A stretch of DNA of 64,000 nucleotides from Amycolatopsis solani (GTDB lineage: Bacteria > Actinomycetota > Actinomycetes > Mycobacteriales > Pseudonocardiaceae): NCBI RefSeq assembly GCF_033441515.1, contig NZ_JAWQJT010000001.1, positions 2,852,001 to 2,916,000 of the forward strand. The letters run 5' to 3'. Positions within the stretch are counted from its first letter, which is position 1. Every line of letters begins with the position of its first letter. Positions 1 to 64,000 of this stretch are shown piece after piece. Below the pieces are notes generated by a model, which was not told where the DNA came from, ran no database searches, and was given only the letters and a program-made list of their open reading frames with translations. The translations under genes and the position numbers were made by a program.

Positions 1-17
1 TACTCGTCTTCGCTCAT
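1..17 (-). CDS. Start of second SAV2177-type SAM methyltransferase (cut by window edge)
   Basis: Only the first five codons are present, reading MSEDE leftward from the ATG at 17. They are identical to the first five residues of the methyltransferase at 69-869, and the 40 bases upstream also match that gene's leader. It is therefore almost certainly a tandem paralog whose body lies outside the window. Function is inferred from the paralog only. Confidence 0.6.
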
Positions 18-57
18 CGCGGCTCCCGTGATCAGGGTGTGCACGCGAGAATAGCCG
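18..57 (-). promoter_or_regulatory. Promoter/leader of edge methyltransferase
   Basis: The segment matches the leader of the neighbouring paralog (870-909). It carries a TATTCT -10-like hexamer (48-53) and a GGGAGC ribosome-binding site close to the ATG. It shows that each tandem copy has its own promoter. Confidence 0.45.
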
Positions 58-68
58 GGCCGCGCCGC

Positions 69-869
69 CTAGATCTTCCGCGCCACCAGCGCCAGCCCGC
101 CCGAGCGCTCCGGCGGGTCCTCGAGCGGCTCGTCCGGGCGCCACTCCGGCGTGAACACCACGCCCGGCGGGAGGATCTCGAAGCCCTTCACCAGCGCGGT
201 CAGCTCGTCGGGGGAGCGCAACGTCAACGGCGTCCCGCTCTTCTCGTACAGCGAAACCGACCGCTGGGTCTCTTCGCCCTGCCCTTCCCACGTCCCCGAC
301 GACAGCGCGAGGTAGCTGCCCGGCGCGAGCACGTCCCGGTAACGGCCGATCAGCCCGGCCGGGTCGCGGGAGTCGGGGATGAAGTGCACGAACGCGGCCA
401 TGATGATCATCACCGGCTCACTGAAGTCGATCATCGCTTCGGTGGTCGGGTGCTCCAGCACGTCCTCCGCGTACTCGGCGTCGGCCTGGACCATCGCCGC
501 GTTGTCGTTGTCCTCGAGGACGATCTCGCTGTGCGCGACGGCGATCGGCTCGTTGTCGACGTACACCACCTGCGACGTCGGGTCGACCGCCTGGACGACC
601 TCGTGCACGTGCCCGACGGTCGGCATGCCCGACCCGATGTCGAGGAACTGCCGGACGCCCTGTTCCGCGCCGAACCGCGCGGCGCGGCGCAGCCACGCCC
701 GGTTGGTCAGCGCCATGTGCTGCGCGTTCGGCAGCACACCGATGATCTGGTCGGCGAACATCCGGTCGACGGCGTAGTTGAGCTTCCCGCCGATCATGTA
801 GTCGTACACGCGCGCCGCGTTCGGTCGCTCGAGGTCGATGCCCCGCTTCGCGTGTTCGTCTTCGCTCAT
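69..869 (-). CDS. SAM-dependent methyltransferase, SAV2177/DUF574 family
   Basis: The 266-residue product has the features of the actinobacterial SAV2177 (DUF574, Methyltransf_19) family: an N-terminal RPNAARVYDYMIGGKLNY-type motif, a class I SAM-binding FLDIGSGMPT loop near residue 95, and an acidic YVDNEPI second motif. Members are abundant in actinomycetes, and their substrates are mostly unknown. The next gene on the same strand is a tandem paralog with the same first five residues. The start at 869 is supported by this conservation and by a GGGAGC ribosome-binding site. Confidence 0.85.
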   Translation of the reverse strand: MSEDEHAKRGIDLERPNAARVYDYMIGGKLNYAVDRMFADQIIGVLPNAQHMALTNRAWLRRAARFGAEQGVRQFLDIGSGMPTVGHVHEVVQAVDPTSQVVYVDNEPIAVAHSEIVLEDNDNAAMVQADAEYAEDVLEHPTTEAMIDFSEPVMIIMAAFVHFIPDSRDPAGLIGRYRDVLAPGSYLALSSGTWEGQGEETQRSVSLYEKSGTPLTLRSPDELTALVKGFEILPPGVVFTPEWRPDEPLEDPPERSGGLALVARKI

Positions 870-909
870 CCGCCGCTCCCGGGCTCAGGGTGTGACGGGA
901 GAATAGTCC
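870..909 (-). promoter_or_regulatory. Promoter/leader of SAV2177-type methyltransferase
   Basis: The block is conserved with 18-57. A TATTCT hexamer lies at 900-905 about 30 nt before the start codon, and a GGGAGC ribosome-binding site lies near the ATG. Conservation between tandem copies in otherwise non-coding sequence supports a promoter function. Confidence 0.45.
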
Positions 910-913
910 GGTT

Positions 914-2476
914 TCACAGCAGTGGGGGCACCGCGGCGTCGATGAGGTGCGGACCGGGCTCGGCGAAGGCGCGTTGCAGCTGCTCGGCGAGCTCTTCGGC
1001 GGTGGTCGCGCGTGTCGCGGGGACGCCCATGCCCTCCGCGATCTTCACGAAGTCCATGTCCGGGCGCGAAAGGTCGAGCAGCTCGTTCGCCTTCGGCCCG
1101 CCCGATGCCGCGCCGACGCGCTGCAGCTCCAGCCGCAGGATCGCGTACGCGCGGTTGTTGAGCAGCACCGTCGTGACGTTCAGGTTCTCGCGTGCCTGCG
1201 TCCAGAGCGCGGAGATCGTGTAGAGCGCGCTGCCGTCCGATTGCAGGTTCAGGACGGGACGGTCCCGTCCCGCCACTGCTGCGCCGGTCGCGACCGGCAT
1301 GCCGTAGCCGATCGCGCCGCCGGTCAGCGTCAGCACGTCGTGGCGCGGTGCACCGGCCGTCGCCGCCGGGAGCATCAGGCCGGACGTGTTGGCCTCGTCG
1401 GCGATGATCGCGTTCTCCGGCAGCAGCGCGCCGATGACGTCGACCCAGTTCTGCGGGGTCAGCGGACCGCTCGGCAGCGCGGGCCGGGACGCCGGCGCGA
1501 GCACCGGGTCGGTGTCCGCCGCAACGAGGTCCGCGACCTCGTTCAGCGCCCGCGTGATGTCCTGGCCGACCGACGCGAGCGTGTGCACCTGCGCACCTTC
1601 CGGCGTAAGGTCGCTCGGCTTGCCCGGGTAGGCGAAGAACGACACCGGCGCCTTCGTACCCGCGACGACGAGGTGCTTGATCCCGTCGAGCTGGTAGGTG
1701 ACCTGCTCGGCGAGGTACCCGAGCCGCTCGATCGACGGCAGGCCCGCGCCGCGCTCCAGACGAGACGGGAACGTTTCGACGAAAACCTTCGCGCCGGTCG
1801 CGGCGCCGATCCGGCTCGCCGCGCGCAGACCTTCCTCGCGGCACGCGGATCCGCCGATCAGCAGCGCCACCGGCTCGCCGGCGCCGAACACCGCGGCGAC
1901 GTCCTTGACGGTCGTGGCGTCCACGGCCTGCGGCACCCGCGGCGGGACCGGCGCGCACGTCTCGCCGCCCTCACCCCACGAAGCGTCGGCGGGCAGGATC
2001 AGCGTCGCGACGCGGCCGGGCGCGTCCTGCGCGGCGGCGACAGCGGCAGCGGCGTCCGCCCCGACGTCCTTGGTGTGCTCGGAGCGGCGCACCCAGCCTT
2101 CCAACGAGCCCGCGACGGCCTCGATGTCCGACTCCAGCGGCGCGTCGTACTGCTTGTGGTAGGTCGCGTGATCGCCGACGACGTTGACGATCGGCGTGTG
2201 CGCGCGCCGCGCGTTGTGCAGGTTTGCCAGGCCGTTGCCGAGGCCGGGGCCGAGGTGCAGCAGCGTCGCGGCGGGCTTGTCCGCGATGCGCGCGTAACCG
2301 TCGGCGGCCCCCGTGACGACGCCTTCGAACAGCGCGAGCACGCCCCGCATCTCCGGGACGGTGTCGAGCGCGGCGACGAAGTGCATCTCCGACGTGCCGG
2401 GGTTCGCGAAGCACACCTCGACGCCGGCGTCGACCAGCGTGCGGATCAGGGACTGGGCGCCGTTCATCTCGCTCAT
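914..2476 (-). CDS. ThDP-dependent enzyme, acetolactate synthase/benzoylformate decarboxylase-like
   Basis: This 520-residue thiamine-diphosphate enzyme has the N-terminal Pyr domain with the catalytic Glu51 (ALFEG), a central domain, and a C-terminal PP domain. The ThDP motif runs from SDG at 413 to LLNN at 441; the first Gly of GDG is replaced by Ser. It is annotated in relatives as an acetolactate synthase large subunit, but no small subunit is nearby and the true 2-oxoacid substrate is unknown. It overlaps by 4 nt the upstream FAD oxidase gene, so the two form one operon. Together they could oxidise a 2-hydroxyacid and then decarboxylate or ligate the resulting 2-oxoacid (inference). Confidence 0.82.
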   Translation of the reverse strand: MSEMNGAQSLIRTLVDAGVEVCFANPGTSEMHFVAALDTVPEMRGVLALFEGVVTGAADGYARIADKPAATLLHLGPGLGNGLANLHNARRAHTPIVNVVGDHATYHKQYDAPLESDIEAVAGSLEGWVRRSEHTKDVGADAAAAVAAAQDAPGRVATLILPADASWGEGGETCAPVPPRVPQAVDATTVKDVAAVFGAGEPVALLIGGSACREEGLRAASRIGAATGAKVFVETFPSRLERGAGLPSIERLGYLAEQVTYQLDGIKHLVVAGTKAPVSFFAYPGKPSDLTPEGAQVHTLASVGQDITRALNEVADLVAADTDPVLAPASRPALPSGPLTPQNWVDVIGALLPENAIIADEANTSGLMLPAATAGAPRHDVLTLTGGAIGYGMPVATGAAVAGRDRPVLNLQSDGSALYTISALWTQARENLNVTTVLLNNRAYAILRLELQRVGAASGGPKANELLDLSRPDMDFVKIAEGMGVPATRATTAEELAEQLQRAFAEPGPHLIDAAVPPLL

Positions 2477-3858
2477 GCGGTTCCTTCGGGGAAGAGAACG
2501 CCGGGGTTGAGGATCCCGGCGGGGTCGAAGCTCTGTTTGATCCGGCGCATCAGCTCGATCTTCGCCGGGTCTTCGAGTTCCTGGTGGTAGTGCGCCTTGG
2601 TGCGGCCGAGGCCGTGTTCGCCGGAGATCGCGCCGCCGAGTTCCATCGCGTACGCGAAGATGTCCGTGAGGAGCTGCTTCCGCTTGCCGGTGTCCTTGCA
2701 GAAGATCGCGAGGTGGACGTTGCCGTCGCCGGCGTGGCCGCAGCCGAGCGCGCCGCCGCCCGCGGCCATCGCGAGCTCCCGCGCCTTCGTGATGAACTGC
2801 GGCATCGCGGTGCGCGGCACGACGACGTCGATCACGTCGTCGGCGCCGGCGGCCTTCGCGGTCCAGAACGCCTTTTCGCGGGCTTCGATGAGCTTGCGCG
2901 CGGCGGGGCCTTCGAGGACGTAGACGTCGGTGGCGCCGAGTTCGCCGAGCAGCTCGCCAACGGTCTCGACGTCCTCGTGCAGGCGTCCGTTGTCGCGGTT
3001 TTCCAGCGCCACCACGAGGTAGGCCTCGCTGGTCTCGCGGATCTTGTCCGGGACGCCGAGCTCGAGCTTCTCGTTGTAGACGATCGCCGCCATCGTCAAG
3101 TTGTCGATGTACTCGAGGATGTGCGGCGCGAGACCGCTGGACACGATCGCCGGCACGGCGGCCATGACCTGCCCGAAGTCGCCGAAGGGGGCGAGCACGG
3201 TGGCGCCGTGGGTCAGCCTCGGGTGCAGCTTGACGGTGATCTCGGTCGCCAGCGCGAGGGTGCCTTCGGAGCCGACGATCAGCTGCGTGAGGTCGTAGCC
3301 GGTGGAGATCTTCGACGTCTTGCCGCCGGTGCGCAGGATCTCGCCGGTCGGCAGGACGGCCTGCAGGCCGAGCACGTTGTTGCGGGTGACGCCGTACTTC
3401 ACCGCGCGCATCCCGCCGGCGTTGGTCCCGACGTTCCCGCCGATGCTCGCGCTCAGCTCACCCGGGTAGACGGTGTAGCTCAGCCCGGCTTCGGCGGTCT
3501 TGGCGTCGAGCTCGGCGAGCGTGACGCCGGGCTGCACGACGGCGACGTGGTTCCCGGTGTCGATCTCGAGGACGGCGTTCATGCGCTCGAACGAGATCAG
3601 CAGCCCGTCTTCGCGAGGCCGCGCGGCGCCGGACAGACCGCTCCCGGAGCCGCGCGCGGTCACGGGGACGTTGTGCTCCGAAGCCGCTTTCAGCAGCTCC
3701 GCGACTTCCTCGGCGGTGGCCGGCTTCGCAACGTACGCGGGCTTCTGCGGCTCCGCCGTCAGTGCCTCGTCGTGCGCGTAGTCCTCGGAGATCGCCTCGC
3801 CCGTGAGCAGGTTCTTGTCCCCGACGATCCCGGCCAGCTGTGCCGCCACGTCGCCCAT
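2473..3858 (-). CDS. FAD-binding oxidase, GlcD/D-lactate dehydrogenase family
   Basis: The 461-residue protein has an N-terminal FAD_binding_4 (PCMH/VAO-type) domain with the TARGSGSGLSG and GGNVGTNAGGMRAVKYG motifs, and a C-terminal FAD-oxidase domain with CGHAGDGNVHLAIF and SGEHGLGRTK. These are hallmarks of glycolate oxidase GlcD and D-lactate dehydrogenase enzymes, which oxidise 2-hydroxyacids to 2-oxoacids. A GGAGGAG ribosome-binding site precedes the ATG at 3858. The ThDP enzyme gene overlaps its 3' end by 4 nt. Confidence 0.87.
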   Translation of the reverse strand: MGDVAAQLAGIVGDKNLLTGEAISEDYAHDEALTAEPQKPAYVAKPATAEEVAELLKAASEHNVPVTARGSGSGLSGAARPREDGLLISFERMNAVLEIDTGNHVAVVQPGVTLAELDAKTAEAGLSYTVYPGELSASIGGNVGTNAGGMRAVKYGVTRNNVLGLQAVLPTGEILRTGGKTSKISTGYDLTQLIVGSEGTLALATEITVKLHPRLTHGATVLAPFGDFGQVMAAVPAIVSSGLAPHILEYIDNLTMAAIVYNEKLELGVPDKIRETSEAYLVVALENRDNGRLHEDVETVGELLGELGATDVYVLEGPAARKLIEAREKAFWTAKAAGADDVIDVVVPRTAMPQFITKARELAMAAGGGALGCGHAGDGNVHLAIFCKDTGKRKQLLTDIFAYAMELGGAISGEHGLGRTKAHYHQELEDPAKIELMRRIKQSFDPAGILNPGVLFPEGTA

Positions 3859-3969
3859 CGAGAGTTTCTCCTCCGCGCCGCTGCTGTGGTTACCGCAGCG
3901 TAGTAGATACCGCCGGTACGCCGCTATGAAGGTTTTTCACATTCCGTGCGCGTTCGGTGATCGACTGGT

Positions 3970-4000
3970 TACACTGGCCCGAATTTAGTTCAGACTAAAT
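3970..4000 (+). promoter_or_regulatory. Promoter with palindromic operator for aldo/keto reductase
   Basis: A TACACT -10-like hexamer (3970-3975) is followed at 3983-4000 by a perfect inverted repeat, ATTTAGT-TCAG-ACTAAAT (7-bp arms, 4-nt spacer). It is AT-rich in a GC-rich genome and lies at the expected transcription start. That position fits repression by a TetR- or MarR-type dimer. The regulator is not identified. Confidence 0.55.
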
Positions 4001-4039
4001 CTCTGGCCGGTGGGCGCGAGTGACGGCGAAGCTTCTCCC

Positions 4040-4861
4040 ATGACCTCGACGTACACCTTCGAAGACGGCTTTTCCGTGCACCGGCTCGGTTTCGGCGCCA
4101 TGCGGCTCACCGAATGGGACCACGCGCGCGACGGCGCCGAAGCGGTCGCCCGCCGCGCGGCCGAACTCGGCGTGACGTTCTTCGACACCGCCGACGCCTA
4201 CGACCTGGGCTTGAACGAAGAGCTGCTCGCCCGCGCGCTGCACCCGTACCCGGGACTGCTGGTGGCGACGAAGTGCGGGCACGCGCGTCCGAGCCGGGGC
4301 GAGTGGGTGCCGCTCGGCCGGCCCGAGTACCTGCGGCAGCAGGCCGAACTTTCGCTGCGCCGCTTGCGCGTCGACCGGCTGGAGCTGCTGCAGCTGCACC
4401 GGCTTGACCCGCAGGTGCCGCTCGCCGAGCAGGTGGGCGCGCTCGCTCGCCTGCGGGAGGAAGGGAAGGTCGCCCGGATCGGGCTGTCGGAGGTCGATGT
4501 CGCGCAGCTGGCCGAGGCGCGAGCCATCGCGCCGATCGCGAGCGTGCAGAACCGCTACAACCTGACCGACCGGGCGTCCGAAGACGTCCTCGACTACTGC
4601 GAGCGCGAGGGGATCGCGTTCGTGCCCTGGCTGCCGATCGCACGCGGTGACCACACGACGGCCGGCGGACTGCTCGGGAAGGTCGCGGCCGGGCTCGGCG
4701 CGACACCCGCCCAGGTGTCCCTCGCCTGGTTGCTGCGCCGTTCCTCGGTGGTGATCCCCATTCCCGGCACGTCGTCGATCGCGCACCTCGAAGAAAACTG
4801 CGGTGCCGCGGGAATCGAGCTTTCCGACGACGATTTCGCGCGGCTGGGGGAACTGGCGTGA
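4040..4861 (+). CDS. Aldo/keto reductase
   Basis: The 273-residue product is an NADPH-dependent aldo/keto reductase. It has the catalytic tetrad Asp49 and Tyr54 (FFDTADAYD), Lys78 (ATKCG) and His120 (LQLH), and the cofactor-binding segment IPIPGTSS near the C terminus. The ATG at 4040 is preferred because the family begins near its TYTFEDG segment. A GTG at 4010 in the same frame would add ten unconserved residues and overlap the transcript leader. The substrate is unknown. A strong hairpin follows the stop directly. Confidence 0.88.
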   Translation: MTSTYTFEDGFSVHRLGFGAMRLTEWDHARDGAEAVARRAAELGVTFFDTADAYDLGLNEELLARALHPYPGLLVATKCGHARPSRGEWVPLGRPEYLRQQAELSLRRLRVDRLELLQLHRLDPQVPLAEQVGALARLREEGKVARIGLSEVDVAQLAEARAIAPIASVQNRYNLTDRASEDVLDYCEREGIAFVPWLPIARGDHTTAGGLLGKVAAGLGATPAQVSLAWLLRRSSVVIPIPGTSSIAHLEENCGAAGIELSDDDFARLGELA

Positions 4862-4863
4862 AA

Positions 4864-4897
4864 ACGGCCCGGCCGCGGTTTTCCGCGGCCGGGCCGT
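4864..4897. terminator. Bidirectional hairpin between convergent genes
   Basis: A perfect 15-bp inverted repeat (4864-4878 and 4883-4897) with a TTTT loop begins 2 nt after the reductase stop. It lies between convergent genes and could end transcription from both sides. There is no long T-tract. Confidence 0.75.
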
Positions 4898-4913
4898 CCG
4901 GTTCACGCCTCGG

Positions 4914-5006
4914 TCAGACGAGCCAGCCGATGAAGTGGGCCAGGTGCGCCAGCGCGCCGGAGATGATGTCGTGGCAGTAGTGCGCGTGCTGGACGAACGT
5001 CTGCAT
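4914..5006 (-). CDS. Short His-rich hydrophobic peptide, 30 aa
   Basis: This 30-codon reading frame runs from ATG 5006 to TGA 4914. An excellent AAAGGAG ribosome-binding site (5014-5020) lies 7 nt upstream, and a TTGACA hexamer at 5093-5098 could be its -35 box. The peptide has His at 7, 9, 12, 21 and 24, one Cys at 11, and a hydrophobic C-terminal half ending in Trp-Leu-Val. A hairpin terminator follows 17 nt after the stop. It has no recognised family. It could be a membrane-active or metal-binding peptide (speculative). Confidence 0.6.
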   Translation of the reverse strand: MQTFVQHAHYCHDIISGALAHLAHFIGWLV

Positions 5007-5347
5007 GGAATGGCTCCTTTGGTGACTCAACAATGATTTCCCTGGAGATGCTCCGGTAAGAGCGGAGTCAGGTTTTCACCGTGCCGTCGAGCTGTCAAAG
5101 AGCCATTTTCGGGCGCCGCCGGTATCGCGAATCTTCCCATCCTAAACACGTAATCCCTTCGTGTTCGACGCCGGGGTGCCCGGTTCGGCGGTCAGCCACT
5201 CTGGGTAGCAGGCGAGTCGATCATCACTGTCGGTAGTTCCGGCCTTGATCCGACATCCCGGGTACGCGGGTAGCTCGATGTGGTGATCACCGGCCACGAA
5301 AGGTGAGATCCCGACGATCACCCTTTCGGGTGGCGGCAGGCAAGAAA
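5007..5347. other. Gene-poor spacer with promoter for the small peptide
   Basis: The stretch carries the ribosome-binding site and a TTGACA (5093-5098, minus strand) of the peptide gene, and a weak leader hairpin (CTCCG/CGGAG arms around 5051-5067). No convincing coding frame is seen in the rest. Confidence 0.4.
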
Positions 5348-5388
5348 AAGGGGACGCCGGGTGCGGCATCCGCACCCGGCGTCCCCTT
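5348..5388 (-). terminator. Rho-independent terminator of the aminotransferase operon
   Basis: Perfect 19-bp arms (5348-5366 and 5370-5388) flank a 3-nt loop and are followed on the minus strand by a run of five T residues. The hairpin starts 14 nt after the DUF3830 stop codon. Confidence 0.9.
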
Positions 5389-5402
5389 GGGGGAGAACGG
5401 AA

Positions 5403-5900
5403 TCAGGCTCGCGCGAACGAGAGCGTCTCGCCCTCGACGCCCCCCAGCCACAGGTCCTGCGCGGCCGCCGCCATCTCGGCCAAGCCCTCCTCGATCGTGG
5501 CGAACACGTTGCCGGGCACCCAGCCCGCGTCACCGTTGATCAGCAGGTTGTTGCGCCCGTAGAAGATCGCGAGGTCGGTCGCGCCCTGGTCGCTGTGGGC
5601 CTCGCTGCCGTCGTCGTAGCCGTACGCCGGGTTGCCGATCTCCCAGGCCTCGAAGCCGAAGTACACGACGTCACCCGGGATCGGCGTGATCGTCGGGTTC
5701 TCCCGCCCGGGCTTCGGCTCCGCGAACGGCGGCACGAGCGTGTAGACCTCGTTGCGCGCGTACTTCGCGTGGTAGGCGGAGCCGCTCTGCGGCAGCGCGT
5801 CCCACACCGCGCGGCACGTCCGCGGCGCTTCGTCGTCCAGCAGCCGGGCCCGGCAGGAGACGCCGCGCTTGTCGAGGGTGATCGTGATGTACCGGGCCAT
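5403..5900 (-). CDS. DUF3830 family protein
   Basis: The 165-residue protein resembles the DUF3830 family, which is predicted to adopt a cyclophilin-like fold and has no settled function. It begins MARYITITLDKRGV and contains the typical IPGDVVYFGFE and HSDQGATDLAIFYGRNN segments. The start at 5900 leaves a 2-nt gap after the aminotransferase stop, so it is the second gene of that operon. Members are often found beside amidases and aminotransferases. A longer in-frame extension to 6269 lies inside the aminotransferase gene and is rejected. Confidence 0.82.
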   Translation of the reverse strand: MARYITITLDKRGVSCRARLLDDEAPRTCRAVWDALPQSGSAYHAKYARNEVYTLVPPFAEPKPGRENPTITPIPGDVVYFGFEAWEIGNPAYGYDDGSEAHSDQGATDLAIFYGRNNLLINGDAGWVPGNVFATIEEGLAEMAAAAQDLWLGGVEGETLSFARA

Positions 5901-5902
5901 GC

Positions 5903-7159
5903 TCAGCTCCCCGTGACCGACGCGACGACCTCGCCCCAGATGCGCAGCGCGTCGTCGACCTGCTCGGCGTTGACGACCAGCGGCGGCACCATGCGGACGA
6001 CGTTCATGTACGGCCCGCAGGTGAGCAGCAGCAGGCCGTTCTTCGACGCGGTCTGCTGCGCGGCGGCCGCGGTGGCGGCGTCCGGCTCGCCGTCGGCGGT
6101 GGTGAACTCCAAGCCGACCAGCAGGCCGAGCCCGCGGACCTCGCCGATCGACGGCGTCTTGTCCGCGATCACGCGCGCGCCCTCGAGCAGCTGGCGCCCG
6201 CGCTCGGCGGCGTTCTCCACCAGGTTCTCCTGCTGGATGACCTCGAGCGTCGCGATCGCCGCCGCGCACGAAACGGCGTTGCCGCCGTACGTGCCACCCT
6301 GCGAACCCGGGAACGCCTTCGCCATCAGCTCCTGCGACGCGGCGATGCCGGACAGCGGGAAGCCACTCGCCAGGCCCTTCGCGATGAGCACGATGTCGGG
6401 CGAGACGTCGAAGTGGTCGTGTCCCCAGAACTTGCCGGTGCGGCCGAAGCCGGTCTGGATCTCGTCGAGGACCAGCAGGATGCCGTGCCGGTCCGCGCGC
6501 TCGCGCAGGCCCGCCATGAACTCCGTGTTCGCCGGGACGTACCCGCCCTCGCCGAGCACCGGCTCGACGAAGATCGCGGCGGTCTCGTTCGGCGCGCTGA
6601 CCGTCTGGAACAGGTAGTCCAGCTCGCGCAGCGCGAACTTCGTCGCGGTCTGCTCGTCCCAGCCGTAGTGGTAGGCGTACGGGAACGGCGCGACGTGCAC
6701 GCCTGCCATCAGCGGACCGATGCCGGCGCTGAACCGCGTGCCGGACGTCGTCATCGACGCCGCCGCGACGGTCCGGCCGTGGAAGCCGCCCTGCATGACG
6801 ATGACGTTCGGGCGCTTCGTCGCCTGCCGCGCGAGCCGCAACGCCGCTTCGACGGCTTCGCTGCCCGAGTTCGCGTAGAAGAGCGAGTCGAGTCCGCTCG
6901 GCAGGACGTCGCCGAGGCGCTTGGTGAGCTCGAGCAGGGGCTGGTGCATCACCGTCGTGTACTGCCCGTGGACGAGCTTGCCGATCTGCTCCTGCGCCGC
7001 GCGCACGACGTGCGGGTGGCAGTGCCCGGTGCTCGTGACGCCGATGCCTGCGGTGAAGTCGAGGTGGCGTTTGCCGTCGACGTCGTAGAGGTAAACCCCT
7101 TCACCGTGGTCGACCACGACGGGCGTTGCCTGCTTGAGCAGCGGAGATAGCTGGGCCAT
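5903..7159 (-). CDS. Class III aminotransferase (4-aminobutyrate type)
   Basis: This 418-residue PLP enzyme has the class III signature: LVLDEIQTGFGRTG with the PLP-contacting Asp, and the Schiff-base Lys in LIAKGLASGFPLSG. It is in the GABA/omega-amino acid aminotransferase group and would convert a terminal amine to a semialdehyde. It diverges from a succinate-semialdehyde dehydrogenase-like gene across a shared operator, which supports a coupled amine-to-semialdehyde-to-acid route. The exact amino donor cannot be read from sequence. Confidence 0.88.
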   Translation of the reverse strand: MAQLSPLLKQATPVVVDHGEGVYLYDVDGKRHLDFTAGIGVTSTGHCHPHVVRAAQEQIGKLVHGQYTTVMHQPLLELTKRLGDVLPSGLDSLFYANSGSEAVEAALRLARQATKRPNVIVMQGGFHGRTVAAASMTTSGTRFSAGIGPLMAGVHVAPFPYAYHYGWDEQTATKFALRELDYLFQTVSAPNETAAIFVEPVLGEGGYVPANTEFMAGLRERADRHGILLVLDEIQTGFGRTGKFWGHDHFDVSPDIVLIAKGLASGFPLSGIAASQELMAKAFPGSQGGTYGGNAVSCAAAIATLEVIQQENLVENAAERGRQLLEGARVIADKTPSIGEVRGLGLLVGLEFTTADGEPDAATAAAAQQTASKNGLLLLTCGPYMNVVRMVPPLVVNAEQVDDALRIWGEVVASVTGS

Positions 7160-7195
7160 GGCAGCGTGCTCCTAGGTCGGTTGAGCGGGTTGTCG

Positions 7196-7207
7196 ATTGT
7201 TGACAAT
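7196..7207. promoter_or_regulatory. GntR-type operator, copy 1
   Basis: The imperfectly centred palindrome ATTGT-TG-ACAAT lies in the 92-bp divergent region between the aminotransferase and dehydrogenase genes. The same 12-mer occurs at 13047-13058, and a fully palindromic version occurs at 12128-12139. It is inferred to bind the FCD-type GntR regulator at 10639-11358. Confidence 0.65.
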
Positions 7208-7251
7208 ATCCATAGCATGGCCCTCGGGACAACACGTGAGGAGCAGTCGGG

Positions 7252-8715
7252 ATGAGCGCGAGCACCGAGTCCGGCGTCGTCGACGCGGTCGGCAAGGAAC
7301 TGTTCATCGGCGGCAAGTGGGTCGCCGCCGGGTCCGGGAAGACGTTCCCGGTGGTCGACCCGGCCACCGGCAAGGAGCTGTGCCAGGTCGCCGATGCCTC
7401 CCCGGCGGACGGCCTCGCGGCACTGGACGCCGCCGTCGCCGCGCAATCGGACTTCGCGAAGATGGCGCCGCGGGAGCGCGGTGAGATCCTGCGCCGCGCG
7501 TACGAGCTGCTGATGAAGCGCCAGGAAGAGCTGGCGCTGCTCATGACGCTCGAGATGGGCAAGCCGCTCGCCGAGTCGAAGGGCGAGATCGCGTACGCCG
7601 CCGAGTTCTTCCGCTGGTTCGCCGAGGAGGCCGTCCGGATCGACGGCGGCTTCGCGACCGCGCCGAACGGCGCCGGCCGGTTCCTCATCACGAAGCAGCC
7701 GGTCGGCCCGACGCTGCTGATCACGCCGTGGAACTTCCCGATGGCGATGGGCACCCGCAAGATCGGGCCGGCGATCGCCGCGGGCTGCACGTCGGTGATC
7801 AAGCCCGCCGCGCAGACGCCGCTGTCGATGCTCGCGCTGGCCGGCATCCTCGCCGAGGCCGGACTGCCCGAAGGCGTGCTCAACGTCGTCACGACCAGCG
7901 ACTCCGGCGGCGTGATGGAGCCGCTGATCCGCGACGGCCGCGCACGTAAACTGTCGTTCACCGGGTCCACCGGCGTCGGCCGCAAGCTGCTGGAGCAGTG
8001 CGCCGACAAGATCCTCCGCACCTCGATGGAGCTGGGCGGCAACGCGCCGTTCCTGGTCTTCGACGACGCCGACATGGACGCGGCCATCGACGGCGCGATG
8101 CAGGCGAAGATGCGCAACATCGGCGAGGCGTGCACCGCGGCGAACCGGTTCTACGTGCAGCGCGGCGTCGTCGAGGAGTTCTCGCGGCGGCTGACCGAGC
8201 GCATGCAGGCGCTGCCGATGGGCCGCGGCACGGAGAAGGACGTCGTCGTCGGCCCGCTGATCGACGACAAGGCCGTCGACAAGGTGACGGAGCTGGTCAA
8301 GGACGCCACCGACCGCGGCGCGAAGGTGCTCACCGGCGGCTCCGCGGTCGACGGTCCGGGCCACTTCTACCAGGCCACCGTGCTCGTCGACGTCCCGCAG
8401 GACGCGCGGCTGACGCACGAGGAGATCTTCGGGCCGGTCGCGCCGATCACGCCGTTCGACACCGAGGAAGAGGCGGTGGCGAAGGCGAACGACACGGAGT
8501 TCGGCCTCGTTTCCTACCTCTACACCAGCGATCTCAAGCGCGCGCTGCGCGTGTCCGAGGCGCTCGAAGCCGGCATGATCGGCCTGAACCAGGGCATCGT
8601 GTCGAACCCGGCGGCGCCGTTCGGCGGGATCAAGCAGTCCGGGCTCGGCCGCGAGGGCGGCACGGTCGGCATCGAGGAGTTCCTGGAGACCAAGTACATC
8701 GCGGTGGCCCTGTGA
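7252..8715 (+). CDS. gabD: NAD(P)-dependent succinate-semialdehyde dehydrogenase
   Basis: The 487-residue aldehyde dehydrogenase has the NAD-binding FTGSTGVGRKL turn, the general-base Glu in MELGGNAPF and the catalytic Cys in GEACTAANRFY. Overall it resembles GabD. It would oxidise succinate semialdehyde or a close analogue to the acid. A GAGGAG ribosome-binding site precedes the ATG by 8 nt. The next gene overlaps by 4 nt (GTGA), so the two are cotranscribed, and the shared upstream operator links it to the divergent aminotransferase. Confidence 0.9.
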   Translation: MSASTESGVVDAVGKELFIGGKWVAAGSGKTFPVVDPATGKELCQVADASPADGLAALDAAVAAQSDFAKMAPRERGEILRRAYELLMKRQEELALLMTLEMGKPLAESKGEIAYAAEFFRWFAEEAVRIDGGFATAPNGAGRFLITKQPVGPTLLITPWNFPMAMGTRKIGPAIAAGCTSVIKPAAQTPLSMLALAGILAEAGLPEGVLNVVTTSDSGGVMEPLIRDGRARKLSFTGSTGVGRKLLEQCADKILRTSMELGGNAPFLVFDDADMDAAIDGAMQAKMRNIGEACTAANRFYVQRGVVEEFSRRLTERMQALPMGRGTEKDVVVGPLIDDKAVDKVTELVKDATDRGAKVLTGGSAVDGPGHFYQATVLVDVPQDARLTHEEIFGPVAPITPFDTEEEAVAKANDTEFGLVSYLYTSDLKRALRVSEALEAGMIGLNQGIVSNPAAPFGGIKQSGLGREGGTVGIEEFLETKYIAVAL

Positions 8716-9770
8716 CGACCTACCGCCTGGCGAGCATCCCCGGCGACGGGATCGGCGTGGACGTCACGGTCGAGGCCCGCAAGGTCCTCGACCGGGCTTC
8801 CGCGCTCTTCGGTTTTTCGTTGGAGTGGAACGAATTCGACTGGAGTTGCGAACGGTACGCGCAACTCGGCGCGATGATGCCGGAAGACGGCGTCGCGCAG
8901 CTCTCGGCGTACGACGGGATCCTGCTCGGCGCGGTCGGCTTCCCCGGCGTCCCGGACCACGTTTCGTTGTGGGGCCTGCTGATCCCGCTGCGGCGCGCGT
9001 TCCAGCAGTACGTCAACCTGCGCCCGGTGCGGCTGCTGCCGGGCACGACGTCCGTGCTGGCCGGGCGGAAGGCCGAGGAGCTGGAGCTGGTCATCGTCCG
9101 CGAGAACTCCGAAGGGGAGTACTCCGCGATCGGCGGGCGGCACAACGCCGGGCGGCCGGACGAGTTCGTGCTGCAGGAATCGGTGTTCACGCGCGTCGGC
9201 GTCGAACGGATCATCCGGTACGCCTTCGAGCTGGCGCGTACGCGGTCTTCGCGCGTCTGCTCGGCGACGAAGTCCAACGGCCTGATCCACTCGATGCCGT
9301 TCTGGGACGAGATCTTCGCCGAGGTCGCCACGGAATTCCCGGATGTACACAGTGAACAGATGCACGTGGACGCGCTGGCCGCGCGGATGGTCCAGGCGCC
9401 GGACCGGCTCGACGTCGTGGTGGCGTCGAACCTCTTCGGCGACATCCTGAGCGACCTCGCGGCCGCGATCACCGGCGGGCTCGGCATGGCGCCGTCCGGC
9501 AACATCAACCCATCGGGTGAATCCCCGTCGATGTTCGAGGCGGTCCACGGGAGCGCTCCGGACATCGCCGGACAGGGGATCGCGAACCCCGTGGCGCAGA
9601 TCCTGGCGGCCGCGATGCTGGTCGAACACCTGGGCGAAACCGTTGCCGCGCAAGCGATCCGCGCCGCCGTGGACCGCGTCCTCGACGAGGGCCGGGTGCG
9701 CACCCCCGACCTCGGCGGCACGGATACCACAGAACGGCTCGGCACGGCAGTGGCCGAAGCACTGGGCTGA
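8712..9770 (+). CDS. Tartrate dehydrogenase/isopropylmalate dehydrogenase family
   Basis: The 352-residue product starts at GTG 8712 (MTTYRLASIPGDGIG). It carries the beta-decarboxylating dehydrogenase core, with NLFGDILSDLAA as metal- and substrate-binding segment and the PSGNINP and EAVHGSAPDIAG motifs of the tartrate dehydrogenase subgroup. Such enzymes oxidise D-malate, tartrate or related 2-hydroxydiacids with NAD. The 4-nt overlap with the preceding dehydrogenase gene and the shared regulation suggest it handles a C4 diacid product of the same pathway (inference). Confidence 0.87.
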   Translation: MTTYRLASIPGDGIGVDVTVEARKVLDRASALFGFSLEWNEFDWSCERYAQLGAMMPEDGVAQLSAYDGILLGAVGFPGVPDHVSLWGLLIPLRRAFQQYVNLRPVRLLPGTTSVLAGRKAEELELVIVRENSEGEYSAIGGRHNAGRPDEFVLQESVFTRVGVERIIRYAFELARTRSSRVCSATKSNGLIHSMPFWDEIFAEVATEFPDVHSEQMHVDALAARMVQAPDRLDVVVASNLFGDILSDLAAAITGGLGMAPSGNINPSGESPSMFEAVHGSAPDIAGQGIANPVAQILAAAMLVEHLGETVAAQAIRAAVDRVLDEGRVRTPDLGGTDTTERLGTAVAEALG

Positions 9771-9830
9771 GTTTTTGTCGGTGCCCTCCGGCACGGTGGC
9801 CACAAGCCCACCGAGGGGGAGGAGAAACCG

Positions 9831-10301
9831 ATGTGCTGGCAATGCGAAAACCCGGATCGGCCACAGTCCGACTACCTGGCGATGCTCCAGGAGAAGGTGG
9901 CCGACCGGGGCTGGCTCGTGCAAGGCGTGGAGGGCAACGAGCTTTACCCGCCGTGGGCCTACACGATCGGGCTCAGCGGGTACGGCCTGCCCGAACTGGT
10001 CACGACCGGCTTACCGCTCGAGGAAGCCGCCGAACTGCTCAACGACCTGGCGTCGCACGCACTGCACGCGTCGCCGCCCGAGCCGGGGGAACGCATTCCG
10101 CTGCGGGACGGTCCACTGGTCGAGGTCGTCCCGCTGACGGAGCCGTCGGCGCACCTGGTGTTCGCGGTCGCCCTGTACGGCCCGGAAATCCGGGCGCTGC
10201 AACTGGTTCACGCGGACGAGCGCGGCCGCTGGCCGTGGTCGCCCGACTTCCGCGACGGCCGGGGCGGCCAGCCGGTGCTGGGGGTGCGCCGTGCCTGCTG
10301 A
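9831..10301 (+). CDS. DUF4262 domain-containing protein
   Basis: The 156-residue cytosolic protein starts MCWQCENPD and contains the WAYTIGLSGYGLPELV and WPWSPDFRDG segments typical of DUF4262, a family of unknown function. A GGGGAGGAG ribosome-binding site lies 8 nt before the ATG. It starts 60 nt after the tartrate dehydrogenase-like gene but is probably unrelated to that pathway. Confidence 0.8.
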   Translation: MCWQCENPDRPQSDYLAMLQEKVADRGWLVQGVEGNELYPPWAYTIGLSGYGLPELVTTGLPLEEAAELLNDLASHALHASPPEPGERIPLRDGPLVEVVPLTEPSAHLVFAVALYGPEIRALQLVHADERGRWPWSPDFRDGRGGQPVLGVRRAC

Positions 10302-10638
10302 TTGCCCGTGTGCCATACCCAGGAACTGTTTCCCGGTACCCGTGCCCGCCGTCCACGCCCGCGTGCCGTCCAGCCGGGTGGGCATGGTGACCGTCCGGAT
10401 CGACGAGCCGGCTCGGGTGGACGAGCCAGGCGCCTTGGCGGACGAACCCGCCGGCTGGGAAGACGGATCGGCCGCTCGGCCGGCCGCGCCGGTGGACGAG
10501 CCGGTGGGGCGGGCGGATGAGCCTGCCGCGCCGGCGGAGGAATCCGGTGCCTGGGCGGACGATCCGGACGACGAGGTGCGGGGGCCGTCCGTCACGATCC
10601 GCGTGTCGCCCCTGCGATCGCGCCTGGCGGCCTTCCGG
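10302..10638. other. Gene-free low-complexity spacer
   Basis: Between the DUF4262 and GntR genes lies sequence with an irregularly repeated GACGAGCC/GGCGGACGA theme. Open frames exist on both strands but give only low-complexity Ala/Pro/Ser-rich peptides with no start context. No promoter or gene is evident. Confidence 0.4.
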
Positions 10639-11358
10639 TCACGCGTTTCCCGGTACCGGCGGCGCGTGCCCGTCCCGGAGGCTGGTGCCGGGCGCGAGCC
10701 GCTGCACCGCGTCCTCCATGTGCGCCTCGAGGAGCGCCAGCGCCGTCTCCTCGTCGCCGTCCCGCAGCGCCTGGATGAGCTTCGTGTGCTCTTCCACGCG
10801 CTCTTCGACCCGCTGGTACGTGCTTTGCAGCGCGGTGAGGCACATCCGCGTCTCGATGAGGAGCGTCCGGGCCATCCGGACGAGCCGCTTGCTGCCGGAA
10901 GCGCCGATGAGGGCCTCGTGGAACTTGAGGTCCGCGGTGGAGAGCGCGTTCGGATCGTCTTCACTCGCGGCGGTCGCCATCTCCGCGACGGTGTGTTCGA
11001 GCAGGTCCGCGATCCGGTCACGGTCTCCGCCACGCAGGGCGCGAAGCATGGCGGCGCGTTCGATCGCCGTTCGAGCTGCATAGATGTCGTAGACGTCCCC
11101 GGGTTCGAGGTCGATCACGAACAGCCCGCGGTGCCGCTCGCTGCGCAGGAGTCCCTCGGAGACCAGATGCTGCATGGCCTCCCGGAGCGGCCCCCGTGAC
11201 ACCTGGAACCGTGCGGCCAGCTCGGTTTCGCCGAGCTGGGTCCCGGGCGGGAGGGCGCCGGTCATGATCGCGTCACGCAGCTGACGAGCGATGACGGCGG
11301 CCGTCGACTCGCGGCTGACGGGCTCGATCTCGGGCAGCATGCCGGGCGGCAGGGCCAT
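10639..11358 (-). CDS. GntR family transcriptional regulator (FCD domain)
   Basis: The 239-residue regulator has an N-terminal winged HTH (TQLGETELAARFQVSRGPLREAMQHL) and a C-terminal all-helical FCD ligand domain with LKFHEALIGASGS and the MCLTALQ region. It follows the maleate isomerase-like gene by one nucleotide, so it is in that operon. FCD regulators usually repress catabolic genes and are released by a pathway acid. Three nearby ATTGTYGACAAT palindromes are its likely operators, one of them controlling its own operon. Confidence 0.88.
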   Translation of the reverse strand: MALPPGMLPEIEPVSRESTAAVIARQLRDAIMTGALPPGTQLGETELAARFQVSRGPLREAMQHLVSEGLLRSERHRGLFVIDLEPGDVYDIYAARTAIERAAMLRALRGGDRDRIADLLEHTVAEMATAASEDDPNALSTADLKFHEALIGASGSKRLVRMARTLLIETRMCLTALQSTYQRVEERVEEHTKLIQALRDGDEETALALLEAHMEDAVQRLAPGTSLRDGHAPPVPGNA

Positions 11359-11359
11359 G

Positions 11360-12106
11360 TCAGGCGCTCCCGTCCGGCAGGTGCCGGAAGAGTGCGCCGA
11401 GCGAGCGGACGAGGCGGTGCTGGCCGGTCAGGCGCAGCCCCTCCCACACCGTGACCTGGTTGGCGGTCAGCACGGGCTTCTTCAGTGCGGCTTCGATGGC
11501 GTTGATCTCGCCGAGCGTCCGCATGGCGGTGTCGGGCACGAGGACGGCGTCGGCGCCCGGGTGGTCGTGGCGCACGGCGAGTTCGACGACGGCCTCCGGG
11601 CTCATGGCGCCGACTTCGGCGGCCGTGATGATGTCCGCGCTGGCCATCGAGACGACCTCGATCCCGCCGGACTTGAGGAAGTCGACGAACAGCCGGGCGA
11701 TGTCGTCCGGGTAGCTGGCGGCCACGGCGACCCGCTTGACACCCAGTGCGCGCGCGGCGTGCACGAACGCGAAGGAGGTGCTGGAGGCCGGGACCCCGGA
11801 GACGGCGGCCAGGCGGTCGGCTTGGTCGCGGGCGCCGTCCCAGCCGTAGACGAAGCTGCCGCTGGTGCAGGCCCAGATGATCGCGTCGGGCTCGTGCTTC
11901 TTGAGCAGGGCGGCGCCATCGGCGAGGCGGCTCTCGCTGCCGAGGTCGAGCAGTTCGGCCACCGCGTGCTTGTCGGTGCCGTAGATGTGTTCGACCGCGA
12001 GCCGGATGTCGCCCTCGTCGGCGGCCATCCCGCCGAGCAGCTGCTCGGCCAACGGGTAGTCGTCTTCGGCCGCGTGGTCGGGGTAGATGAAGCCGATGGT
12101 GGTCAC
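11360..12106 (-). CDS. Asp/Glu racemase superfamily protein, maleate isomerase-like (single Cys)
   Basis: This 248-residue member of the maleate isomerase/arylmalonate decarboxylase group has the first active-site Cys80 in ACTSGSF. The position of the second catalytic Cys is Asp192 (VPDTAM). Isomerases and racemases of this superfamily need both Cys residues, so this protein may decarboxylate or have a changed reaction. GTG 12106 is chosen because a GGAGG lies 4 nt upstream and the operator lies just beyond. A longer frame to 12244 would read through that operator. It is cotranscribed with the GntR gene. Confidence 0.8.
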   Translation of the reverse strand: MTTIGFIYPDHAAEDDYPLAEQLLGGMAADEGDIRLAVEHIYGTDKHAVAELLDLGSESRLADGAALLKKHEPDAIIWACTSGSFVYGWDGARDQADRLAAVSGVPASSTSFAFVHAARALGVKRVAVAASYPDDIARLFVDFLKSGGIEVVSMASADIITAAEVGAMSPEAVVELAVRHDHPGADAVLVPDTAMRTLGEINAIEAALKKPVLTANQVTVWEGLRLTGQHRLVRSLGALFRHLPDGSA

Positions 12107-12127
12107 GGAACCTCCGGAGGGACGCAA

Positions 12128-12139
12128 ATTGTCGACAAT
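12128..12139. promoter_or_regulatory. GntR-type operator, copy 2
   Basis: The perfect palindrome ATTGTCGACAAT lies 21 nt upstream of the single-Cys isomerase-like gene, which is cotranscribed with the GntR gene. It matches the sites at 7196 and 13047. Its placement suggests autoregulation. Confidence 0.65.
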
Positions 12140-12240
12140 GCTAGAGGGGTGGTCAAGGAAAACCTTCACGACCTGCCGGGCGCTCTCCGACATGTTCGTC
12201 CACGTCGAGGTCGCTCCGGGCGCCGGGCGGGCGCGTTCCC

Positions 12241-12981
12241 TCACGACACCTCACGAAGCCACTTCCCGGGTCCGACGATCGGGAGGTTCATCCGCCGCAG
12301 GCACGCCCACATCGTCAGCTGGTTGGCGGTGAGCACCGGCTTGCCGAGCGCGGCCTCCAGCGGCTCGATCAGGTCGTACGTGGGGAGGTTGGTGCAGCTG
12401 ACGAAGATCGCCTCGGCCTCGCCGTGGTCGGCGGCGAGGATGCGCTCGGCGATGGTCCGGTAGCTGACCTTCCAGATGCCACCGCCGAGCCCGAGGTGGT
12501 CGCTGGCGACGGTCTCGACGTTCAGCTCGCCGAGGAAGTCGTGCAGTGCCTTGGTGAGGTCGCCGTCGTAGGGCGTCAGCACCGAGACGCGGTGGAGGTC
12601 GAGCTGGTGCAGCACCTCGGCCAGCGCGCCCGAGGTGGTGACGGCGTCCGGCGCGCCGGCGTCGCAGATCGCCTTCGTCAGCGAGCGCTCGTAGTCGACG
12701 CCGTTGACGAAGCTGCCCGACGTGCAGAGGTAGGCGACGACCTCGGGCTCGACGTGCAGGACGTCGCGGGTGGCGCTGGCCAGGTGGTGGCTGTCGCTGA
12801 CGAGGCGGGCCATCTCCATGCTGACCGGCACGGGCTCGTACGGCGTGCGGGCGAGGTGGAGGGACACCTCCATCGGGACCCACCGCCAGAGCTCGCGCTC
12901 CAGCGCGAGGTCGAACGGGGCGATGATGCCGATGCCCCGCTGGGCCAGCGGGCCGTCGAACGCCAGGAAGTCGAAATCCAA
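12241..12981 (-). CDS. Maleate cis-trans isomerase-like protein (two Cys)
   Basis: The 246-residue protein belongs to the same group as the gene at 11360 but keeps both catalytic cysteines: Cys86 in LCTSGSF and Cys196 in VSCTNLPTYD. This supports a true isomerase, for example maleate to fumarate, or a racemase. It is divergent from the D-2-hydroxyacid dehydrogenase gene across a GntR-type operator and lies 134 bp upstream of the single-Cys paralog. Confidence 0.82.
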   Translation of the reverse strand: MDFDFLAFDGPLAQRGIGIIAPFDLALERELWRWVPMEVSLHLARTPYEPVPVSMEMARLVSDSHHLASATRDVLHVEPEVVAYLCTSGSFVNGVDYERSLTKAICDAGAPDAVTTSGALAEVLHQLDLHRVSVLTPYDGDLTKALHDFLGELNVETVASDHLGLGGGIWKVSYRTIAERILAADHGEAEAIFVSCTNLPTYDLIEPLEAALGKPVLTANQLTMWACLRRMNLPIVGPGKWLREVS

Positions 12982-13046
12982 GGCTCAGCCTCCGGAATAC
13001 GTCTGAACTTGATGACACGTCCGGTGCTCCGGGGGTCGTTCCTCGG

Positions 13047-13079
13047 ATTGTTGACAATCATACGAGCCGCTTTTACCGT
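13047..13079 (+). promoter_or_regulatory. GntR-type operator, copy 3, overlapping a sigma-70-like promoter
   Basis: ATTGTTGACAAT occupies 13047-13058. The TTGACA inside it (13051-13056) is a perfect -35 box, followed after 17 nt by TACCGT (13074-13079) as -10. The predicted start lies at about the GTG of the dehydrogenase (13086), implying a leaderless transcript. Repressor binding would occlude the -35 box directly. Confidence 0.65.
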
Positions 13080-13085
13080 GTCAAC

Positions 13086-14084
13086 GTGATCGCCTCGGAA
13101 AACCAGGAAGCGCCGGTCCTGGCCGTGCTCTGCGGCGAGCACCGCCCACCGGACATGCGTGCTGTCGAATCCGGGGCGGTCGTGCGTTACACGGACGCGG
13201 CGGGCCTGGCCGAAGCGTTGTCCGGAGCCGACGCGCTGTTCGTCTACGACTTCCTCTCCACGGCCGTGCCGGGAGCCTGGCACGCGGCCGATCGCCTGCG
13301 CTGGCTGCACATCGCGAGCGCGGGCGTCGACCCGGTGCTGTTCCCCGGGCTGGTGGAGAGCGACGTGGTCCTGACCAATTCGCGGGGCGTCTTCGACGAC
13401 GCGATCGCGGAGTACGTGCTGGGGGTCGTCCTCGCCTTCGCGAAGGACTTCGCGCGGTCGCACGACCTGCAGCGCGAGGGTCGCTGGCTGCACCGGGAGA
13501 GCGAGCGGATCGCCGGACGCGAGGTGGTGGTCGTCGGCACCGGGCCGATCGGCCGGGCCATCGCGCGGCTGCTGCGCGCCGTGGGGATGCGGGTGAGAGG
13601 CGCCGGGCGCCGGGAGCGCACCGGGGACCCCGACTTCGGCGTCGTGCACGAGTCCGCGCGGCTCACCGAGGTGCTGCCGCACGCCGACTACGTCGTCGCC
13701 GTCGCGCCGCTGACCGAGCACACCAAGGGCATGTTCGACGCGCGCGCGTTCGCCGCGATGAAGCCGTCGGCGCGGTTCGTCAACGTCGGCCGGGGCGAGC
13801 TGGTGGTGACGTCCGAACTGGTGGAAGCGCTCCGGAGCAAGACCATCGCGGGCGCCGCGCTCGACGTGTTCGACACCGAGCCGCTGCCGCCGGACAGCCC
13901 GCTGTGGAGCATGCCGGACGTGCTGGTCTCGCCACACATGTCCGGTGACTTCGTCGGCTGGCGGAACACGCTGGTCGAGGTGTTCGCGGAGAACTTCCGC
14001 CGCTGGCGTGCCGGGGAGCCGCTGCGCAATGTCGTCGACAAGACGCTCGGCTACGTGCCGTCGGGGAACCAGGGAGCCGGATGA
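13086..14084 (+). CDS. D-2-hydroxyacid dehydrogenase
   Basis: The 332-residue NAD-dependent enzyme has the Rossmann turn GTGPIGRAIARLL and the catalytic Arg (NVGRGELV), Glu (FDTEPLP) and His (SPHMSG) of the D-isomer-specific 2-hydroxyacid dehydrogenases. The GTG at 13086 has no ribosome-binding site, but a well-placed promoter predicts a leaderless message. The stop overlaps the amidase start by 4 nt, so the two are cotranscribed. The substrate is unknown; context suggests a 2-oxo or 2-hydroxy diacid. Confidence 0.86.
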   Translation: MIASENQEAPVLAVLCGEHRPPDMRAVESGAVVRYTDAAGLAEALSGADALFVYDFLSTAVPGAWHAADRLRWLHIASAGVDPVLFPGLVESDVVLTNSRGVFDDAIAEYVLGVVLAFAKDFARSHDLQREGRWLHRESERIAGREVVVVGTGPIGRAIARLLRAVGMRVRGAGRRERTGDPDFGVVHESARLTEVLPHADYVVAVAPLTEHTKGMFDARAFAAMKPSARFVNVGRGELVVTSELVEALRSKTIAGAALDVFDTEPLPPDSPLWSMPDVLVSPHMSGDFVGWRNTLVEVFAENFRRWRAGEPLRNVVDKTLGYVPSGNQGAG

Positions 14085-15454
14085 ACGACAGGATGCTGAC
14101 CGCCAGCGAGCTCGTCGCCGCCTACGCGACCGGCGAGCTTTCGCCGATCGAGGCGACGCAGAACGCGCTGCAGGCCATCGAAGCCCGGGACGGCGAGTGC
14201 AACGCCTACTGCCTCGTCGACGCCGACCGGGCGCTGGAGCAGGCCAAGGCGTCCGAGATCCGCTGGCGGGACGGGAACCCGATCGGCTGGCTCGACGGTG
14301 TGCCCGCCTCGATCAAGGACATGTTCCTGACCCAGGGCTGGCCGACCGTCCGCGGCTCGCGGAGCATCAGCCCGGACCAGCCGTGGGACGTCGACAGCCC
14401 GGTCGCCGCGCGGATGCGCGAGGCGGGCCTGGTGCTGCTGGGCAAGACGACCACGCCCGAGATCGCGTGGAAGGGCGTCACGGACAGCCCGCTGTGCGGC
14501 ATCACGCGCAACCCCGTCGACCCGTCCAAGACGGCGGGCGGGTCGAGCGGCGGCAGCGCCGCGGCGGTCGCGGCCGGGATGGGCGAGCTGTCGGTCGGCA
14601 CCGACGGCGGCGGCTCGGTGCGGATCCCGGCGTCGTTCTGCGGCATCGTCGGGCTCAAGCCGACCCACGGCCGCATCCCGCTGTACCCGGCGAGCCCGTT
14701 CGGGCCGCTCTCGCACGCCGGTCCGATGGCGCGCTCGGTGGACGACACCGCGCTGCTGCTGGACGTCCTGTCGATCCCGGACCACCGCGATCCGGCCGCG
14801 CTGGCACCGCCGGTCGGGTCGTTCCGCGAAGCCGTCCGGCGGGACGTGCGCGGCCTGATCGCGGCGTTCTCGCCGACGCTCGGCTACGTCGACGTCGACC
14901 CGGAGGTGGCGGAGATCGTCGCCTCCGCCGTGCGCGCGCTGGGCGACGCGGGCCTGCACGTCGAGGAGACCGATCCCGGCTTCGCGGACCCGAAACCGGC
15001 GTTCGACGTCCTGTGGTCGTCGGGCGCGGCGAAGCTGCTCGGCACGTTCCCGCCGGGTTCCGAGGAACGGACCGACCCGGGCCTGCGCAAGGTGTGGGAG
15101 CTCGGCAAGACGTGGAGCGCGAGCGACTACCTCGACGCGACGGCCGAGCGGGCGGCGCTGGGCATCCTGATGGGCGAGTTCCACACCCGCTACGACGTGC
15201 TGATCACCCCGACCCTCCCGATCGCGGCGTTCGAGGCGGGCCACAACGTGCCGCCGGGCAGCGGGCTGAGCGAGTGGCCGGAGTGGACGCCGTTCACGTA
15301 CCCGTTCAACATGACGCAGCAGCCGGCGATCAGCGTTCCGGCGGGACGGACGTCGGCGGGGTTGCCGGTGGGCCTGCAGATCGTCGGCCCGCGGCACTCG
15401 GACGACCTCGTGCTCGCCGTCGCGAAGCTGCTGGAGGAAGTGCGGCCGTGGTGA
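14081..15454 (+). CDS. Amidase (amidase signature family)
   Basis: The 457-residue enzyme has the amidase-signature Ser-cisSer-Lys triad: Lys in ASIKDM, the Gly/Ser-rich GGSSGGSAAA loop with the cis-Ser, and the nucleophile in GGGSVRIPAS. Such enzymes hydrolyse carboxamides to acids and ammonia and include maleamate-type and aryl amidases. It is cotranscribed with the D-2-hydroxyacid dehydrogenase under the GntR-type operator. This fits release of ammonia from an amide intermediate or substrate of this pathway (inference). Confidence 0.88.
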   Translation: MNDRMLTASELVAAYATGELSPIEATQNALQAIEARDGECNAYCLVDADRALEQAKASEIRWRDGNPIGWLDGVPASIKDMFLTQGWPTVRGSRSISPDQPWDVDSPVAARMREAGLVLLGKTTTPEIAWKGVTDSPLCGITRNPVDPSKTAGGSSGGSAAAVAAGMGELSVGTDGGGSVRIPASFCGIVGLKPTHGRIPLYPASPFGPLSHAGPMARSVDDTALLLDVLSIPDHRDPAALAPPVGSFREAVRRDVRGLIAAFSPTLGYVDVDPEVAEIVASAVRALGDAGLHVEETDPGFADPKPAFDVLWSSGAAKLLGTFPPGSEERTDPGLRKVWELGKTWSASDYLDATAERAALGILMGEFHTRYDVLITPTLPIAAFEAGHNVPPGSGLSEWPEWTPFTYPFNMTQQPAISVPAGRTSAGLPVGLQIVGPRHSDDLVLAVAKLLEEVRPW

Positions 15455-15510
15455 TCTCCTTAGGGTGAAACCGGGGCCGGAGCGGGAAGGGCTGTGCCAC
15501 TGTCGGCCGG

Positions 15511-15768
15511 GTGAACGCTGAAGGCTGGCGCTACGAACGAGCCATCCCGACCACCGATTCGACCGGGCGGCCCACCCGGGTGGTGGTCGGCCTCGTCGAG
15601 CAGGGCGACCGCTTGTCGGCGGCCCTGCGCGTGGACGACGGCAAGGCCGCTCTGGTGCCCCTGGAAACGGGGGGCGAGCTGCTGAAGGCGCTGCGCGAGA
15701 CGCTGGAGAACTGGTGGCGTCTCGACGGCCACCGCGAATTGACCCCGGAGCCCCGCGCGGGCCGTTAG
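15511..15768 (+). CDS. Hypothetical small protein, 85 aa
   Basis: The GTG-started frame encodes an 85-residue soluble protein with predicted beta-strands (RVVVGLVEQGDRLSAALRVDD) and a C-terminal amphipathic helix (ELLKALRETLENWWRL). Codon use is typical of the genome. No family is recognised. It overlaps the convergent MFS gene by 4 nt. Confidence 0.6.
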   Translation: MNAEGWRYERAIPTTDSTGRPTRVVVGLVEQGDRLSAALRVDDGKAALVPLETGGELLKALRETLENWWRLDGHRELTPEPRAGR

Positions 15769-16991
15769 GCGAGGTCCGCCGAGCTCCGGCGCCGGCGGAC
15801 CAGGCCGCGTACCTGCGGGTTGACCGCCACGACAGCGGTCGCCGCGACGACGAGGGCCGCGCCGCCGAGGAGCGTCGCTTCGCGGCCGGCGTGCTCGGCC
15901 AGTGGGCCCGCGGCGATCTGGCCGAGCGGGATCGCGACGAACGAGCCGAGCATGTCGTAGGAGTACACCCGGGCGAGCTTCTCGGGCGGGACGTTCTCCT
16001 GCAGCGACACGTCCCACGCGACGGCGAACTGCTCGATCGCGACACCCGCGAGGAACATCGCGAACAGCAGCGGCAGCAGGTACGGGGTCTTGCCGAGGGC
16101 GAGGATCGGCAGCGCGTCGACCGCGGTCAGCGCGACGCCGATCAGGAGCATCCGCCGCGGCTGCCAGTGCGCGGCGACGACGCCGCCGAGCAGCGCCCCG
16201 GCCGTCTGCACGGCCAGCGCGAGCCCCCAGCCGGTGCGGCCGAAGGTGTCGTCGGCGACCAGCGGGCCGATCACCAGCAGCGCACCCGCGTTCACCGCGT
16301 TGACCACCATGAACTGCAGCACCACCAGCCACACCCAGGACCGCGCGCGGAACTCGCGCCAGCCTTCGCCGAGCTCCGCGAGCGGACGGCTCCCGGGAAC
16401 CCGTTCGCCACGCGGCAGCCGGATCCGGCGGTACGCCAGCGCGGCGGCGAGGAACAGCACCGCGTTGCCGCCGAGCGCCCAGCCGGACCCGGCGAAGGCG
16501 ACAAGGATCCCGGCGAGCCCGGCCCCGGCGATGCGGCCGACGTTGGAGAGCAGCCGGACCAGCGCGTTCGCCTGCGCGAGCTGCGACGCCGGAACGGTCA
16601 ACGGCGTCAGCGAGGCGGCCGCGGGGAGGGAGATCGCCGAGACGGCGCCGTTGACCAGGCTGAGCCCGACCAGCAGCGGGATGGACGCGAAGCCGCAGAG
16701 GACGCTCGCGGCGATGGCGGCCTGGGTGAGCGCGGCGGCGGTTTCGGTGCCCTGCAGGATCACCGACCGCGGCAACCGGTCGGCCAGCATCCCGCCGAAC
16801 AGCACGAGCAGCACGTTCGCCAGCGACCGCGCGCCGACGACGATCCCGAGGTCCACGGCCGACCCGGTCAGGTCGACGACGGCGAAGGCGAGCGCGAAGG
16901 GCGCGACGGCGTTGCCGAAGTCGGCGAACGTCCGGCCGATGACGAGAGCGCGGAAGCGGCCTTCGCGCAGCGGGGCGAGCAGGGGGATCAC
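15765..16991 (-). CDS. MFS transporter
   Basis: The 408-residue membrane protein has about 12 predicted hydrophobic segments in two halves and the MFS loop motif GGMLADRLPR between segments 2 and 3. It resembles actinobacterial drug/solute efflux MFS proteins of the enterobactin exporter-like group. On the same strand upstream lies an ArsR-type regulator, a common local pairing, but here a 0.55-kb minisatellite separates the two. The substrate is unknown. Confidence 0.85.
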   Translation of the reverse strand: MIPLLAPLREGRFRALVIGRTFADFGNAVAPFALAFAVVDLTGSAVDLGIVVGARSLANVLLVLFGGMLADRLPRSVILQGTETAAALTQAAIAASVLCGFASIPLLVGLSLVNGAVSAISLPAAASLTPLTVPASQLAQANALVRLLSNVGRIAGAGLAGILVAFAGSGWALGGNAVLFLAAALAYRRIRLPRGERVPGSRPLAELGEGWREFRARSWVWLVVLQFMVVNAVNAGALLVIGPLVADDTFGRTGWGLALAVQTAGALLGGVVAAHWQPRRMLLIGVALTAVDALPILALGKTPYLLPLLFAMFLAGVAIEQFAVAWDVSLQENVPPEKLARVYSYDMLGSFVAIPLGQIAAGPLAEHAGREATLLGGAALVVAATAVVAVNPQVRGLVRRRRSSADLA

Positions 16992-17025
16992 GGGAGCGGC
17001 TCCGGAGAGTGGGGACGGTTGGTGC

Positions 17026-17561
17026 GGGACAGCGCGGTCATCGAGGCGCCGCCGGTTCGGGAGGTGCGGCGACCGGGGCCGGCAGGACGGACAACGCGCT
17101 CACTGAGGTGCTGCCGGTTTGGGGCGGTGCGGCCACCGGGTGTCGGCGGGACGGACAACACGGTCGGCGAGGTGCTGCCGGTTCGGATGGCGCCGCCACG
17201 GGGTGCTGGCGGGACGAGCAGTGGGGTCGCCGAGTTGCCGCCGGTTGGAGCGGCGCGGCCGCCGGGGGCCGGCGGGATGGACAGCGCGGTCACTGAGGTG
17301 CTGCCGGTTCGGGCGGCGCGGCTACGCGGGTCGGCGGGGCGGACAACGCGCTCACTGAGGTGCTGCAGGTTCGGGCGGTGCGGCCACGCGGGTCGGCGGG
17401 GCGGACAACGCGGTCGCCGAGGTGCTGCCGGTTTGGACGGCGCGGCCCGAGGTGCTGGCGGGACGGACAGCGCGATCGCCGAGTTGCCGCCGGTTGGAGC
17501 GGCGCGGCCACCGGGTGTCGTCGGCGCGGGCAACGCGCTCACCGTGGTTCCGCCGGTCCGG
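17026..17561. repeat. Minisatellite, about 8.5 units of 60-64 bp
   Basis: Units begin near 17026, 17086, 17150, 17213 and so on, each with a GACGGACARCGCG start, a GAGGTGCTGCCGGTT core and a GGTGTCGGCGG end. Unit lengths alternate among 60, 62, 63 and 64 bp, so no reading frame is preserved through the array on either strand. That argues against coding. The array lies between the ArsR and MFS genes, and its last unit runs into the 3' end of the ArsR gene. Confidence 0.85.
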
Positions 17562-18060
17562 TCGTCAGCTCGAACAGGGCGACGCTGGCGCTGACCCGGA
17601 CCGTTCCCGGTGTGCGGGGTGGCTGGGCCGAGTCGTGCAGCTCCTGGCTGAGCTCGGTCGCCTGCTTCAGCAACCGCGTCCAGACCTCCGGTGCCACCCA
17701 CAGCTCGGCGTCGGTCAGCGAAGCCGGCCGGTTGCCCGCCCGCTGGTCCGCGCGGCGCAGCAGCTCTGCCGCGATCGCCTTCGTGAGCAGTCGCTCTTCG
17801 CCCGGATCGCGGCTCGTGAGGCGCTTGCCCGACTCCGGGTCGTGCCGGTAGCGCTTCGCGCGGCCGCCGCGGATGGTGACTTCCTCGGCCACCTCCAGCA
17901 GGCCCGCGTCGTGGAGGCGGCGGATGTGGTAGCTGGTGTTCGCCTGCGTCTCGCCGAGTTCGCGCGCGGCTTCGGCCGCGCTCATCGTCGTGCCCGTCAG
18001 GAGCGACAGGATGCGCATGCGGAGCGGGTGGGCCAGAACCCGGAGGTGGTCGTGCGGCAT
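17539..18060 (-). CDS. ArsR-family winged-helix regulator
   Basis: The 173-residue protein begins LRVLAHPLRMRILSLL and has an ArsR-type HTH (MSAAEAARELGETQANTSYHIRRL) and wing (GGRAKRYRHD). No metal-binding cysteines are seen, so it is a non-metal ArsR type. Its final codons fall within the minisatellite, so the C terminus (LTTGPAEPR) may have been altered by repeat expansion. It probably regulates the downstream MFS gene. Confidence 0.82.
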   Translation of the reverse strand: MPHDHLRVLAHPLRMRILSLLTGTTMSAAEAARELGETQANTSYHIRRLHDAGLLEVAEEVTIRGGRAKRYRHDPESGKRLTSRDPGEERLLTKAIAAELLRRADQRAGNRPASLTDAELWVAPEVWTRLLKQATELSQELHDSAQPPRTPGTVRVSASVALFELTTGPAEPR

Positions 18061-18106
18061 GGGGTCAGTCTGCCACGACCGTCAAAGAGTTATTTGGGGG
18101 TCTCGT

Positions 18107-18934
18107 CTAGAGCGAAAACTCCGTGCCGTCCGCGGGCAGCAGGGCGCCCGCGGCGAGTACGGCCGCGTGTTCGGTGGACGCCGGGTCCAGTACCGGGTTG
18201 GTGTTGTTGAGGTGGGTGAACGCCCACGGCCGTCCGGTGATCCGGGGCAGGCTCGCGGTGATCGGCAGGTGCCCCATCGCGAGCTGGTCCGGACCGCCGA
18301 CCCCGGCCATCTCGTCCGGCGCGTAGAACGTTCCGTCCAGCAGCACGAGGTCCGCGTCCGCGACGAACGCGTCGAACCCGGCGGGCCAGCTCTTCAGGCA
18401 AGGCGCGTACACCAGCACGCCGCCGGTCGCGGGGTCTTCGATCCGGTAGGCGACCACCCACGGCCCAGCCCGATCCGATGCGACGTACTTCGGCTTTTTG
18501 TCGCTCACCGGCAGCACCCGGACCCGCAGTCCCGGCAGGTCCGCCGGGGGCGACCAGGTCCAGCCGCCGTAGCCGTCGACGATCTCGCGGAACGGGGTCA
18601 GCGCCCGCAGCACCGCGTCCGGCGCCCACACCGGGAGCCCGCCCGCCTCGCGCAGCATCAGCAGGCCGAGCGAGTGGTCGAGTTCGGCGTCGGTGAGCAG
18701 CACCCCGCGCAGCGGGATGTCCCGCGGGCCCGGTCCGGCGCGCAGCGCGGCCGTCCCGAGGATCTGCGCGCGGATGTCCGGGGAGCAGTTGAGCAGGTAC
18801 CAGCCGGCGCCGTCCGCGCTGATCGCGACGCAGTCCTGCGTCCGGGGCGGCAGTCCGGCCGTGCAGAGCCGGCACGCGCAGTTCCACTGCGGACAGCCGC
18901 CGCCCGCCGCGGTGCCGAGCAGGATCACCTTCAC
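18107..18934 (-). CDS. pqqB: PQQ biosynthesis protein PqqB
   Basis: The 275-residue protein is the metallo-beta-lactamase-fold PqqB, proposed to hydroxylate the tyrosine of the PqqA-derived dipeptide. It begins MKVILLGTAAGGGCPQWNC, with the four-Cys zinc site CPQWNCACRLC, and contains the degenerate LTDAELDHSLG metal motif. The GTG start at 18934 overlaps the pqqE stop by 4 nt. It is the last gene of the operon pqqACDEB. Confidence 0.93.
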   Translation of the reverse strand: MKVILLGTAAGGGCPQWNCACRLCTAGLPPRTQDCVAISADGAGWYLLNCSPDIRAQILGTAALRAGPGPRDIPLRGVLLTDAELDHSLGLLMLREAGGLPVWAPDAVLRALTPFREIVDGYGGWTWSPPADLPGLRVRVLPVSDKKPKYVASDRAGPWVVAYRIEDPATGGVLVYAPCLKSWPAGFDAFVADADLVLLDGTFYAPDEMAGVGGPDQLAMGHLPITASLPRITGRPWAFTHLNNTNPVLDPASTEHAAVLAAGALLPADGTEFSL

Positions 18935-19995
18935 CGGCGCATCACCAGGTCGGCGGCCGGGGGCCGGGCCAGCACCAGGTCGACGACGTCCCGGCGCGGC
19001 GAGCGCGAGCACACCGGGTCGGTCGCCGCCGCGTCGCCGGTGAGCAGGAACGCCTGGCAGCGGCAGCCGCCGAAGTCGAGCCCGCGGCGGTCGCACGTGC
19101 GGCACGGCTCGGACATCCAGTCCTCGCCGCGGTAGGCGTTGAACGACTCCGAGCGGTACCAGATGTCGGCCAGCGGCGTGTCCCGCACCGAGGACAACTG
19201 CAGCGTCGAGATCGCCGACGCCGCCGGGCAGGGCAGCACGGTCCCGTCCGGCGCCACGGTCAGCTGCCGCGCACCCCAGCCGTACATGCACGGCTTCGGG
19301 AACGGCTCGTGGTAGTCCGCGACGACGTAGACGATCTCCATCGTGTCCCGCAGCCGCGCGACGGCCGCGCGCACGATCGGTTCCGCGACGGCGAGCTGCT
19401 CGGACGTCGGCATCAGCGCGTCGCGGTTGCGCAGCGCCCAGCCGTAGTACTGGGTGTTCGCGAGCTCCAGGCGGTCCGCGCCCATCGTCTCGGCCAGCGC
19501 GATGATCCCGGCGAGCTGGTCGTGGTTGCGCCGGTGCAGCACGACGTTGAGCGACAGCGGCAGCCCGGCGGCCTTGACCGCGGCGGCCGCGGCGAGCTTG
19601 TGGTCGAACGCCCGCGCGCCGGAGAGCTGGTCGGAACGTTCCCTTGTCGCGCCCTGCGCGGACAGCTGGACGTGCGCCAGCCCGTGCTCGACGAGACCGG
19701 ACAGCCGCGCGGACGTCAGCCCGAGCCCGGAAGTGACCAGGTTGACGTAGCAGCCGAGCGAACTCGCGTGCGCCACCAGCTCGGGCAGGTCCGGCCGGAG
19801 CAGGGGCTCGCCGCCGGACATGTGCACCTGCAGCACACCCAGCTCGCGGGCCTGGGAGAGCACCGACAGCCAGTCCGCGGTGGACAGTTCGGCGTCCCGT
19901 TTGGTCAGCTCCACCGGGTTGGAGCAATAAGGACAGTGCAGCGGACAGCGGTGGGTCAGCTCGGCCAGCAGGCCCAGCGGCGGCGTCACGTCCAT
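18931..19995 (-). CDS. pqqE: PQQ synthesis radical SAM protein PqqE
   Basis: The 354-residue enzyme crosslinks Glu and Tyr of PqqA. The radical SAM cluster motif is Cys17-X3-Cys21-X2-Cys24, followed by the MSGGEPLLR SAM-binding segment. A C-terminal SPASM domain supplies further Cys ligands (KPCMYGWG, VLPCPAA, CRTCDRRGLDFGGCRC). It overlaps pqqD by 10 nt and pqqB by 4 nt. Confidence 0.95.
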   Translation of the reverse strand: MDVTPPLGLLAELTHRCPLHCPYCSNPVELTKRDAELSTADWLSVLSQARELGVLQVHMSGGEPLLRPDLPELVAHASSLGCYVNLVTSGLGLTSARLSGLVEHGLAHVQLSAQGATRERSDQLSGARAFDHKLAAAAAVKAAGLPLSLNVVLHRRNHDQLAGIIALAETMGADRLELANTQYYGWALRNRDALMPTSEQLAVAEPIVRAAVARLRDTMEIVYVVADYHEPFPKPCMYGWGARQLTVAPDGTVLPCPAASAISTLQLSSVRDTPLADIWYRSESFNAYRGEDWMSEPCRTCDRRGLDFGGCRCQAFLLTGDAAATDPVCSRSPRRDVVDLVLARPPAADLVMRR

Positions 19996-20252
19996 GCGAC
20001 GACCCGCCGTTCGCCCAGCCGCGCCAGCACGTCGAGGACGTCCTGCGCGCGGACGCCGGAGTAGCGCTTCTCCAGCACGGCGGTGATGTCTGTGACGCTG
20101 CGGGCGCCGTCGCAGAGTTCGAGCACTGCGGCCGCGGTCGCGTTCGGCACCAGGACGCCCTCCGGGAACAGCAGCACGTGCGTCTCCCGGACGTGGTCGA
20201 AGGACAATCGGACACCGCGCCGGAGCTGCGGCACCGAGCCCGCCGTGATCAC
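19986..20252 (-). CDS. pqqD: PQQ peptide chaperone PqqD
   Basis: The 88-residue protein, starting at GTG 20252, is the peptide chaperone that presents PqqA to PqqE. It has the family pattern PQLRRGVRLSFD, then VLLFPEGVLVPNATAAAVLELCDG, then a helical C-terminal part. It overlaps pqqC by 4 nt and pqqE by 10 nt, consistent with translational coupling. Length is normal for the family. Confidence 0.92.
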   Translation of the reverse strand: MITAGSVPQLRRGVRLSFDHVRETHVLLFPEGVLVPNATAAAVLELCDGARSVTDITAVLEKRYSGVRAQDVLDVLARLGERRVVAWT

Positions 20253-20938
20253 CGCGCCGCCCGTTCGACGGCGTCCAGCACCGACCACAGGACGTCGCAC
20301 TTGAACGACAGCGCGGCGATCGCCCGGTCCTGCTGTTCGCGCGTCACGCAGTGGCGGACGACGATGTCGAGCGTGTCCTTGCCTTCGCCGGCGACCTTGT
20401 CGATGCGGTCGGTGAAGTAGGCGAGGTCCGCCGGCGCGATCCACGCATAGTGTGCGAGCATGTCCGCGACGCGCTGCCGCATCAGGTGGCCGGCGAACAT
20501 CTCCGTCAGTCCCGAAGCGACCGCTTCCCACCACGGTTTCGTGCGCGCGAAAGTCACGTACGCGTCGACGGCGAACCGCACTCCGGGCGCGACGTGACGT
20601 TCGTCGAGCACCTCTTCGCGGTCGAGACCGACCGCTTCGCAGAGCCGCAGCCAGCGTTCGGTGCCGCTGCTCCCGGCGCTCGTCCCGTCGTGGTAGACGA
20701 TCCGGTCGAGCCACTGGCGCCGAATTTCCGGCAGTGGGCAGTTGCTGATGATCGCCGCGTCCTTCTGCGGCAGCACCTGCTGGTAGTACCACCGGTTCGC
20801 GGCCCAGATCCGCAGTTCGTGCGCGTCGAGCTCGCCCGCGTGCAGCCGGTGGTGGAACGGGTGCGTGCCCCAGTACCGGTGCGAAAGACCGCGCAGGGCC
20901 GCGATGAATGCGCTTTCCGCGAGCGGCTCGACGGGCAC
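20249..20938 (-). CDS. pqqC: Pyrroloquinoline-quinone synthase PqqC
   Basis: The 229-residue enzyme catalyses the final oxidative ring closure to PQQ without a cofactor. It contains the expected WAANRWYYQQVLPQKDAAI region, the YHDGTS segment and the all-helical TENA/PqqC fold pattern with FTDRIDKVAGEG. The GTG start at 20938 lies one nucleotide after the pqqA stop. It overlaps pqqD by 4 nt. Confidence 0.95.
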   Translation of the reverse strand: MPVEPLAESAFIAALRGLSHRYWGTHPFHHRLHAGELDAHELRIWAANRWYYQQVLPQKDAAIISNCPLPEIRRQWLDRIVYHDGTSAGSSGTERWLRLCEAVGLDREEVLDERHVAPGVRFAVDAYVTFARTKPWWEAVASGLTEMFAGHLMRQRVADMLAHYAWIAPADLAYFTDRIDKVAGEGKDTLDIVVRHCVTREQQDRAIAALSFKCDVLWSVLDAVERAAR

Positions 20939-20939
20939 G

Positions 20940-21026
20940 TCAGTCCGCCATGCGAGCCGCGTAGGCGGTGACCTCCATGGGCGTTTCGTATTCGACGAAG
21001 TCGGGAGTCGTCCACACCTCGGTCAT
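20940..21026 (-). CDS. pqqA: PQQ precursor peptide PqqA
   Basis: This 28-codon gene encodes the ribosomal precursor of PQQ. The essential Glu18-X3-Tyr22 pair (EVTAY) is present, and an N-terminal Trp-Thr-Thr-Pro-X-Phe segment matches known PqqA peptides. An AGGAG ribosome-binding site lies about 8 nt before the ATG. It is immediately upstream of pqqC and leads the operon. It is short enough to be missed by gene finders. Confidence 0.93.
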   Translation of the reverse strand: MTEVWTTPDFVEYETPMEVTAYAARMAD

Positions 21027-21153
21027 TTTCCTGCTCCTCTCCCGGGAACTGATCGCCGTCACGGTAAGAGCGCGGCGAGCCGGCTGGCCAGGGTTTGGCC
21101 GGGAGGTTCGGAAAGTTTCCTTCCGATGGCGCAGTGCGGTGCCGGTCAGCGGG

Positions 21154-22518
21154 CTACCGGACCGCCGCTTCCAGTTCGACCAGCGCCGTGTCGAGGTGCG
21201 TCAGGATCCGCTGCAGGTGCGGCACGCTCCGGCGGCAGCCCGTGACGCCGAAGTCGAGGTTGTCGCCGTTGCTGGTCAGCGTGATGTTCACGGCCTGGCC
21301 GTCGAGCAGCACCGACGCCGGGTAGATGCCGTCGAGCTGGGCGCCGTTCCAGTACATCTGCTTGCGCGGACCGGGCACGTTCGAGATCACCAGGTTGAAC
21401 GGCGGCCGCGTGTTGTTGACGACGCCCGGGATCGGCGAGACGCCGAGCTGCGCGACGTTAACCGCGGATAACAACAACGTCTGCAACGGCGTCAGTTCCG
21501 AGAACAACCGCTTGCCGTTGCGCATCGACTGGTGGATCGTGACGAGCCGCTTGCCCGCGTCCGGCAGGTCGGTGGCGAGGTTGCACAGCAGTGCGCCGAT
21601 GTTGTTGCCCGACGCTTCGCCGGGGTCGTTCTGACGGCGCAGCGACACCGGGACCATCGCGACCAGTGGCGCGTCCGGCAGCGCCCGCTGCTCGATGAGG
21701 TAGTCCCGCAGCGCGCCCGAGCACATCGCGAGCACGACGTCGTTGCGCGACACCCCGCCGGCGGTGGCGACCTTCCGGACCCGCTCCAGCGACCACGACT
21801 GCGCCGCGAACCGCCGCGCGCCGCCGATCGGCACGTTGAGCATCGTGCGCGGTGCTTGTCCGGGCAGCGTTAACGTGTGTTCACCGAACGCCTCCCGCGC
21901 GACCTTCATCGCGGCCGGCGCCAGGCTCGCGAGCTGGCTGGCGGTCTTGCCCGCGGTCTGCAGGAACGACCGCGGGCGCTTGACGCGGCCTTCGCCGGGC
22001 TTGCGCCGGCTGCCCCACCAGGGCGGGCAATCGAGGTCCGTGGGGTCGTCCGAGAGCGTGCCCTGCAGCTGGCGCAGCGCGGAGACGCCGTCCATCAGCG
22101 CGTGGTGGACCTTGGTGTAGACGGCGAACCGGCCGTCTGCGAGCCCCTCGATGAGGTGGGTCTCCCAGAGTGGCCGGTGCCGGTCGAGCAGGGTGCTGTG
22201 CCAGCGGCTGGTGAGTTCCAGCAGTTCGCGGATGCGGCCCGGCTGGGGCAGTGCGGAGTGCCGGAAGTGGTAGTCGAGTTCGAGGTCGGCGTCGGTCGAC
22301 CAGGCCACGTGTCCCATCGTGTTGACCGGACGGGCCGGGCGGCGCCGGAACACCGAGCGCATGTTGTCGGATTCGAGCAGGTTCCGGCGGAGGTCGCGCA
22401 GGTAGTCCGGCCCGGCGCCGTCGGGTTTCTTGAAGAGCTGCAGACCGCCCACGTGCATCGGATGCTCGCGCGTTTCGACCAGGAGGAACATCGAGTCGGT
22501 CACGGGCATCATCGCCAT
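21154..22518 (-). CDS. Wax ester synthase/diacylglycerol acyltransferase (WS/DGAT)
   Basis: The 454-residue acyltransferase has the active-site HHALMDG motif (HHxxxDG) and the C-terminal NLVISNVPGPRKQMYWNGAQL block of bacterial WS/DGAT enzymes. It makes triacylglycerol or wax ester from acyl-CoA at the membrane. It begins MAMMPVTDSMFLLVETREHPMHVGG, as the family does. It is divergent from the DAO oxidoreductase gene and separate from the pqq operon. Confidence 0.9.
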   Translation of the reverse strand: MAMMPVTDSMFLLVETREHPMHVGGLQLFKKPDGAGPDYLRDLRRNLLESDNMRSVFRRRPARPVNTMGHVAWSTDADLELDYHFRHSALPQPGRIRELLELTSRWHSTLLDRHRPLWETHLIEGLADGRFAVYTKVHHALMDGVSALRQLQGTLSDDPTDLDCPPWWGSRRKPGEGRVKRPRSFLQTAGKTASQLASLAPAAMKVAREAFGEHTLTLPGQAPRTMLNVPIGGARRFAAQSWSLERVRKVATAGGVSRNDVVLAMCSGALRDYLIEQRALPDAPLVAMVPVSLRRQNDPGEASGNNIGALLCNLATDLPDAGKRLVTIHQSMRNGKRLFSELTPLQTLLLSAVNVAQLGVSPIPGVVNNTRPPFNLVISNVPGPRKQMYWNGAQLDGIYPASVLLDGQAVNITLTSNGDNLDFGVTGCRRSVPHLQRILTHLDTALVELEAAVR

Positions 22519-22598
22519 GGGACATCACCTTCCGCACTCGGCAGGCCGAGCCTACGCGCTCGGCCGCCGTGGGTGGATCACGTTCTACATTGGCGAGT

Positions 22599-23777
22599 AT
22601 GACCGTCCGCGGCGCGGGGGAAACGTCCTTGCCACCGATGGCCGAGTGCGTCGTCATCGGCGGCGGTGTGATCGGGGTGAGCTGCGCGTTCCGCTTGGCG
22701 GAAGCCGGCGTCGACGTGCTGCTCCTGGAGCGCGGCGGGCTGGGCGAGGGCTCGACGGCGAAGGCCGCGGGCGGTATCCGGTCGTCGTTCACCAGTCGCG
22801 TGAACGTCGAGCTGGGGCTGCGCGGGCTCGCCGCGTACAGCGCTTTCGCGCGCGACTTCGGCGTCGAGATCGACTTCCGCCGGGACGGCTACCTGTACCT
22901 GCTCACCGACCCGGCGGACGTGACCGCAATCGGACAGTGCGCGGAGCTGCAACGGGAGTACGGCGTTCGCAGCCACCTGCTGGAGCCCGCGGAAGCGAAG
23001 CGGGTGCTCCCGCTGCTCGAGACGGACGGGGTCGTCGCCGCGCTCTGGTCTCCGGACGACGCGAAAGCGACGCCGGACGCCGTTGTGCGGGGCTACGCGA
23101 AAGCCGCGCGGGCGTGCGGCGCGGAGTTGCGCACGGGTGTCGACGTCATCGGCATCGAACGGGACGGTGCCGTCCTGTCCGGTGTCCGCACGACCGCGGG
23201 GTTCGTCCGGACCGGCGCGGTGGTGTGCGCGGCGGGCGCGTGGTCCGGGCAGGTCGGCGAGCTGGCCGGTCTGGACCTGCCGGTGCGGCCGTTCCGGCGG
23301 CAGGTCGTGTTCACCGGGCCGGTGCCCGGACTGCCGGAATCGCTGCCGCTGACCATCGAGCTGCCGTCGGCGTTCTACTTCCACCGCGAAGGTGCAGGTC
23401 TGGCGATGTCCGTTTGCGAGGACGACGGCTTCCCCGGCTTCAGCACGCGCTACGAAGCGGGCGAGTGGCTGCCCCGGCTCGCCGAGGTGGCGGGCCGCCG
23501 GATCCCCGCCGTGCTCGACGCCGGGATCCGGACCGCCTGGGCCGGGTTGTACGAAGTCACGCCGGACCGCAACCAGATCGTGGGGGAAAGCGTCTTGCTG
23601 TCGCGGTTCTTCTACGCGACCGGTTTCTCCGGGCACGGGTTCCAGATGGGACCGGCGACCGGCGAGCTGGTCCGGGACCTCTACCTGGGCCGTCCGACGT
23701 CGGTGGACATCGGCGCGCTGGACGTCCGGCGGTTCGAAGACGCCGTTACCGCACCGGTGGAGCACCACATCGTCTAG
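22599..23777 (+). CDS. FAD-dependent oxidoreductase, DAO family
   Basis: The 392-residue protein has an N-terminal dinucleotide-binding fold (VVIGGGVIGVSCAFRLAEAGVDVLLLE), the GSTAKAAGGIRSSF segment of sarcosine/dimethylglycine oxidase relatives, and a C-terminal YEVTPDRNQIVG plus FYATGFSGHGFQMGP FAD-contacting block. It probably oxidises an N-substituted or free amino acid. The start could be ATG 22599 (chosen) or ATG 22638, and neither has a strong ribosome-binding site. It ends just before the operator of the next operon. Confidence 0.83.
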   Translation: MTVRGAGETSLPPMAECVVIGGGVIGVSCAFRLAEAGVDVLLLERGGLGEGSTAKAAGGIRSSFTSRVNVELGLRGLAAYSAFARDFGVEIDFRRDGYLYLLTDPADVTAIGQCAELQREYGVRSHLLEPAEAKRVLPLLETDGVVAALWSPDDAKATPDAVVRGYAKAARACGAELRTGVDVIGIERDGAVLSGVRTTAGFVRTGAVVCAAGAWSGQVGELAGLDLPVRPFRRQVVFTGPVPGLPESLPLTIELPSAFYFHREGAGLAMSVCEDDGFPGFSTRYEAGEWLPRLAEVAGRRIPAVLDAGIRTAWAGLYEVTPDRNQIVGESVLLSRFFYATGFSGHGFQMGPATGELVRDLYLGRPTSVDIGALDVRRFEDAVTAPVEHHIV

Positions 23778-23785
23778 GGGCCGAT

Positions 23786-23814
23786 TGCCAGATCGTTCAA
23801 CGATCTGGCAGTAT
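23786..23814 (+). promoter_or_regulatory. Large palindromic operator with downstream -10 box
   Basis: A near-perfect palindrome covers 23786-23810, with 12-bp arms TGCCAGATCGTT and AACGATCTGGCA around a single central C. An AGTAT -10-like sequence overlaps its right end, and the GTG of the ThDP enzyme follows at 23822, suggesting a leaderless transcript. It is inferred to bind the GntR regulator encoded last in the same operon. Confidence 0.7.
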
Positions 23815-23821
23815 CCGCGCC

Positions 23822-25444
23822 GTGGCTGTGAGTGGTGCTCGGGAGCTGGTGGACGCGCTTGAAGCGCTCGGGACGGAGATCGTCTTCGGCCTCCCGGGCG
23901 TGCACAACCTGCCTTTGTGGGAGGCGCTGTCCGAGACCGGCATCAAGCTCGTCGGGGTGCGCCACGAACAGACCGCGGGCTACGCCGCCGACGGGTACGC
24001 GCGCGCGACCGGGAAGCTCGGCGTCGCGCTCGTGACCACCGGTCCCGGTGCCGCGAACACGCTCGGCGCGGTCGGCGAAGCGATGGCCTCCGCGGCTCCG
24101 GTACTCGTCATCGCCACCGACATCCCGTCGACGCTGCGGCGGCCCGGCGTGGTCCGCGGGGTGCTGCACGAGACCTCGGACCAGCAGGCCATGTTCGCGC
24201 CGGTCACCAAGGGCGGCTTCACCGTGCGGGCCGCCGACCAGATCGGCACCACCGTGCACCGCGCGGCGCGGCTCGCGCTGCAGCCGCAGAGCGGGCCCGT
24301 CTACCTCGGCGTGCCGACCGACTACCTGCGCGAGACGGTCCCGCACCGACGTCCGCCCGCGCCGCACCGCAAGCCCGACGTCGACGTTCCGGACCTCGCG
24401 CGGGCGGAGGCGATGCTGTCCGACGCGCGGCACCCGCTGATCTGGGCCGGCGGTGGCGCGCTGCGCTCCGGGGCCGGCGACGCGATCGGTGCGCTCGCGG
24501 AGAAGCTCGCCGCTCCGGTGATCACCACCTTCGGCGCGCGCGGCCTGCTGCCGCTGGACCACCCGTGCCTGGCGCCGAACCCGGTGCACACGCCGGAGGT
24601 CGGCGAGCTGTGGGACGAGGCCGACGTCGTGCTCGCCATCGGCACCGACTTCGACGGGCTGATGACGCAGAACTGGCGGATGCCGAAGCCGGCCGGGCTG
24701 ATCGCGATCAACGTCGACGCCGACGACGCCGCCAAGAACTACCCGCCCGACCTGACGCTGGTCGGGGACGCGCGCTCGATCGTCGAACGGCTGCTGCCCA
24801 AGCAGCGGCCGGGGCTCGACGACATCACGCTGCGGCTGGCCGGCATCGGCCGCCGGGTGCGCCAGCGGATCCGCGACGAGGAGCCGCAGGCCTACGACTT
24901 CCTGTCCACGCTGGACGAGGTGCTGCCGACCGACGCCGTGCTGGTGTCCGACATGTGCGTCGCCGGGTACTGGGTCGGCGGCTTCCACCGGGTGCGGGCG
25001 CCGCGCAAGCTCGCCTACCCGATGGGCTGGGGCACCCTCGGCTACGGCTTCCCGGCGTCGCTCGGCGCGGCGGCGGCCGGCACCGGGCGGGCCATCTGCA
25101 TCACCGGTGACGGCGGGTTCCTCTACGGCTGCGGCGACCTCGCGACGCTCGCGCAGGAGCAGCTGCCGGTCACCGTCGTGCTCGTCGACGACGGCGGCTA
25201 CGGGATGCTGCGCTACGACCAGGACCGCGAAGGCGTGCCGCACCGCGGGGTCGACTGGGACAGCCCGGACTTCGTCGGTCTGGCGCGGTCCTTCGGCGTG
25301 CACGCGGACCGCGTGTCCGGCTTCGGGCGGGCGTTCCGGCGGCTGCTGGGTGAGTTCGTCGAGTCGGACGAGCCGAACGTTCTGGTGGTGAAGGCCAAGC
25401 TGAAGCCGCCGCTCAACACCTCGCCGCGGTGGTACCGGACATGA
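23822..25444 (+). CDS. ThDP-dependent enzyme, acetolactate synthase-like
   Basis: The 540-residue protein starts at GTG 23822 in the frame VAVSGARELVDAL. The catalytic Glu49 lies in VRHEQTAGYAADGYAR, and the ThDP motif GDGGFLYG and downstream LVDDGGYGML lie in the PP domain. It belongs to the acetolactate synthase/oxalyl-CoA decarboxylase superfamily; the substrate is uncertain. It is the first gene of an operon with hydantoinase A/B, an SDR and a GntR regulator. The next gene overlaps by 4 nt. Confidence 0.85.
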   Translation: MAVSGARELVDALEALGTEIVFGLPGVHNLPLWEALSETGIKLVGVRHEQTAGYAADGYARATGKLGVALVTTGPGAANTLGAVGEAMASAAPVLVIATDIPSTLRRPGVVRGVLHETSDQQAMFAPVTKGGFTVRAADQIGTTVHRAARLALQPQSGPVYLGVPTDYLRETVPHRRPPAPHRKPDVDVPDLARAEAMLSDARHPLIWAGGGALRSGAGDAIGALAEKLAAPVITTFGARGLLPLDHPCLAPNPVHTPEVGELWDEADVVLAIGTDFDGLMTQNWRMPKPAGLIAINVDADDAAKNYPPDLTLVGDARSIVERLLPKQRPGLDDITLRLAGIGRRVRQRIRDEEPQAYDFLSTLDEVLPTDAVLVSDMCVAGYWVGGFHRVRAPRKLAYPMGWGTLGYGFPASLGAAAAGTGRAICITGDGGFLYGCGDLATLAQEQLPVTVVLVDDGGYGMLRYDQDREGVPHRGVDWDSPDFVGLARSFGVHADRVSGFGRAFRRLLGEFVESDEPNVLVVKAKLKPPLNTSPRWYRT

Positions 25445-27474
25445 GGATCGGCGTCGACATCGGTGGCACGTTCACCGATCTCTGCGCGGTGGACGACGCC
25501 GGCATCGCCGCCGTCGGGAAGGTCCTGACCACGCACGACGAGCCCGCGCGCGCGGTCGAGGAAGGTCTGGCCGCGCTGCTCGCGGACGCCGGGATCGCTG
25601 CTTCCGGCGTGACGCGGGTGGTGCACGGGACGACGCTGGTGACCAACGCGCTGATCGAGCGCACCGGCTCGCGGACGGCGCTGCTCGCCACCGCCGGCTT
25701 CCGCGACGTCCTGGAGATGCGCCGCGAGCACCGGTACGAGCTGTACGACCTGCAGCTCGAACTGCCCGCGCCGCTGGTTCCGCGGCACCTGCGCTTAGAC
25801 GTTCCGGAGCGGATCCTCGCGGACGGATCCGTCCGGACCGCACTCGACGAAGCTTACGTTGTAAGGCTCGGGCGGGAACTCGCCGCACGCGGAATCGAAG
25901 CGGTCGCGGTCTGCTTCCTGCACGCGTTCACGAACCCGGTGCACGAGCGGCGCGTGGCGGAACTGCTCGCCGAGGTCGCGCCGGAGCTGCGAGTCGCGCT
26001 CTCCTCCGACGTCGTGCCCGAGATCCGCGAGTTCGAGCGCGCGTCGACGACGGTCGCGAACGTCTACGTCCAGGACCTCACCGAGCGCTACCTGCGCGAC
26101 CTCGAACGCCGGCTGCGGCGGCTCGGGATCGCCGGGGCGCCGCACATCATGCTGTCCAACGGCGGCCTGGCGACCGTCGACACCGCGGCCCGGCACCCGA
26201 TCCGCATCCTGGAGTCCGGGCCGGCGGGCGGGGCGCTCGCGGCGGCCGCGGTCGGTCCGGCCAACCTCCTGGCTTTCGACATGGGCGGCACGACGGCGAA
26301 GCTGTGCCTGATCGCGGGCGGCGCGCCGCTCGTCACGCACCAGTTCGAGGTGGACCGCAAGTACCGGCTGCGGCCCGGCTCCGGGCTGCCGGTGCAGGTG
26401 CCGGTCACGGACATGATCGAGATCGGTGTCGGCGGCGGGTCGATCGCGCGCATCGACGCGCTGGGATTGCTGACCGTCGGGCCCGACTCGGCGGGGTCCG
26501 AGCCCGGGCCGGTCTGCTACGGCCGCGGCGGCACCGAGCCCACGGTCACCGACGCCGACCTGGTGCTCGGCTACCTCGACCCGGGCTATTTCCTCGGCGG
26601 CGGCATGCGTCTCGACGCCGAGGGTGCGAGAGCAGTGCTTCGGGAGAAGATCGCCGACCCGCTCGGGGTGAGCGTCGAAGAGGCAGCCTGGGGCATCCAC
26701 ACCAGCGTCAACGAAGACATGGCCAACGCCGCGCGGGTGCACGCCGTCGAACGCGGGCACGACCCCGGGAAGCTGCCGATGTACACCTTCGGCGGCGCGG
26801 GTCCGGTGCACGGCGCCGGGGTCGCGCGGGCGCTCGGGGCGCCGTCGGTCGTCGCGCCGCCCGCCGCCGGGGTGCTGAGCGCGGCCGGGTTCCTGACCGC
26901 GCCGCTGGCGTTCGACTTCGTGCGCTCGGCGCGCGCGGCTGTGCACGACCTCGCCTCGGCACAGGTCGACGCGCTGTTCGCCGAGATGGAGGCCGAGGGC
27001 GAAGCGCTGCTGACGAAGTCCGGCGTCGAAGACGTGACGCACCGCCGGATCGCCGAGATGCGCTACGCCGGGCAGGGCTACGAAATCCGCGTCCCGGTGC
27101 ACGGCGGCAGCTGGCCCGACACCCTCATCGGCGAGTTCACCCGGACTTACCGCGCGCTCTACCGGCGGACCGGTCCCGAGGTCGGCGTCGAGGTGCTGAA
27201 CTGGCGGGTCGTGTCGAGCGGACCGGCGCCGGACGTCACCTTACGGCTTAAGGTGCGGGCCGCCGGGGGTGAAGCGCGCAAGGGCACGCGCGAAGCGTAC
27301 TTCCCCAGTGCAGGTGGATTTGTCGACACGGCGGTCTTCGACCGGTACCGGCTCGAACCCGGGACGCGGATCGACGGACCGGCCATCGTGGAAGAACGCG
27401 AGTCCACCGTGCTCGTCCCGCCCGGCGCGCACTGCGTCGTCCGCGAGGACGCCGCGCTGGAGGTGACGGTGTGA
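25441..27474 (+). CDS. Hydantoinase/oxoprolinase A subunit
   Basis: The 677-residue ATP-dependent subunit of the N-methylhydantoinase/5-oxoprolinase/acetone carboxylase family begins MRIGVDIGGTFTD. It has further ATPase motifs (HGTTLVTNALIERTG and DMGGTTAKLCLI) and MYTFGGAGPVHG. With the B subunit it would hydrolyse a cyclic amide using ATP. ATG 25441 overlaps the preceding stop by 4 nt; a frame opening at 25429 is less likely. Confidence 0.9.
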   Translation: MRIGVDIGGTFTDLCAVDDAGIAAVGKVLTTHDEPARAVEEGLAALLADAGIAASGVTRVVHGTTLVTNALIERTGSRTALLATAGFRDVLEMRREHRYELYDLQLELPAPLVPRHLRLDVPERILADGSVRTALDEAYVVRLGRELAARGIEAVAVCFLHAFTNPVHERRVAELLAEVAPELRVALSSDVVPEIREFERASTTVANVYVQDLTERYLRDLERRLRRLGIAGAPHIMLSNGGLATVDTAARHPIRILESGPAGGALAAAAVGPANLLAFDMGGTTAKLCLIAGGAPLVTHQFEVDRKYRLRPGSGLPVQVPVTDMIEIGVGGGSIARIDALGLLTVGPDSAGSEPGPVCYGRGGTEPTVTDADLVLGYLDPGYFLGGGMRLDAEGARAVLREKIADPLGVSVEEAAWGIHTSVNEDMANAARVHAVERGHDPGKLPMYTFGGAGPVHGAGVARALGAPSVVAPPAAGVLSAAGFLTAPLAFDFVRSARAAVHDLASAQVDALFAEMEAEGEALLTKSGVEDVTHRRIAEMRYAGQGYEIRVPVHGGSWPDTLIGEFTRTYRALYRRTGPEVGVEVLNWRVVSSGPAPDVTLRLKVRAAGGEARKGTREAYFPSAGGFVDTAVFDRYRLEPGTRIDGPAIVEERESTVLVPPGAHCVVREDAALEVTV

Positions 27475-29171
27475 GCGTCGACCCCATCCTGGTCGGGTTG
27501 TTCGGAAACCGGCTGCACTCGATCCTCGCCGAACAGCAGAACGCGCTGGTGAACACGGCTTTCTCCGCCGTGGTGCGTGAATCGCTCGACCTGGCCTGCG
27601 CGGTGTTCGACTCGCGCGGCGAGATGATCGGGCAGTCCGTCGGCGGCACGCCGGGGCACATCAACGCGATGGCGACCGGCATGCACCACTTCGTCGCGGC
27701 GTACCCGCCGGAGACCCTCGAACCCGGGGACGTCCTGCTCACCAACGACCCGTGGCAGACCGCCGGGCAGATCAACGACATCACGGTCGCGACGCCGGTG
27801 TTCCGCGACGGCCGGCTCGTCGCTTGGTTCGCTTCTTGCTGCCACGCGCCCGACATCGGCGGGCGGCTGGTGTCCGCCGAGGCTCACGAGGTCTTCGAAG
27901 AGGGTCTTCGGCTGCCGATCCTGAAGTTCCTGCGCGCCGGTGCGGTCAACACCGATCTGGAACGGCTGATCCGGGCGAACGTGCGGACGCCGGAGGAGAC
28001 CATCGGCGACCTGTACGCGCAGGTCACCGGCAACGAGGTCGGCGCCGCCAGCCTGCTGCGGCTGCTGGCCGAATTCGGTCTCGACTCCCTCGACGAAATC
28101 GCCGCCGAGCTGATGAACCGCTCCGAAAAGGCGCTGCGGGACGCGCTGCGGGAACTGCCGGACGGCGTCTACACCAACGAAATCGCCACCGACGGCTTCG
28201 ACGACGAAGAAGTCGTCCTGCGCGTGACGGCCACTGTGGACGGTGACGAGATCCACCTCGACTTCGCGGGCTCGTCGCCGCAGAGCCGGCGCGGGATCAA
28301 CGTCGTGCTGAACTACACGCGGGCGTACGCGTCCTTCGCGGTCAAGGCCGCGATCTCGCCGGAGGTGCCGCACAACGCCGGGTCGTTCCGGCCGGTGCAC
28401 GTCACCGCGCCCGAAGGGTCCGTGCTGAACTGCCTGCCGCCCGCGCCGGTCGCGTCGCGGCACCTCATCGGGCACTTCCTGCCGTCGCTGCTGATCGGCG
28501 CGCTGCCCGGGACCGCGATCGCCCCGAGCGCGGACGCGCTGTGGATGACCATCTGGCGGGGGCCCGGGTTCATGCTCAACGTCTTCCAGACCGGCGGCAT
28601 GGGCGCCCGGCGCGGCAAGGACGGGCTCACCACCACGGGATTCCCCAGCGGCCTGCGGTCGACGCCGACCGAAGTCATCGAGACGATGGCGCCGCTGGTC
28701 CAGTTTTCCCGCGCACTGCGGCCGGATTCGGGTGGCGCGGGCCGGTGGCGCGGCGGACTCGGACAGGTGACCACGATGGGGTCACGCGGCGGGGATTCCT
28801 GGAGCGTGAACGGGAACGTCGACCGCGTGCGGACCGCCGCGTCCGGAGTGGACGGCGGGACCGCGGGAGCACCCGGACGGTTCGGTTTGCGCGAAGGCGC
28901 CGACCTGCCCGCGAAAAGCCGGGTGACACTGGCACCCGAGTCTATTGTGGACGTCACGCTGCCCGGCGGTGGCGGCTACGGGCCGCCGCGTGAACGGCCG
29001 GTGGCGATGGTCCTCGCCGACGTCGTCGAGGGGTACGTCTCGGTGGCGGCGGCGCGCGAGGTGTACGGCGTCGCGGTGCGGTACCTCGGTGAGCCGGACG
29101 CGCTCGTCCGGCTGCCGGAGGACTACGCGGTGGACGAAGAGCAGACAGCACGACTGAGAGCGGGGAAGTGA
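27471..29171 (+). CDS. Hydantoinase/oxoprolinase B subunit
   Basis: The 566-residue B subunit has the family segments GQSVGGTPGHI, LTNDPW, CHAPDIGGR and a C-terminal GGGGYG region. Its GTG start overlaps the A subunit stop by 4 nt, fitting a stoichiometric complex. Together the pair probably opens a lactam or hydantoin ring. The substrate is unknown. Confidence 0.9.
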   Translation: MSVDPILVGLFGNRLHSILAEQQNALVNTAFSAVVRESLDLACAVFDSRGEMIGQSVGGTPGHINAMATGMHHFVAAYPPETLEPGDVLLTNDPWQTAGQINDITVATPVFRDGRLVAWFASCCHAPDIGGRLVSAEAHEVFEEGLRLPILKFLRAGAVNTDLERLIRANVRTPEETIGDLYAQVTGNEVGAASLLRLLAEFGLDSLDEIAAELMNRSEKALRDALRELPDGVYTNEIATDGFDDEEVVLRVTATVDGDEIHLDFAGSSPQSRRGINVVLNYTRAYASFAVKAAISPEVPHNAGSFRPVHVTAPEGSVLNCLPPAPVASRHLIGHFLPSLLIGALPGTAIAPSADALWMTIWRGPGFMLNVFQTGGMGARRGKDGLTTTGFPSGLRSTPTEVIETMAPLVQFSRALRPDSGGAGRWRGGLGQVTTMGSRGGDSWSVNGNVDRVRTAASGVDGGTAGAPGRFGLREGADLPAKSRVTLAPESIVDVTLPGGGGYGPPRERPVAMVLADVVEGYVSVAAAREVYGVAVRYLGEPDALVRLPEDYAVDEEQTARLRAGK

Positions 29172-29172
29172 C

Positions 29173-29958
29173 ATGGGTCGGTTGGCCGGCAAGGTGGCGG
29201 TCGTCTTCGGCGGTGCGCGGGGAATCGGCCTCGCCACGGTCAAGGAGTTCCTCGCCGAGGGCGCGACGGTCCACTCCTCCGACATCCGCGAGCCCGCGGA
29301 GGACGTCGACGGGTACCGGCACTCCACAGTGGACGCCACCGACGAGGCCGCCGTGGCCGCGTTCGTCGACGGCGTCATCGCCGAAGCCGGCCGCATCGAC
29401 GTGCTGTTCAACAACGTCGGCATCCACCTCGGCAAGCCGCTGGCCGACACGACGCTGGCCGAGTTCGACCACATCTTCGCGCTGAACGTCCGGGCCGCCT
29501 TCCTCGGCACCCGCGCCGTGCTGCCGCACATGATCGAGCAGCGGGGCGGGAGCATCGTCACGACGTCGTCGAACGGCGGCGTGATGGGCCGGCCCGGCGA
29601 CCCGGTCTACAACGCCACCAAGCACGCGCTGGTCGGGCTGACGAAGTCGATTGCCGTCGCCCACGCGCACCAGGGCATCCGGGCCAACACGGTGAACCCG
29701 GGCGCGATCGACACCGACATGCTGCGCAGCACCCTGAATTCGCCGGAGGAGTTCGAAACCAAGCAGCACCAGCTGGTCGCGAGCACCCCCGCGGCGCGCG
29801 TCGGCGAGGCGTGGGAGGTCGCGAAGGCGGTCGTGTTCCTGGCGAGCGACGAATCGAGGTTCATCAACGGCGTCGTCCTGCCGATCGACGGCGCGAAGGC
29901 GGCGGGCGCCATGCCGGGCAACCGGTACAGCCTCGAGTTCGACCTGGGCGTCGGGTAG
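29173..29958 (+). CDS. SDR family oxidoreductase
   Basis: The 261-residue short-chain dehydrogenase has the cofactor motif GGARGIG, the catalytic Ser in VTTSSNGG and the YNATK active-site pair. It begins one nucleotide after the B subunit stop, so it shares the transcript. It probably reduces or oxidises a pathway intermediate with NAD(P). Confidence 0.88.
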   Translation: MGRLAGKVAVVFGGARGIGLATVKEFLAEGATVHSSDIREPAEDVDGYRHSTVDATDEAAVAAFVDGVIAEAGRIDVLFNNVGIHLGKPLADTTLAEFDHIFALNVRAAFLGTRAVLPHMIEQRGGSIVTTSSNGGVMGRPGDPVYNATKHALVGLTKSIAVAHAHQGIRANTVNPGAIDTDMLRSTLNSPEEFETKQHQLVASTPAARVGEAWEVAKAVVFLASDESRFINGVVLPIDGAKAAGAMPGNRYSLEFDLGVG

Positions 29959-29962
29959 TGCC

Positions 29963-30640
29963 GTGACCGTCGATGCCTCGGGCCTGGGGAGCGAGCGGCA
30001 CCTGCTGGAACGCAGCGGCACGGCCGAGCGGGTCGCGGCGATCCTGCGCCAGTACATCACCGACGGCGTCTTCGCCCCCGGTGAACGCCTGTCCGAGCCG
30101 GTGATCAGCTCGGCGCTGGGCGTCTCGCGCAACACGCTGCGCGAGTCGTTCCAGCTGCTGGCCCACGAGCGGCTGGCCGTGCACGAGCTGAACCGCGGGG
30201 TGTTCGTGCGGGAACTGACCACAGAGGACATCGAGGACCTCTACGTCGTCCGCCGCGCCACCGAGTGCGGTGCCCTGCGCCGCGCCGCCGAACTGTCCAC
30301 TGTGGACTTGTCTGGGCTGGAGCGCGCGCTGGCGGACGGGCGCGCGGCGGCCGCCGCCGAGGACTGGCCCGCGGTCGGCACCGCCAGCATCCACTTCCAC
30401 CAGGCGCTGGCGGACCTGGCGGGCAGCGAGCGGCTGTCCGCGACCATGCGCCAGGTGCTCGCCGAGACGCGGCTGTTCTTCGTGCTCAACGAGAACACGC
30501 GGGAGTTCTACGAGCCGTTCCTCGACTGCCACGAGCGGATCCTGCGGGACCTGCGCCGCGGCCGGTTCGACGCCGCCGCGGCCGCGCTCGACCGCTACCT
30601 GCGCGACGCCGAAAACCGGTTGCTGGAGCTGAGCTCGTAG
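29963..30640 (+). CDS. GntR family transcriptional regulator (FCD domain)
   Basis: The 225-residue regulator has a winged HTH (ERLSEPVISSALGVSRNTLRESFQLL) and an FCD ligand domain with SIHFHQALADLAGS. It is the last gene of the ThDP-hydantoinase-SDR operon (4-nt gap, GTG start). It is the obvious candidate to bind the 25-bp palindrome at the operon's head, giving negative autoregulation. Confidence 0.86.
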   Translation: MTVDASGLGSERHLLERSGTAERVAAILRQYITDGVFAPGERLSEPVISSALGVSRNTLRESFQLLAHERLAVHELNRGVFVRELTTEDIEDLYVVRRATECGALRRAAELSTVDLSGLERALADGRAAAAAEDWPAVGTASIHFHQALADLAGSERLSATMRQVLAETRLFFVLNENTREFYEPFLDCHERILRDLRRGRFDAAAAALDRYLRDAENRLLELSS

Positions 30641-30861
30641 GGGAACGCGACGGTGACCGCGTACGGCCGGGGAGAGGCCGTGACGCGGTGGATCCCGTCG
30701 GCGCCGGCCGACCAGCCGAGCATGACGACGGTCCGGACGACGGAACACACGGCGTAATCAGGCGGGGCGGGACGGGCCGATGCGGGCGGCGCGACGGCGA
30801 GCAGCACGACGGCCACGGCCGCAGCGGTCGTCACGCGTCCTGGGAGCACCAGCCCACTCAA
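30595..30861 (-). CDS. Putative small secreted protein, 88 aa
   Basis: The frame encodes a plausible Sec signal peptide (TTAAAVAVVLLAVAPPASA followed by Arg-Pro) and a mature region of about 58 residues with one Cys and VVMLGWSAGADGIHRV. It overlaps the 3' end of the convergent GntR gene by 46 nt. No family is recognised. The clear signal sequence is the main support; codon bias on the opposite strand could create it by chance. Confidence 0.45.
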   Translation of the reverse strand: MSGLVLPGRVTTAAAVAVVLLAVAPPASARPAPPDYAVCSVVRTVVMLGWSAGADGIHRVTASPRPYAVTVAFPYELSSSNRFSASRR

Positions 30862-30934
30862 CCGCGGGGGAGGGCCGCACCGGAAAGGATTCGAGCCGGT
30901 TCAAATCCACCGGATCCCCTGTTACCGTCGGTCG

Positions 30935-31921
30935 GTGTTCACGCTGCGGGTCGACGCCGAGACGGTGGCCAGGACACGGTTCTCGCCCTCGCTCGCCGCG
31001 GAGTCGCTGGCCTGGCTGAAGCTCACCGCCGACGCGGGACGCCACCCGGTGTTCGGCGATCCCGGCCCGGTCGCCCGCGCGTCGCTCGCCCACCCGGACG
31101 TCGCCCTGCTGCTGGACCTGCTGCCGCGTCCCGGCGAGGTCTACACCCCGGACCTGCTCACCCCGCAGCCCGGGACGGCGACCCGGCCCGCCGACCTGCT
31201 CGACGAGCAGATCGCGCGGATCGAGGCGACCACGCAGGACGACCTCGAGGCGCAGGTCCTGGCCTACACGGCGGTCCACTGGCACCGGCCGCTGCCGATC
31301 GGGGCGCGCCGGATCGCGGAGTCCGGGTCGATGCCGCGACGGCTGGCCGGCGGCCTCGCCCGGTTCTGGCGGGACGCGCTCGCCGACGACTGGGCCGCGC
31401 TGCACCCGGTCGTCGACCGCGACATCGCCCACCGCGCGACGACCATCGCCACCCACGGCGTCGGCGCGGCGCTCGCGTCGCTGCACCCCACCATCGGCTG
31501 GGCCGGCGACGCGATCACCCTCGACAAGCCGTTCGACGGCGAAGTCGACGTCGCCGGCCGCGAGCTGGTCCTCGCGCCCGGCGTGCTCAGCTGGCCCGGC
31601 ACGAGCATCCAGGTCGACGTGCCCGGCCAGGTGGTGCTCGCCTACCCCGCGCTCGGGATCGGCACCGGCTCGGACCGGCCGCCCGGGCGGCTCGCGCCGG
31701 TGGTCGGCGCGGCCCGGGCGGCGCTGCTGGCCGACCTCGACACCGCCCGGCCGACCGCCGAACTCGCCGCCCGGACCGGGTACAGCCCGGGCACCGTCTC
31801 CTACCACCTGAGCGCGCTGCACCGCGCCGGGCTGGTCAGCAAGGCCCGGGACGGGCGGTACGTGCTGTACCGGCGGACCGCGCAGGCCGTCGTCCTCCTG
31901 GACGGGGACGTCAGCAGGTGA
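30935..31921 (+). CDS. ArsR-like regulator with DUF5937 domain
   Basis: The 328-residue protein has a long N-terminal DUF5937-type region (MFTLRVDAETVARTRFSPS, ESLAWLKLTADAGRHPVFG) and a C-terminal winged HTH (AELAARTGYSPGTVSYHLSALHRAGLVSKARDGRYVLY). It is a transcriptional regulator of unknown ligand. Its stop overlaps the convergent glycosidase gene by 11 nt. Confidence 0.82.
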   Translation: MFTLRVDAETVARTRFSPSLAAESLAWLKLTADAGRHPVFGDPGPVARASLAHPDVALLLDLLPRPGEVYTPDLLTPQPGTATRPADLLDEQIARIEATTQDDLEAQVLAYTAVHWHRPLPIGARRIAESGSMPRRLAGGLARFWRDALADDWAALHPVVDRDIAHRATTIATHGVGAALASLHPTIGWAGDAITLDKPFDGEVDVAGRELVLAPGVLSWPGTSIQVDVPGQVVLAYPALGIGTGSDRPPGRLAPVVGAARAALLADLDTARPTAELAARTGYSPGTVSYHLSALHRAGLVSKARDGRYVLYRRTAQAVVLLDGDVSR

Positions 31922-33833
31922 CGCTCGGCGAGATCCAGTCGGCGTACTCGCCCGCCGAACCGTCGCCGCCGTCGTCGACCGCGATGGCCAGCTGCCGCAC
32001 CCCGGTGACCGGGACCGTCAGCTTCTGCGCCTTCGCGCCCGGCCGGACGATGCCCGTCGCGTACAGCTCGCGGCCGTCGCCCAGGACCCGGAACGTCACG
32101 GTGGCCTGCGGGCTCGAGACGTCGTCGACGCCGAACTGCACCGAGAACGTCTTGCACGCGCCCCCGGGGTACAGCCGGATCACCGACGGCGCGTGCACGC
32201 CGACCCCGCTGTTCGGCTGGTAGCCGACGCCGCCGATCGACATCGCCCGCCCGTTGGCGACGGTGCCGCGTTCCACCGGGCCGGAGCCGTTCTCGGAGTA
32301 GAGCCACGGCCGCGTCGACAGGTACGTCGTCGTGCCGGCCGGCGGCGCGGTCACCAGTGGCGCCTCGCCCGAACCGGCCGCGGTACGCGTCCCGAGCGCG
32401 CTCGTGTAGCCGCCGCTCGCGCCGACCGTCAGCTTCGCGGCCGGAGCCGCGGTCGGCCGCAGCGTGATCTCCCGCGTGACCGTGCTGCCCGGCGAGACGC
32501 GCGGGACGTCGACCTGCGCGTCGCCGTCGAGCTGCCACCCGGCGGGGACAGTGATCGCGTACCGCGCGTCGGTGATCGGGGTGTCGCCGTCGTTGGTCAG
32601 CGTGACCGTGCCGTCGACCGGCTGCCCCGCCAGGAAGCCCTCCGGCAGCTGCACGCCCAGCGTCACCAGCGGGTCGGCCGCCGACGGCTGTCCCGGCCAC
32701 GCGCGGAAGAACACGCTGCTCAACGCGGGCACGGACGCGCGCAGCGTGCCGGTGCTGGTCAGTTCGGTGCCGGCCCAGAGGTCGCGGACGCGGTAGGCGG
32801 GCGCCGCCGCGACGCCGGATTCGGCGAGGTCGAACGGGATCGTCCGCGCGTACGAGCCGCGATTGAGCAGCAGCACCGCGACCGAGCCGTCGGACATCGG
32901 CTTCGCCCAGACCTCGCCGTCGGACAGGTCGCGGACCTTGCGGCCCGGCGTGCCGGACCAGTCCTGGTCGACCGCGATCACGTCCCGGTTGGCGATCGTG
33001 TCCAGCGGGAACGACTCGTTGGGGATGAGCGGCGCGTTCAGCAGCGCCCACAACGAAAACTGCGTCCGCCGCGGGGCCGGGTCGAGGAAGCTGAAGTTGA
33101 GGTAGCCGGGATCGCTCCAGCCGCCGGGACCGGTCAGCCCGGCGAGCGACGGCTGCTTGTCCACCGCCTGCATCACGCTCGTGAGTGGTTCCGGGAGGTC
33201 GCTCGCGAGCTGCCACGTGTGCGCGCCCGCGCCGGGTGCCCACTCCCACTGGCGGTAGTTGTTCCCCATCGTGTCGATCATCGCGAGCAGGATCGGCCGC
33301 CCGGTGCTCTTGAGCGCGTCGCTCATCTTCTTGGCTGCCGCCCCGACGCCGTTCTCGCCGCCGCAGGTGTCGTACGCGAGGTAGTCGACGCCCCAGGCCG
33401 CGAACGTTTGCGCGTCCTGTTCTTCGTGGTCGCGCGAGCCGGGCATCGCGCGCCCGCAGACCTGCGCGCCGGTTCCGCTGTACAGCCCGAACTTCAGCCC
33501 GTTGGCGTGCACGTACGCGATCAGCCCCGGCAGGTCCGGGTACTTCGCGGTGTCCGGGCGCAGCGAACCGTCGGCGGCACGCGTCGGCAGCGCCCAGCAG
33601 CCGGCGATGTTGACGTAGGTGTAGCCCGCGTCCTTCAGGCCGGTGCTGACCAGCATGTCGACGGCGGCGCGGACCTTGGCGTCGTCGATCCGCGGGCACT
33701 GGTTCCAGCCGCGGGACCACGAGATCCCCATCGGCGGGGTCGCGGCGAGGAGCGGCTCGTCGGCGGCCGCGGGCGCGGCGACCGCCGTGGTCAGGCCGAG
33801 GAGCGTGAGCAGCAGGACACCCAGTCTTCGCAC
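31911..33833 (-). CDS. Secreted GH27-family glycosidase, atypical substrate pocket
   Basis: The 640-residue protein starts at GTG 33833 (AAGGGA ribosome-binding site) with a signal peptide ending near Ala24. A GH27 barrel has nucleophile Asp155 (LAYDTC) and acid/base Asp212 (ASDLPE), followed by a NEW3-type Ig-like domain and a C-terminal NPCBM galactose-binding-like domain. The two Asp residues that bind galactose in alpha-galactosidases (IDDCW) are Ala77-Gly78 here (IAGCW). It may therefore act on another sugar such as beta-L-arabinopyranose (inference). A TTG-started extension to 33860 is rejected because it would precede the signal peptide. Confidence 0.85.
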   Translation of the reverse strand: MRRLGVLLLTLLGLTTAVAAPAAADEPLLAATPPMGISWSRGWNQCPRIDDAKVRAAVDMLVSTGLKDAGYTYVNIAGCWALPTRAADGSLRPDTAKYPDLPGLIAYVHANGLKFGLYSGTGAQVCGRAMPGSRDHEEQDAQTFAAWGVDYLAYDTCGGENGVGAAAKKMSDALKSTGRPILLAMIDTMGNNYRQWEWAPGAGAHTWQLASDLPEPLTSVMQAVDKQPSLAGLTGPGGWSDPGYLNFSFLDPAPRRTQFSLWALLNAPLIPNESFPLDTIANRDVIAVDQDWSGTPGRKVRDLSDGEVWAKPMSDGSVAVLLLNRGSYARTIPFDLAESGVAAAPAYRVRDLWAGTELTSTGTLRASVPALSSVFFRAWPGQPSAADPLVTLGVQLPEGFLAGQPVDGTVTLTNDGDTPITDARYAITVPAGWQLDGDAQVDVPRVSPGSTVTREITLRPTAAPAAKLTVGASGGYTSALGTRTAAGSGEAPLVTAPPAGTTTYLSTRPWLYSENGSGPVERGTVANGRAMSIGGVGYQPNSGVGVHAPSVIRLYPGGACKTFSVQFGVDDVSSPQATVTFRVLGDGRELYATGIVRPGAKAQKLTVPVTGVRQLAIAVDDGGDGSAGEYADWISPSVTC

Positions 33834-33906
33834 AGTTTCCCTTCCCAGGAGCGCGGACAAGAGCTCCAGGGTGCATCGGGGACGAACCGGGCATGAGGGG
33901 AGAAGT

Positions 33907-33936
33907 GCCGCCCCCGGCCGGGTGGCCGGGGGCGGC
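33907..33936 (-). terminator. Hairpin downstream of the second GH27 gene
   Basis: Arms 33907-33919 and 33924-33936 form a 13-bp GC-rich stem with a 4-nt loop. It lies 24 nt after the stop of the minus-strand gene at 33961. No strong T-run follows. Confidence 0.6.
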
Positions 33937-33960
33937 GGGCGGTGCGTGATTTTCCCTTGC

Positions 33961-35931
33961 TCAGCAGGTGATCGCGGCGTTCGCCCAGTCGGCGTGGTCG
34001 TTGGTGTTGCCGTCGCCGCCGTCGGTCACGGCCAGCTCCAGCACCTGCACGCCGGACAGCTGCGCTTCGAGCGGCTGCGCCTTGTCTCCGGGGTGCAGGA
34101 CGCCGGTGGCGGCGAGCTCCTTGCCGTCACCGAGGAGGCGGAACCCCGCGCTGCCGCCGGAGTTCTCGTCGTCCAGGCCGACGAGCGCGCCGACCGACGT
34201 GCAGGCCCCGCCGACGTAGATCCGCACGCTCGACGGGGCGTGCGCGCCGATCCCGTCGTCGTAGCCCACGCCGGCGATGGTGATCCGGTGCCCGTCGCCC
34301 GCCTGGGCTTCGCCGTTGCTGGTCCCGCGCTCGACCGGGCCCCAGCCGTTGTCGGACGACATCCACGCGGCCTTCGACAGCGCCGTCGTCCCCGCGGCCG
34401 GGCGGGTGACCAGCGGTGAGCTGCCTTCGGACGTAAGGCTGCGCTGGCCGTACAGCGTAAGGTAGCTCGCCTTCGCGGTGAGCGTGACGCGCGCACCTGC
34501 AGGCGCGACCGGTTCGAACGTGACGTTCTGCTGCCACGTCTTGCCCGGCGGCACGACCGGCACGGTGAACGCGCCGGGGCCGCGCAGCTTCCAGCCCGCG
34601 GGGGTCGCGATGCTCGCGCGGAGCTGCGCGATCGGCGTGCTGCCGTCGTTGGTGACCTTCAGCGTGGTGGTCAGCGGCCGGTCGGCGGGCACGTAGTCCG
34701 GGTTCGGCAGGGCGAGCGTCGTCAGCGGCGCGCCGGACGGCTTCCGCTCCGGCCAGACGCGGAAAGTGGCCGAGCCGTGCGCCGGGACGGCGGCCCGGAG
34801 GGTGCCCGCGGTCTCGGTTTCGGTGCCGGTCCAGAGGTCGCGGACGCGGAAGCTGTGGCCCTCGAGGCCCAGCTCCTTCGCCGTCGTCGACATCGCGGCG
34901 CTCGCGGAGCCGCGGTTGAACAGCACGACCGCGGCCGAGCCGTCGGACATCGGCTTCGCCCAGACCTCGGTGTCGCCGTCGTCGCGGATCTTGTGACCCT
35001 GCACGCCGGCCCAGTCCTGGTCGAGCGCGATGACGTCCTTGTTCTCCAGGATCGCCTTGGTGGCCGGCGTCATCGCGGCCAGGTCGTTGCCGGCCAGCAG
35101 CGGCGCGTTCAGCAGTGCCCACAACGAGAAGTGCGCGCGGTACTCGACGTCGGTCATGCCGCCGTTGCCGACTTCGAGCATGTCCGGGTCGTTCCAACCG
35201 CCGGGGCCGCTGTACTTCTCGAGGCCGACCTGCTGGTCGAGGATGCCGGTCAGGCTGCCCCAGTTGTCGCTGATGTCGCCGGTGGTGCGCCACAGCTGCG
35301 CGCCCGCGTCACGGCCCCAGGTCCACGGGTCGTTCTCGCCCCACTCGCAGAGCGCGTAGATCATCGGGCGGCCGGTCTTCTTGATCGCGTCGCCCATCTT
35401 CGTGTAGCGCTCGATCGCCGGGCGGCCCTGGTTGTTGCAGTTGTCGTACTTGACGTAGTCGACGTCCCAGTCGGCGAACGACTGCGCGTCGGCCTCCTCG
35501 TGGTCGAGCGCGCCGGGCATGGTCTTCTGGCAGGTCAGCGTGCCCGCGCTGGTGTAGATGCCGAGCTTGAGGCCCTTTTCGTGGACGTAGTCGGCGAGCG
35601 CCTTGATGCCGTGCGGGAAGCGCTCGTGGTTCGGCTCGAGCTTGCCGTCGGCCGTGCGGTTCTGCTCGGCCCAGCAGTCGTCGATGTTGACGTACTGGTA
35701 GCCCGCGTCCTTCAGGCCGGTCGACACGAGCGCGTCGGCGGCGCCGCGGATGAGGTTTTCGTCGATCTCGCAACCGAACTTGTTCCAGCTGTTCCAGCCC
35801 ATCGGCGGGCGTTCGCCGACGCGCTGGGCGGCGAAGTACTGGGGTTCGGCGGCGGCCGCGGGGGTGGCTTGGACAGTGACGACTGTGGCGCAGACGGCTA
35901 TCACGGCCGCCATTCCACCAAGACGACGCAT
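33961..35931 (-). CDS. Secreted alpha-galactosidase, GH27
   Basis: The 656-residue protein starts at ATG 35931, with GGAGGG 4 nt upstream, and has a signal peptide ending near Ala28. The GH27 domain has the galactose-binding IDDCW (Asp84, Asp85), nucleophile Asp163 (KYDNC) and acid/base Asp219 (TTGDISDNW), followed by NEW3-like and NPCBM domains. All canonical residues are present, so alpha-galactosidase activity is likely. It is in tandem with a divergent paralog. Confidence 0.92.
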   Translation of the reverse strand: MRRLGGMAAVIAVCATVVTVQATPAAAAEPQYFAAQRVGERPPMGWNSWNKFGCEIDENLIRGAADALVSTGLKDAGYQYVNIDDCWAEQNRTADGKLEPNHERFPHGIKALADYVHEKGLKLGIYTSAGTLTCQKTMPGALDHEEADAQSFADWDVDYVKYDNCNNQGRPAIERYTKMGDAIKKTGRPMIYALCEWGENDPWTWGRDAGAQLWRTTGDISDNWGSLTGILDQQVGLEKYSGPGGWNDPDMLEVGNGGMTDVEYRAHFSLWALLNAPLLAGNDLAAMTPATKAILENKDVIALDQDWAGVQGHKIRDDGDTEVWAKPMSDGSAAVVLFNRGSASAAMSTTAKELGLEGHSFRVRDLWTGTETETAGTLRAAVPAHGSATFRVWPERKPSGAPLTTLALPNPDYVPADRPLTTTLKVTNDGSTPIAQLRASIATPAGWKLRGPGAFTVPVVPPGKTWQQNVTFEPVAPAGARVTLTAKASYLTLYGQRSLTSEGSSPLVTRPAAGTTALSKAAWMSSDNGWGPVERGTSNGEAQAGDGHRITIAGVGYDDGIGAHAPSSVRIYVGGACTSVGALVGLDDENSGGSAGFRLLGDGKELAATGVLHPGDKAQPLEAQLSGVQVLELAVTDGGDGNTNDHADWANAAITC

Positions 35932-36085
35932 AAATCCCTCCAGGAGTGCGCAACTCTGCACAGACTCACTCAACAATCAACAGGACGGGAGTGACTGTCG
36001 TCTACGTCCGTTAGTAGGTAATCCATTTCCGATGGCGCGCGAGGTAGAAAGGGGGCTGGCCGCCCAGCTCGACGAGGAGCCGCTG

Positions 36086-37267
36086 ATGCCCGAAGGATTC
36101 CGCCCGCTCGACGGGATCAAGGTCGTCGACCTGTCCCGCATCCTGGCCGGCCCGTACTGCACCCAGTACCTCGGCGAGATGGGCGCGGACGTGGTGAAGG
36201 TCGAGCCGCCGGGCCACGGCGACGACACCCGCGGCTGGGGCCCGCCGTTCGTCGGCGACGAAGCGGTCTACTACCTGGCGGCGAACCGGAACAAGCGCGG
36301 GATCGTCCTCGACCTCAAGAGCGACCGCGGCCGTGACGCCCTGCGACGGCTGGTCGCCGGCGCCGACGTGCTCGTCGAGAACTTCCGCCCGGGCACGCTC
36401 GAGAAGTGGGGGATCGGCTACGCGGCGCTGTCCGAGCTGAACCCCCGGCTCATCCACGTGTCGATCACCGGGTTCGGGCAGACCGGGCCGTACCGCGACC
36501 GCGCGGGCTACGACCTGGTCGCGCAGGCCCTCGGCGGCGTGATGTCCCTGACCGGCGAGCCCGGCGGCGCGCCCGCGAAGGTCGGGCTGCCGGTGGCGGA
36601 CCTGAACGCGGGGACGTGGGCGATCATCGGCGTCCTGATGGCGTTGCAGGCCCGGCACACCACCGGCCGCGGGCAGTACCTCGACGTGTCCCTTTTGGAC
36701 AGTCAGCTGGCGTGGCACGTCTACGCCGCGGGAGCGCACTTCCACGACGCGCCCCGCCCGCGCCGGATGGGTTCGGCGCACCCGAGCATCGTCCCGTACC
36801 AGGCGTACCACGCGGCCGACGGCTGGCTGATCATCGCGGTGGGCAGCGAAAAGCTGTGGCACGCGTTCTGCGGGGTGCTCGAGCTGGACATCGCCGCGGA
36901 CCCGCGGTTCTCGTCGAACGCGGTGCGGGCCGCGAACCGGGATTCGTTGAACGCTTTGCTGGAGCCGGTGCTGTCGACGCGCACGGTGGCGGAGTGGTCG
37001 AAGTCCTTCGACGCGGCGGGCATCCCGGCGGCCCCGATCAACGAGATCGACGACGTCTACGCGGACCCGTGGACGGCGGCGCGCGACCAGGTGGTCCGGC
37101 TGCCGCACCCGACGGTGGGGACGTACGTGGGGACGGGGTTCCCGGTGAAGGCGTCGGACACGCCGGCGCGACCCACGTCCGCGCCGCCGACGTTGGGGCA
37201 GCACACCTCGGAGGTGCTCGCGGAGCTGGGGTATTCGGCGGAGGAGATCGCGGAGTTCCTGGACTGA
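36086..37267 (+). CDS. CaiB/BaiF-type (class III) CoA transferase
   Basis: The 393-residue enzyme has LDGIKVVDLSRILAGPYCTQ at the N terminus, KVEPPGHGDDTRGWGPPF, and the catalytic Asp in LPVADLNAG. Class III enzymes transfer CoA between carboxylic acids. ATG 36086 is chosen for its GAGGAG 6 nt upstream and family length. ATG 36032 would add 18 unconserved residues. The substrate is unknown. Confidence 0.88.
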   Translation: MPEGFRPLDGIKVVDLSRILAGPYCTQYLGEMGADVVKVEPPGHGDDTRGWGPPFVGDEAVYYLAANRNKRGIVLDLKSDRGRDALRRLVAGADVLVENFRPGTLEKWGIGYAALSELNPRLIHVSITGFGQTGPYRDRAGYDLVAQALGGVMSLTGEPGGAPAKVGLPVADLNAGTWAIIGVLMALQARHTTGRGQYLDVSLLDSQLAWHVYAAGAHFHDAPRPRRMGSAHPSIVPYQAYHAADGWLIIAVGSEKLWHAFCGVLELDIAADPRFSSNAVRAANRDSLNALLEPVLSTRTVAEWSKSFDAAGIPAAPINEIDDVYADPWTAARDQVVRLPHPTVGTYVGTGFPVKASDTPARPTSAPPTLGQHTSEVLAELGYSAEEIAEFLD

Positions 37268-37270
37268 GCT

Positions 37271-37876
37271 TCAGCTCGCCGTCGGTCTCCAGTGGAGGAA
37301 GTCGGTGACGGTCCGCCGGTTCGCCGCGACCCGGAGGAGCCGGAAGCTCAGCAGGGTCAGCACGGCTCCGGTCGCCCAGGCGACGACGCCCGGGGTGGTG
37401 GCCGGGTCGGACCAGGTGCGGCCGGAGCGCAGGAACCACCACGCGACGCAGCCGAGAGCCGCCGCCGCGAGCCCGGGGAACAGGACACCGGTGGGGCTGG
37501 CCTGCACGTACCGGATCATGCGCCGGATGCCGAGCGGCTCGTCGGGAGTCCGGCGGAGCCACTTCTCGTAGCCGATGCCGCCGGGAACGCACGGATCGAG
37601 CTCGCTCCTGATGTACAGCGACACCCGTTCGACGTGCTGCGAGCACCCGACCCAGCGAGACGCGAGGATGTTGCTGCTGAACGGGATGATCAGCAGCAAG
37701 GGGATCCTGCCGGCCGAGGTGAGCGCGAAGCCGAACACCGCGCCGCTGGTGGTGATCAGGAAGGCGGTCACCTTCCACTGCAGGTCCATCAAGTGGATGA
37801 TCTCCGCGCGCAGCGCCGCGTACTCGGCCAGCGGACCGAGGTGCTGTTCATCTGCTCGCGTGAAGGGGATTCGCAC
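37271..37876 (-). CDS. Hypothetical membrane protein, 201 aa
   Basis: The protein has a soluble N terminus (EYAALRAEIIHLMDLQWK) leading into predicted membrane segments around residues 35-72, a loop of about 60 residues, and two more segments near 130-180. It resembles a group of uncharacterised actinobacterial membrane proteins with the AALRAEI..LD..W start. Function is unknown. It converges on the CoA transferase gene with a 3-nt gap. Confidence 0.65.
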   Translation of the reverse strand: MRIPFTRADEQHLGPLAEYAALRAEIIHLMDLQWKVTAFLITTSGAVFGFALTSAGRIPLLLIIPFSSNILASRWVGCSQHVERVSLYIRSELDPCVPGGIGYEKWLRRTPDEPLGIRRMIRYVQASPTGVLFPGLAAAALGCVAWWFLRSGRTWSDPATTPGVVAWATGAVLTLLSFRLLRVAANRRTVTDFLHWRPTAS

Positions 37877-38019
37877 CCCTTCCAGGTCGCCGCAGCGGCA
37901 GCGCCGTTACGGGTTGCGGTGCCATCGCGGCCAGTCCGGGGCCGCGAACTGTGCACGATGGAGTGTTCGCGCTCGCCGCTTCGCCCTGGTAGGGATGGGG
38001 GCAGGACTGAGGAGGAGCG

Positions 38020-39288
38020 ATGTCAGCACAGCACGCCCTGTGGCACCCGTTCGCCGACATGGGCGCGGTCGACGGCGACCGGATGGTCATCACGCGCGGC
38101 GAGGGCTCGTACGTCTGGGACGACGCCGGACGGCGGTACTTCGACGCGACCGCTTCGCTCTGGTACGCCAACTTCGGGCACGGGCGGCCGGAGATCACCG
38201 ACGCCGTCGCGAAGCAGCTGCGGACGCTCGACTCGTACAACCTGTTCGGCTACAACGCCAACGAGCCGGCCATCGAGCTGGCGGACCGCGTCGCCGGGCT
38301 GGCGCCGGAGCCGGGTTCGAAGGTGTTCTTCGGCTCGGGCGGCGGGGACGTCATCGACACCGCCGTCAAGCTGGCGCGGGCGTACTTCGCGCACACCGGG
38401 CGCCCGGACAAGGTGCACGTGATCGGCCGGGCGCAGGGTTACCACGGCACGCACGGCTTCGGCACCGCGGTCGGCGGCATCCCGGCCAACGCGGCGGGCT
38501 TCGGCCCGCAGCCGCCGGACTTCTCGCACGTCCCGTTCGACAGCGCCGCGGCGCTGGAGGCCGAGATCGAGCGCGTCGGCGCGGAGCGCGTGGCGGCGTT
38601 CTTCTGCGAGCCGGTGATCGGCGCGGGCGGCGTGCTGCTGCCGCCGGACGGGTACATCGAGGAGGTCGCGGCGATCTGCCGCCGCCACGACGTGCTGTTC
38701 GTCGCGGACTGCGTGATCGCGGCCTGGGGACGGCTCGGCACGTGGTTCGGCATCGACCGCTGGGCCGTCCGGCCGGACATGATCACGACGGCGAAGGGCA
38801 TCACCGGCGGCACGATCCCGCTGGGTGCGCTGATCGTGGCCCCGCGGGTGGCGGAACCGTTCTTCACCGGCGCGCCGGGCGCCCCGATCTTCCGCCACGG
38901 CGCGACGTACGCCGGCCACCCGGTGGCGTGCGCGGCGGGCCTGGCGACCCTCGACCTCTACGAACGCGACGGCCTGATCCCCCGCGGCCGCGAGCTGGAG
39001 AAGCCGTTGGCCGACGCGGTGTCGAGCGTGTCCGGGCACCCGCTGGTCGCGGAAGTCCGCGCGGGCCTGGGTTTCCTGGCGGCCGTGGAACTGACGGCGG
39101 ACGTCATGACCGCCGACCCGGGTGCCCCGGTGAAGCTGCAGCGCGCCTGCCGGGACGAGGGCGTGATCGTGCGGAACCTCGGCCGCGGGGTCGCGGTGTC
39201 GCCGCCGTTGATCGCGGCGGAGCCGGAGCTGGACCTGCTCGCGTCGGCGCTGCCGAAGGCCTTGGACCGCCTGGCCGCGCAAAGCTGA
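38020..39288 (+). CDS. Class III aminotransferase (omega-transaminase type)
   Basis: The 422-residue PLP enzyme begins QHALWHPFADMGAVDGDRMVI. It has the PLP-contacting Asp in VADCVIAAWGRLG and the Schiff-base Lys in TTAKGITGG. The usual Asp-Glu-Val is Asp-Cys-Val here, as seen in some beta-alanine/pyruvate-type subgroups. It stands alone, with a GAGGAG ribosome-binding site. The amino donor is unknown. Confidence 0.85.
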   Translation: MSAQHALWHPFADMGAVDGDRMVITRGEGSYVWDDAGRRYFDATASLWYANFGHGRPEITDAVAKQLRTLDSYNLFGYNANEPAIELADRVAGLAPEPGSKVFFGSGGGDVIDTAVKLARAYFAHTGRPDKVHVIGRAQGYHGTHGFGTAVGGIPANAAGFGPQPPDFSHVPFDSAAALEAEIERVGAERVAAFFCEPVIGAGGVLLPPDGYIEEVAAICRRHDVLFVADCVIAAWGRLGTWFGIDRWAVRPDMITTAKGITGGTIPLGALIVAPRVAEPFFTGAPGAPIFRHGATYAGHPVACAAGLATLDLYERDGLIPRGRELEKPLADAVSSVSGHPLVAEVRAGLGFLAAVELTADVMTADPGAPVKLQRACRDEGVIVRNLGRGVAVSPPLIAAEPELDLLASALPKALDRLAAQS

Positions 39289-39333
39289 GCCGAGGCCGGC
39301 GGCGACCCCCCGGTCCGCCGCCGGCCCCGCGCT

Positions 39334-39771
39334 TCAGGAAATGCAGAACTCGTTCCCCTCCGGATCCGCCACGGTCACCCAGCTGTGCGGCCCCTGCCGC
39401 CCGCGGTGCAGGTACGTCGCCCCGCGAGCCGTCAGCTTCTCCAGCGCCGCCTCGACGTTGTCCGCGCCGACCCAGACGTCGAGGTGGACCCGGTTCTTCA
39501 CCGTCTTGCCCTCCGGGACCTCCTGGAACAGGATCCGCCGTGGCGGGCCGTCGGGTGGCGAATCCGGATGCCGGATCGCCGCCCCCGTCTTCCACACCAG
39601 CGACCCGCGGTACGTCCGGGTTTCCTCTTCCTTCGCGTACCCCTTCGCGATCATCTCGCGGATGAAGCCTTCGTCCGTCGGTTCCACGGACCAGCCGAGC
39701 GTCTCGGCCCACCAGTCGGCCTGCACGTGCGGGTCGGCCGAATCCACCACTACCTGGAAGTCATGCGCCAT
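39334..39771 (-). CDS. VOC family protein (glyoxalase/bleomycin-resistance fold)
   Basis: The 145-residue protein has the two betaalphabetabetabeta modules of the VOC superfamily, with FQVVVDSADPHVQADWWAETLGW at the start and NRVHLDVWVGADNVEAALEKL and VADPEGNEFCIS at the end. Candidate metal ligands are His78-type and the C-terminal Glu. Substrate is unknown. Its start overlaps a small upstream gene by 22 nt, so they are cotranscribed. Confidence 0.85.
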   Translation of the reverse strand: MAHDFQVVVDSADPHVQADWWAETLGWSVEPTDEGFIREMIAKGYAKEEETRTYRGSLVWKTGAAIRHPDSPPDGPPRRILFQEVPEGKTVKNRVHLDVWVGADNVEAALEKLTARGATYLHRGRQGPHSWVTVADPEGNEFCIS

Positions 39772-39947
39772 ACGGGCACGTTAACGACCGAGTCCGACAT
39801 TTTCCGGAGCGCCGGGTCCTCGGGGACGACCGTGAAGCGCCACTTGTCCACGCCGCCGCCCATGATTTCGGCGTACCGGCGGGCGCCGTCGGCGTTGGCG
39901 AAGCGGACCTGCTGGCCGTTCGTCAGGTGGGTGATCTTGACCGCCAC
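39750..39947 (-). CDS. Hypothetical small protein, 65 aa
   Basis: The protein starts at GTG 39947 with GGGAGG 5 nt upstream. It begins VAVKITHLTNGQQVRFANADGARRYAEIMGG and is predicted soluble. It overlaps the VOC gene by 22 nt. No function is recognised. A longer frame to 40019 would start inside the ribosome-binding region and is rejected. Confidence 0.6.
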   Translation of the reverse strand: MAVKITHLTNGQQVRFANADGARRYAEIMGGGVDKWRFTVVPEDPALRKMSDSVVNVPVWRMTSR

Positions 39948-40080
39948 AACAACCTCCCGAAGTCTGTGGGCCGGCCCGCGGAGCTTCCCCCTCCGGGACC
40001 GGCCCGCACAGTAGAACACATGTTCGACCGTGCGCGCCAGTGCATCCCCCGGCCAGGGGAGAAAGTCGCAGAACCGCAGG

Positions 40081-40584
40081 TCAGAGCGGTCGGATCATCG
40101 CGACACGCGGCCAGGCGTCCAGGCCGCGGGCCGCTTCGGCACGGCGGATCGCGCGCAGCCCGTCGCCGATTTCACCGTCCGGGACGACCCGGAACCGCAG
40201 CCGCTCGTAGTAGGGCGCGTTCCACGGCACGGCCGCGAACGTCGTGAGCGTCAGCGCCGGGAGATCGCGGGCGCGCGCCCAGTCGGCGAGCGTCTCGATC
40301 AGCGCCCGGCCCAGCCCGCGCCGGGCGTGCCCGGGCCGGACCGAGACCTGCTCGATGTGCGCGTGCCCGTCGACGACCGCCGCGACGAGGTAGGCGACCG
40401 GCCGGTCGTGCTCGTCGACGCTCACCCACGCGCGGCCGCCGGCCTGGTACTCCGCCAGTTCCGCCACCGACCCGGGGTCGTCGTCGGCGATCGCGGTCAT
40501 GCCGATGTCGCGGAAGAGGCGGCCCGCCTCGCGTTCGACGTCGATCAACGCGGGCAGGTCGTCGGGGCGCGCGAGCCGGATCAC
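40081..40584 (-). CDS. GNAT family N-acetyltransferase
   Basis: The 167-residue protein has the GNAT fold with the acetyl-CoA-binding motif RPGHARRGLGRALIETLADWA (shown in part, about residues 83-103) and a preceding IEQVSV strand. It acetylates an unknown small molecule or protein N terminus. It lies 31 nt after the IclR gene on the same strand and may be cotranscribed. Confidence 0.86.
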   Translation of the reverse strand: MIRLARPDDLPALIDVEREAGRLFRDIGMTAIADDDPGSVAELAEYQAGGRAWVSVDEHDRPVAYLVAAVVDGHAHIEQVSVRPGHARRGLGRALIETLADWARARDLPALTLTTFAAVPWNAPYYERLRFRVVPDGEIGDGLRAIRRAEAARGLDAWPRVAMIRPL

Positions 40585-40615
40585 CCGGCCATTCCTACGG
40601 GCTCGCGCGGGATTC

Positions 40616-41401
40616 TCACAGTGAATAAGACGAGATGGTCCGCTGGATCCGGGTCGCGTACTCCTGCAACGCGGTGATCGCGCCCTGCCGGGCCTCTTCG
40701 GTGATCCGCGCGGCCGGGCCGGCCATGCTGAGCACCGTGGGCCGCCGCCCGGGCGTGTACACCGGCACCGAACAGGCCCAGACGCCTTCGTCGATTTCCC
40801 CCGAGCTGACCGAGTAGCGGTTCTCCAGCGCGTGCTTCAGCTCGTCGCGGATCGCGGTGCCGCGCTGCTCGACGATCGAGGGCAGCCGCCGGTCGCGTTC
40901 CATCTCGGGCAGCATGGCGAGCAGCATCTTGCCGGACGCCCCGAGCCCGAGCGGCATCGAATGCCCCGGCTCGAAGGTGAACCGCATGGCGCGGTCGCAC
41001 TCGACCCGGTCCGCGCACACGGCGGCGTCGCCGAACTGCTGGAACAGCATCACCGTCTCGCCCAGTTCCCGCGCGGCCTCCTCCATCGACGGTTTCGCCA
41101 GCTGCACCAGGTCGTTCGCCAGCTGCGCGGCCCGCGCGAGCGGCATCACCTGGCTGGTCAGGTGGTAGTGGCCGGCGCGGCCTTCTTCGAGCAGCTGCAG
41201 CTCCTTGAGCAGCGCCACGTAGCGGTAGGTCGTCGCGACCGGGGTGCCGATCGTCGCGGCGAGCTCGGCGACGCTGGCTTCCCAGCGTCTCTCGGAAAAG
41301 GCGAGCAGCAGCTGCAGGACCTTGCGGGAACTGCTGGCACCGGGGGTGCGGCGCGGCGTGGAGGTGGCGGAACCGTCGACGGCACTGACGGCAGGCGTCA
41401 T
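40616..41401 (-). CDS. IclR family transcriptional regulator
   Basis: The 261-residue protein has an N-terminal winged HTH (VLQLLLAFSERRW, VAELAATIGTPVATTYRYVALL) and the C-terminal IclR effector domain with HSMPLGLGASGKMLLA and WACSVPVYTPG. The second of two adjacent ATG codons (41401) is spaced correctly from GAGAGG; 41404 and 41422 are alternatives. The target is unknown. Confidence 0.86.
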   Translation of the reverse strand: MTPAVSAVDGSATSTPRRTPGASSSRKVLQLLLAFSERRWEASVAELAATIGTPVATTYRYVALLKELQLLEEGRAGHYHLTSQVMPLARAAQLANDLVQLAKPSMEEAARELGETVMLFQQFGDAAVCADRVECDRAMRFTFEPGHSMPLGLGASGKMLLAMLPEMERDRRLPSIVEQRGTAIRDELKHALENRYSVSSGEIDEGVWACSVPVYTPGRRPTVLSMAGPAARITEEARQGAITALQEYATRIQRTISSYSL

Positions 41402-41512
41402 CATGACCTCTCGGTGAGACAAAAACGACCTTCGCTATCACACGGGGTGAATAAATTAGCACGTTGTGTTAAACGAAAGCCAGTATTCCGCCACCCGGGA
41501 AAGACCCGCCGT

Positions 41513-42208
41513 TCAGAGGGTGAGGAACTCGCCCGGTCTCGTCACGACCGGTGACTCGGCGTAGAGACCGCGGTACTCGTCCTGGATGCCGGAGTTGTGC
41601 ACCTGCAGCGCGAGCGGACCGATGCGGCCGGCGGTCTTGTCCGTGAACCGCAGGACCTCGACCCCCTTGCAGGTGACGGCCGTTCCGGTGAGCGGGCAGC
41701 ACGCCATCCGGGCCACGCCGGTGGCGGCGTCCCCGATGAGCTCGCACTGCGCCCACTTCTCGATGTCGATCGTGGGGTGCGGCAGCTGCCGGAACAGTTT
41801 CCCGCCACCGTCGTTGTGGCCCGGCCGGTAGTCCCAGTGGCCGCCGTTCGGGGGCTGGAACTGGATGGCGCTCAGCGCGTCGCGGATCGGGTCGGCGGTG
41901 CCCCAGATCAGCACGGTCGGTTTGTGGTTGCCCTTGACCTGGCGCACATTGAATATCCACCGAAACGTGCCGACTTGCTGTTTGTTGTAGTACAACCAGC
42001 CGCGCGCGGTCCCATTTCCGTGGATGACACCGTTCTTGACGCTCCACAGCCCGGGCTTGGACGACGTCCAAGCGGTCAAATCGGTGCCGTCGAACATCGG
42101 GACCAGGTTCGGGTCGCCGTACGGGTTTTCCGCGGCCGCCGCGGTGGGTGCGAACGCCGAAGCCGCGACGATCGCCGCGGCGAGCACACCGGAGAACTTC
42201 CGGAACAT
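41513..42208 (-). CDS. Secreted DUF1080-like (3-keto-disaccharide hydrolase/LamG fold) protein
   Basis: The 231-residue protein has a Sec signal peptide ending in AAAA near residue 25. A DUF1080-type domain begins NLVPMFDGTDLTAWTS. It shows GVIHGNGTARGWLYY and IDIEKWAQCELI typical of this concanavalin-like fold. Related proteins bind or cleave sugars. Its actual activity is not known. Confidence 0.78.
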   Translation of the reverse strand: MFRKFSGVLAAAIVAASAFAPTAAAAENPYGDPNLVPMFDGTDLTAWTSSKPGLWSVKNGVIHGNGTARGWLYYNKQQVGTFRWIFNVRQVKGNHKPTVLIWGTADPIRDALSAIQFQPPNGGHWDYRPGHNDGGGKLFRQLPHPTIDIEKWAQCELIGDAATGVARMACCPLTGTAVTCKGVEVLRFTDKTAGRIGPLALQVHNSGIQDEYRGLYAESPVVTRPGEFLTL

Positions 42209-42287
42209 CCTGCCGTCCTTTCGTGAACGCGAGGGGCTTGCGTTTCGGACGGCGGATTTTCACGCTACGAGCGGCGCCGGTGGGCCG

Positions 42288-43823
42288 TCAACCGCGGTCC
42301 CGCTGACCGGTCAGGAACGGCGTCAGCAGTCCCGGCACGGCCCGCTCGGCCAGCGCCAGCCCGTCGGCCTCCCCGACGTCGAGCACCCGGTACCGGCCCT
42401 TGCCCGCGGCGACCGGCGCGATCACCGTCACGAGGCCGGCGCGGCGCTGGAAGTACGAGCGCTCGACGACGATCCCGGTCATCCCGTCGCAGCGGACCGC
42501 CGCCGTGCCACGGTCCAGCGAGCCCGAGCGCGTCACCAGGTAGCGGCCGGTGAGCGCGTGGCCGAGGCCGCGGTAGCGGTCCCAGCCGACGAGCGCGGCG
42601 AACGGCAGCAGCCCGAGCGCGGCCTGCCACGGCCAGTCCGGCAGCGCGCCGAGCCACGCGAGGCCGTAGAGCGCCGCGGCGAGCAGTAGCACGCCGGCGA
42701 CGGCGCGGGAGATCCGCCGGTACAGCGCCCGGCGCGGGTGGCGCGTCAACGGCGTCGCGGCCGGGTCCTCGCCGAGCACCTCCGCGACGACTTCGTGCGC
42801 CTTCGCCAGCGGCGCGGGCGGGAGCAGCAGGCCACCGCCCTTGTCCGCGCCCTTGCCCTCCCGCAGGCCGCCGGCGATGGCGACGACGCGGGCGCCGCCG
42901 GCCACCCGCAGCGGCAGCGGCTCGCGGATTTCGACGCCCCGCAGCCGGTCCTCCTCGATCGACACCGACCGCGTCGTGATCAGCCCGCGCCGGATGTGCA
43001 GCGTGCCGGCGGGCTCGCGGGTGAGCCGGAAGTTCCAGAACGAGAGCACGTACCCGCCGACCGACAGCACCGACACGAGCACCACCAGCCCGGCGGCGGC
43101 CAGCACCAGGCTCAGCCATGTCGGGGTGTCGGTGAAGTGCCCGACGACGGTCTGGACGAGCGAGAACTGGATCGGGTCGAAGTGCAGTTCGTGCGCGAAG
43201 TGGTAGACGGTGCCGACCACCGCGCCGACCACCGCGAGACCGGAGAGCGTGAACGGCGCGTACCGCAGCCACCTCTTGTCGACCGCGACGACGAGCTGCT
43301 CCGGCGGCGCGGTGACCTCTTCGGAGGGGGCCGCGGCCTTACGGTGTAAGAGCAGTGTCCGCAGCCGCTGCGCTTCGGCGATCGTCACGGCGTCGAGGAC
43401 GAGCTCGTCCTTGCCCGGCCCCTTGCCGTGCGAGTGCCGCCCGGTGCCGATCCGCGCCGCGGCGAGGGAGAACAGCCGGTGCTTCGGCTCGGACGTGACG
43501 TCGACGGTCCGGATCCGGTCGCGGGGGATCGCGCGCTGCTTGCGCAGCAGCAGCCCGGTGTGCCACTCGACCTGCGTCGCGGTGATCCGGTAGCGCGAGG
43601 TCAGCACGTGCGAGACGCCGGTGAACACGGCGATCGCGGTGAACGCCAGCCCGATCCACTGCCACGGCTCGCCGTGGCCGAACAGCAGCGCGCCCAGCAG
43701 CACCGGCAGCGACTTCACCAGGTCCAGCACCGGCCGGATGAGCAGCATGCGCCGGTCGAGGTGGTGCCAGGGCGCGTCCTGCGTGCCTTCGGCGGGCGGG
43801 GTCACGACGGTCTCGGTGCTCAC
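42288..43823 (-). CDS. PH domain-containing membrane protein (YdbT-like)
   Basis: The 511-residue protein has three bacterial PH (bPH2/DUF304) domains, each after a pair of predicted transmembrane segments. One motif is LTSRYRITATQVEWHTGLLLRKQ, near residue 70. GTG 43823 overlaps the upstream PH gene stop by 4 nt. The YdbS/YdbT pair is conserved in Gram-positives, and its role at the membrane is unknown. Confidence 0.85.
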   Translation of the reverse strand: MSTETVVTPPAEGTQDAPWHHLDRRMLLIRPVLDLVKSLPVLLGALLFGHGEPWQWIGLAFTAIAVFTGVSHVLTSRYRITATQVEWHTGLLLRKQRAIPRDRIRTVDVTSEPKHRLFSLAAARIGTGRHSHGKGPGKDELVLDAVTIAEAQRLRTLLLHRKAAAPSEEVTAPPEQLVVAVDKRWLRYAPFTLSGLAVVGAVVGTVYHFAHELHFDPIQFSLVQTVVGHFTDTPTWLSLVLAAAGLVVLVSVLSVGGYVLSFWNFRLTREPAGTLHIRRGLITTRSVSIEEDRLRGVEIREPLPLRVAGGARVVAIAGGLREGKGADKGGGLLLPPAPLAKAHEVVAEVLGEDPAATPLTRHPRRALYRRISRAVAGVLLLAAALYGLAWLGALPDWPWQAALGLLPFAALVGWDRYRGLGHALTGRYLVTRSGSLDRGTAAVRCDGMTGIVVERSYFQRRAGLVTVIAPVAAGKGRYRVLDVGEADGLALAERAVPGLLTPFLTGQRDRG

Positions 43824-44329
43824 GTCGCGTCCCCGCGCACGGCCTGGGTGGTCTTCGTGAGCTCGTCCGCCAGCTCCAGCGCGCGTCCGTGGGTCAGCCC
43901 CGCGATGCGCAGCGGCCCCGCCGCGGACGCCGTCGTCACGGTGATCTTCGCCAGCCCGAACAGCTGCTCGAAGGGGTCGCGCTCGATGTCGACGGTCTGG
44001 ATCCGCGAGACCGGCGCGATCCGCCATTCCTGCTTCAGCCACCCGGCCTGCGTGTAGACGGCCTCGCCGGTGACCTCCCAGCGGTGCACGCGGTAGCGCC
44101 ACTGGGGCATGACGATCAGGTGCAGCGGGGCCAGCACGCAGGAGATCACCAGCGTCACGCTCAGGAACGACGGCGGGTCGTCGCTGGTCACCACGATGAC
44201 GGTCTGCAGCCCGACCAGCAGGACCCAGAAGATCGCGGCGGTCACCGTCCAGTAGCCGATGGCCCGGCGGCTGACCCGGTGCGCCGGCGGCCGCAGCCGC
44301 AACGCCGTGTTCGCGGTGTGTTCGGTCAC
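43820..44329 (-). CDS. PH domain-containing membrane protein (YdbS-like)
   Basis: The 169-residue protein has two transmembrane segments (about residues 25-75) and one bPH2 domain with YRVHRWEVTGEAVYTQAGWL and RIQTVDIERDPFEQLFGLA. It is the first gene of a two-gene operon with the larger PH protein. Confidence 0.87.
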   Translation of the reverse strand: MTEHTANTALRLRPPAHRVSRRAIGYWTVTAAIFWVLLVGLQTVIVVTSDDPPSFLSVTLVISCVLAPLHLIVMPQWRYRVHRWEVTGEAVYTQAGWLKQEWRIAPVSRIQTVDIERDPFEQLFGLAKITVTTASAAGPLRIAGLTHGRALELADELTKTTQAVRGDAT

Positions 44330-44500
44330 GACTCAAGCGTGCCCGATCGGAGACTTGCGTGCCCACGACAGACGTCACGATGCCGATCCGGTCCGGCCTC
44401 GATCGCGTGCCGTTACGATCGGCGCCACCGTCGGCGGAATGGAATCCCCGCACGCGTGTGTTGTGCTTGAAGGACGCTTATCGGCAAGCAGGAGGACCAG

Positions 44501-45418
44501 GTGGGACTCGATCCCGACGACCTGTACGAGGTGGACTCGGACGTCCCCGACCTGACCGGAGCGGTGCTCATGCACCACTTCGAAGGGTTCATGGACGCCG
44601 GCTCGGCGGGCCGTCTGCTGGCGGAGCACCTGCTGACCGGTGACCACCGGGTGGTCGCCCGCTTCGACGTCGACCGGCTCATCGACTACCGCTCGCGGCG
44701 GCCGACGATGACCTACGCGGTCGACCACTGGGAGGACTACGACGCGCCCGAGCTGGTCGTGCACCTGCTGCACGACGCCGACGGCACGCCGTTCCTGCTG
44801 CTGTCCGGCCCGGAGCCGGACCACGACTGGGAGCGGTTCTGCCTCGCGGTCCGCAACCTGGTCGAGCGCTGGGGCGTGCGGCTGACCGCCGGCTTCCACG
44901 GCATCCCGATGGGCGCGCCGCACACCCGCCCGCTCGGCGTCACCGCGCACGCGACCCGCAAGGACCTGGTCGGCGAGCACCAGCCGCTGCCGAACCGGCT
45001 GCAGGTCCCGGGCAGCCTCGCCGCGCTGCTGGAGTACCGGCTCGGCGAGTGGGGGCACGACGCCGTCGGCTTCGCCGCGCACGTGCCGCACTACCTGGCG
45101 CAGTCGACGTACCCGTCGGCGTCGCTGGTCGTGCTCGACGCGCTCGGCCGCGCGACCGGGCTGAGCCTGGCCGAGGGCGAGCTGCGCGCGGCCGCGGAGC
45201 TGGCCGACGCCGAGATCAACCGCCAGGTCGCGGAGTCCGACGAGGTCGCCGACGTCGTCCGCGCGCTGGAGCGGCAGTACGACACGTTCGTCGAGGCTTC
45301 GGAGAAGGGGTCGCTGCTCGCGGAGTCGGTCGAGCACATGCCGACCGCGGAGGAGCTCGGCTCGCAGTTCGAGCGGTTCCTGGCCGAGCAGAACGGCGGC
45401 GACGGCCCCGAACGCTGA
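44501..45418 (+). CDS. PAC2 family protein
   Basis: The 305-residue protein belongs to the PAC2 (proteasome assembly chaperone 2) family, with ALMHHFEGFMDAGSAG, the LLLSGPEPDHDWERF segment and GFHGIPMGAPHTRP. Actinobacteria have a 20S proteasome, but the role of these homologs is unclear. A GTG start follows GGAGG by 5 nt. The stop overlaps the next gene by 1 nt (TGATG). Confidence 0.87.
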   Translation: MGLDPDDLYEVDSDVPDLTGAVLMHHFEGFMDAGSAGRLLAEHLLTGDHRVVARFDVDRLIDYRSRRPTMTYAVDHWEDYDAPELVVHLLHDADGTPFLLLSGPEPDHDWERFCLAVRNLVERWGVRLTAGFHGIPMGAPHTRPLGVTAHATRKDLVGEHQPLPNRLQVPGSLAALLEYRLGEWGHDAVGFAAHVPHYLAQSTYPSASLVVLDALGRATGLSLAEGELRAAAELADAEINRQVAESDEVADVVRALERQYDTFVEASEKGSLLAESVEHMPTAEELGSQFERFLAEQNGGDGPER

Positions 45419-46164
45419 TGGCGCGCTACGACGAGATCGGGGTCGGGTACGTGCTGGGGCGGCGCACCGACCCGCGGTGGCTCGCGCCGGTGCTCGCCGC
45501 GCTCGGGACCGCCGGTTCCGTGCTCGACGTCGGGTCCGGGACGGGGTCGTACGAGCCGCCGTCCCGGCGGGTCGTCGCGGTGGAGCCGTCGGCGGAGATG
45601 ATCCGGCAACGCGCGGCGGGTGCGGCGCCGGTCGTGCGGGCGGTCGCGGAGGCGCTGCCGTTCCGCTCTTCGAGCTTCGACGCCGCGCTGGCGGTGCTGA
45701 CCGTGCACCACTGGCCGGACTGGCGCCGGGGGCTCGACGAGCTGCGCCGGGTCGCGCCCCGGCAGGTCGTACTGGCCTACGACACCGCGCGGCACAACGA
45801 CTTCTGGCTCGTGCAGGAGTACGTCCCGGAGGTGGCGGCGCTGGAGCGTTCGCGGCCTTCGGCGGCGGCGATCGCCGACCACCTGGGCGCGGCGTCGGTG
45901 CTCCCGCTGCCGGTGCCGTGGGACTTCACCGACGGGGTGTTCCCGGCGCACTGGCGGCGGCCGGAGGCCTACCTGGACCCGGCGGTGCGGCGGGCCTGCT
46001 CGGCGCTCGCGCAGACGCCGGCGGCGGCCGTCGAGCGGGGGATGGCCCGGCTGCGCGCCGACCTCGAATCCGGCCGGTGGCACGCGGAACACGAGGAGCT
46101 GCTGGCCCTCCCGGAGTGGGACGCGGGGTTCCGGCTCATCGCGTCGGGTACCGTCCCGGGATGA
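45418..46164 (+). CDS. Class I SAM-dependent methyltransferase
   Basis: The 248-residue protein has motif I VLDVGSGTGSY, a VVAVEPS acidic end of strand 2, and the post-I region ALAVLTVHHWPDW of the Methyltransf_11 family. The substrate is unknown. It is translationally coupled to the PAC2 gene (TGATG) and overlaps the next methyltransferase by 4 nt. Confidence 0.82.
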   Translation: MARYDEIGVGYVLGRRTDPRWLAPVLAALGTAGSVLDVGSGTGSYEPPSRRVVAVEPSAEMIRQRAAGAAPVVRAVAEALPFRSSSFDAALAVLTVHHWPDWRRGLDELRRVAPRQVVLAYDTARHNDFWLVQEYVPEVAALERSRPSAAAIADHLGAASVLPLPVPWDFTDGVFPAHWRRPEAYLDPAVRRACSALAQTPAAAVERGMARLRADLESGRWHAEHEELLALPEWDAGFRLIASGTVPG

Positions 46165-46973
46165 ACCGCGTGAAAAACCGTTTTCCGGCAAGGAAAACCC
46201 TCGGCAAGCTGCTCCACGCGCTGGCCTCCAAAGTGGACGACCCGTACACCGATCAGCTGAACCGGCTGGCCGCGGAGCTCCGCGAGGAGGTCGTCCGCCA
46301 GGGTGACCGGGTCCTCGATCGGGTGGTGGAGTTCGAGATCCGCAGCCGCCGCGACATCGTCTACGCCGGCGATCAGGACGCCGCCCTCGAGAGCAACGTC
46401 TTCGCCCGCGAGCACCTCGTCGGCTCCCGGCACTTCGGCAAGCCCAAGGAGACGCTCGAGTACGCGCTGTCGCTGGCACCGCAAAGCGGCGGCATGGCGC
46501 TGGAGTTCGGCGTCGCGTCCGGCAACACGCTGCGGACCATCGCCCGCGCCCGCGGCGGCCGCGAGGTCTACGGCTTCGACTCCTTCGACGGGCTGCCCGA
46601 GGCGTGGCTCAACGGCATGCCCGCCGGTGCGTTCGCCCGCGACGACCTGCCGGACGTGCCCGGTGCCGAGCTCGTCGTCGGGCTGTTCGGCGACAGCCTG
46701 CCCGGCTTCCTGGCCGAGCACCCCGGGCACGTCGACTTCCTGCACGTCGACGGCGACCTCTACAGCTCCGCCAAGACCGTGCTCGACCTCTGCGGGCCGC
46801 GGCTGCGCGCGGGCAGCATCGTGCACTTCGACGAGTTCTTCAACTTCCCCGGCTGGAAGCGGCACGAATACCGCGCCTGGACGGAGTACGTCGAGCGCAC
46901 GGGCGTCGAGTTCGAGTACGTCGCCTACACCTACAGCGACAACCAGGTGACGGTGAAGATCACGAAACCCTAG
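46161..46973 (+). CDS. Class I SAM-dependent methyltransferase, TylF/macrocin-type
   Basis: The 270-residue protein carries ALEFGVASGNTLRTIA as SAM-binding motif, VYGFDSFDGLPEAW and the metal-binding HVDGDLYSSAKTVLD, typical of the TylF/MycF (Methyltransf_24) group that O-methylates sugars in antibiotics. No antibiotic pathway is nearby, so the true target is unknown. It is the third gene of the PAC2 operon. Confidence 0.83.
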   Translation: MNRVKNRFPARKTLGKLLHALASKVDDPYTDQLNRLAAELREEVVRQGDRVLDRVVEFEIRSRRDIVYAGDQDAALESNVFAREHLVGSRHFGKPKETLEYALSLAPQSGGMALEFGVASGNTLRTIARARGGREVYGFDSFDGLPEAWLNGMPAGAFARDDLPDVPGAELVVGLFGDSLPGFLAEHPGHVDFLHVDGDLYSSAKTVLDLCGPRLRAGSIVHFDEFFNFPGWKRHEYRAWTEYVERTGVEFEYVAYTYSDNQVTVKITKP

Positions 46974-47956
46974 CCGTGGCAGCCTTCCTCGTTCAGCGGG
47001 CCGACCGAGGGCAGGATCAGCCCGCACAGGTAGCCGTCGATGAAGCGGCCGTTGCCCGCGATGTTGGTGCCGAGCCGGACCAGCGGCGCGAACCCCTTGA
47101 TGCCGGCGGCGAGCGCGTCCTGGTTGCGCTGCAGCATCGACGTCAGCTGGTCGAGCTGGGCGAGCAGCGGGCCGACCTGCGCTTCGTTCTCGTCGATCAG
47201 CCCGGAGAGCTCGGTGGCGAGCTGCCGCGAGCCGTCGAGCAGCGCGGTGATCGCCTGTTCGCGGTCGCTCACCTCGGAGAGCAGCCGGTTGCCGTCGGCG
47301 AGGAGCCGCTGGACGGCGGCGTCACGGTCGACGAGTGTCTGCGACACGGTCCTGGTGTTGGCCAGCAGCGTGCCGAGCTGCTGGTCGCGCGAGGCGAGGG
47401 AATCCGACAGCCGCGACAGCCCGGTGAGCGCGGCGCGGACGCTCTGCGGCGTGTTCGCGAGCGTCGCGGAAAGCGTGTCGAAGCTCTTCGCCAGCCGTGC
47501 CGTGTCGATCTTGTCCACAGTGGACGAAAGCTCGCCGAACGCGGCGAGGATGTCGTACGGGACGCTGGTGCGGGACCGCGGGATCGGCTGCCCGGGGTCG
47601 AGCGTCCCCTCACCCTCCGGGTCGAGTGCGAGGTACTTCTGGCCCAGCACGGTCTTGAGCCGGATCGCCGCGCCCGTCGCGTCGCCGAGCCAGACGTCCT
47701 TGGCCTTGAAGGAAACCAGCACGCGGTCGCCGCGCAGCTTCAGCTCGGTGACCCGCCCGACCTTGACCCCGGCGATCCGGACGTCGTTGCCCGCGAACAG
47801 TCCCGCCGCTTCGCTGAATTCGGCGGAGTACGTGGTGCCGTCGCCGATCACGGGCAGGGACCGCGCGTTGAGCGCCGTCACGATGCCCAGTGCCAGCACG
47901 GCCAGCCCGGCGAGCGCCGTCCTGACCGGGGCGTCGGCGGCCAGGCGCGGTGACAT
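46970..47956 (-). CDS. MCE/MlaD family protein (solitary)
   Basis: The 328-residue protein has one N-terminal transmembrane segment (TALAGLAVLALGIVTAL), an MlaD/MCE domain (SEAAGLFAGNDVRIAGVKVGRVTEL), and a long coiled-coil-like helical region with LLDGSRQLATELSGLIDENEAQ. MCE proteins normally occur as six-gene operons with YrbE permeases. None is near here. The start is uncertain (ATG 47956 or GTG 47980). It converges on the methyltransferase gene. Confidence 0.8.
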   Translation of the reverse strand: MSPRLAADAPVRTALAGLAVLALGIVTALNARSLPVIGDGTTYSAEFSEAAGLFAGNDVRIAGVKVGRVTELKLRGDRVLVSFKAKDVWLGDATGAAIRLKTVLGQKYLALDPEGEGTLDPGQPIPRSRTSVPYDILAAFGELSSTVDKIDTARLAKSFDTLSATLANTPQSVRAALTGLSRLSDSLASRDQQLGTLLANTRTVSQTLVDRDAAVQRLLADGNRLLSEVSDREQAITALLDGSRQLATELSGLIDENEAQVGPLLAQLDQLTSMLQRNQDALAAGIKGFAPLVRLGTNIAGNGRFIDGYLCGLILPSVGPLNEEGCHG

Positions 47957-48025
47957 GGCGTCGAGGGTGACGCACACCACGCCGGGCCGCCAGCCGAGTC
48001 CCCCGATGAGACGAAGATCGGCGGC

Positions 48026-49207
48026 TCACGCGACGGTGAGCGCGGGGTACTCCCGGTATTCGACCGCGTTGGCCGCGCGGTCGGTCATCCAGACGAACAC
48101 CTTGCCGAACAACCGGGTGCTGATCATCCGGTAGGCGCGGTTGCGGCTTCGGATCTTCGCGGCCGTGCGCGGGGCGAGGAAGGTGCCCGAGCCCTTGCCG
48201 TTCTTCTGCCCGACGGTCGCCGGCTTGCGCAGCCGCTCCTCGTACTTCGCGAACGCCGTCACGTGGTCGCCGCCCGCTGCCGCGAGTTCGCCGGCCAGCA
48301 CCTGCGCGCCCATCATCCCGAGCCCGGTGCCGGAGCCGCCCGGTCCGGCGCACCACGCGGCGTCGCCGAGCAGCACGACCCGGCCCTTCGCCCAGCGGTC
48401 GAGGTGGATCTGGCTGATCGAGTCGACGTAGAGGTCGTCGGCCGCGGGCAGCGCTTCGAGCAGCTTGGGCACTTCCCAGCCGGTGTTCGCGAACAACCGC
48501 GTGAGGAGGGCGCGCTGCTCGTCGGGGGAGCGGCGGAACTCGACGCCGTCGGCGGCGAAGACCAGGCTGACGTGCAGCTCGCCGGCCAGCCGGTGGCTGC
48601 CGACGGTCACGCCGCGGCCGGGCTCGTTGTACATGACGCTGGTGTGGTCGAGCCCGAGGTGGTTGGGCGCGGTGAAGCCGGCGATGCCGAAGCCGAGGTC
48701 GTGCCGGAAGTCCCGCTCCGGGCCGAACGCGGCGGCGCGGACCCCGGAGTGCACGCCGTCGGCGCCGACGACCAGGTCGAACGTGCGCGGCGCGCCGTGG
48801 CGGAAGGTGACTTCGACGCCGTCGGCCGTCTCGTTCAGCGCGGTGACGCGGTCGCCGAAGACGTACTCGGTGTCGGCCTTCGTGTGGTCGTAGAGGATCC
48901 GCGCGAGGTCGCCGCGCAGGATCTCGACCTCGCCGCTCCAGGCGGCGCCGGGCACGGTCAGCGCGGGCCGCGCGTCGAGCCCGAGCACGGTCTGGTCGCC
49001 CATCGCCGTCTCGTGGCGGCGGATGTCGGCCAGGACGCCCATCGCGGCCAGCAGCTTGACCTGTTCACCGCGGAAGTCGACGGCCTGGCCGCCGGGGCGC
49101 AGCGCGGGCGCGGCCTCGACGACGGTGACGCGGTAGCCGCCGCGGTGCAGCCACCAGGCCGCGGACGGGCCGGCGATGCCGGCCCCGGAGACGAGCACGG
49201 TCTTCAT
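48026..49207 (-). CDS. FAD-dependent monooxygenase
   Basis: The 393-residue class A flavoprotein monooxygenase has GAGIAGPSAAWWLHRGG as dinucleotide-binding fold and LLGDAAWCAGPGGSGTGLGM as the second FAD motif. It resembles tetracycline/rifampin-type hydroxylases. It diverges from a TetR regulator gene, a classic repressor-and-target arrangement. Confidence 0.88.
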   Translation of the reverse strand: MKTVLVSGAGIAGPSAAWWLHRGGYRVTVVEAAPALRPGGQAVDFRGEQVKLLAAMGVLADIRRHETAMGDQTVLGLDARPALTVPGAAWSGEVEILRGDLARILYDHTKADTEYVFGDRVTALNETADGVEVTFRHGAPRTFDLVVGADGVHSGVRAAAFGPERDFRHDLGFGIAGFTAPNHLGLDHTSVMYNEPGRGVTVGSHRLAGELHVSLVFAADGVEFRRSPDEQRALLTRLFANTGWEVPKLLEALPAADDLYVDSISQIHLDRWAKGRVVLLGDAAWCAGPGGSGTGLGMMGAQVLAGELAAAGGDHVTAFAKYEERLRKPATVGQKNGKGSGTFLAPRTAAKIRSRNRAYRMISTRLFGKVFVWMTDRAANAVEYREYPALTVA

Positions 49208-49322
49208 CGGGGGTTCCTCTCGGTCGTGGTGATCCGAGACTGCGCGGCGCCGCTGACGGTCCGCGCACGATTCGCTGACCGTTCGGCCGGTGAAGCAGAC
49301 ATCGAGTGGCTAACATGGCGCG

Positions 49323-49973
49323 GTGGACCGCTCCGCCGCAGGCCGGATCCCGCAGGACGGCGAGGAAGCCGTCGAGACGCGCATCCTGGGCGCCGCCGCG
49401 CACCTCATCGCCGAGGAGGGCTTCGGGAGGCTCAAGATCGGCGCGGTCTGCGCGCGCTCGGGTTACGCGCGCTCGGTCGTCTTCCAGCACTTCGGCGACA
49501 AGGAAGGGCTGGGCCGCCGGCTCGTCGAGTTCGCCGTCGAAGAGTTCACCAACTCCTACAGCGAGGCCGTCGCGGCCCGGACCGGGGCGCTCACCGCGAC
49601 GCCGATGGACATGCTGCGTGCCCTCCTCGACATCATCTTCGAGCTGATCCGCACGATGCCGACGCTCAACCAGGCGTTCCTGGCCCTCTGGGGCGACGGC
49701 GCGGCGGAGTACTCGGCCCTGCGCGGCACGCTGACCGAGGCCGACCGCCGGTTCCGGTTCGCCATCGCCCAGACCGTGGCCAGCGGCGTCGCGGACGGCT
49801 CGATCACCGGCGTCCGCGACGCGGACGCGTACGCCTCGGCGCTGCTCGCCCAGCTCCGCGGCATCTCGATGCAGGCACTGATCGACCCCGACGGCATCGA
49901 CCTGCGCGGCCTGCGCGCGGAACTGGAGAGCGGCGTCGACCGGCTCTCCGCGGGCTTCCGCGGCACGCTCTAA
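49323..49973 (+). CDS. TetR family transcriptional regulator
   Basis: The 216-residue repressor has an N-terminal HTH (LKIGAVCARSGYARSVVFQHFGDKEGL) and a helical C-terminal domain. A TAACAT -10 box (49311-49316) lies 6 nt before the GTG, so the message is probably leaderless. It likely controls the divergent monooxygenase gene through the 115-bp intergenic region, which has a partial GACGGTC/GACCGTT inverted repeat. Confidence 0.86.
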   Translation: MDRSAAGRIPQDGEEAVETRILGAAAHLIAEEGFGRLKIGAVCARSGYARSVVFQHFGDKEGLGRRLVEFAVEEFTNSYSEAVAARTGALTATPMDMLRALLDIIFELIRTMPTLNQAFLALWGDGAAEYSALRGTLTEADRRFRFAIAQTVASGVADGSITGVRDADAYASALLAQLRGISMQALIDPDGIDLRGLRAELESGVDRLSAGFRGTL

Positions 49974-50245
49974 AGCGCGTAGACGATCGACCGCAGCACG
50001 ATGACGCCGATGAAGACCAGCGTGAAGGCGAGGTCGAGCGAGAACCCGCCGATCCGCACCGGCCGCACGACCCGCCGCACCGGCCCGATCACCGGCTCGG
50101 TGGCGGCGTAGGCGAGCCCCCGCGCCCGCCGCGCCCACGGCGGCGTGTCAGCGACGACCGCGACCCAGTCCAGCACCATCCGCGCGACGAGTACCAGCAG
50201 GTACAGGCTCAGCGCGAACCCGAGCAGCGTCCACAGGGCACCCAT
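49970..50245 (-). CDS. YggT family membrane protein
   Basis: The 91-residue protein has two transmembrane segments (LWTLLGFALSLYLLVLVARM and the C-terminal LAFTLVFIGVIVL) and the ATEPVIGPVRRVV signature of YggT. In actinobacteria this family often lies near division genes, but not here. ATG 50245 has GGGAGG 4 nt upstream. The stop overlaps the TetR stop. Confidence 0.88.
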   Translation of the reverse strand: MGALWTLLGFALSLYLLVLVARMVLDWVAVVADTPPWARRARGLAYAATEPVIGPVRRVVRPVRIGGFSLDLAFTLVFIGVIVLRSIVYAL

Positions 50246-50351
50246 GGTTCCTCCCGTTCTCCTACCCGGAGAACGCACGGACGGACCCAGAGGTGCCGGA
50301 TCCGTCCGTTTCACAGCTTTTGGACAGGAACCAGCCGAAGGTCATGGCCTT

Positions 50352-50367
50352 CTGAAAGCGCTTTCAG
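50352..50367. promoter_or_regulatory. LacI-type operator candidate
   Basis: The perfect palindrome CTGAAAGCGCTTTCAG matches the TGAAAGC-GCTTTCA pattern bound by LacI/GalR repressors. It stands alone between YggT and the island. Its target gene is not evident. Confidence 0.5.
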
Positions 50368-50580
50368 TAGGCACTGTGCCCGGTGCCGGAACCCGGTCTC
50401 GACGCACCTGGCGCGGTGGTCGTGTACGCTGGGTGGTGACCGAGTGCATTTCGTGCGCAAGCCTGCGCCGTCCTCGGCTCTCATTCGGCCGGTGGCCCCA
50501 ACCCTCTGTTCGCCGAATCGCTTGCGGTGCCATCGCTTCGCGGAGTGGCACCAAGAAAGGAATCCCCGATCACTTCTCCA

Positions 50581-50739
50581 GTGGACTGCTCGTTGTTCAG
50601 TCACCCGATCGCCGACGAACCCCGGCCCGAAACGGTCACCGCGCCCCAGGAGAGCCGGTACGGAAGCCTGTTCCGCCAGCCGGTGTACACCCCGGCGACG
50701 TCTGGCGACGGGACCGAACCCGCCCCGCGCCGGCGATGA
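50581..50739 (+). CDS. Possible small protein, 52 aa
   Basis: A frame from GTG 50581 encodes a basic, Pro-rich 52-residue peptide ending in GTEPAPRRR. The nearest Shine-Dalgarno-like sequence (AAAGGA) is too far upstream for this GTG, so support is weak. Confidence 0.25.
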   Translation: MDCSLFSHPIADEPRPETVTAPQESRYGSLFRQPVYTPATSGDGTEPAPRRR

Positions 50740-50777
50740 CACCGGCGTCGTAGCGGCCGGAAACTCGGCGAAACGAA

Positions 50778-50815
50778 AAACGGGAGAGCTGTCGTGTCCG
50801 ACATCTCTCCCGTTT
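50778..50815 (-). terminator. Rho-independent terminator displaced from tRNA-Arg
   Basis: A 17-bp stem (one mismatch, arms 50778-50794 and 50799-50815) is followed on the minus strand by a run of five T residues and more T-rich sequence. It lies 9 nt beyond the tRNA-Arg 3' fragment, where a terminator of the original tRNA gene would be expected. Confidence 0.75.
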
Positions 50816-50824
50816 GCGCTTGGT

Positions 50825-50869
50825 GTGCCCTCGGCAGGATTCGAACCTGCGACACCTGCCTCCGGAGGG
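50825..50869 (-). repeat. attachment-site repeat: tRNA-Arg(CCG) 3' fragment
   Basis: The 45 nt are identical to 57672-57716 of the intact tRNA-Arg. They cover the anticodon stem-loop onward through the T arm and acceptor 3' strand, then diverge. It is the distal att site left by integration. Confidence 0.85.
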
Positions 50870-50944
50870 TTAAGCGCGGTCAATCCCTGTTGTGGCACCT
50901 GACCTGCACAAATGGAGGACTCAAGCCGTCATGACGACGGCTCT

Positions 50945-50960
50945 TGGGCACGCATTGGGC
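50945..50960 (+). repeat. Short direct repeat near island left end
   Basis: The 16-mer TGGGCACGCATTGGGC recurs at 57547-57562 near the right end in the same orientation. A degenerate copy lies at 53967-53981. These may be arm-type integrase sites. Confidence 0.5.
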
Positions 50961-51112
50961 ATGGTTCGTGCCAGCAGGACCCGCATCAGCACCTGTTGAA
51001 CCCGACGGCCTGGTAGCCGCCGTCCCACCCTTGGCGAGTTCGAGGCGGAAGATTCCGATCGATGTAGGCCCCGTGGACGGCGGGTCGATCGAGAGGTTGC
51101 ACGGGTTGGCCC

Positions 51113-53668
51113 TTATTGGCTCCCGAGGGTGTCCTCGTTCAGCTCCCGAGTCCGCTGATGCTCACCCAGGTTCCGGAGGTCGATGGCGAGGCCGGCGGAC
51201 TTGAGGGTGTCGGGGTGGTCTTCACCCAGGATGCGCTGGCGGCGGGCGAGGGTGTCCTCGTTCAGCTCCCGAGCCCGCTGATGCTCACCCAGGTTCCGGA
51301 GGTCGATGGCGAGGTTGCTGGCGGAGATGAGGGTGTCGGGGTGGTCTTCACCCAGGATGCGCTGGAGGCGGGCGAGGGTGTCCTCGTTCAGCTCCCGAGC
51401 CCGCTGATGCTCACCCAGATCGCCGAGGTCGATGGCGAGGTTGCCGGCGGAGGAGAGGGTGTTGGGGTGGTCTTCACCCAGGATGCGCTGGCGGCGGGCG
51501 AGGGTGTCCTCGTTCAGCTCCCGAGCCTGCTGATGCTCACCCAGGTTCCGGAGGTCGATGGCGAGGTTGTTGGCGGACTTGAGGGTGTCGGGGTGGTCTT
51601 CACCCAGGATGCGCTGGCGGCGGGCGAGGGTGTCCTCGTCCAGCTCCCGAGCCCGCTGATGCTCACCCAGGTTCCGGAGGTCGATGGCGAGGTTGCTGGC
51701 GGAGGAGAGGGTGTCGGGGCGGTCCCCGCCCGTGACGCGCTGGCGGCGGGCGAGGGTGTCCTCGTTCAGCTCCCGAGCCCGCTGATGCTCACCCAGATCG
51801 CTGAGGTCGAGGGCGAGATTATTGGCGTAGGAGAGGGTGTCGGGGTGGTCCTCGCCGAGGCGATCCCTGCTCAGGGTGTAGGCCCGCTCAAACAGCGGCA
51901 ATGCTCGGCGGGGGTCGCCACTGGTCTTGAGGTAGATCGCGGTCCGATCGAGCAAACGGGCTACTTCGTTCGCTGCTGGCTGCCAGGCTCGTTCGGGGTC
52001 GCACACGACCAGCAGGTGCGGGAGAAGCTCTCGCCAGCGCGGCCAGCTCGGCGGGTTGGCCCAGGGTTCGTCAGGCTTCCCGGCGTAGAGCAGCCGGATC
52101 GCGGTGACCGGCCAGGTCGAGTCCCGGTCGCCCTCGGCGGTGACGTCGCCTCGGGTGCGCGCCCGCAGCAGCGCGGCGGGGACCCGGTGGAGCTGGATGG
52201 TCGTGGTGGTTACCTCGGCCATCCCGCGGCTGCGCAGCGCGGCCGTAATATCGGCGAAGGCCAGCGGATCCCGCGCAACAGCCCCAGCCTCGCCCTGCTG
52301 ATGGGAGAGCAAGGTGAGCGGCACCGGCTCGGGAGCGAGCCACGCCACCAAGGTCAGGACGTTCAAGGCAGCGGGGTGGTCGCGGGCCAGCCGATCGAAC
52401 GACACGGCCCACGCCGCGGTCAGCGAGACCGGGTAGCTGCTGCCCTTCTCATGGCGGGCCAGCAGGTCATGGACGCGCTCGGCGAGCAGCTCGAGGTACT
52501 CCCCGGCGGTCAGACTGGTCGTGACCAGCAGGCGCACTGCCTGGTTCACGGCCAAGGGCAGGTCGCCCAGAGCATCAGCGATCCGGTCGGCGTCAGTGTT
52601 GGTGAGCCGGTCACAGCGGGTGCGCAGCAGCTCGACCGACTCGGGACGGGTGAACTCCCGCACCGCGAGTGCGGCGCCGATGTCGTCCCAATCGGGGTTG
52701 CGGGAGGTGATGATCACATGCCCGGCACCACCGGGCAGCAGGGGACGTAGGGCGGCGGGGTCTTCGGCGTTGTCGAACACCACCAGCCACCGCCCCTGCG
52801 ACTCCAGCGCCCCGCGCAACCGGGCCACGGCGACCGCGGGTGAGTCCTGGCCGGTGGTCAGGTCCAGAGCTTGGGCCAGTTCAGCGAGGTGGCCGATGAT
52901 GAGGTCGGGGTCCTCCGACGGGATCCACCAGGCCACGTCATAGTCCTCAGCGTGGCGGTGGGCGTACTCGATCGCGGTGGTCGTCTTGCCGACCCCGCCC
53001 ATCCCGTTGAGCGCCTGCACTACCGCCGGCCGCCCAGAACACAACGCATCCCGCAGCCTGGTCAATAGCTCGTCGCGGCCGGTGAAAGTGGCCGTCCGCG
53101 CGGGGATGTTCGAGATCCGGCCAACGAGCTTCGAATCCGGCCGGGAGCGAGCGACCCGATTTAGAGCCCGTTCCAGCTTGGCCGCCAGTTCGTCGGGCGA
53201 GGACACCTTGGTGATGGCGAGACCGCTGTCGGGCAGCCGTTTGCGGAACGCCTCCTGCCGCGCCCCGTACTGCAAGTCACGGATCAGCGCCGGTGGCCCT
53301 TCGGTGTCTTCGGCCAGCATGAACACCAGCCGTGGCATACCGGTATCGGTGGCAATCTGAAATTCCTGCTCGGTGTAGGAGACATCCGGGCGGTCTCGTA
53401 CCGGCATGCCGTACCGGAATCCCGCGATCAGCACGTAGATGTCGGCCTCGGCCAGCATCTCCTGATCGAGCTGTTCGGGTGTCGCGTCGCGAGCGGTGAA
53501 GGCGGACATGTCCACCACCGCATCCCCCGCCGCGGCCACCGCGTCCTTCGCCGCCCCCACGAACGACCGCGGCTTCGGCCACTCCGCGAGCTCGCTGGTG
53601 TGGCTGAGAAACACCCGCCTCGCCGGCGGCTTCCGTCCCTGCCTCTCGACAGGCTCCCCGACCGCCAA
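51113..53668 (-). CDS. NLR/STAND-like protein: DUF4062-NB-ARC-TPR, paralog 1
   Basis: The 851-residue protein has an N-terminal DUF4062 (TIR-like fold) domain beginning RRVFLSHTSELAEWPKPRSF, an NB-ARC ATPase with P-loop GMGGVGKTT, Walker B LVVFDNAED, the sensor VIITSRNPDW and a GLPLA-like LGDLPLAVNQ, then a winged-helix-like region. A C-terminal array of six TPR_10-type repeats plus a partial one follows. TTG 53668 is chosen because AGGAGG lies 6 nt upstream and paralogs align there. By family analogy it would be an ATP-dependent sensor that oligomerises on ligand binding and activates its N-terminal effector. A defence role is inference. Confidence 0.82.
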   Translation of the reverse strand: MAVGEPVERQGRKPPARRVFLSHTSELAEWPKPRSFVGAAKDAVAAAGDAVVDMSAFTARDATPEQLDQEMLAEADIYVLIAGFRYGMPVRDRPDVSYTEQEFQIATDTGMPRLVFMLAEDTEGPPALIRDLQYGARQEAFRKRLPDSGLAITKVSSPDELAAKLERALNRVARSRPDSKLVGRISNIPARTATFTGRDELLTRLRDALCSGRPAVVQALNGMGGVGKTTTAIEYAHRHAEDYDVAWWIPSEDPDLIIGHLAELAQALDLTTGQDSPAVAVARLRGALESQGRWLVVFDNAEDPAALRPLLPGGAGHVIITSRNPDWDDIGAALAVREFTRPESVELLRTRCDRLTNTDADRIADALGDLPLAVNQAVRLLVTTSLTAGEYLELLAERVHDLLARHEKGSSYPVSLTAAWAVSFDRLARDHPAALNVLTLVAWLAPEPVPLTLLSHQQGEAGAVARDPLAFADITAALRSRGMAEVTTTTIQLHRVPAALLRARTRGDVTAEGDRDSTWPVTAIRLLYAGKPDEPWANPPSWPRWRELLPHLLVVCDPERAWQPAANEVARLLDRTAIYLKTSGDPRRALPLFERAYTLSRDRLGEDHPDTLSYANNLALDLSDLGEHQRARELNEDTLARRQRVTGGDRPDTLSSASNLAIDLRNLGEHQRARELDEDTLARRQRILGEDHPDTLKSANNLAIDLRNLGEHQQARELNEDTLARRQRILGEDHPNTLSSAGNLAIDLGDLGEHQRARELNEDTLARLQRILGEDHPDTLISASNLAIDLRNLGEHQRARELNEDTLARRQRILGEDHPDTLKSAGLAIDLRNLGEHQRTRELNEDTLGSQ
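51116..51907 (-). repeat. 126-bp TPR-coding tandem array, paralog 1
   Basis: Six near-identical units of 126 bp (42 codons; one of 123 bp) plus a partial one. The consensus RARELNEDTLARRQRILGED repeats with few changes. Confidence 0.9.
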
Positions 53669-53698
53669 CCCCCGCCTCCTCACACCGCCGTTCCTCGG

Positions 53699-53729
53699 AA
53701 CAGTCTCCCTCGTTCGCCCGGACGTTACG
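53699..53729 (-). promoter_or_regulatory. Shared upstream element of NLR paralog 1
   Basis: CGTAACG-N15-GAGACTGTT lies upstream of the start. Both halves and the 15-nt spacing are identical in paralogs 2 and 3. Confidence 0.6.
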
Positions 53730-53759
53730 GAGTCGGCTGAGTCGCGCACCGCTTAACAC

Positions 53760-53805
53760 GACGAAGGCCAGGTCAGCGAAAGTGCCGCCTGACCTGGCCT
53801 TCGTC
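53760..53805. terminator. 17-bp hairpin beside tRNA-Ala remnant
   Basis: Arms 53760-53776 and 53789-53805 are perfectly complementary with a 12-nt loop. It lies just beyond the 3' end of the tRNA-Ala fragment, in the position of a tRNA terminator. Confidence 0.7.
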
Positions 53806-53820
53806 ACTTCTTTTCGGATG

Positions 53821-53863
53821 TGGAGCTGAGGGGAATCGAACCCCTGACCCCCGCCTTGCAAAT
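53821..53863 (-). repeat. tRNA-Ala(TGC) 3' half
   Basis: The minus strand reads the anticodon loop TTTGCAA, the 3' anticodon stem, variable loop, T arm (GGGGTTCGATTCCCC) and acceptor strand CAGCTCC plus discriminator A. The 5' half is missing, and other sequence precedes the loop. It is a tRNA-derived att remnant, not a functional tRNA. Confidence 0.75.
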
Positions 53864-54026
53864 GTCCGTACACAGATCATACTCGACCTGGGGAACCTAA
53901 AGTCGCAGGTCAGGCGGCCGAATTCCCCGCTGTTGCCCGTCGGTACCCGTGCCCTCCCGACCGATCGGGCACGCAAGGGGCGCGGTCGGCCAGTCGCCAT
54001 TGGGCACTCGTGCAGGTAGATGGCCC

Positions 54027-56588
54027 TTATTGGCCAGCGAGGGTGTTCGGGTCCAGCTCCCGAGCCCGCTCAGACTCACCCGGCTCCCTTAGGTCGAAGG
54101 CGAGGTTGTTGGCGGAGGTGAGGGTGTCGGGATGGTTCTCGCCGAGGACGCGTTTGCGGCGGGCGAGGGTGTCCTCATCCAGCTCCCGAGCCCGCTCATA
54201 CTCACCTAGCTTCCTGAGGTCACCAGCGAGGTTGTTGGCGGAGGTGAGGGTGTCGGGGTGGTTCTCGCCGAGGACGCGTTTGCGGCGGGCGAGGGTGTCC
54301 TCGTCCAGCTCCCGAGCCCGCTCATACTCACCTAGCTCCCTGAGGTCACCAGCGAGGTTGTTGGCGGAGATGAGAGTACCGGGGTGGTCGTCGCCGACAT
54401 CGCGCTTGCGGCGGGCGAGGGTGTCCTCGTCCAGCTCCCGAGCCCGCTCATACTCACCCAAGAACCAGTGGTCTAGGGCGACGTTGACGGCGGAGACGAG
54501 GGTGTCGGAGTGGTCGTCGCCGAGAACGCGCTTGCAGCGGGTGAAGGTGTCCTCGTCCAGCTCCCGAGCCCGCTCATACTCACCCAGCTCCCTGAGGTCG
54601 GCGGCGAGGTTGCTGGCGGAGGCGAGGGTGTCGGGATGGTTCTCGCCGAGAACGCGCTTGTAGCGGGCGAGGGCGTCCTCGTCCAGCTCACAAGCCCGCT
54701 CATACTCACCCAATTCCCTGAGGTCGAGGGCGAGGTTGCAGGCGGAGGCGACGGTGGCGGGGGCATCTATGCCGAGAAGATCCCTGCGGAGCACGTAGGC
54801 CCGCTGAAAGAGTGGCAATGCGGTGCGAGGGTCGCCACGGGTCTGGAGATAGGAGGCGGCGCGGTCGAGTAGGTGGGCGACTTCTCTCGCGACCGGCTGC
54901 CATGCGCGGTGGGAGTCGCAGGCGAATAGCAGGTGCGGGAGGATTTCTTGCCAGCGTGCCCAGCTCGGCGGGTTGTTCCAGGGATCGTCAGGCTGACCGG
55001 CGTCTAGCAGCTGGACTGCGATGACTTGCCAGGTCGAGTTTGGGTCGTTCTCGGTGAGGATGTCGCCGCGGGTGCGTGCGCGCAGCAGTGCTGCGGGGAC
55101 CCGGTGGAGCTGGATCGTGGCGGTGGTGACCTCGGCCATCCCGCGGCTGCGCAGCGCGGTCGTGACGTCGGCGAAGGCCAGCGGGTCCCGTGCAGTGACT
55201 CCGGCGTCGCCCTGCTGGTGGGTGAGCAGGCCGAGTGGCACCGGTTCGGGAGCCAGCCACGCCACCAACGTCAAGGTGTTCAGCGCGGCCGGGTTGTCGC
55301 GGGCGAGCTGGTCGAACGACACCGTCCACGCCGCGGTCAGCGAGAGGGGGTAGCCGCCGCTCTGCTCATGGCGGGCCATCAGGTCATGGATGCGCTCGTC
55401 GAGCAGTTCGAGGTATTTCTCGACGGTCAGGCTGGTCGTCGCGAGGAGTCGTGCTGCCTGGTTGACGGCCAAGGGCAGGTCACCCAGGGCATCGGCGATG
55501 CGGTCGGCGTCGGATTCAGTGAGCCGGTCACAGCGGGTTCTCAGCAGCTGGACCGACTCGGGGCGGGCGAATTCCCGCACCGGTAGCGCGGCGCCGATGT
55601 CGTCCCAGTCGGGATTGCGGGAGGTGATGATCACGTGCCCGTCACCGGCGGGCAGCAGCGGGCGCAGGGCGGTTGGCTCTTCGGCGTTGTCGAACACCAC
55701 CAGCCACCGCCCACGTGATTCCAGCTCGCCGCGCAACCGGGCCACGGCAATATCTGGCAAGTCCTGGCTAGCGGATAAGTCCATGGCTTGGGCGAGGGCG
55801 GCAAGGTTGCCGAGGATGAGGTCGGGGTCTTCCGACGGGACCCACCAGGCCACCTCGTAATCTCCGGCGTGACGGTGGGCGTACTCAATCGCCGTGGTGG
55901 TCTTGCCGACCCCGCCCATCCCGTTGAGTGCCTGCACCACCGCCGGCTGACCAGTACACAACGCATCCCGCAGGCTGGTCAGCAGTTCGTCGCGACCGGT
56001 GAAGGTGACGGTTCGAGCGGGAATGTTGGAGATCCGGCGAACGGGCTTCGACTCCTGGAGGGAGCGGGGGACCCGGTTCAGAGCTCGCTCCAGCTTGGTC
56101 GCCAGTTCGGCGGGTGAGGAAACCTTGGTGATGGTGAGGCCGCTGTCCGGCAGTCGTTGCCGGAACGCTTCCTGCCGGCGACCGTAGTCCAGGTCCTGGA
56201 TCAGCGCCGGTGGCCCTTCGGTGTCCTTATCCAGCACAAATACCAGCCGCTCCATGCCGGTGGCGGTGGCGATCCCGAACTCCTGCTCGGTGTAGGAAAC
56301 CTCCGGACGGCCCCGCACCGGCGTGCCGTACCGGAAACCGGCGATCAGGACGTAGATGTCGGCCTCGGCTAGCATCTCCCGGTCGAGTTCCTCCGGTGTC
56401 GCGTCCCTGGCGGTGAAGGCGGACATGTCCACCACCGCATCCCCGGCCGCGGCCACCGCGTCCTTCGCCGCCGCTACGAACGACCGCGGCTTCGGCCACT
56501 CCGCAAGCTCGCTGGTGTGACTAAGGAACACTCGCCTCGCCGGCGACTTCCGCCCCTGCCCCTCGGCAGACTCCCCGACCACCAGCAC
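54027..56588 (-). CDS. NLR/STAND-like protein: DUF4062-NB-ARC-TPR, paralog 2
   Basis: The 853-residue protein has the same architecture as its neighbour: DUF4062 (about residues 17-170), NB-ARC with GMGGVGKTT, LVVFDNAEE, VIITSRNPDW and LGDLPLAVNQ, and six TPR repeats plus a partial one. The repeats have a distinct consensus, RARELDEDTLARRKRVLGEN. A GTG start follows GGGGAGC. The ATPase core is nearly identical to that of paralog 1 while the repeats differ, as expected if repeats recognise different ligands (inference). Confidence 0.82.
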   Translation of the reverse strand: MLVVGESAEGQGRKSPARRVFLSHTSELAEWPKPRSFVAAAKDAVAAAGDAVVDMSAFTARDATPEELDREMLAEADIYVLIAGFRYGTPVRGRPEVSYTEQEFGIATATGMERLVFVLDKDTEGPPALIQDLDYGRRQEAFRQRLPDSGLTITKVSSPAELATKLERALNRVPRSLQESKPVRRISNIPARTVTFTGRDELLTSLRDALCTGQPAVVQALNGMGGVGKTTTAIEYAHRHAGDYEVAWWVPSEDPDLILGNLAALAQAMDLSASQDLPDIAVARLRGELESRGRWLVVFDNAEEPTALRPLLPAGDGHVIITSRNPDWDDIGAALPVREFARPESVQLLRTRCDRLTESDADRIADALGDLPLAVNQAARLLATTSLTVEKYLELLDERIHDLMARHEQSGGYPLSLTAAWTVSFDQLARDNPAALNTLTLVAWLAPEPVPLGLLTHQQGDAGVTARDPLAFADVTTALRSRGMAEVTTATIQLHRVPAALLRARTRGDILTENDPNSTWQVIAVQLLDAGQPDDPWNNPPSWARWQEILPHLLFACDSHRAWQPVAREVAHLLDRAASYLQTRGDPRTALPLFQRAYVLRRDLLGIDAPATVASACNLALDLRELGEYERACELDEDALARYKRVLGENHPDTLASASNLAADLRELGEYERARELDEDTFTRCKRVLGDDHSDTLVSAVNVALDHWFLGEYERARELDEDTLARRKRDVGDDHPGTLISANNLAGDLRELGEYERARELDEDTLARRKRVLGENHPDTLTSANNLAGDLRKLGEYERARELDEDTLARRKRVLGENHPDTLTSANNLAFDLREPGESERARELDPNTLAGQ
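54030..54824 (-). repeat. 126-bp TPR-coding tandem array, paralog 2
   Basis: Six units of 126 bp plus a partial one. The last two full units are nearly identical to each other, indicating recent duplication; the third unit is more diverged. Confidence 0.9.
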
Positions 56589-56614
56589 CCGCTCCCCACA
56601 CCGCCGACTTCGTA

Positions 56615-56647
56615 GAAACAGTCTCCCCGATCCACGCGGGCGTTACG
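56615..56647 (-). promoter_or_regulatory. Shared upstream element of NLR paralog 2
   Basis: CGTAACG-N15-GAGACTGTT, with the same spacing as paralogs 1 and 3. A shared GTCGGCGG-(T/C)GTGGGGAGCGGGTG leader follows. Confidence 0.6.
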
Positions 56648-56840
56648 AGGCCAGGAAGACAGCAGCGATCGGTAAGGTCAAACCGAGAACCGTCCGCTTT
56701 TCAGATCTCGGCACGACCGTTCGGCGGGGGTCGTACGGAGGCTGACGCGCAGGTCAGCGCGACCACCGGAACAGCAGCAACAGCTTGAACGGACGCGAAC
56801 TGAGACGGAGACTGAGACGGCGTCTGACCAGCCGATACGG

Positions 56841-57134
56841 TCACGACCTGCGGGTGAACTGCTCGTAGTAGCCCGGCTGGTTGTCGGGTTGGACCGTCAG
56901 GCCGGAGACGTAGAACACCGTGTTGCCCTTTGCATCTCGGCCGTCGGCCCAGCCGGGACCGGTGGACCAGACGAGCGGGCCGGGGTTGTCGGGATGCTGG
57001 GCACGAAACCCGTTGAGGTTCGCGATCGCCTTTTCGACGGACTCGTACGCGGTCGTGTGGATGCCGGGCTGGGCGGACGTGGTGCGGTCGTGCACCACGT
57101 ACACGACTCGCTTGCTGCTTGTCATGGAAGTCAT
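56841..57134 (-). CDS. Hypothetical protein, 97 aa
   Basis: The frame encodes a 97-residue soluble protein with KRVVYVVHDRTTSAQPG at the start and a central KAIANLNGFRAQHPDNPGP helix-loop. The start is uncertain (ATG 57134 or 57125), and no ribosome-binding site is seen. No family is recognised. It lies between NLR paralog 2 and the integrase fragment, so it is probable island cargo. Confidence 0.5.
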   Translation of the reverse strand: MTSMTSSKRVVYVVHDRTTSAQPGIHTTAYESVEKAIANLNGFRAQHPDNPGPLVWSTGPGWADGRDAKGNTVFYVSGLTVQPDNQPGYYEQFTRRS

Positions 57135-57241
57135 TGTGCCAGCTGTAGCCAGGCTGTCACTGCGTGCAACTCAACCCGCCGGTACCACGTCGGGACGCGC
57201 CGACGGCAGCAAGCCGCCGGCCATCTCCTTCGTGGGCGGTG

Positions 57242-57472
57242 CGCAAACTGATCCTGTCCGAGGAGGTCGCCAAGACACCGCTAGCGGCGCGGCCCTACGA
57301 CCTTCGCCACGCCGCCGTCAGCACGCAACTGGCCGCCGGCGTCGATGCGGCGACGGTCGCGGAGTGGGCAGGGCACTCGGTCTCGGTGCTGCTGGAGATT
57401 TACGCCGCGTTCCTGGACGGGGGACAGGCCGCCAATCGCGCGCGAATCGAGGCGATCCTCGGCCACCGATAG
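57242..57472 (+). pseudogene. Tyrosine recombinase (integrase), C-terminal fragment
   Basis: About 76 residues match the catalytic C terminus of phage-type integrases: the Arg-His box (RPYDLRHAAVS), the GHSVSVLLEIYAAF motif with the catalytic His and nucleophilic Tyr, and a helical tail. The arm-binding and core-binding domains and the first catalytic Arg are absent, so it is not functional. It reads toward the intact tRNA-Arg, the usual arrangement. Confidence 0.75.
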
Positions 57473-57546
57473 CCGAGACGTGGTGTGACCAGAGACACGC
57501 CAACGCGGTCCTGGAGGCTCGATCTCGGGGGAGCTGGCCACATCCG

Positions 57547-57562
57547 TGGGCACGCATTGGGC
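57547..57562 (+). repeat. Short direct repeat near island right end
   Basis: It is identical to the 16-mer at 50945-50960. It lies about 110 nt from the intact tRNA. Confidence 0.5.
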
Positions 57563-57672
57563 GTGAACACTCGTTCATGATCGGTTCGAGTCGGAGAGAA
57601 CTGGAGTGCGGGAAGAGCCGCTTCGTGAGAGAAAGTGCTGATGAGAAGCGGTTTTTCCCGCTCCCATAGGGG

Positions 57673-57745
57673 TGCCCTCGGCAGGATTCGAACCTGCGAC
57701 ACCTGCCTCCGGAGGGCAGTGCTCTATCCCCTGAGCTACGAGGGC
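57673..57745 (-). tRNA. tRNA-Arg(CCG)
   Basis: The 73-nt cloverleaf has acceptor stem GCCCTCG/CGAGGGC, a D arm with AGCTCAGGGGATAGAGCA, an anticodon loop CTCCGGA (anticodon CCG), a T arm GCAGGTTCGAATCCTGC and discriminator A. CCA is not encoded. Its 3' part is duplicated at 50825-50869. Confidence 0.95.
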
Positions 57746-57896
57746 CCATCGCTGGGCGACCTCGAAAGCTTAGCGCATCCCCCGAACCCCCTGCGACCAG
57801 GTTCCCCCACCCAGGTTTCCCCAGGTCAACGCTATGAAGTTGATCGGTTGCACACTCCGTCGCTAGCGTGGAGAACCCCACCCGAAGGAGCCCGCG

Positions 57897-59009
57897 ATGG
57901 CCGAGCCGTTCCAGGTAGCTCTCGATGAGAGCGACATCGCCGACCTGCGGGAGCGGTTGCGGCGGACCCGGTGGCCCGAGAGCGAAACCGTCGGCGACTG
58001 GTCGCAGGGCGTGCCGCTCGCCTACGTCAAGGAACTCTGCCGGGACTGGGGCGAGGAGTACGACTTCGGGTTCGCACGGCGGCTGAACGCCTTCCCGCAG
58101 TTCAAAGCCACCGTCGACGGCGTGGGGGTGCACTTCCTGCACGTCCGGTCGGAGGTGCCCGGCGCGTTCCCGCTCGTGCTCACCCACGGGTGGCCCGGGT
58201 CCGTCCTCGAATTCCTCGACGTCATCGGGCCGCTCACCGACCCCGCCCAGTACGGGGGCGATCCGGCTGATGCCTTCCACGTCGTCGTGCCGTCGCTGCC
58301 CGGGTTCGGGTGGAGCGACAAGCCCGCGCTGAAGATCCCGCGGGTCGCCGCGCTGTGGGACCAGCTCATGGTGTCGCTCGGCTACGACCGCTACGGCGCC
58401 CAGGGCGGTGATTGGGGTGCCGCCATCACGAACGCCCTCGCCAAGGTCGCGCCCGGGCGCGTCGCCGGGGTGCACGTCAACTTCGCGCCCGTGCGGATGG
58501 ACCAGGGCGACCTGACGGCCTCGGAGCAGCGGGCGCTCGCCGACCTCCAGGAATTCCGGCGGACCGGCAGCGGCTACTCCGCCGAGCAGGGCACGCGGCC
58601 GCAGACGCTCGGGTACGGGCTCACCGACTCGCCCGCCGGGCAGGCCGCCTGGATCGTCGAGAAGTTCTGGGCCTGGACCGACCACAAGGGGCACCCCGAG
58701 GACGCCGTCGACCGGCAGAAGATCCTCGACGACATCTCGGTCTACTGGTTCACCGCGACCGCCGCGTCCTCGGCGCGGATGTACTGGGAGAACAACGATC
58801 GCGACCTGTCCACGGTGGACGTGCCGGCCGGGGTTTCGGTGTTCCCCAAGGAGATCGTGCGCCCGTCGCGGCGGCAGGCCGAGCAGCGCTACACCGATCT
58901 GCGCTGGTTCGAGGAGCTGCCCGCCGGCGGGCACTTCGCCGCGCTCGAGCAGCCGCAGCTGTTCGTCGAGCAGGTTCGCGGGTTCTTCCGGCTGGTGCGC
59001 GAAGCGTGA
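57897..59009 (+). CDS. Epoxide hydrolase (alpha/beta hydrolase with EHN domain)
   Basis: The 370-residue enzyme has an N-terminal EHN domain (ADLRERLRRTRWPE), the oxyanion-hole HGWPGS, the nucleophilic Asp in AQGGDWGAAI, and the catalytic His in PAGGHFAALEQP. It would hydrolyse epoxides to diols; the substrate is unknown. An AAGGAG ribosome-binding site precedes the ATG. Confidence 0.9.
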   Translation: MAEPFQVALDESDIADLRERLRRTRWPESETVGDWSQGVPLAYVKELCRDWGEEYDFGFARRLNAFPQFKATVDGVGVHFLHVRSEVPGAFPLVLTHGWPGSVLEFLDVIGPLTDPAQYGGDPADAFHVVVPSLPGFGWSDKPALKIPRVAALWDQLMVSLGYDRYGAQGGDWGAAITNALAKVAPGRVAGVHVNFAPVRMDQGDLTASEQRALADLQEFRRTGSGYSAEQGTRPQTLGYGLTDSPAGQAAWIVEKFWAWTDHKGHPEDAVDRQKILDDISVYWFTATAASSARMYWENNDRDLSTVDVPAGVSVFPKEIVRPSRRQAEQRYTDLRWFEELPAGGHFAALEQPQLFVEQVRGFFRLVREA

Positions 59010-59013
59010 CGGG

Positions 59014-59045
59014 ATCCACCAGGCGGGAAACCCCGCCTGGTGGAT
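59014..59045 (+). terminator. Terminator of the epoxide hydrolase gene
   Basis: Perfect 14-bp arms (59014-59027 and 59032-59045) with a 4-nt loop begin 5 nt after the stop codon. Confidence 0.75.
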
Positions 59046-59103
59046 TGGTCACCGCCGTCGTCCGGGGTAACTTTCCGAGTGGGTGAACTTAGGCTGCCCT
59101 CTG

Positions 59104-59131
59104 TTGCACATATGCGCATCTCACTATATGT
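59104..59131 (+). promoter_or_regulatory. Promoter with candidate metalloregulator operator
   Basis: TTGCAC (59104-59109) and TATATG (59125-59130) could be -35/-10 boxes with 15-nt spacing. They overlap the interrupted palindrome ACATAT-N12-ATATGT (59108-59131), which resembles ArsR/SmtB-type metal-sensor operators. Confidence 0.5.
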
Positions 59132-59164
59132 TTGCGGCGACGGTGAACCGGGAACGGAGGCAGC

Positions 59165-60085
59165 ATGGGGCAGGGACACGGCCACGGGCACGCGATCGCG
59201 CCGGCGAGCGCGTCGGGCCGGTACGTGCGGAGCCTGACCATCGCCCTGGCCATCGGCGCCGGCTTCATGGTGCTCGAGTTCGCCGTCGGCTTCGCGACCG
59301 GCTCACTGGCCCTGATCTCGGACGCGGCCCACATGTTCACCGACGTCCTCGGCGTCGGCATGGCCCTGGCGGCGATCATCCTGGCGCGCCGAAGCGGCCC
59401 CACGATCAGCCGCACGTTCGGCCTCTACCGCGCGGAGGTCCTGGCGGCGCTGGGCAACGCGATCCTCCTCTTCGGCGTCGCGGGCTACGTCCTCATCGAG
59501 GCCGTGGACCGGATCGGCAACCCACCCGCGGTCCCCGGCCTACCGGTTTTGCTGGCCGCGGCGGCCGGCCTGGTGGCCAACATCGTGTCGTTCACGGTGC
59601 TGCGTTCGGGGGCCAAGGAGAGCCTCAACGTCCGCGGCGCGTACCTCGAAGTGGTCGCCGACCTGATCGGCTCGGTCGGCGTCCTGATCAGCGGCGCTTT
59701 GACGCTCCTCACTGGCTGGCGCTATGCGGACCCGATCATCGGTGTGGCGATCGGGCTGTTCGTGCTGCCGCGCACGTGGGTGCTGGCTCGGCGGGCGCTG
59801 CGGATCTTGTTCCAGCACGCGCCGCAGGGGGTGGACGTCGGGGCGATCAACGCTGAGCTGGCTGCGCTGCCTGGGGTGGCGGATGTGCATGACCTGCATG
59901 TCTGGACGCTGACGTCGGGGATGGAGGTGGCTTCGGCGCATCTGACGCTGGCGCCGCCTGCGCAGCAGTCGGACGTGTTGACGGAGGCGCAGAACCTGCT
60001 GGCTTCGCGGTATGCGATCGAGCATGCGACGTTGCAGGTGGAGGCGCCGCAGTGTGCTCGGCGGTGCCAGGAGCTTTCCTGGTAG
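59165..60085 (+). CDS. Cation diffusion facilitator (zinc/cadmium exporter)
   Basis: The 306-residue CDF transporter has a His-rich N terminus (GHGHGHA), six transmembrane segments, the metal-site motif SDAAHMFTD and a C-terminal cytoplasmic domain with DVHDLHVWTLTSGM. It exports Zn2+ or similar ions. GGAGG lies 4 nt before the ATG. The upstream palindrome suggests metal-responsive control. Confidence 0.92.
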   Translation: MGQGHGHGHAIAPASASGRYVRSLTIALAIGAGFMVLEFAVGFATGSLALISDAAHMFTDVLGVGMALAAIILARRSGPTISRTFGLYRAEVLAALGNAILLFGVAGYVLIEAVDRIGNPPAVPGLPVLLAAAAGLVANIVSFTVLRSGAKESLNVRGAYLEVVADLIGSVGVLISGALTLLTGWRYADPIIGVAIGLFVLPRTWVLARRALRILFQHAPQGVDVGAINAELAALPGVADVHDLHVWTLTSGMEVASAHLTLAPPAQQSDVLTEAQNLLASRYAIEHATLQVEAPQCARRCQELSW

Positions 60086-60088
60086 CGC

Positions 60089-60119
60089 CGTAACGCCTGC
60101 GCGGACCGTGGAGACTGTT
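60089..60119 (+). promoter_or_regulatory. Shared upstream element of NLR paralog 3
   Basis: CGTAACG-N15-GAGACTGTT begins 4 nt after the CDF stop codon, with the same halves and spacing as at paralogs 1 and 2. Confidence 0.6.
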
Positions 60120-60147
60120 CCTACGATGTCGGCGGCGTGGGGAGCGG

Positions 60148-63012
60148 GTGGTGGTGGTCGGGGAGCACGAGCGACCGCCTGCGCGGCGGGTGTTTCTCAG
60201 TCACACCAGTGAGCTTGCGGAGTGGCCGAAGCCCCGGTCGTTCGTGGCGGCGGCGAAGGACGCGGTGGCCGCGGCTGGGGATGCGGTGGTGGACATGTCC
60301 GCGTTCACGGCGCGGGACGTGACGCCGGAGCAACTCGACCAGGAGATGCTGGCTGAGGCTGACATCTACGTGCTGATCGCCGGTTTCCGCTACGGCACGC
60401 CGGTGCGAGGCCGCCCGGAAGTCTCTTACTGCGAGCAGGAGTTCGAGGTCGCCACCGCCACCGGCATGGAGCGGCTGGTGTTCGTGCTGGCCGAGGACAC
60501 CGAAGGGCCACCGGCGCTGGTCCGGGACCTGGATTACGGTCGCCGTCAGGAAGCGTTCCGCCAACGGCTGCCGAACAGCGGGCTGACCATCACCATGGTG
60601 TCCTCGCCTGGTGAGCTGGCGACCAAGCTGGAGCGGGCGCTGAATCGGGTCCCCCGCTCTGGACGGGAGTCGAAGCTCGCCGGCCGGATCTCGAACATCC
60701 CCGCCCGCACAGCCACCTTCACCGGTCGCGACGAGCTGCTGACCGGTCTGCGTGCGGCGTTGTGTGCCGGGCAGCCGGCGGTGGTGCAGGCGTTGAACGG
60801 GATGGGCGGGGTCGGCAAGACCACCACCGCGATCGAGTACGCCTATCGTCATGCCGAGGACTACGACGTGGCCTGGTGGGTGCCGTCGGAAGATCCTGAC
60901 CTCGTTCTCGGCAACCTGGCCGCGCTCGCCCAGGCTTTGGACTTGTCCACGGGCCAGGACTCGCCGGACGTCGCGGTGGCCCGGTTGCGCGGGGTACTGG
61001 AGTCCCGCAGCAGGTGGCTGGTGGTGTTCGACAACGCCGAGGACCCCACCGCGTTGCGCCCGCTGCTGCCCAGCGGGGGCGGGCACGTGATCATCACCTC
61101 CCGCAATCCCGACTGGGACGACATCGGTGCCGCGTTGTCGGTGCGGGAATTCAGCCGTCCCGAGTCGGTCCAGTTGCTGCGAACCCGCTGTGGCCGGCTT
61201 ACCGAGTCCGACGCTGACCGCGTCGCCGAGGCCCTGGGTGATCTGCCCTTGGCCGTCAACCAGGCAGCACGACTCCTCGCGACAACCAATCTTACTGCCG
61301 AGAAATACCTCGAACTGCTCGACGAGCGCATCCACGACCTGATGTCCCGACACGAGAAAGGCGGCAGCTACCCCGTCTCACTGGCGGCGGCGTGGACGGT
61401 GTCGTTCGACCAGCTCGCCCGCGACCACCCCGCCGCGCTGCACACCCTGACCATGGTGGCGTGGCTGGCTCCCGAACCTGTGCCGCTCACCCTGCTCACC
61501 CACCAGCAAGGCGACGCAGGGGCCACCGCGCAGGACCCGCTGGCCTTCGCCGACGTCACGGCCGCATTGCGCAGCCGCGGCATGGCCGAGGTCACCACCA
61601 CGACCATCCAGCTCCATCGAGTCCCCGCCGCCCTCCTGCGGGCACGCACCCGCGAGGACATCGCTACCAGGGACGACCGAGACTCGACCTGGCCGGTCAC
61701 CGCCGTCCGGCTGCTCCACGCGGGTCAGCCTGACGATCCCTGGAGCAACCCGCCGAGCTGGCCCCGCTGGCGAGAACTTCTCCCGCATCTGCTGTTCGTG
61801 TGTGACCCGCACCGCGCATGGCAGCCGGCAGCGCAGGAAGTCTCCGAGTTGCTCGACCGCACCGCAACCTACCTCCATACCCGTGGTGACGCCCGCGCCG
61901 CACTTCCGCTGTTTCAGCGGGCCTACGCACTTGACAGGGGTCGCCTCGGTGACGACCACCCCGACACCCTCACCGCCGTCGGAGGCCTCGCCCTCGCCCT
62001 CGGCGACCTGGGTGAGTATCAGCGGGCACGTGAGCTGGACGAGGACACGCTTGCCCGCTCGAAACGCGTCCTCGGCGACGACCACCCCGACACCCTCACC
62101 TCAGCTAACGGTCTCGCCATCGACCTCAGCAACCTGGGTGAGTATCAGCAGGCCCGCGAGCTGAACGAAGACACCCTCACCCGCCGCAGACGCGTGCTCG
62201 GCGACGACCACCCCGACACCCTCACCACCGCCAACAACCTCGCCATCGACCTCAGCAACCTGGCCGAACATCAGCAGGCCCGCGAGCTGAACGAAGACAC
62301 CCTCACCCGCCGCAGACGCGTGCTCGGCGACGACCACCCCGACACCCTCACCACCGCCAACAACCTCGCCATCGACCTCAGCAACCTAGGTGAGCATGAT
62401 CGCGCTCACGAGCTGAACGAGGACACGCTTGCCCGCTCGAAACGCGTCCTCGGCGACGACCATCCCCTGACGCTCACCACCGTCAGCAACCTCGCCCTCG
62501 ACCTCAGCAACCTGGGCGAACATCAGCAGGCCCGCGAGCTGAACGAAGACACGCTTGCCCGTTCCAAGCGCGTCCTCGGCGACGACCACCCCGACACCCT
62601 CACCTCCGCCAGCAACCTCGCCATCGACCTCAGCAACCTGGGCGAACACGAGCAGGCCCGCGAGCTGAACGAAGACACGCTTGCCCGTTCCAAGCGCGTC
62701 CTCGGCGACGACAACCCTCACACCCTCACCACCGCCAACAATCTCGCCACCGACCTTCGGGCGCTAGGTGAACACCAGCAAGCCCGAGAACTGAACGAAG
62801 ACACGCTTGCCCGTTCCAAGCGCGTCCTCGGCGACGACCACCCTCACACCCTCATCACCGCCGACAACCTCGCCACCGACCTTCGGTTGCTGGGTGAGCA
62901 CCAGCAGGCTCGCGAACTGCACGAGGACACCCTCACCCGAAGCAAACGCATGCTCGGCCGTCAGCGGCCCTCTCGGGGCACCCAGGTCCAACCCTTACAC
63001 AGCACAAGCTGA
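60148..63012 (+). CDS. NLR/STAND-like protein: DUF4062-NB-ARC-TPR, paralog 3
   Basis: The 954-residue protein has DUF4062 at about 13-165, P-loop Gly218-Thr225 (GMGGVGKT), Walker B Asp295, the VIITSRNPDW sensor, and eight 42-residue TPR repeats from residue 584 plus a partial one. GTG 60148 follows GGGGAGC. It is on the plus strand, outside the tRNA-Arg boundary, with the same leader as paralog 2. The repeat consensus (QARELNEDTLARSKRVLGDD) differs from both others. Its last about 15 residues depart from the repeat. Confidence 0.83.
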   Translation: MVVVGEHERPPARRVFLSHTSELAEWPKPRSFVAAAKDAVAAAGDAVVDMSAFTARDVTPEQLDQEMLAEADIYVLIAGFRYGTPVRGRPEVSYCEQEFEVATATGMERLVFVLAEDTEGPPALVRDLDYGRRQEAFRQRLPNSGLTITMVSSPGELATKLERALNRVPRSGRESKLAGRISNIPARTATFTGRDELLTGLRAALCAGQPAVVQALNGMGGVGKTTTAIEYAYRHAEDYDVAWWVPSEDPDLVLGNLAALAQALDLSTGQDSPDVAVARLRGVLESRSRWLVVFDNAEDPTALRPLLPSGGGHVIITSRNPDWDDIGAALSVREFSRPESVQLLRTRCGRLTESDADRVAEALGDLPLAVNQAARLLATTNLTAEKYLELLDERIHDLMSRHEKGGSYPVSLAAAWTVSFDQLARDHPAALHTLTMVAWLAPEPVPLTLLTHQQGDAGATAQDPLAFADVTAALRSRGMAEVTTTTIQLHRVPAALLRARTREDIATRDDRDSTWPVTAVRLLHAGQPDDPWSNPPSWPRWRELLPHLLFVCDPHRAWQPAAQEVSELLDRTATYLHTRGDARAALPLFQRAYALDRGRLGDDHPDTLTAVGGLALALGDLGEYQRARELDEDTLARSKRVLGDDHPDTLTSANGLAIDLSNLGEYQQARELNEDTLTRRRRVLGDDHPDTLTTANNLAIDLSNLAEHQQARELNEDTLTRRRRVLGDDHPDTLTTANNLAIDLSNLGEHDRAHELNEDTLARSKRVLGDDHPLTLTTVSNLALDLSNLGEHQQARELNEDTLARSKRVLGDDHPDTLTSASNLAIDLSNLGEHEQARELNEDTLARSKRVLGDDNPHTLTTANNLATDLRALGEHQQARELNEDTLARSKRVLGDDHPHTLITADNLATDLRLLGEHQQARELHEDTLTRSKRMLGRQRPSRGTQVQPLHSTS
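61897..63009 (+). repeat. 126-bp TPR-coding tandem array, paralog 3
   Basis: Eight 126-bp units plus a partial one. Neighbouring units near 62160-62390 and 62520-62700 are almost identical at the DNA level. Confidence 0.9.
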
Positions 63013-63429
63013 GTCTCACTTCTAGGTCTCAGGCACCCCACCCAGTGGGTTCAAGTGCAGGTCGTCGACGGATACCAAGATCCATTCAAACCCCGTCCAG
63101 CGGAAGCTTGAGCGCGGCGCGTTCTCACTGTGTTCCCAGATGGCGGCGGGCTACTGAGCACCAAATGAGGTCTATTCTGGTCAGCGCACATGCCGAACCG
63201 TGTCGGCTTCTAAGCCTCCGGGGGGCCGATGTCGCAGTACCGAATCCCGCGGAGGGTAGTCCCCCGGGGACGGACACCGCCGCCAAGAGCTCTCCCGCCG
63301 ACGCGGATTCCGCAACCACCGAACCCCGCCGCTGAGGAAAGATCACTCGACCCCCGGAATGCAAGACCCCAGCGCAATTGCGCACCAATGAGGAATAGCT
63401 CGGCCTAATGGCGGTACTACCGTCGGTCC
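63013..63429. other. Gene-free stretch
   Basis: No gene is convincing. A 56-codon frame from ATG 63163 gives a Pro/Asp-rich peptide with no ribosome-binding site. The stretch is less GC-rich than its surroundings and may hold the promoter of the MFS gene. Confidence 0.4.
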
Positions 63430-64000
63430 ATGACGGAAATCGTGACGAAGACCACGACGGTGCGGACGCGGGCGATGGGGGTGCTGTTCACCGGCGCCGC
63501 GGCGTTGAACACCGCGGTCACCGGGGCGACGACGGTCAGTACCCTCATTGCCTCTGATTCCCATGGGGACGGGTGGAGCGGGATTCCCAACGCGGCGGTG
63601 GTCGCCGGGACGGCTTTCGGGGCGGTCTACCTTGGGGTGCTCATCGGGAAAAAGGGTGCTCGGACCTCGCTGAAACTGGTTTACGGCGTCGCCGCGCTCG
63701 GGGGGCTTGTTGCTTTCCTCGGTGGGGTGTTCGCCAATCTGCTGCTCCTCTTGCCCGGCCTCGCGCTGCTCGGGATCGGCAACGGGGCCGCGGGCCTGGT
63801 TCGGTACACCGCCGCCGAGTTGTATCCCGACAATCGCAAGGGTTTTGCGCTTTCGCTCATCGTCTGGGCCGGGACCATCGGTGCCATCGCCGGGCCCGCG
63901 CTGCTTGAGCCCGCCGCTGCCACCGCCGGGTTCTTCGGGCTGCCGAGCACCTCCGGGGCGATCGGCTTCGCGGCTCTCCTCTGCACCATCGCGCTCCTCG
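63430..64000 (+). CDS. MFS transporter (3' end beyond window)
   Basis: The ATG at 63430 opens a frame of 190 residues that runs off the window. It is rich in hydrophobic segments (VVAGTAFGAVYLGVL, YGVAALGGLVAFLGG, FALSLIVWAGTIGAIAGPAL) and shows a YTAAELYPDNRKGFALS loop typical of MFS proteins after segment 4. The substrate is unknown. Codons ending in T are more frequent than in the rest of the window. Confidence 0.75.
   Translation, partial: MTEIVTKTTTVRTRAMGVLFTGAAALNTAVTGATTVSTLIASDSHGDGWSGIPNAAVVAGTAFGAVYLGVLIGKKGARTSLKLVYGVAALGGLVAFLGGVFANLLLLLPGLALLGIGNGAAGLVRYTAAELYPDNRKGFALSLIVWAGTIGAIAGPALLEPAAATAGFFGLPSTSGAIGFAALLCTIALL

Follow-up and report, generated by a model that had tools for sequence, protein, structure and literature searches.

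According to a 2026 preprint (PMC13174449), the domain DUF4062 is a TIR-like NADase: the Swarozyc protein of K. pneumoniae (KpSwz) defends against phage by abortive infection, requires its residue E97 and is triggered by the phage portal. The same preprint reports that human TEP1 is an active NADase and that NPHP3, NWD1 and NWD2 carry DUF4062 without NADase activity. TEP1 and NPHP3 resemble the proteins described below in having DUF4062 beside a STAND ATPase, but this ATPase is a NACHT and not an NB-ARC domain, and TEP1 resides in the vault particle (PMC13174449). The WD40 repeats of TEP1 are also found in some bacterial DUF4062 relatives.

Bacterial amyloid NLR signalosomes of the BASS3 and BELL types reportedly come from the work of Dyrka et al. 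in 2020. They share an amyloid motif between the N-terminus of the NLR and an adjacent partner, and DUF4062 goes unnamed in the descriptions of the two systems (PMC7889193, PMC8086366). In fungi, the repeats of NLRs, TPRs included, are near-identical, evolve in concert and are under positive selection at the sites that face the ligand (PMC4986451). FxSxx_TPR proteins (NF040586) and VMAP-associated AP-ATPase–TPR proteins are like the proteins reported here in their NB-ARC–TPR part, but the description of these proteins gives a TIR domain (PMC7159879) where ours have an N-terminal DUF4062. In the literature consulted on DUF4062, FxSxx, amyloid NLRs and NLR repeats we found no description of DUF4062–NB-ARC–TPR receptors in bacteria, and the words TPR and tetratricopeptide do not occur in the main text of PMC13174449.

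The window, a stretch of 64,000 nucleotides from Amycolatopsis solani analysed as a whole, contains three open reading frames of this architecture: gene 1 (51113..53749, minus strand), gene 2 (54027..56588, minus strand) and gene 3 (60148..63012, plus strand). Each has Pfam matches to DUF4062 (37.6-39.8 bits, curated cut-off 24.7), NB-ARC and TPR_10/TPR_12, and each therefore has the STAND/NLR layout of an effector, an NB-ARC-type NTPase and a repeat sensor on one chain; the NB-ARC motifs GMGGVGKTT, LVVFDNAE, GDLPLA and LHRVP are recognisable by eye. A unit HMM counts 6, 6 and 8 TPR units in genes 1, 2 and 3, and 126-bp tandem repeats are found in 5.8, 5.8 and 8.1 copies. Genes 1 and 2 lie within an island bounded at one end by tRNA-Arg(ccg) (57671..57745, minus strand) and at the other by a perfect 45-nt copy of its 3' part (50825..50869, minus strand); gene 3 lies outside, on the opposite strand. 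The first-pass annotation had recognised the three paralogs with their common architecture, the unit numbers and the tRNA-bounded island holding two of the genes, and on all these points our analysis agrees with it. The island also contains a possible tyrosine-recombinase C-terminal fragment (57164..57469, plus strand), a weak match to Phage_integrase (E=0.0027; 17.9 bits against a cut-off of 27.1), and a 97-residue ORF with no Pfam or NCBIfam match. Gene 3 is preceded by an epoxide hydrolase gene and then a cation-efflux (CDF) transporter gene (Pfam), to which it is directly 3'.

The cores of the three genes had been called nearly identical, which overstates the case, as pairwise identity over 573 codons is 81.3-85.7% for protein and 83.0-85.9% for DNA. 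With a core dS of 0.44-0.54 and dN/dS of 0.18-0.22, the cores are evidently under purifying selection. The core of gene 2 is nearer to that of gene 3 than to that of its island neighbour, gene 1, and the idea that genes 1 and 2 arose by a recent tandem duplication is rejected, their cores differing by a dS of 0.50. Gene conversion among the cores within the genome is likewise unsupported, because gene 3 is as near to its syntenic partner L132 in another genome (87.3%) as to its own paralogs (83.8-85.7%). The host genome (10.28 Mb in 4 contigs) has four DUF4062 matches, namely genes 1-3 and a fourth copy with 11 TPR units (unit HMM) at C1:1866559. Among the matches listed, the best named homologs belong to Amycolatopsis. 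Matches occur in 12 of 80 genomes of the genus, and 25 strong copies, a count that excludes two weak matches of about 50 bits, are distributed over 11 of these genomes (6, 4, 3, 3, 2, 2 and five singles), so that copy number ranges from 0 to 6 across the genus.

Judged by sequence, the window proteins belong to the DUF4062 family and have an NLR architecture; they are not strict Swarozyc proteins, FxSxx proteins, amyloid signalosomes or a PADLOC system. With KpSwz they share a homologous DUF4062 domain in which the catalytic Glu is aligned, but the C-terminal part of KpSwz is a portal-binding domain of the helix-turn-helix/winged type (PMC13174449), where the window proteins have an NB-ARC domain and a TPR array. 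No portal-binding domain of the KpSwz type was found in them, the rest of the proteins being assigned to NB-ARC and TPR; for gene 3, the stretch 60700-62010 following DUF4062 matched no PDB chain, KpSwz included, at E 0.001. None of the three proteins matched a PADLOC model (library of 2023) at E 0.01.

It seems fairly likely that the window proteins are solo NLR-type immune receptors of the abortive-infection kind with a DUF4062 NADase as effector. The TPR groove would bind a ligand derived from a phage or other intruder; the NB-ARC domain, whose motifs are present, would then swap ADP for ATP and oligomerise as in the STAND class; and the N-terminal TIR-like domains, thereby brought together, would hydrolyse NAD+ and stop the cell, as KpSwz and TEP1 suggest. 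The genes carry their own promoter-like element and change places between species, and their sensors diversify through unit turnover and change at ligand-facing positions, probably under selection. Against this reading stand the inactive NPHP3, NWD1 and NWD2, the lack of a clear excess of defence genes nearby, a pN/pS below 1 at the ligand positions of gene 1, and the lack of copies on the phage, plasmid and viral contigs searched. More tentatively, and at rather less than even chances, we suggest a fuller history in which a RHIM-like relay was lost and the DUF4062 NADase kept fused, after which the receptors radiated as promoter-plus-gene cassettes, repeatedly behind tRNA genes and with a small regulon of their own, their TPR sensors being selected for new ligand specificities, as a bacterial counterpart to the NLR repertoires of plants and fungi. 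The gene family joins three threads that have been described separately (DUF4062 NADases, RHIM-like bacterial amyloid NLRs and fast-evolving repeat sensors), and its products are bacterial proteins that parallel the immune receptors of the NLR type known from plants, animals and fungi. New here are the variation of the sensor at its ligand face, the RHIM-like motif in some copies, the rare promoter-like element together with the placement at tRNA genes, and the copy number of 0-6.

The TPR arrays consist of 42-residue units and occupy 51116..51859 (minus strand) in gene 1, 54030..54776 (minus strand) in gene 2 and 61945..63009 (plus strand) in gene 3, with mean DNA identities of 90.5% and 83.2% (5 full units each) and 81.3% (8 units), respectively. 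Within-array dS is 0.13, 0.25 and 0.46 (5, 5 and 7 full units counted); set against the core dS, these values show that homogenisation has acted on the units in genes 1 and 2, and do not clearly show it for gene 3. In a set of 105 units from 17 related genes, entropy is highest at positions 21, 17, 10, 13 and 20 of the 42, with position 18 in a near tie with 20 (2.05 vs 2.06). We take the NLA motif of the unit to correspond to L7-G8 of the standard TPR consensus, an offset of 8 that converts these positions to 13, 9, 2, 5 and 12. All five are among the seven positions (2, 5, 9, 12, 13, 33 and 34) published as the most variable ones, on the concave ligand face of TPRs (Magliery and Regan, PMC1261162). 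Since the entropies were known before they were mapped, this is a match of two lists and no blind test, and since natural TPRs generally vary at these sites, the pattern indicates ligand binding more than immunity.

By simple counting over the same 105 units, pN/pS is 1.48 at the five ligand positions (1.23-1.98 in a bootstrap over the 17 genes) and 0.39 elsewhere, which would point to selection for change at the ligand face. Six genes of other lineages give 1.32 and 0.56, respectively. Taken gene by gene, the ratio at the ligand positions exceeds 1 in genes 2 and 3 and the fourth copy and is below 1 in gene 1 (0.366/0.515); ranked by pN alone, the top five positions are 21, 17, 10, 39 and 13, with position 20 seventh. 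The family offers a bacterial example in which the diversification of NLR sensors can be tested, with the likely ligand-contact residues named.

Upstream of each gene lies a promoter-like element, GTAAC-N15-GGAGACT, at 53702..53728 (minus strand) for gene 1, 56620..56646 (minus strand) for gene 2 and 60090..60116 (plus strand) for gene 3, in the last case 4 nt behind the CDF stop codon. Gene 1 probably starts at the TTG at 53668, as its listed ORF begins upstream of its own element. The element occurs five times in the host genome, before the four copies and one kelch gene, and a reversed control pattern does not occur there at all. Across the 80 genomes it is found 46 times in 24 genomes, against 7 times for the reversed control, and by our own count 20 of the 46 occurrences precede these genes or their operon (20 of the 25 copies, or 21 with a looser pattern). 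The remaining occurrences include kelch genes and unrelated genes, some of them surely by chance. None of 48 more distant loci has the element within 800 nt upstream. It may be an ECF-type promoter.

A 43-nt 3' fragment of tRNA-Ala(tgc), 100% identical, lies at 53820..53862 (minus strand), 91 nt before the element of gene 1, and a segment containing gene 3 (60086..63340, plus strand) is absent at the matching site (L196) of genome G017; four other species lack a longer stretch at the CDF site, up to 64639. In 7 of 25 copies the 3' end of a tRNA, as a whole gene or a fragment, is found on the same strand at most 250 nt upstream of the element; six different sites are involved (Ala-tgc, Thr-cgt, Ala-cgc, Pro-ggg, Val-tac in two species, and Arg-ccg), the query set being the tRNAs of the own genome only; the chance of such adjacency is about 0.0006 per gene (49 tRNAs). 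The difference between the two occupied sites at tRNA-Val and empty ones (L225 and L226, for example) is about one gene length, and the tRNA 3' duplicate expected from site-specific integration was not found at these copies. In the non-syntenic pairs examined, homology starts at the element or up to about 65 nt before it and ends either ahead of the stop codon or no more than about 130 nt past it. No integrase was seen in seven loci by a rough motif scan, which also missed the fragment in the window itself, and the searches of phage, plasmid and viral contigs found no copies.

The first-pass annotation had read the locus as a case of ligand-sensing NLR diversification and had proposed a survey of gene neighbourhoods for enrichment in defence islands. 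The first part of this stands to the extent that the family is patchy and multi-copy with sensors most variable at ligand-facing sites; the survey found no clear enrichment near known defence genes. PADLOC matches were scattered both among 106 near proteins (of 107, a 1662-residue protein being left out) and among 106 far ones (of 145), with gene calls from our own script. The near set matched 133 models, with at most 2 proteins per model among the 25 listed, including single PD-T4-6-like, type I methyltransferase-like and mad6-like proteins, and the far set 25 models, including mad2 in 3 proteins and AriA- and Ptu-like ones; because matches were counted per model and not per protein, this is an absence of evidence for enrichment and no proof that there is none. 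The commonest Pfam families of the near neighbours (25 of 116 listed) are regulators, transporters and metabolic enzymes.

The lack of clear clustering with defence genes would also fit the same machine having another trigger, namely non-self other than phage, such as kin in recognition between hyphae, plasmids or competitor toxins. Amycolatopsis is mycelial, which counts for such a trigger. The fungal NB-ARC/TPR and HNWD genes, of the kind active in heterokaryon incompatibility, are like the window genes in their near-identical units, variation in unit number and selection at ligand-facing positions, but they are fungal genes with other effectors such as sesB (PMC4986451). The bacterial DUF4062 proteins tested in PMC13174449 defend against phage, and we regard a non-phage trigger as unlikely.

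The DUF4062 domains extend approximately over 53150..53620 (minus strand) in gene 1, 56067..56537 (minus strand) in gene 2 and 60187..60657 (plus strand) in gene 3. The chemistry of DUF4062 had been called uncertain in the first-pass annotation, which is out of date now that TIR-like NAD+ hydrolysis with antiphage function is reported (PMC13174449). The top PDB matches of the domain are the KpSwz structures 10wc/11cq/11cv, with E=0.01 for a single sequence, 2e-6 for a 6-row profile and 5.7e-11 for a 57-row profile (positions 4-155 of 158); in the last search human TEP1 comes third, at E=0.041 and over 27 positions only. The first Glu of the motif SY(T/C)ExEF (Glu127, codon 53369-53371, in gene 1; Glu101, 56286-56288, in gene 2; Glu96, 60433-60435, in gene 3) aligns with chain residue 82 of KpSwz, which is consistent with E97 by arithmetic, the constructs starting at 15/16. 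All of 123 proteins (the three of the window and the 120 matches listed of 531) have this Glu, as do 56 of the 57 rows taken from loci, the exception being L057 with Gln. By domain and Glu, the window proteins have the sequence marks of the TIR-like NADase family. The DUF4062 domain of gene 3 also matches Pfam TIR_2 below its cut-off (E=0.0025, 18.7 bits, cut-off 28). In eight further relatives DUF4062 accompanies WD40 arrays (4), NB-ARC–TPR (1), nSTAND1 and FGE-sulfatase (1) or VMAP-C (1), or stands alone in a short frame (1), and because it is joined to such different modules it looks like an interchangeable effector.

The domain might instead be a catalytically silent adaptor, the receptor signalling by assembly only, as the inactivity of human NPHP3, NWD1 and NWD2 (PMC13174449) would allow; NPHP3 likewise combines DUF4062 with a STAND ATPase, and its TPR model gives weak matches (29-48 bits, cut-off 100) in the window proteins. 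An invariant or nearly invariant catalytic Glu and purifying selection on the domain (dN/dS 0.12-0.16) argue the other way, and make a silent domain improbable. That the genes are accessories of an FxSxx-COOH peptide system, as their NCBIfam label says (FxSxx-COOH system TPR proteins, NF040586, 604-735 bits, cut-off 300), is very hard to believe, as the genome has no FxsB radical SAM maturase above cut-off (best 52.2 bits of 370) and the model match starts behind DUF4062, at residue 184-214.

A RHIM-like amyloid motif is found in 5 of the 25 genus copies, 3 of them with a partner gene. In L047, L142 and L143 a VQIGDGN-type motif is common to the N-terminus of the NLR and the C-terminus of the upstream gene (scores 47-75, above all 200 shuffles), an arrangement that fits BASS3/BELL. 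By eye, L048 and L049 have the VQIGDGN-type motif too, on the NLR only, and in L130 the NLR and the upstream ORF have a different motif in common (score 77, shuffles up to 47). The L047 partner scores just above the Pfam RHIM cut-off (21.8, cut-off 20) and below that of EAD10. Outside the genus, L097 (a low-complexity stretch) and, narrowly, L061 and L090 also beat their shuffles and were not counted. No amyloid motif was seen in the other 19 of 25 copies, among them those of the window, which have neither a RHIM-like motif nor a partner gene and in this differ from BASS3/BELL: the best local scores between the N-termini of genes 1-3 and upstream ORF ends are 28 (shuffles up to 41), 21 and 20, the latter two under the reporting score of 25.

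Seventeen of the 19 copies without motif group in a single clade (100/100) that falls among lineages with a motif, the nearest of which, L143, is weakly positioned (85/36). Label counts for the motif on the tree carry no signal, being matched by counts as low in 500 of 500 shuffles, and by our own count gain and loss require equally few steps on the tree alone. Taking tree and synteny together, the lineage probably arose from two-gene NLR operons with amyloid signalling and has dropped the amyloid relay. It is the synteny behind the CDF gene that favours loss over gain: at this same position partner and NLR occur together in G019, the partner occurs in G008 and G029, and the solo gene occurs in four species, this one among them, which gives a natural comparison, behind one and the same transporter gene, of solo receptors with amyloid-coupled ones.

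A 19-nt direct repeat (95%) is found immediately inside either end of the island bounded by tRNA-Arg(ccg) and the 45-nt copy of its 3' part (window 50945-50963 and 57547-57565), and its two copies are perhaps recombinase arm sites. The island also holds an ORF of 97 aa (window 56841-57134), for which Pfam and NCBIfam returned no match, and a terminator-like perfect 17-bp inverted repeat (window 53760-53805) located between the tRNA-Ala fragment and the promoter-like element of NLR gene 1. At tRNA-Val(tac), behind which NLR genes lie in two species, the 3' side is occupied in loci L223-L252 by sequences of up to ~1.3 kb that differ between species before common sequence returns, a pattern like that of an insertion hotspot.

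In genome G008 (locus L288), an NLR reading frame with an amyloid-motif region and NB-ARC follows the CDF gene on its 3' side. No DUF4062 was seen between these two parts, which seem to lie in different frames.

The rare promoter-like element of the NLR genes is also present at a kelch-repeat gene of the window's own genome (G000:C3:2272661; L258:7661). Judged by eye, kelch genes resembling this one and carrying the same element also occur in genomes free of NLR genes, such as G030, G040, G041 and G061.

Some 14-20 kb to the left of the window (L039:6253-11635), a gene that on visual inspection resembles one for a MoxR-type ATPase precedes the gene for a 1487-aa protein, the top match of the genome to the FxSxx_TPR model NF040586 (844.6 bits). 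The locus is perhaps a VMAP-type ternary system.

Two further repeats occur in the window: a dispersed one (50371-50735), perhaps an insertion-sequence remnant, pieces of which are found at many sites in other genomes of the genus, and, separate from the NLR finding, a tandem array of 8.5 copies of a 62-bp unit (17027-17561).
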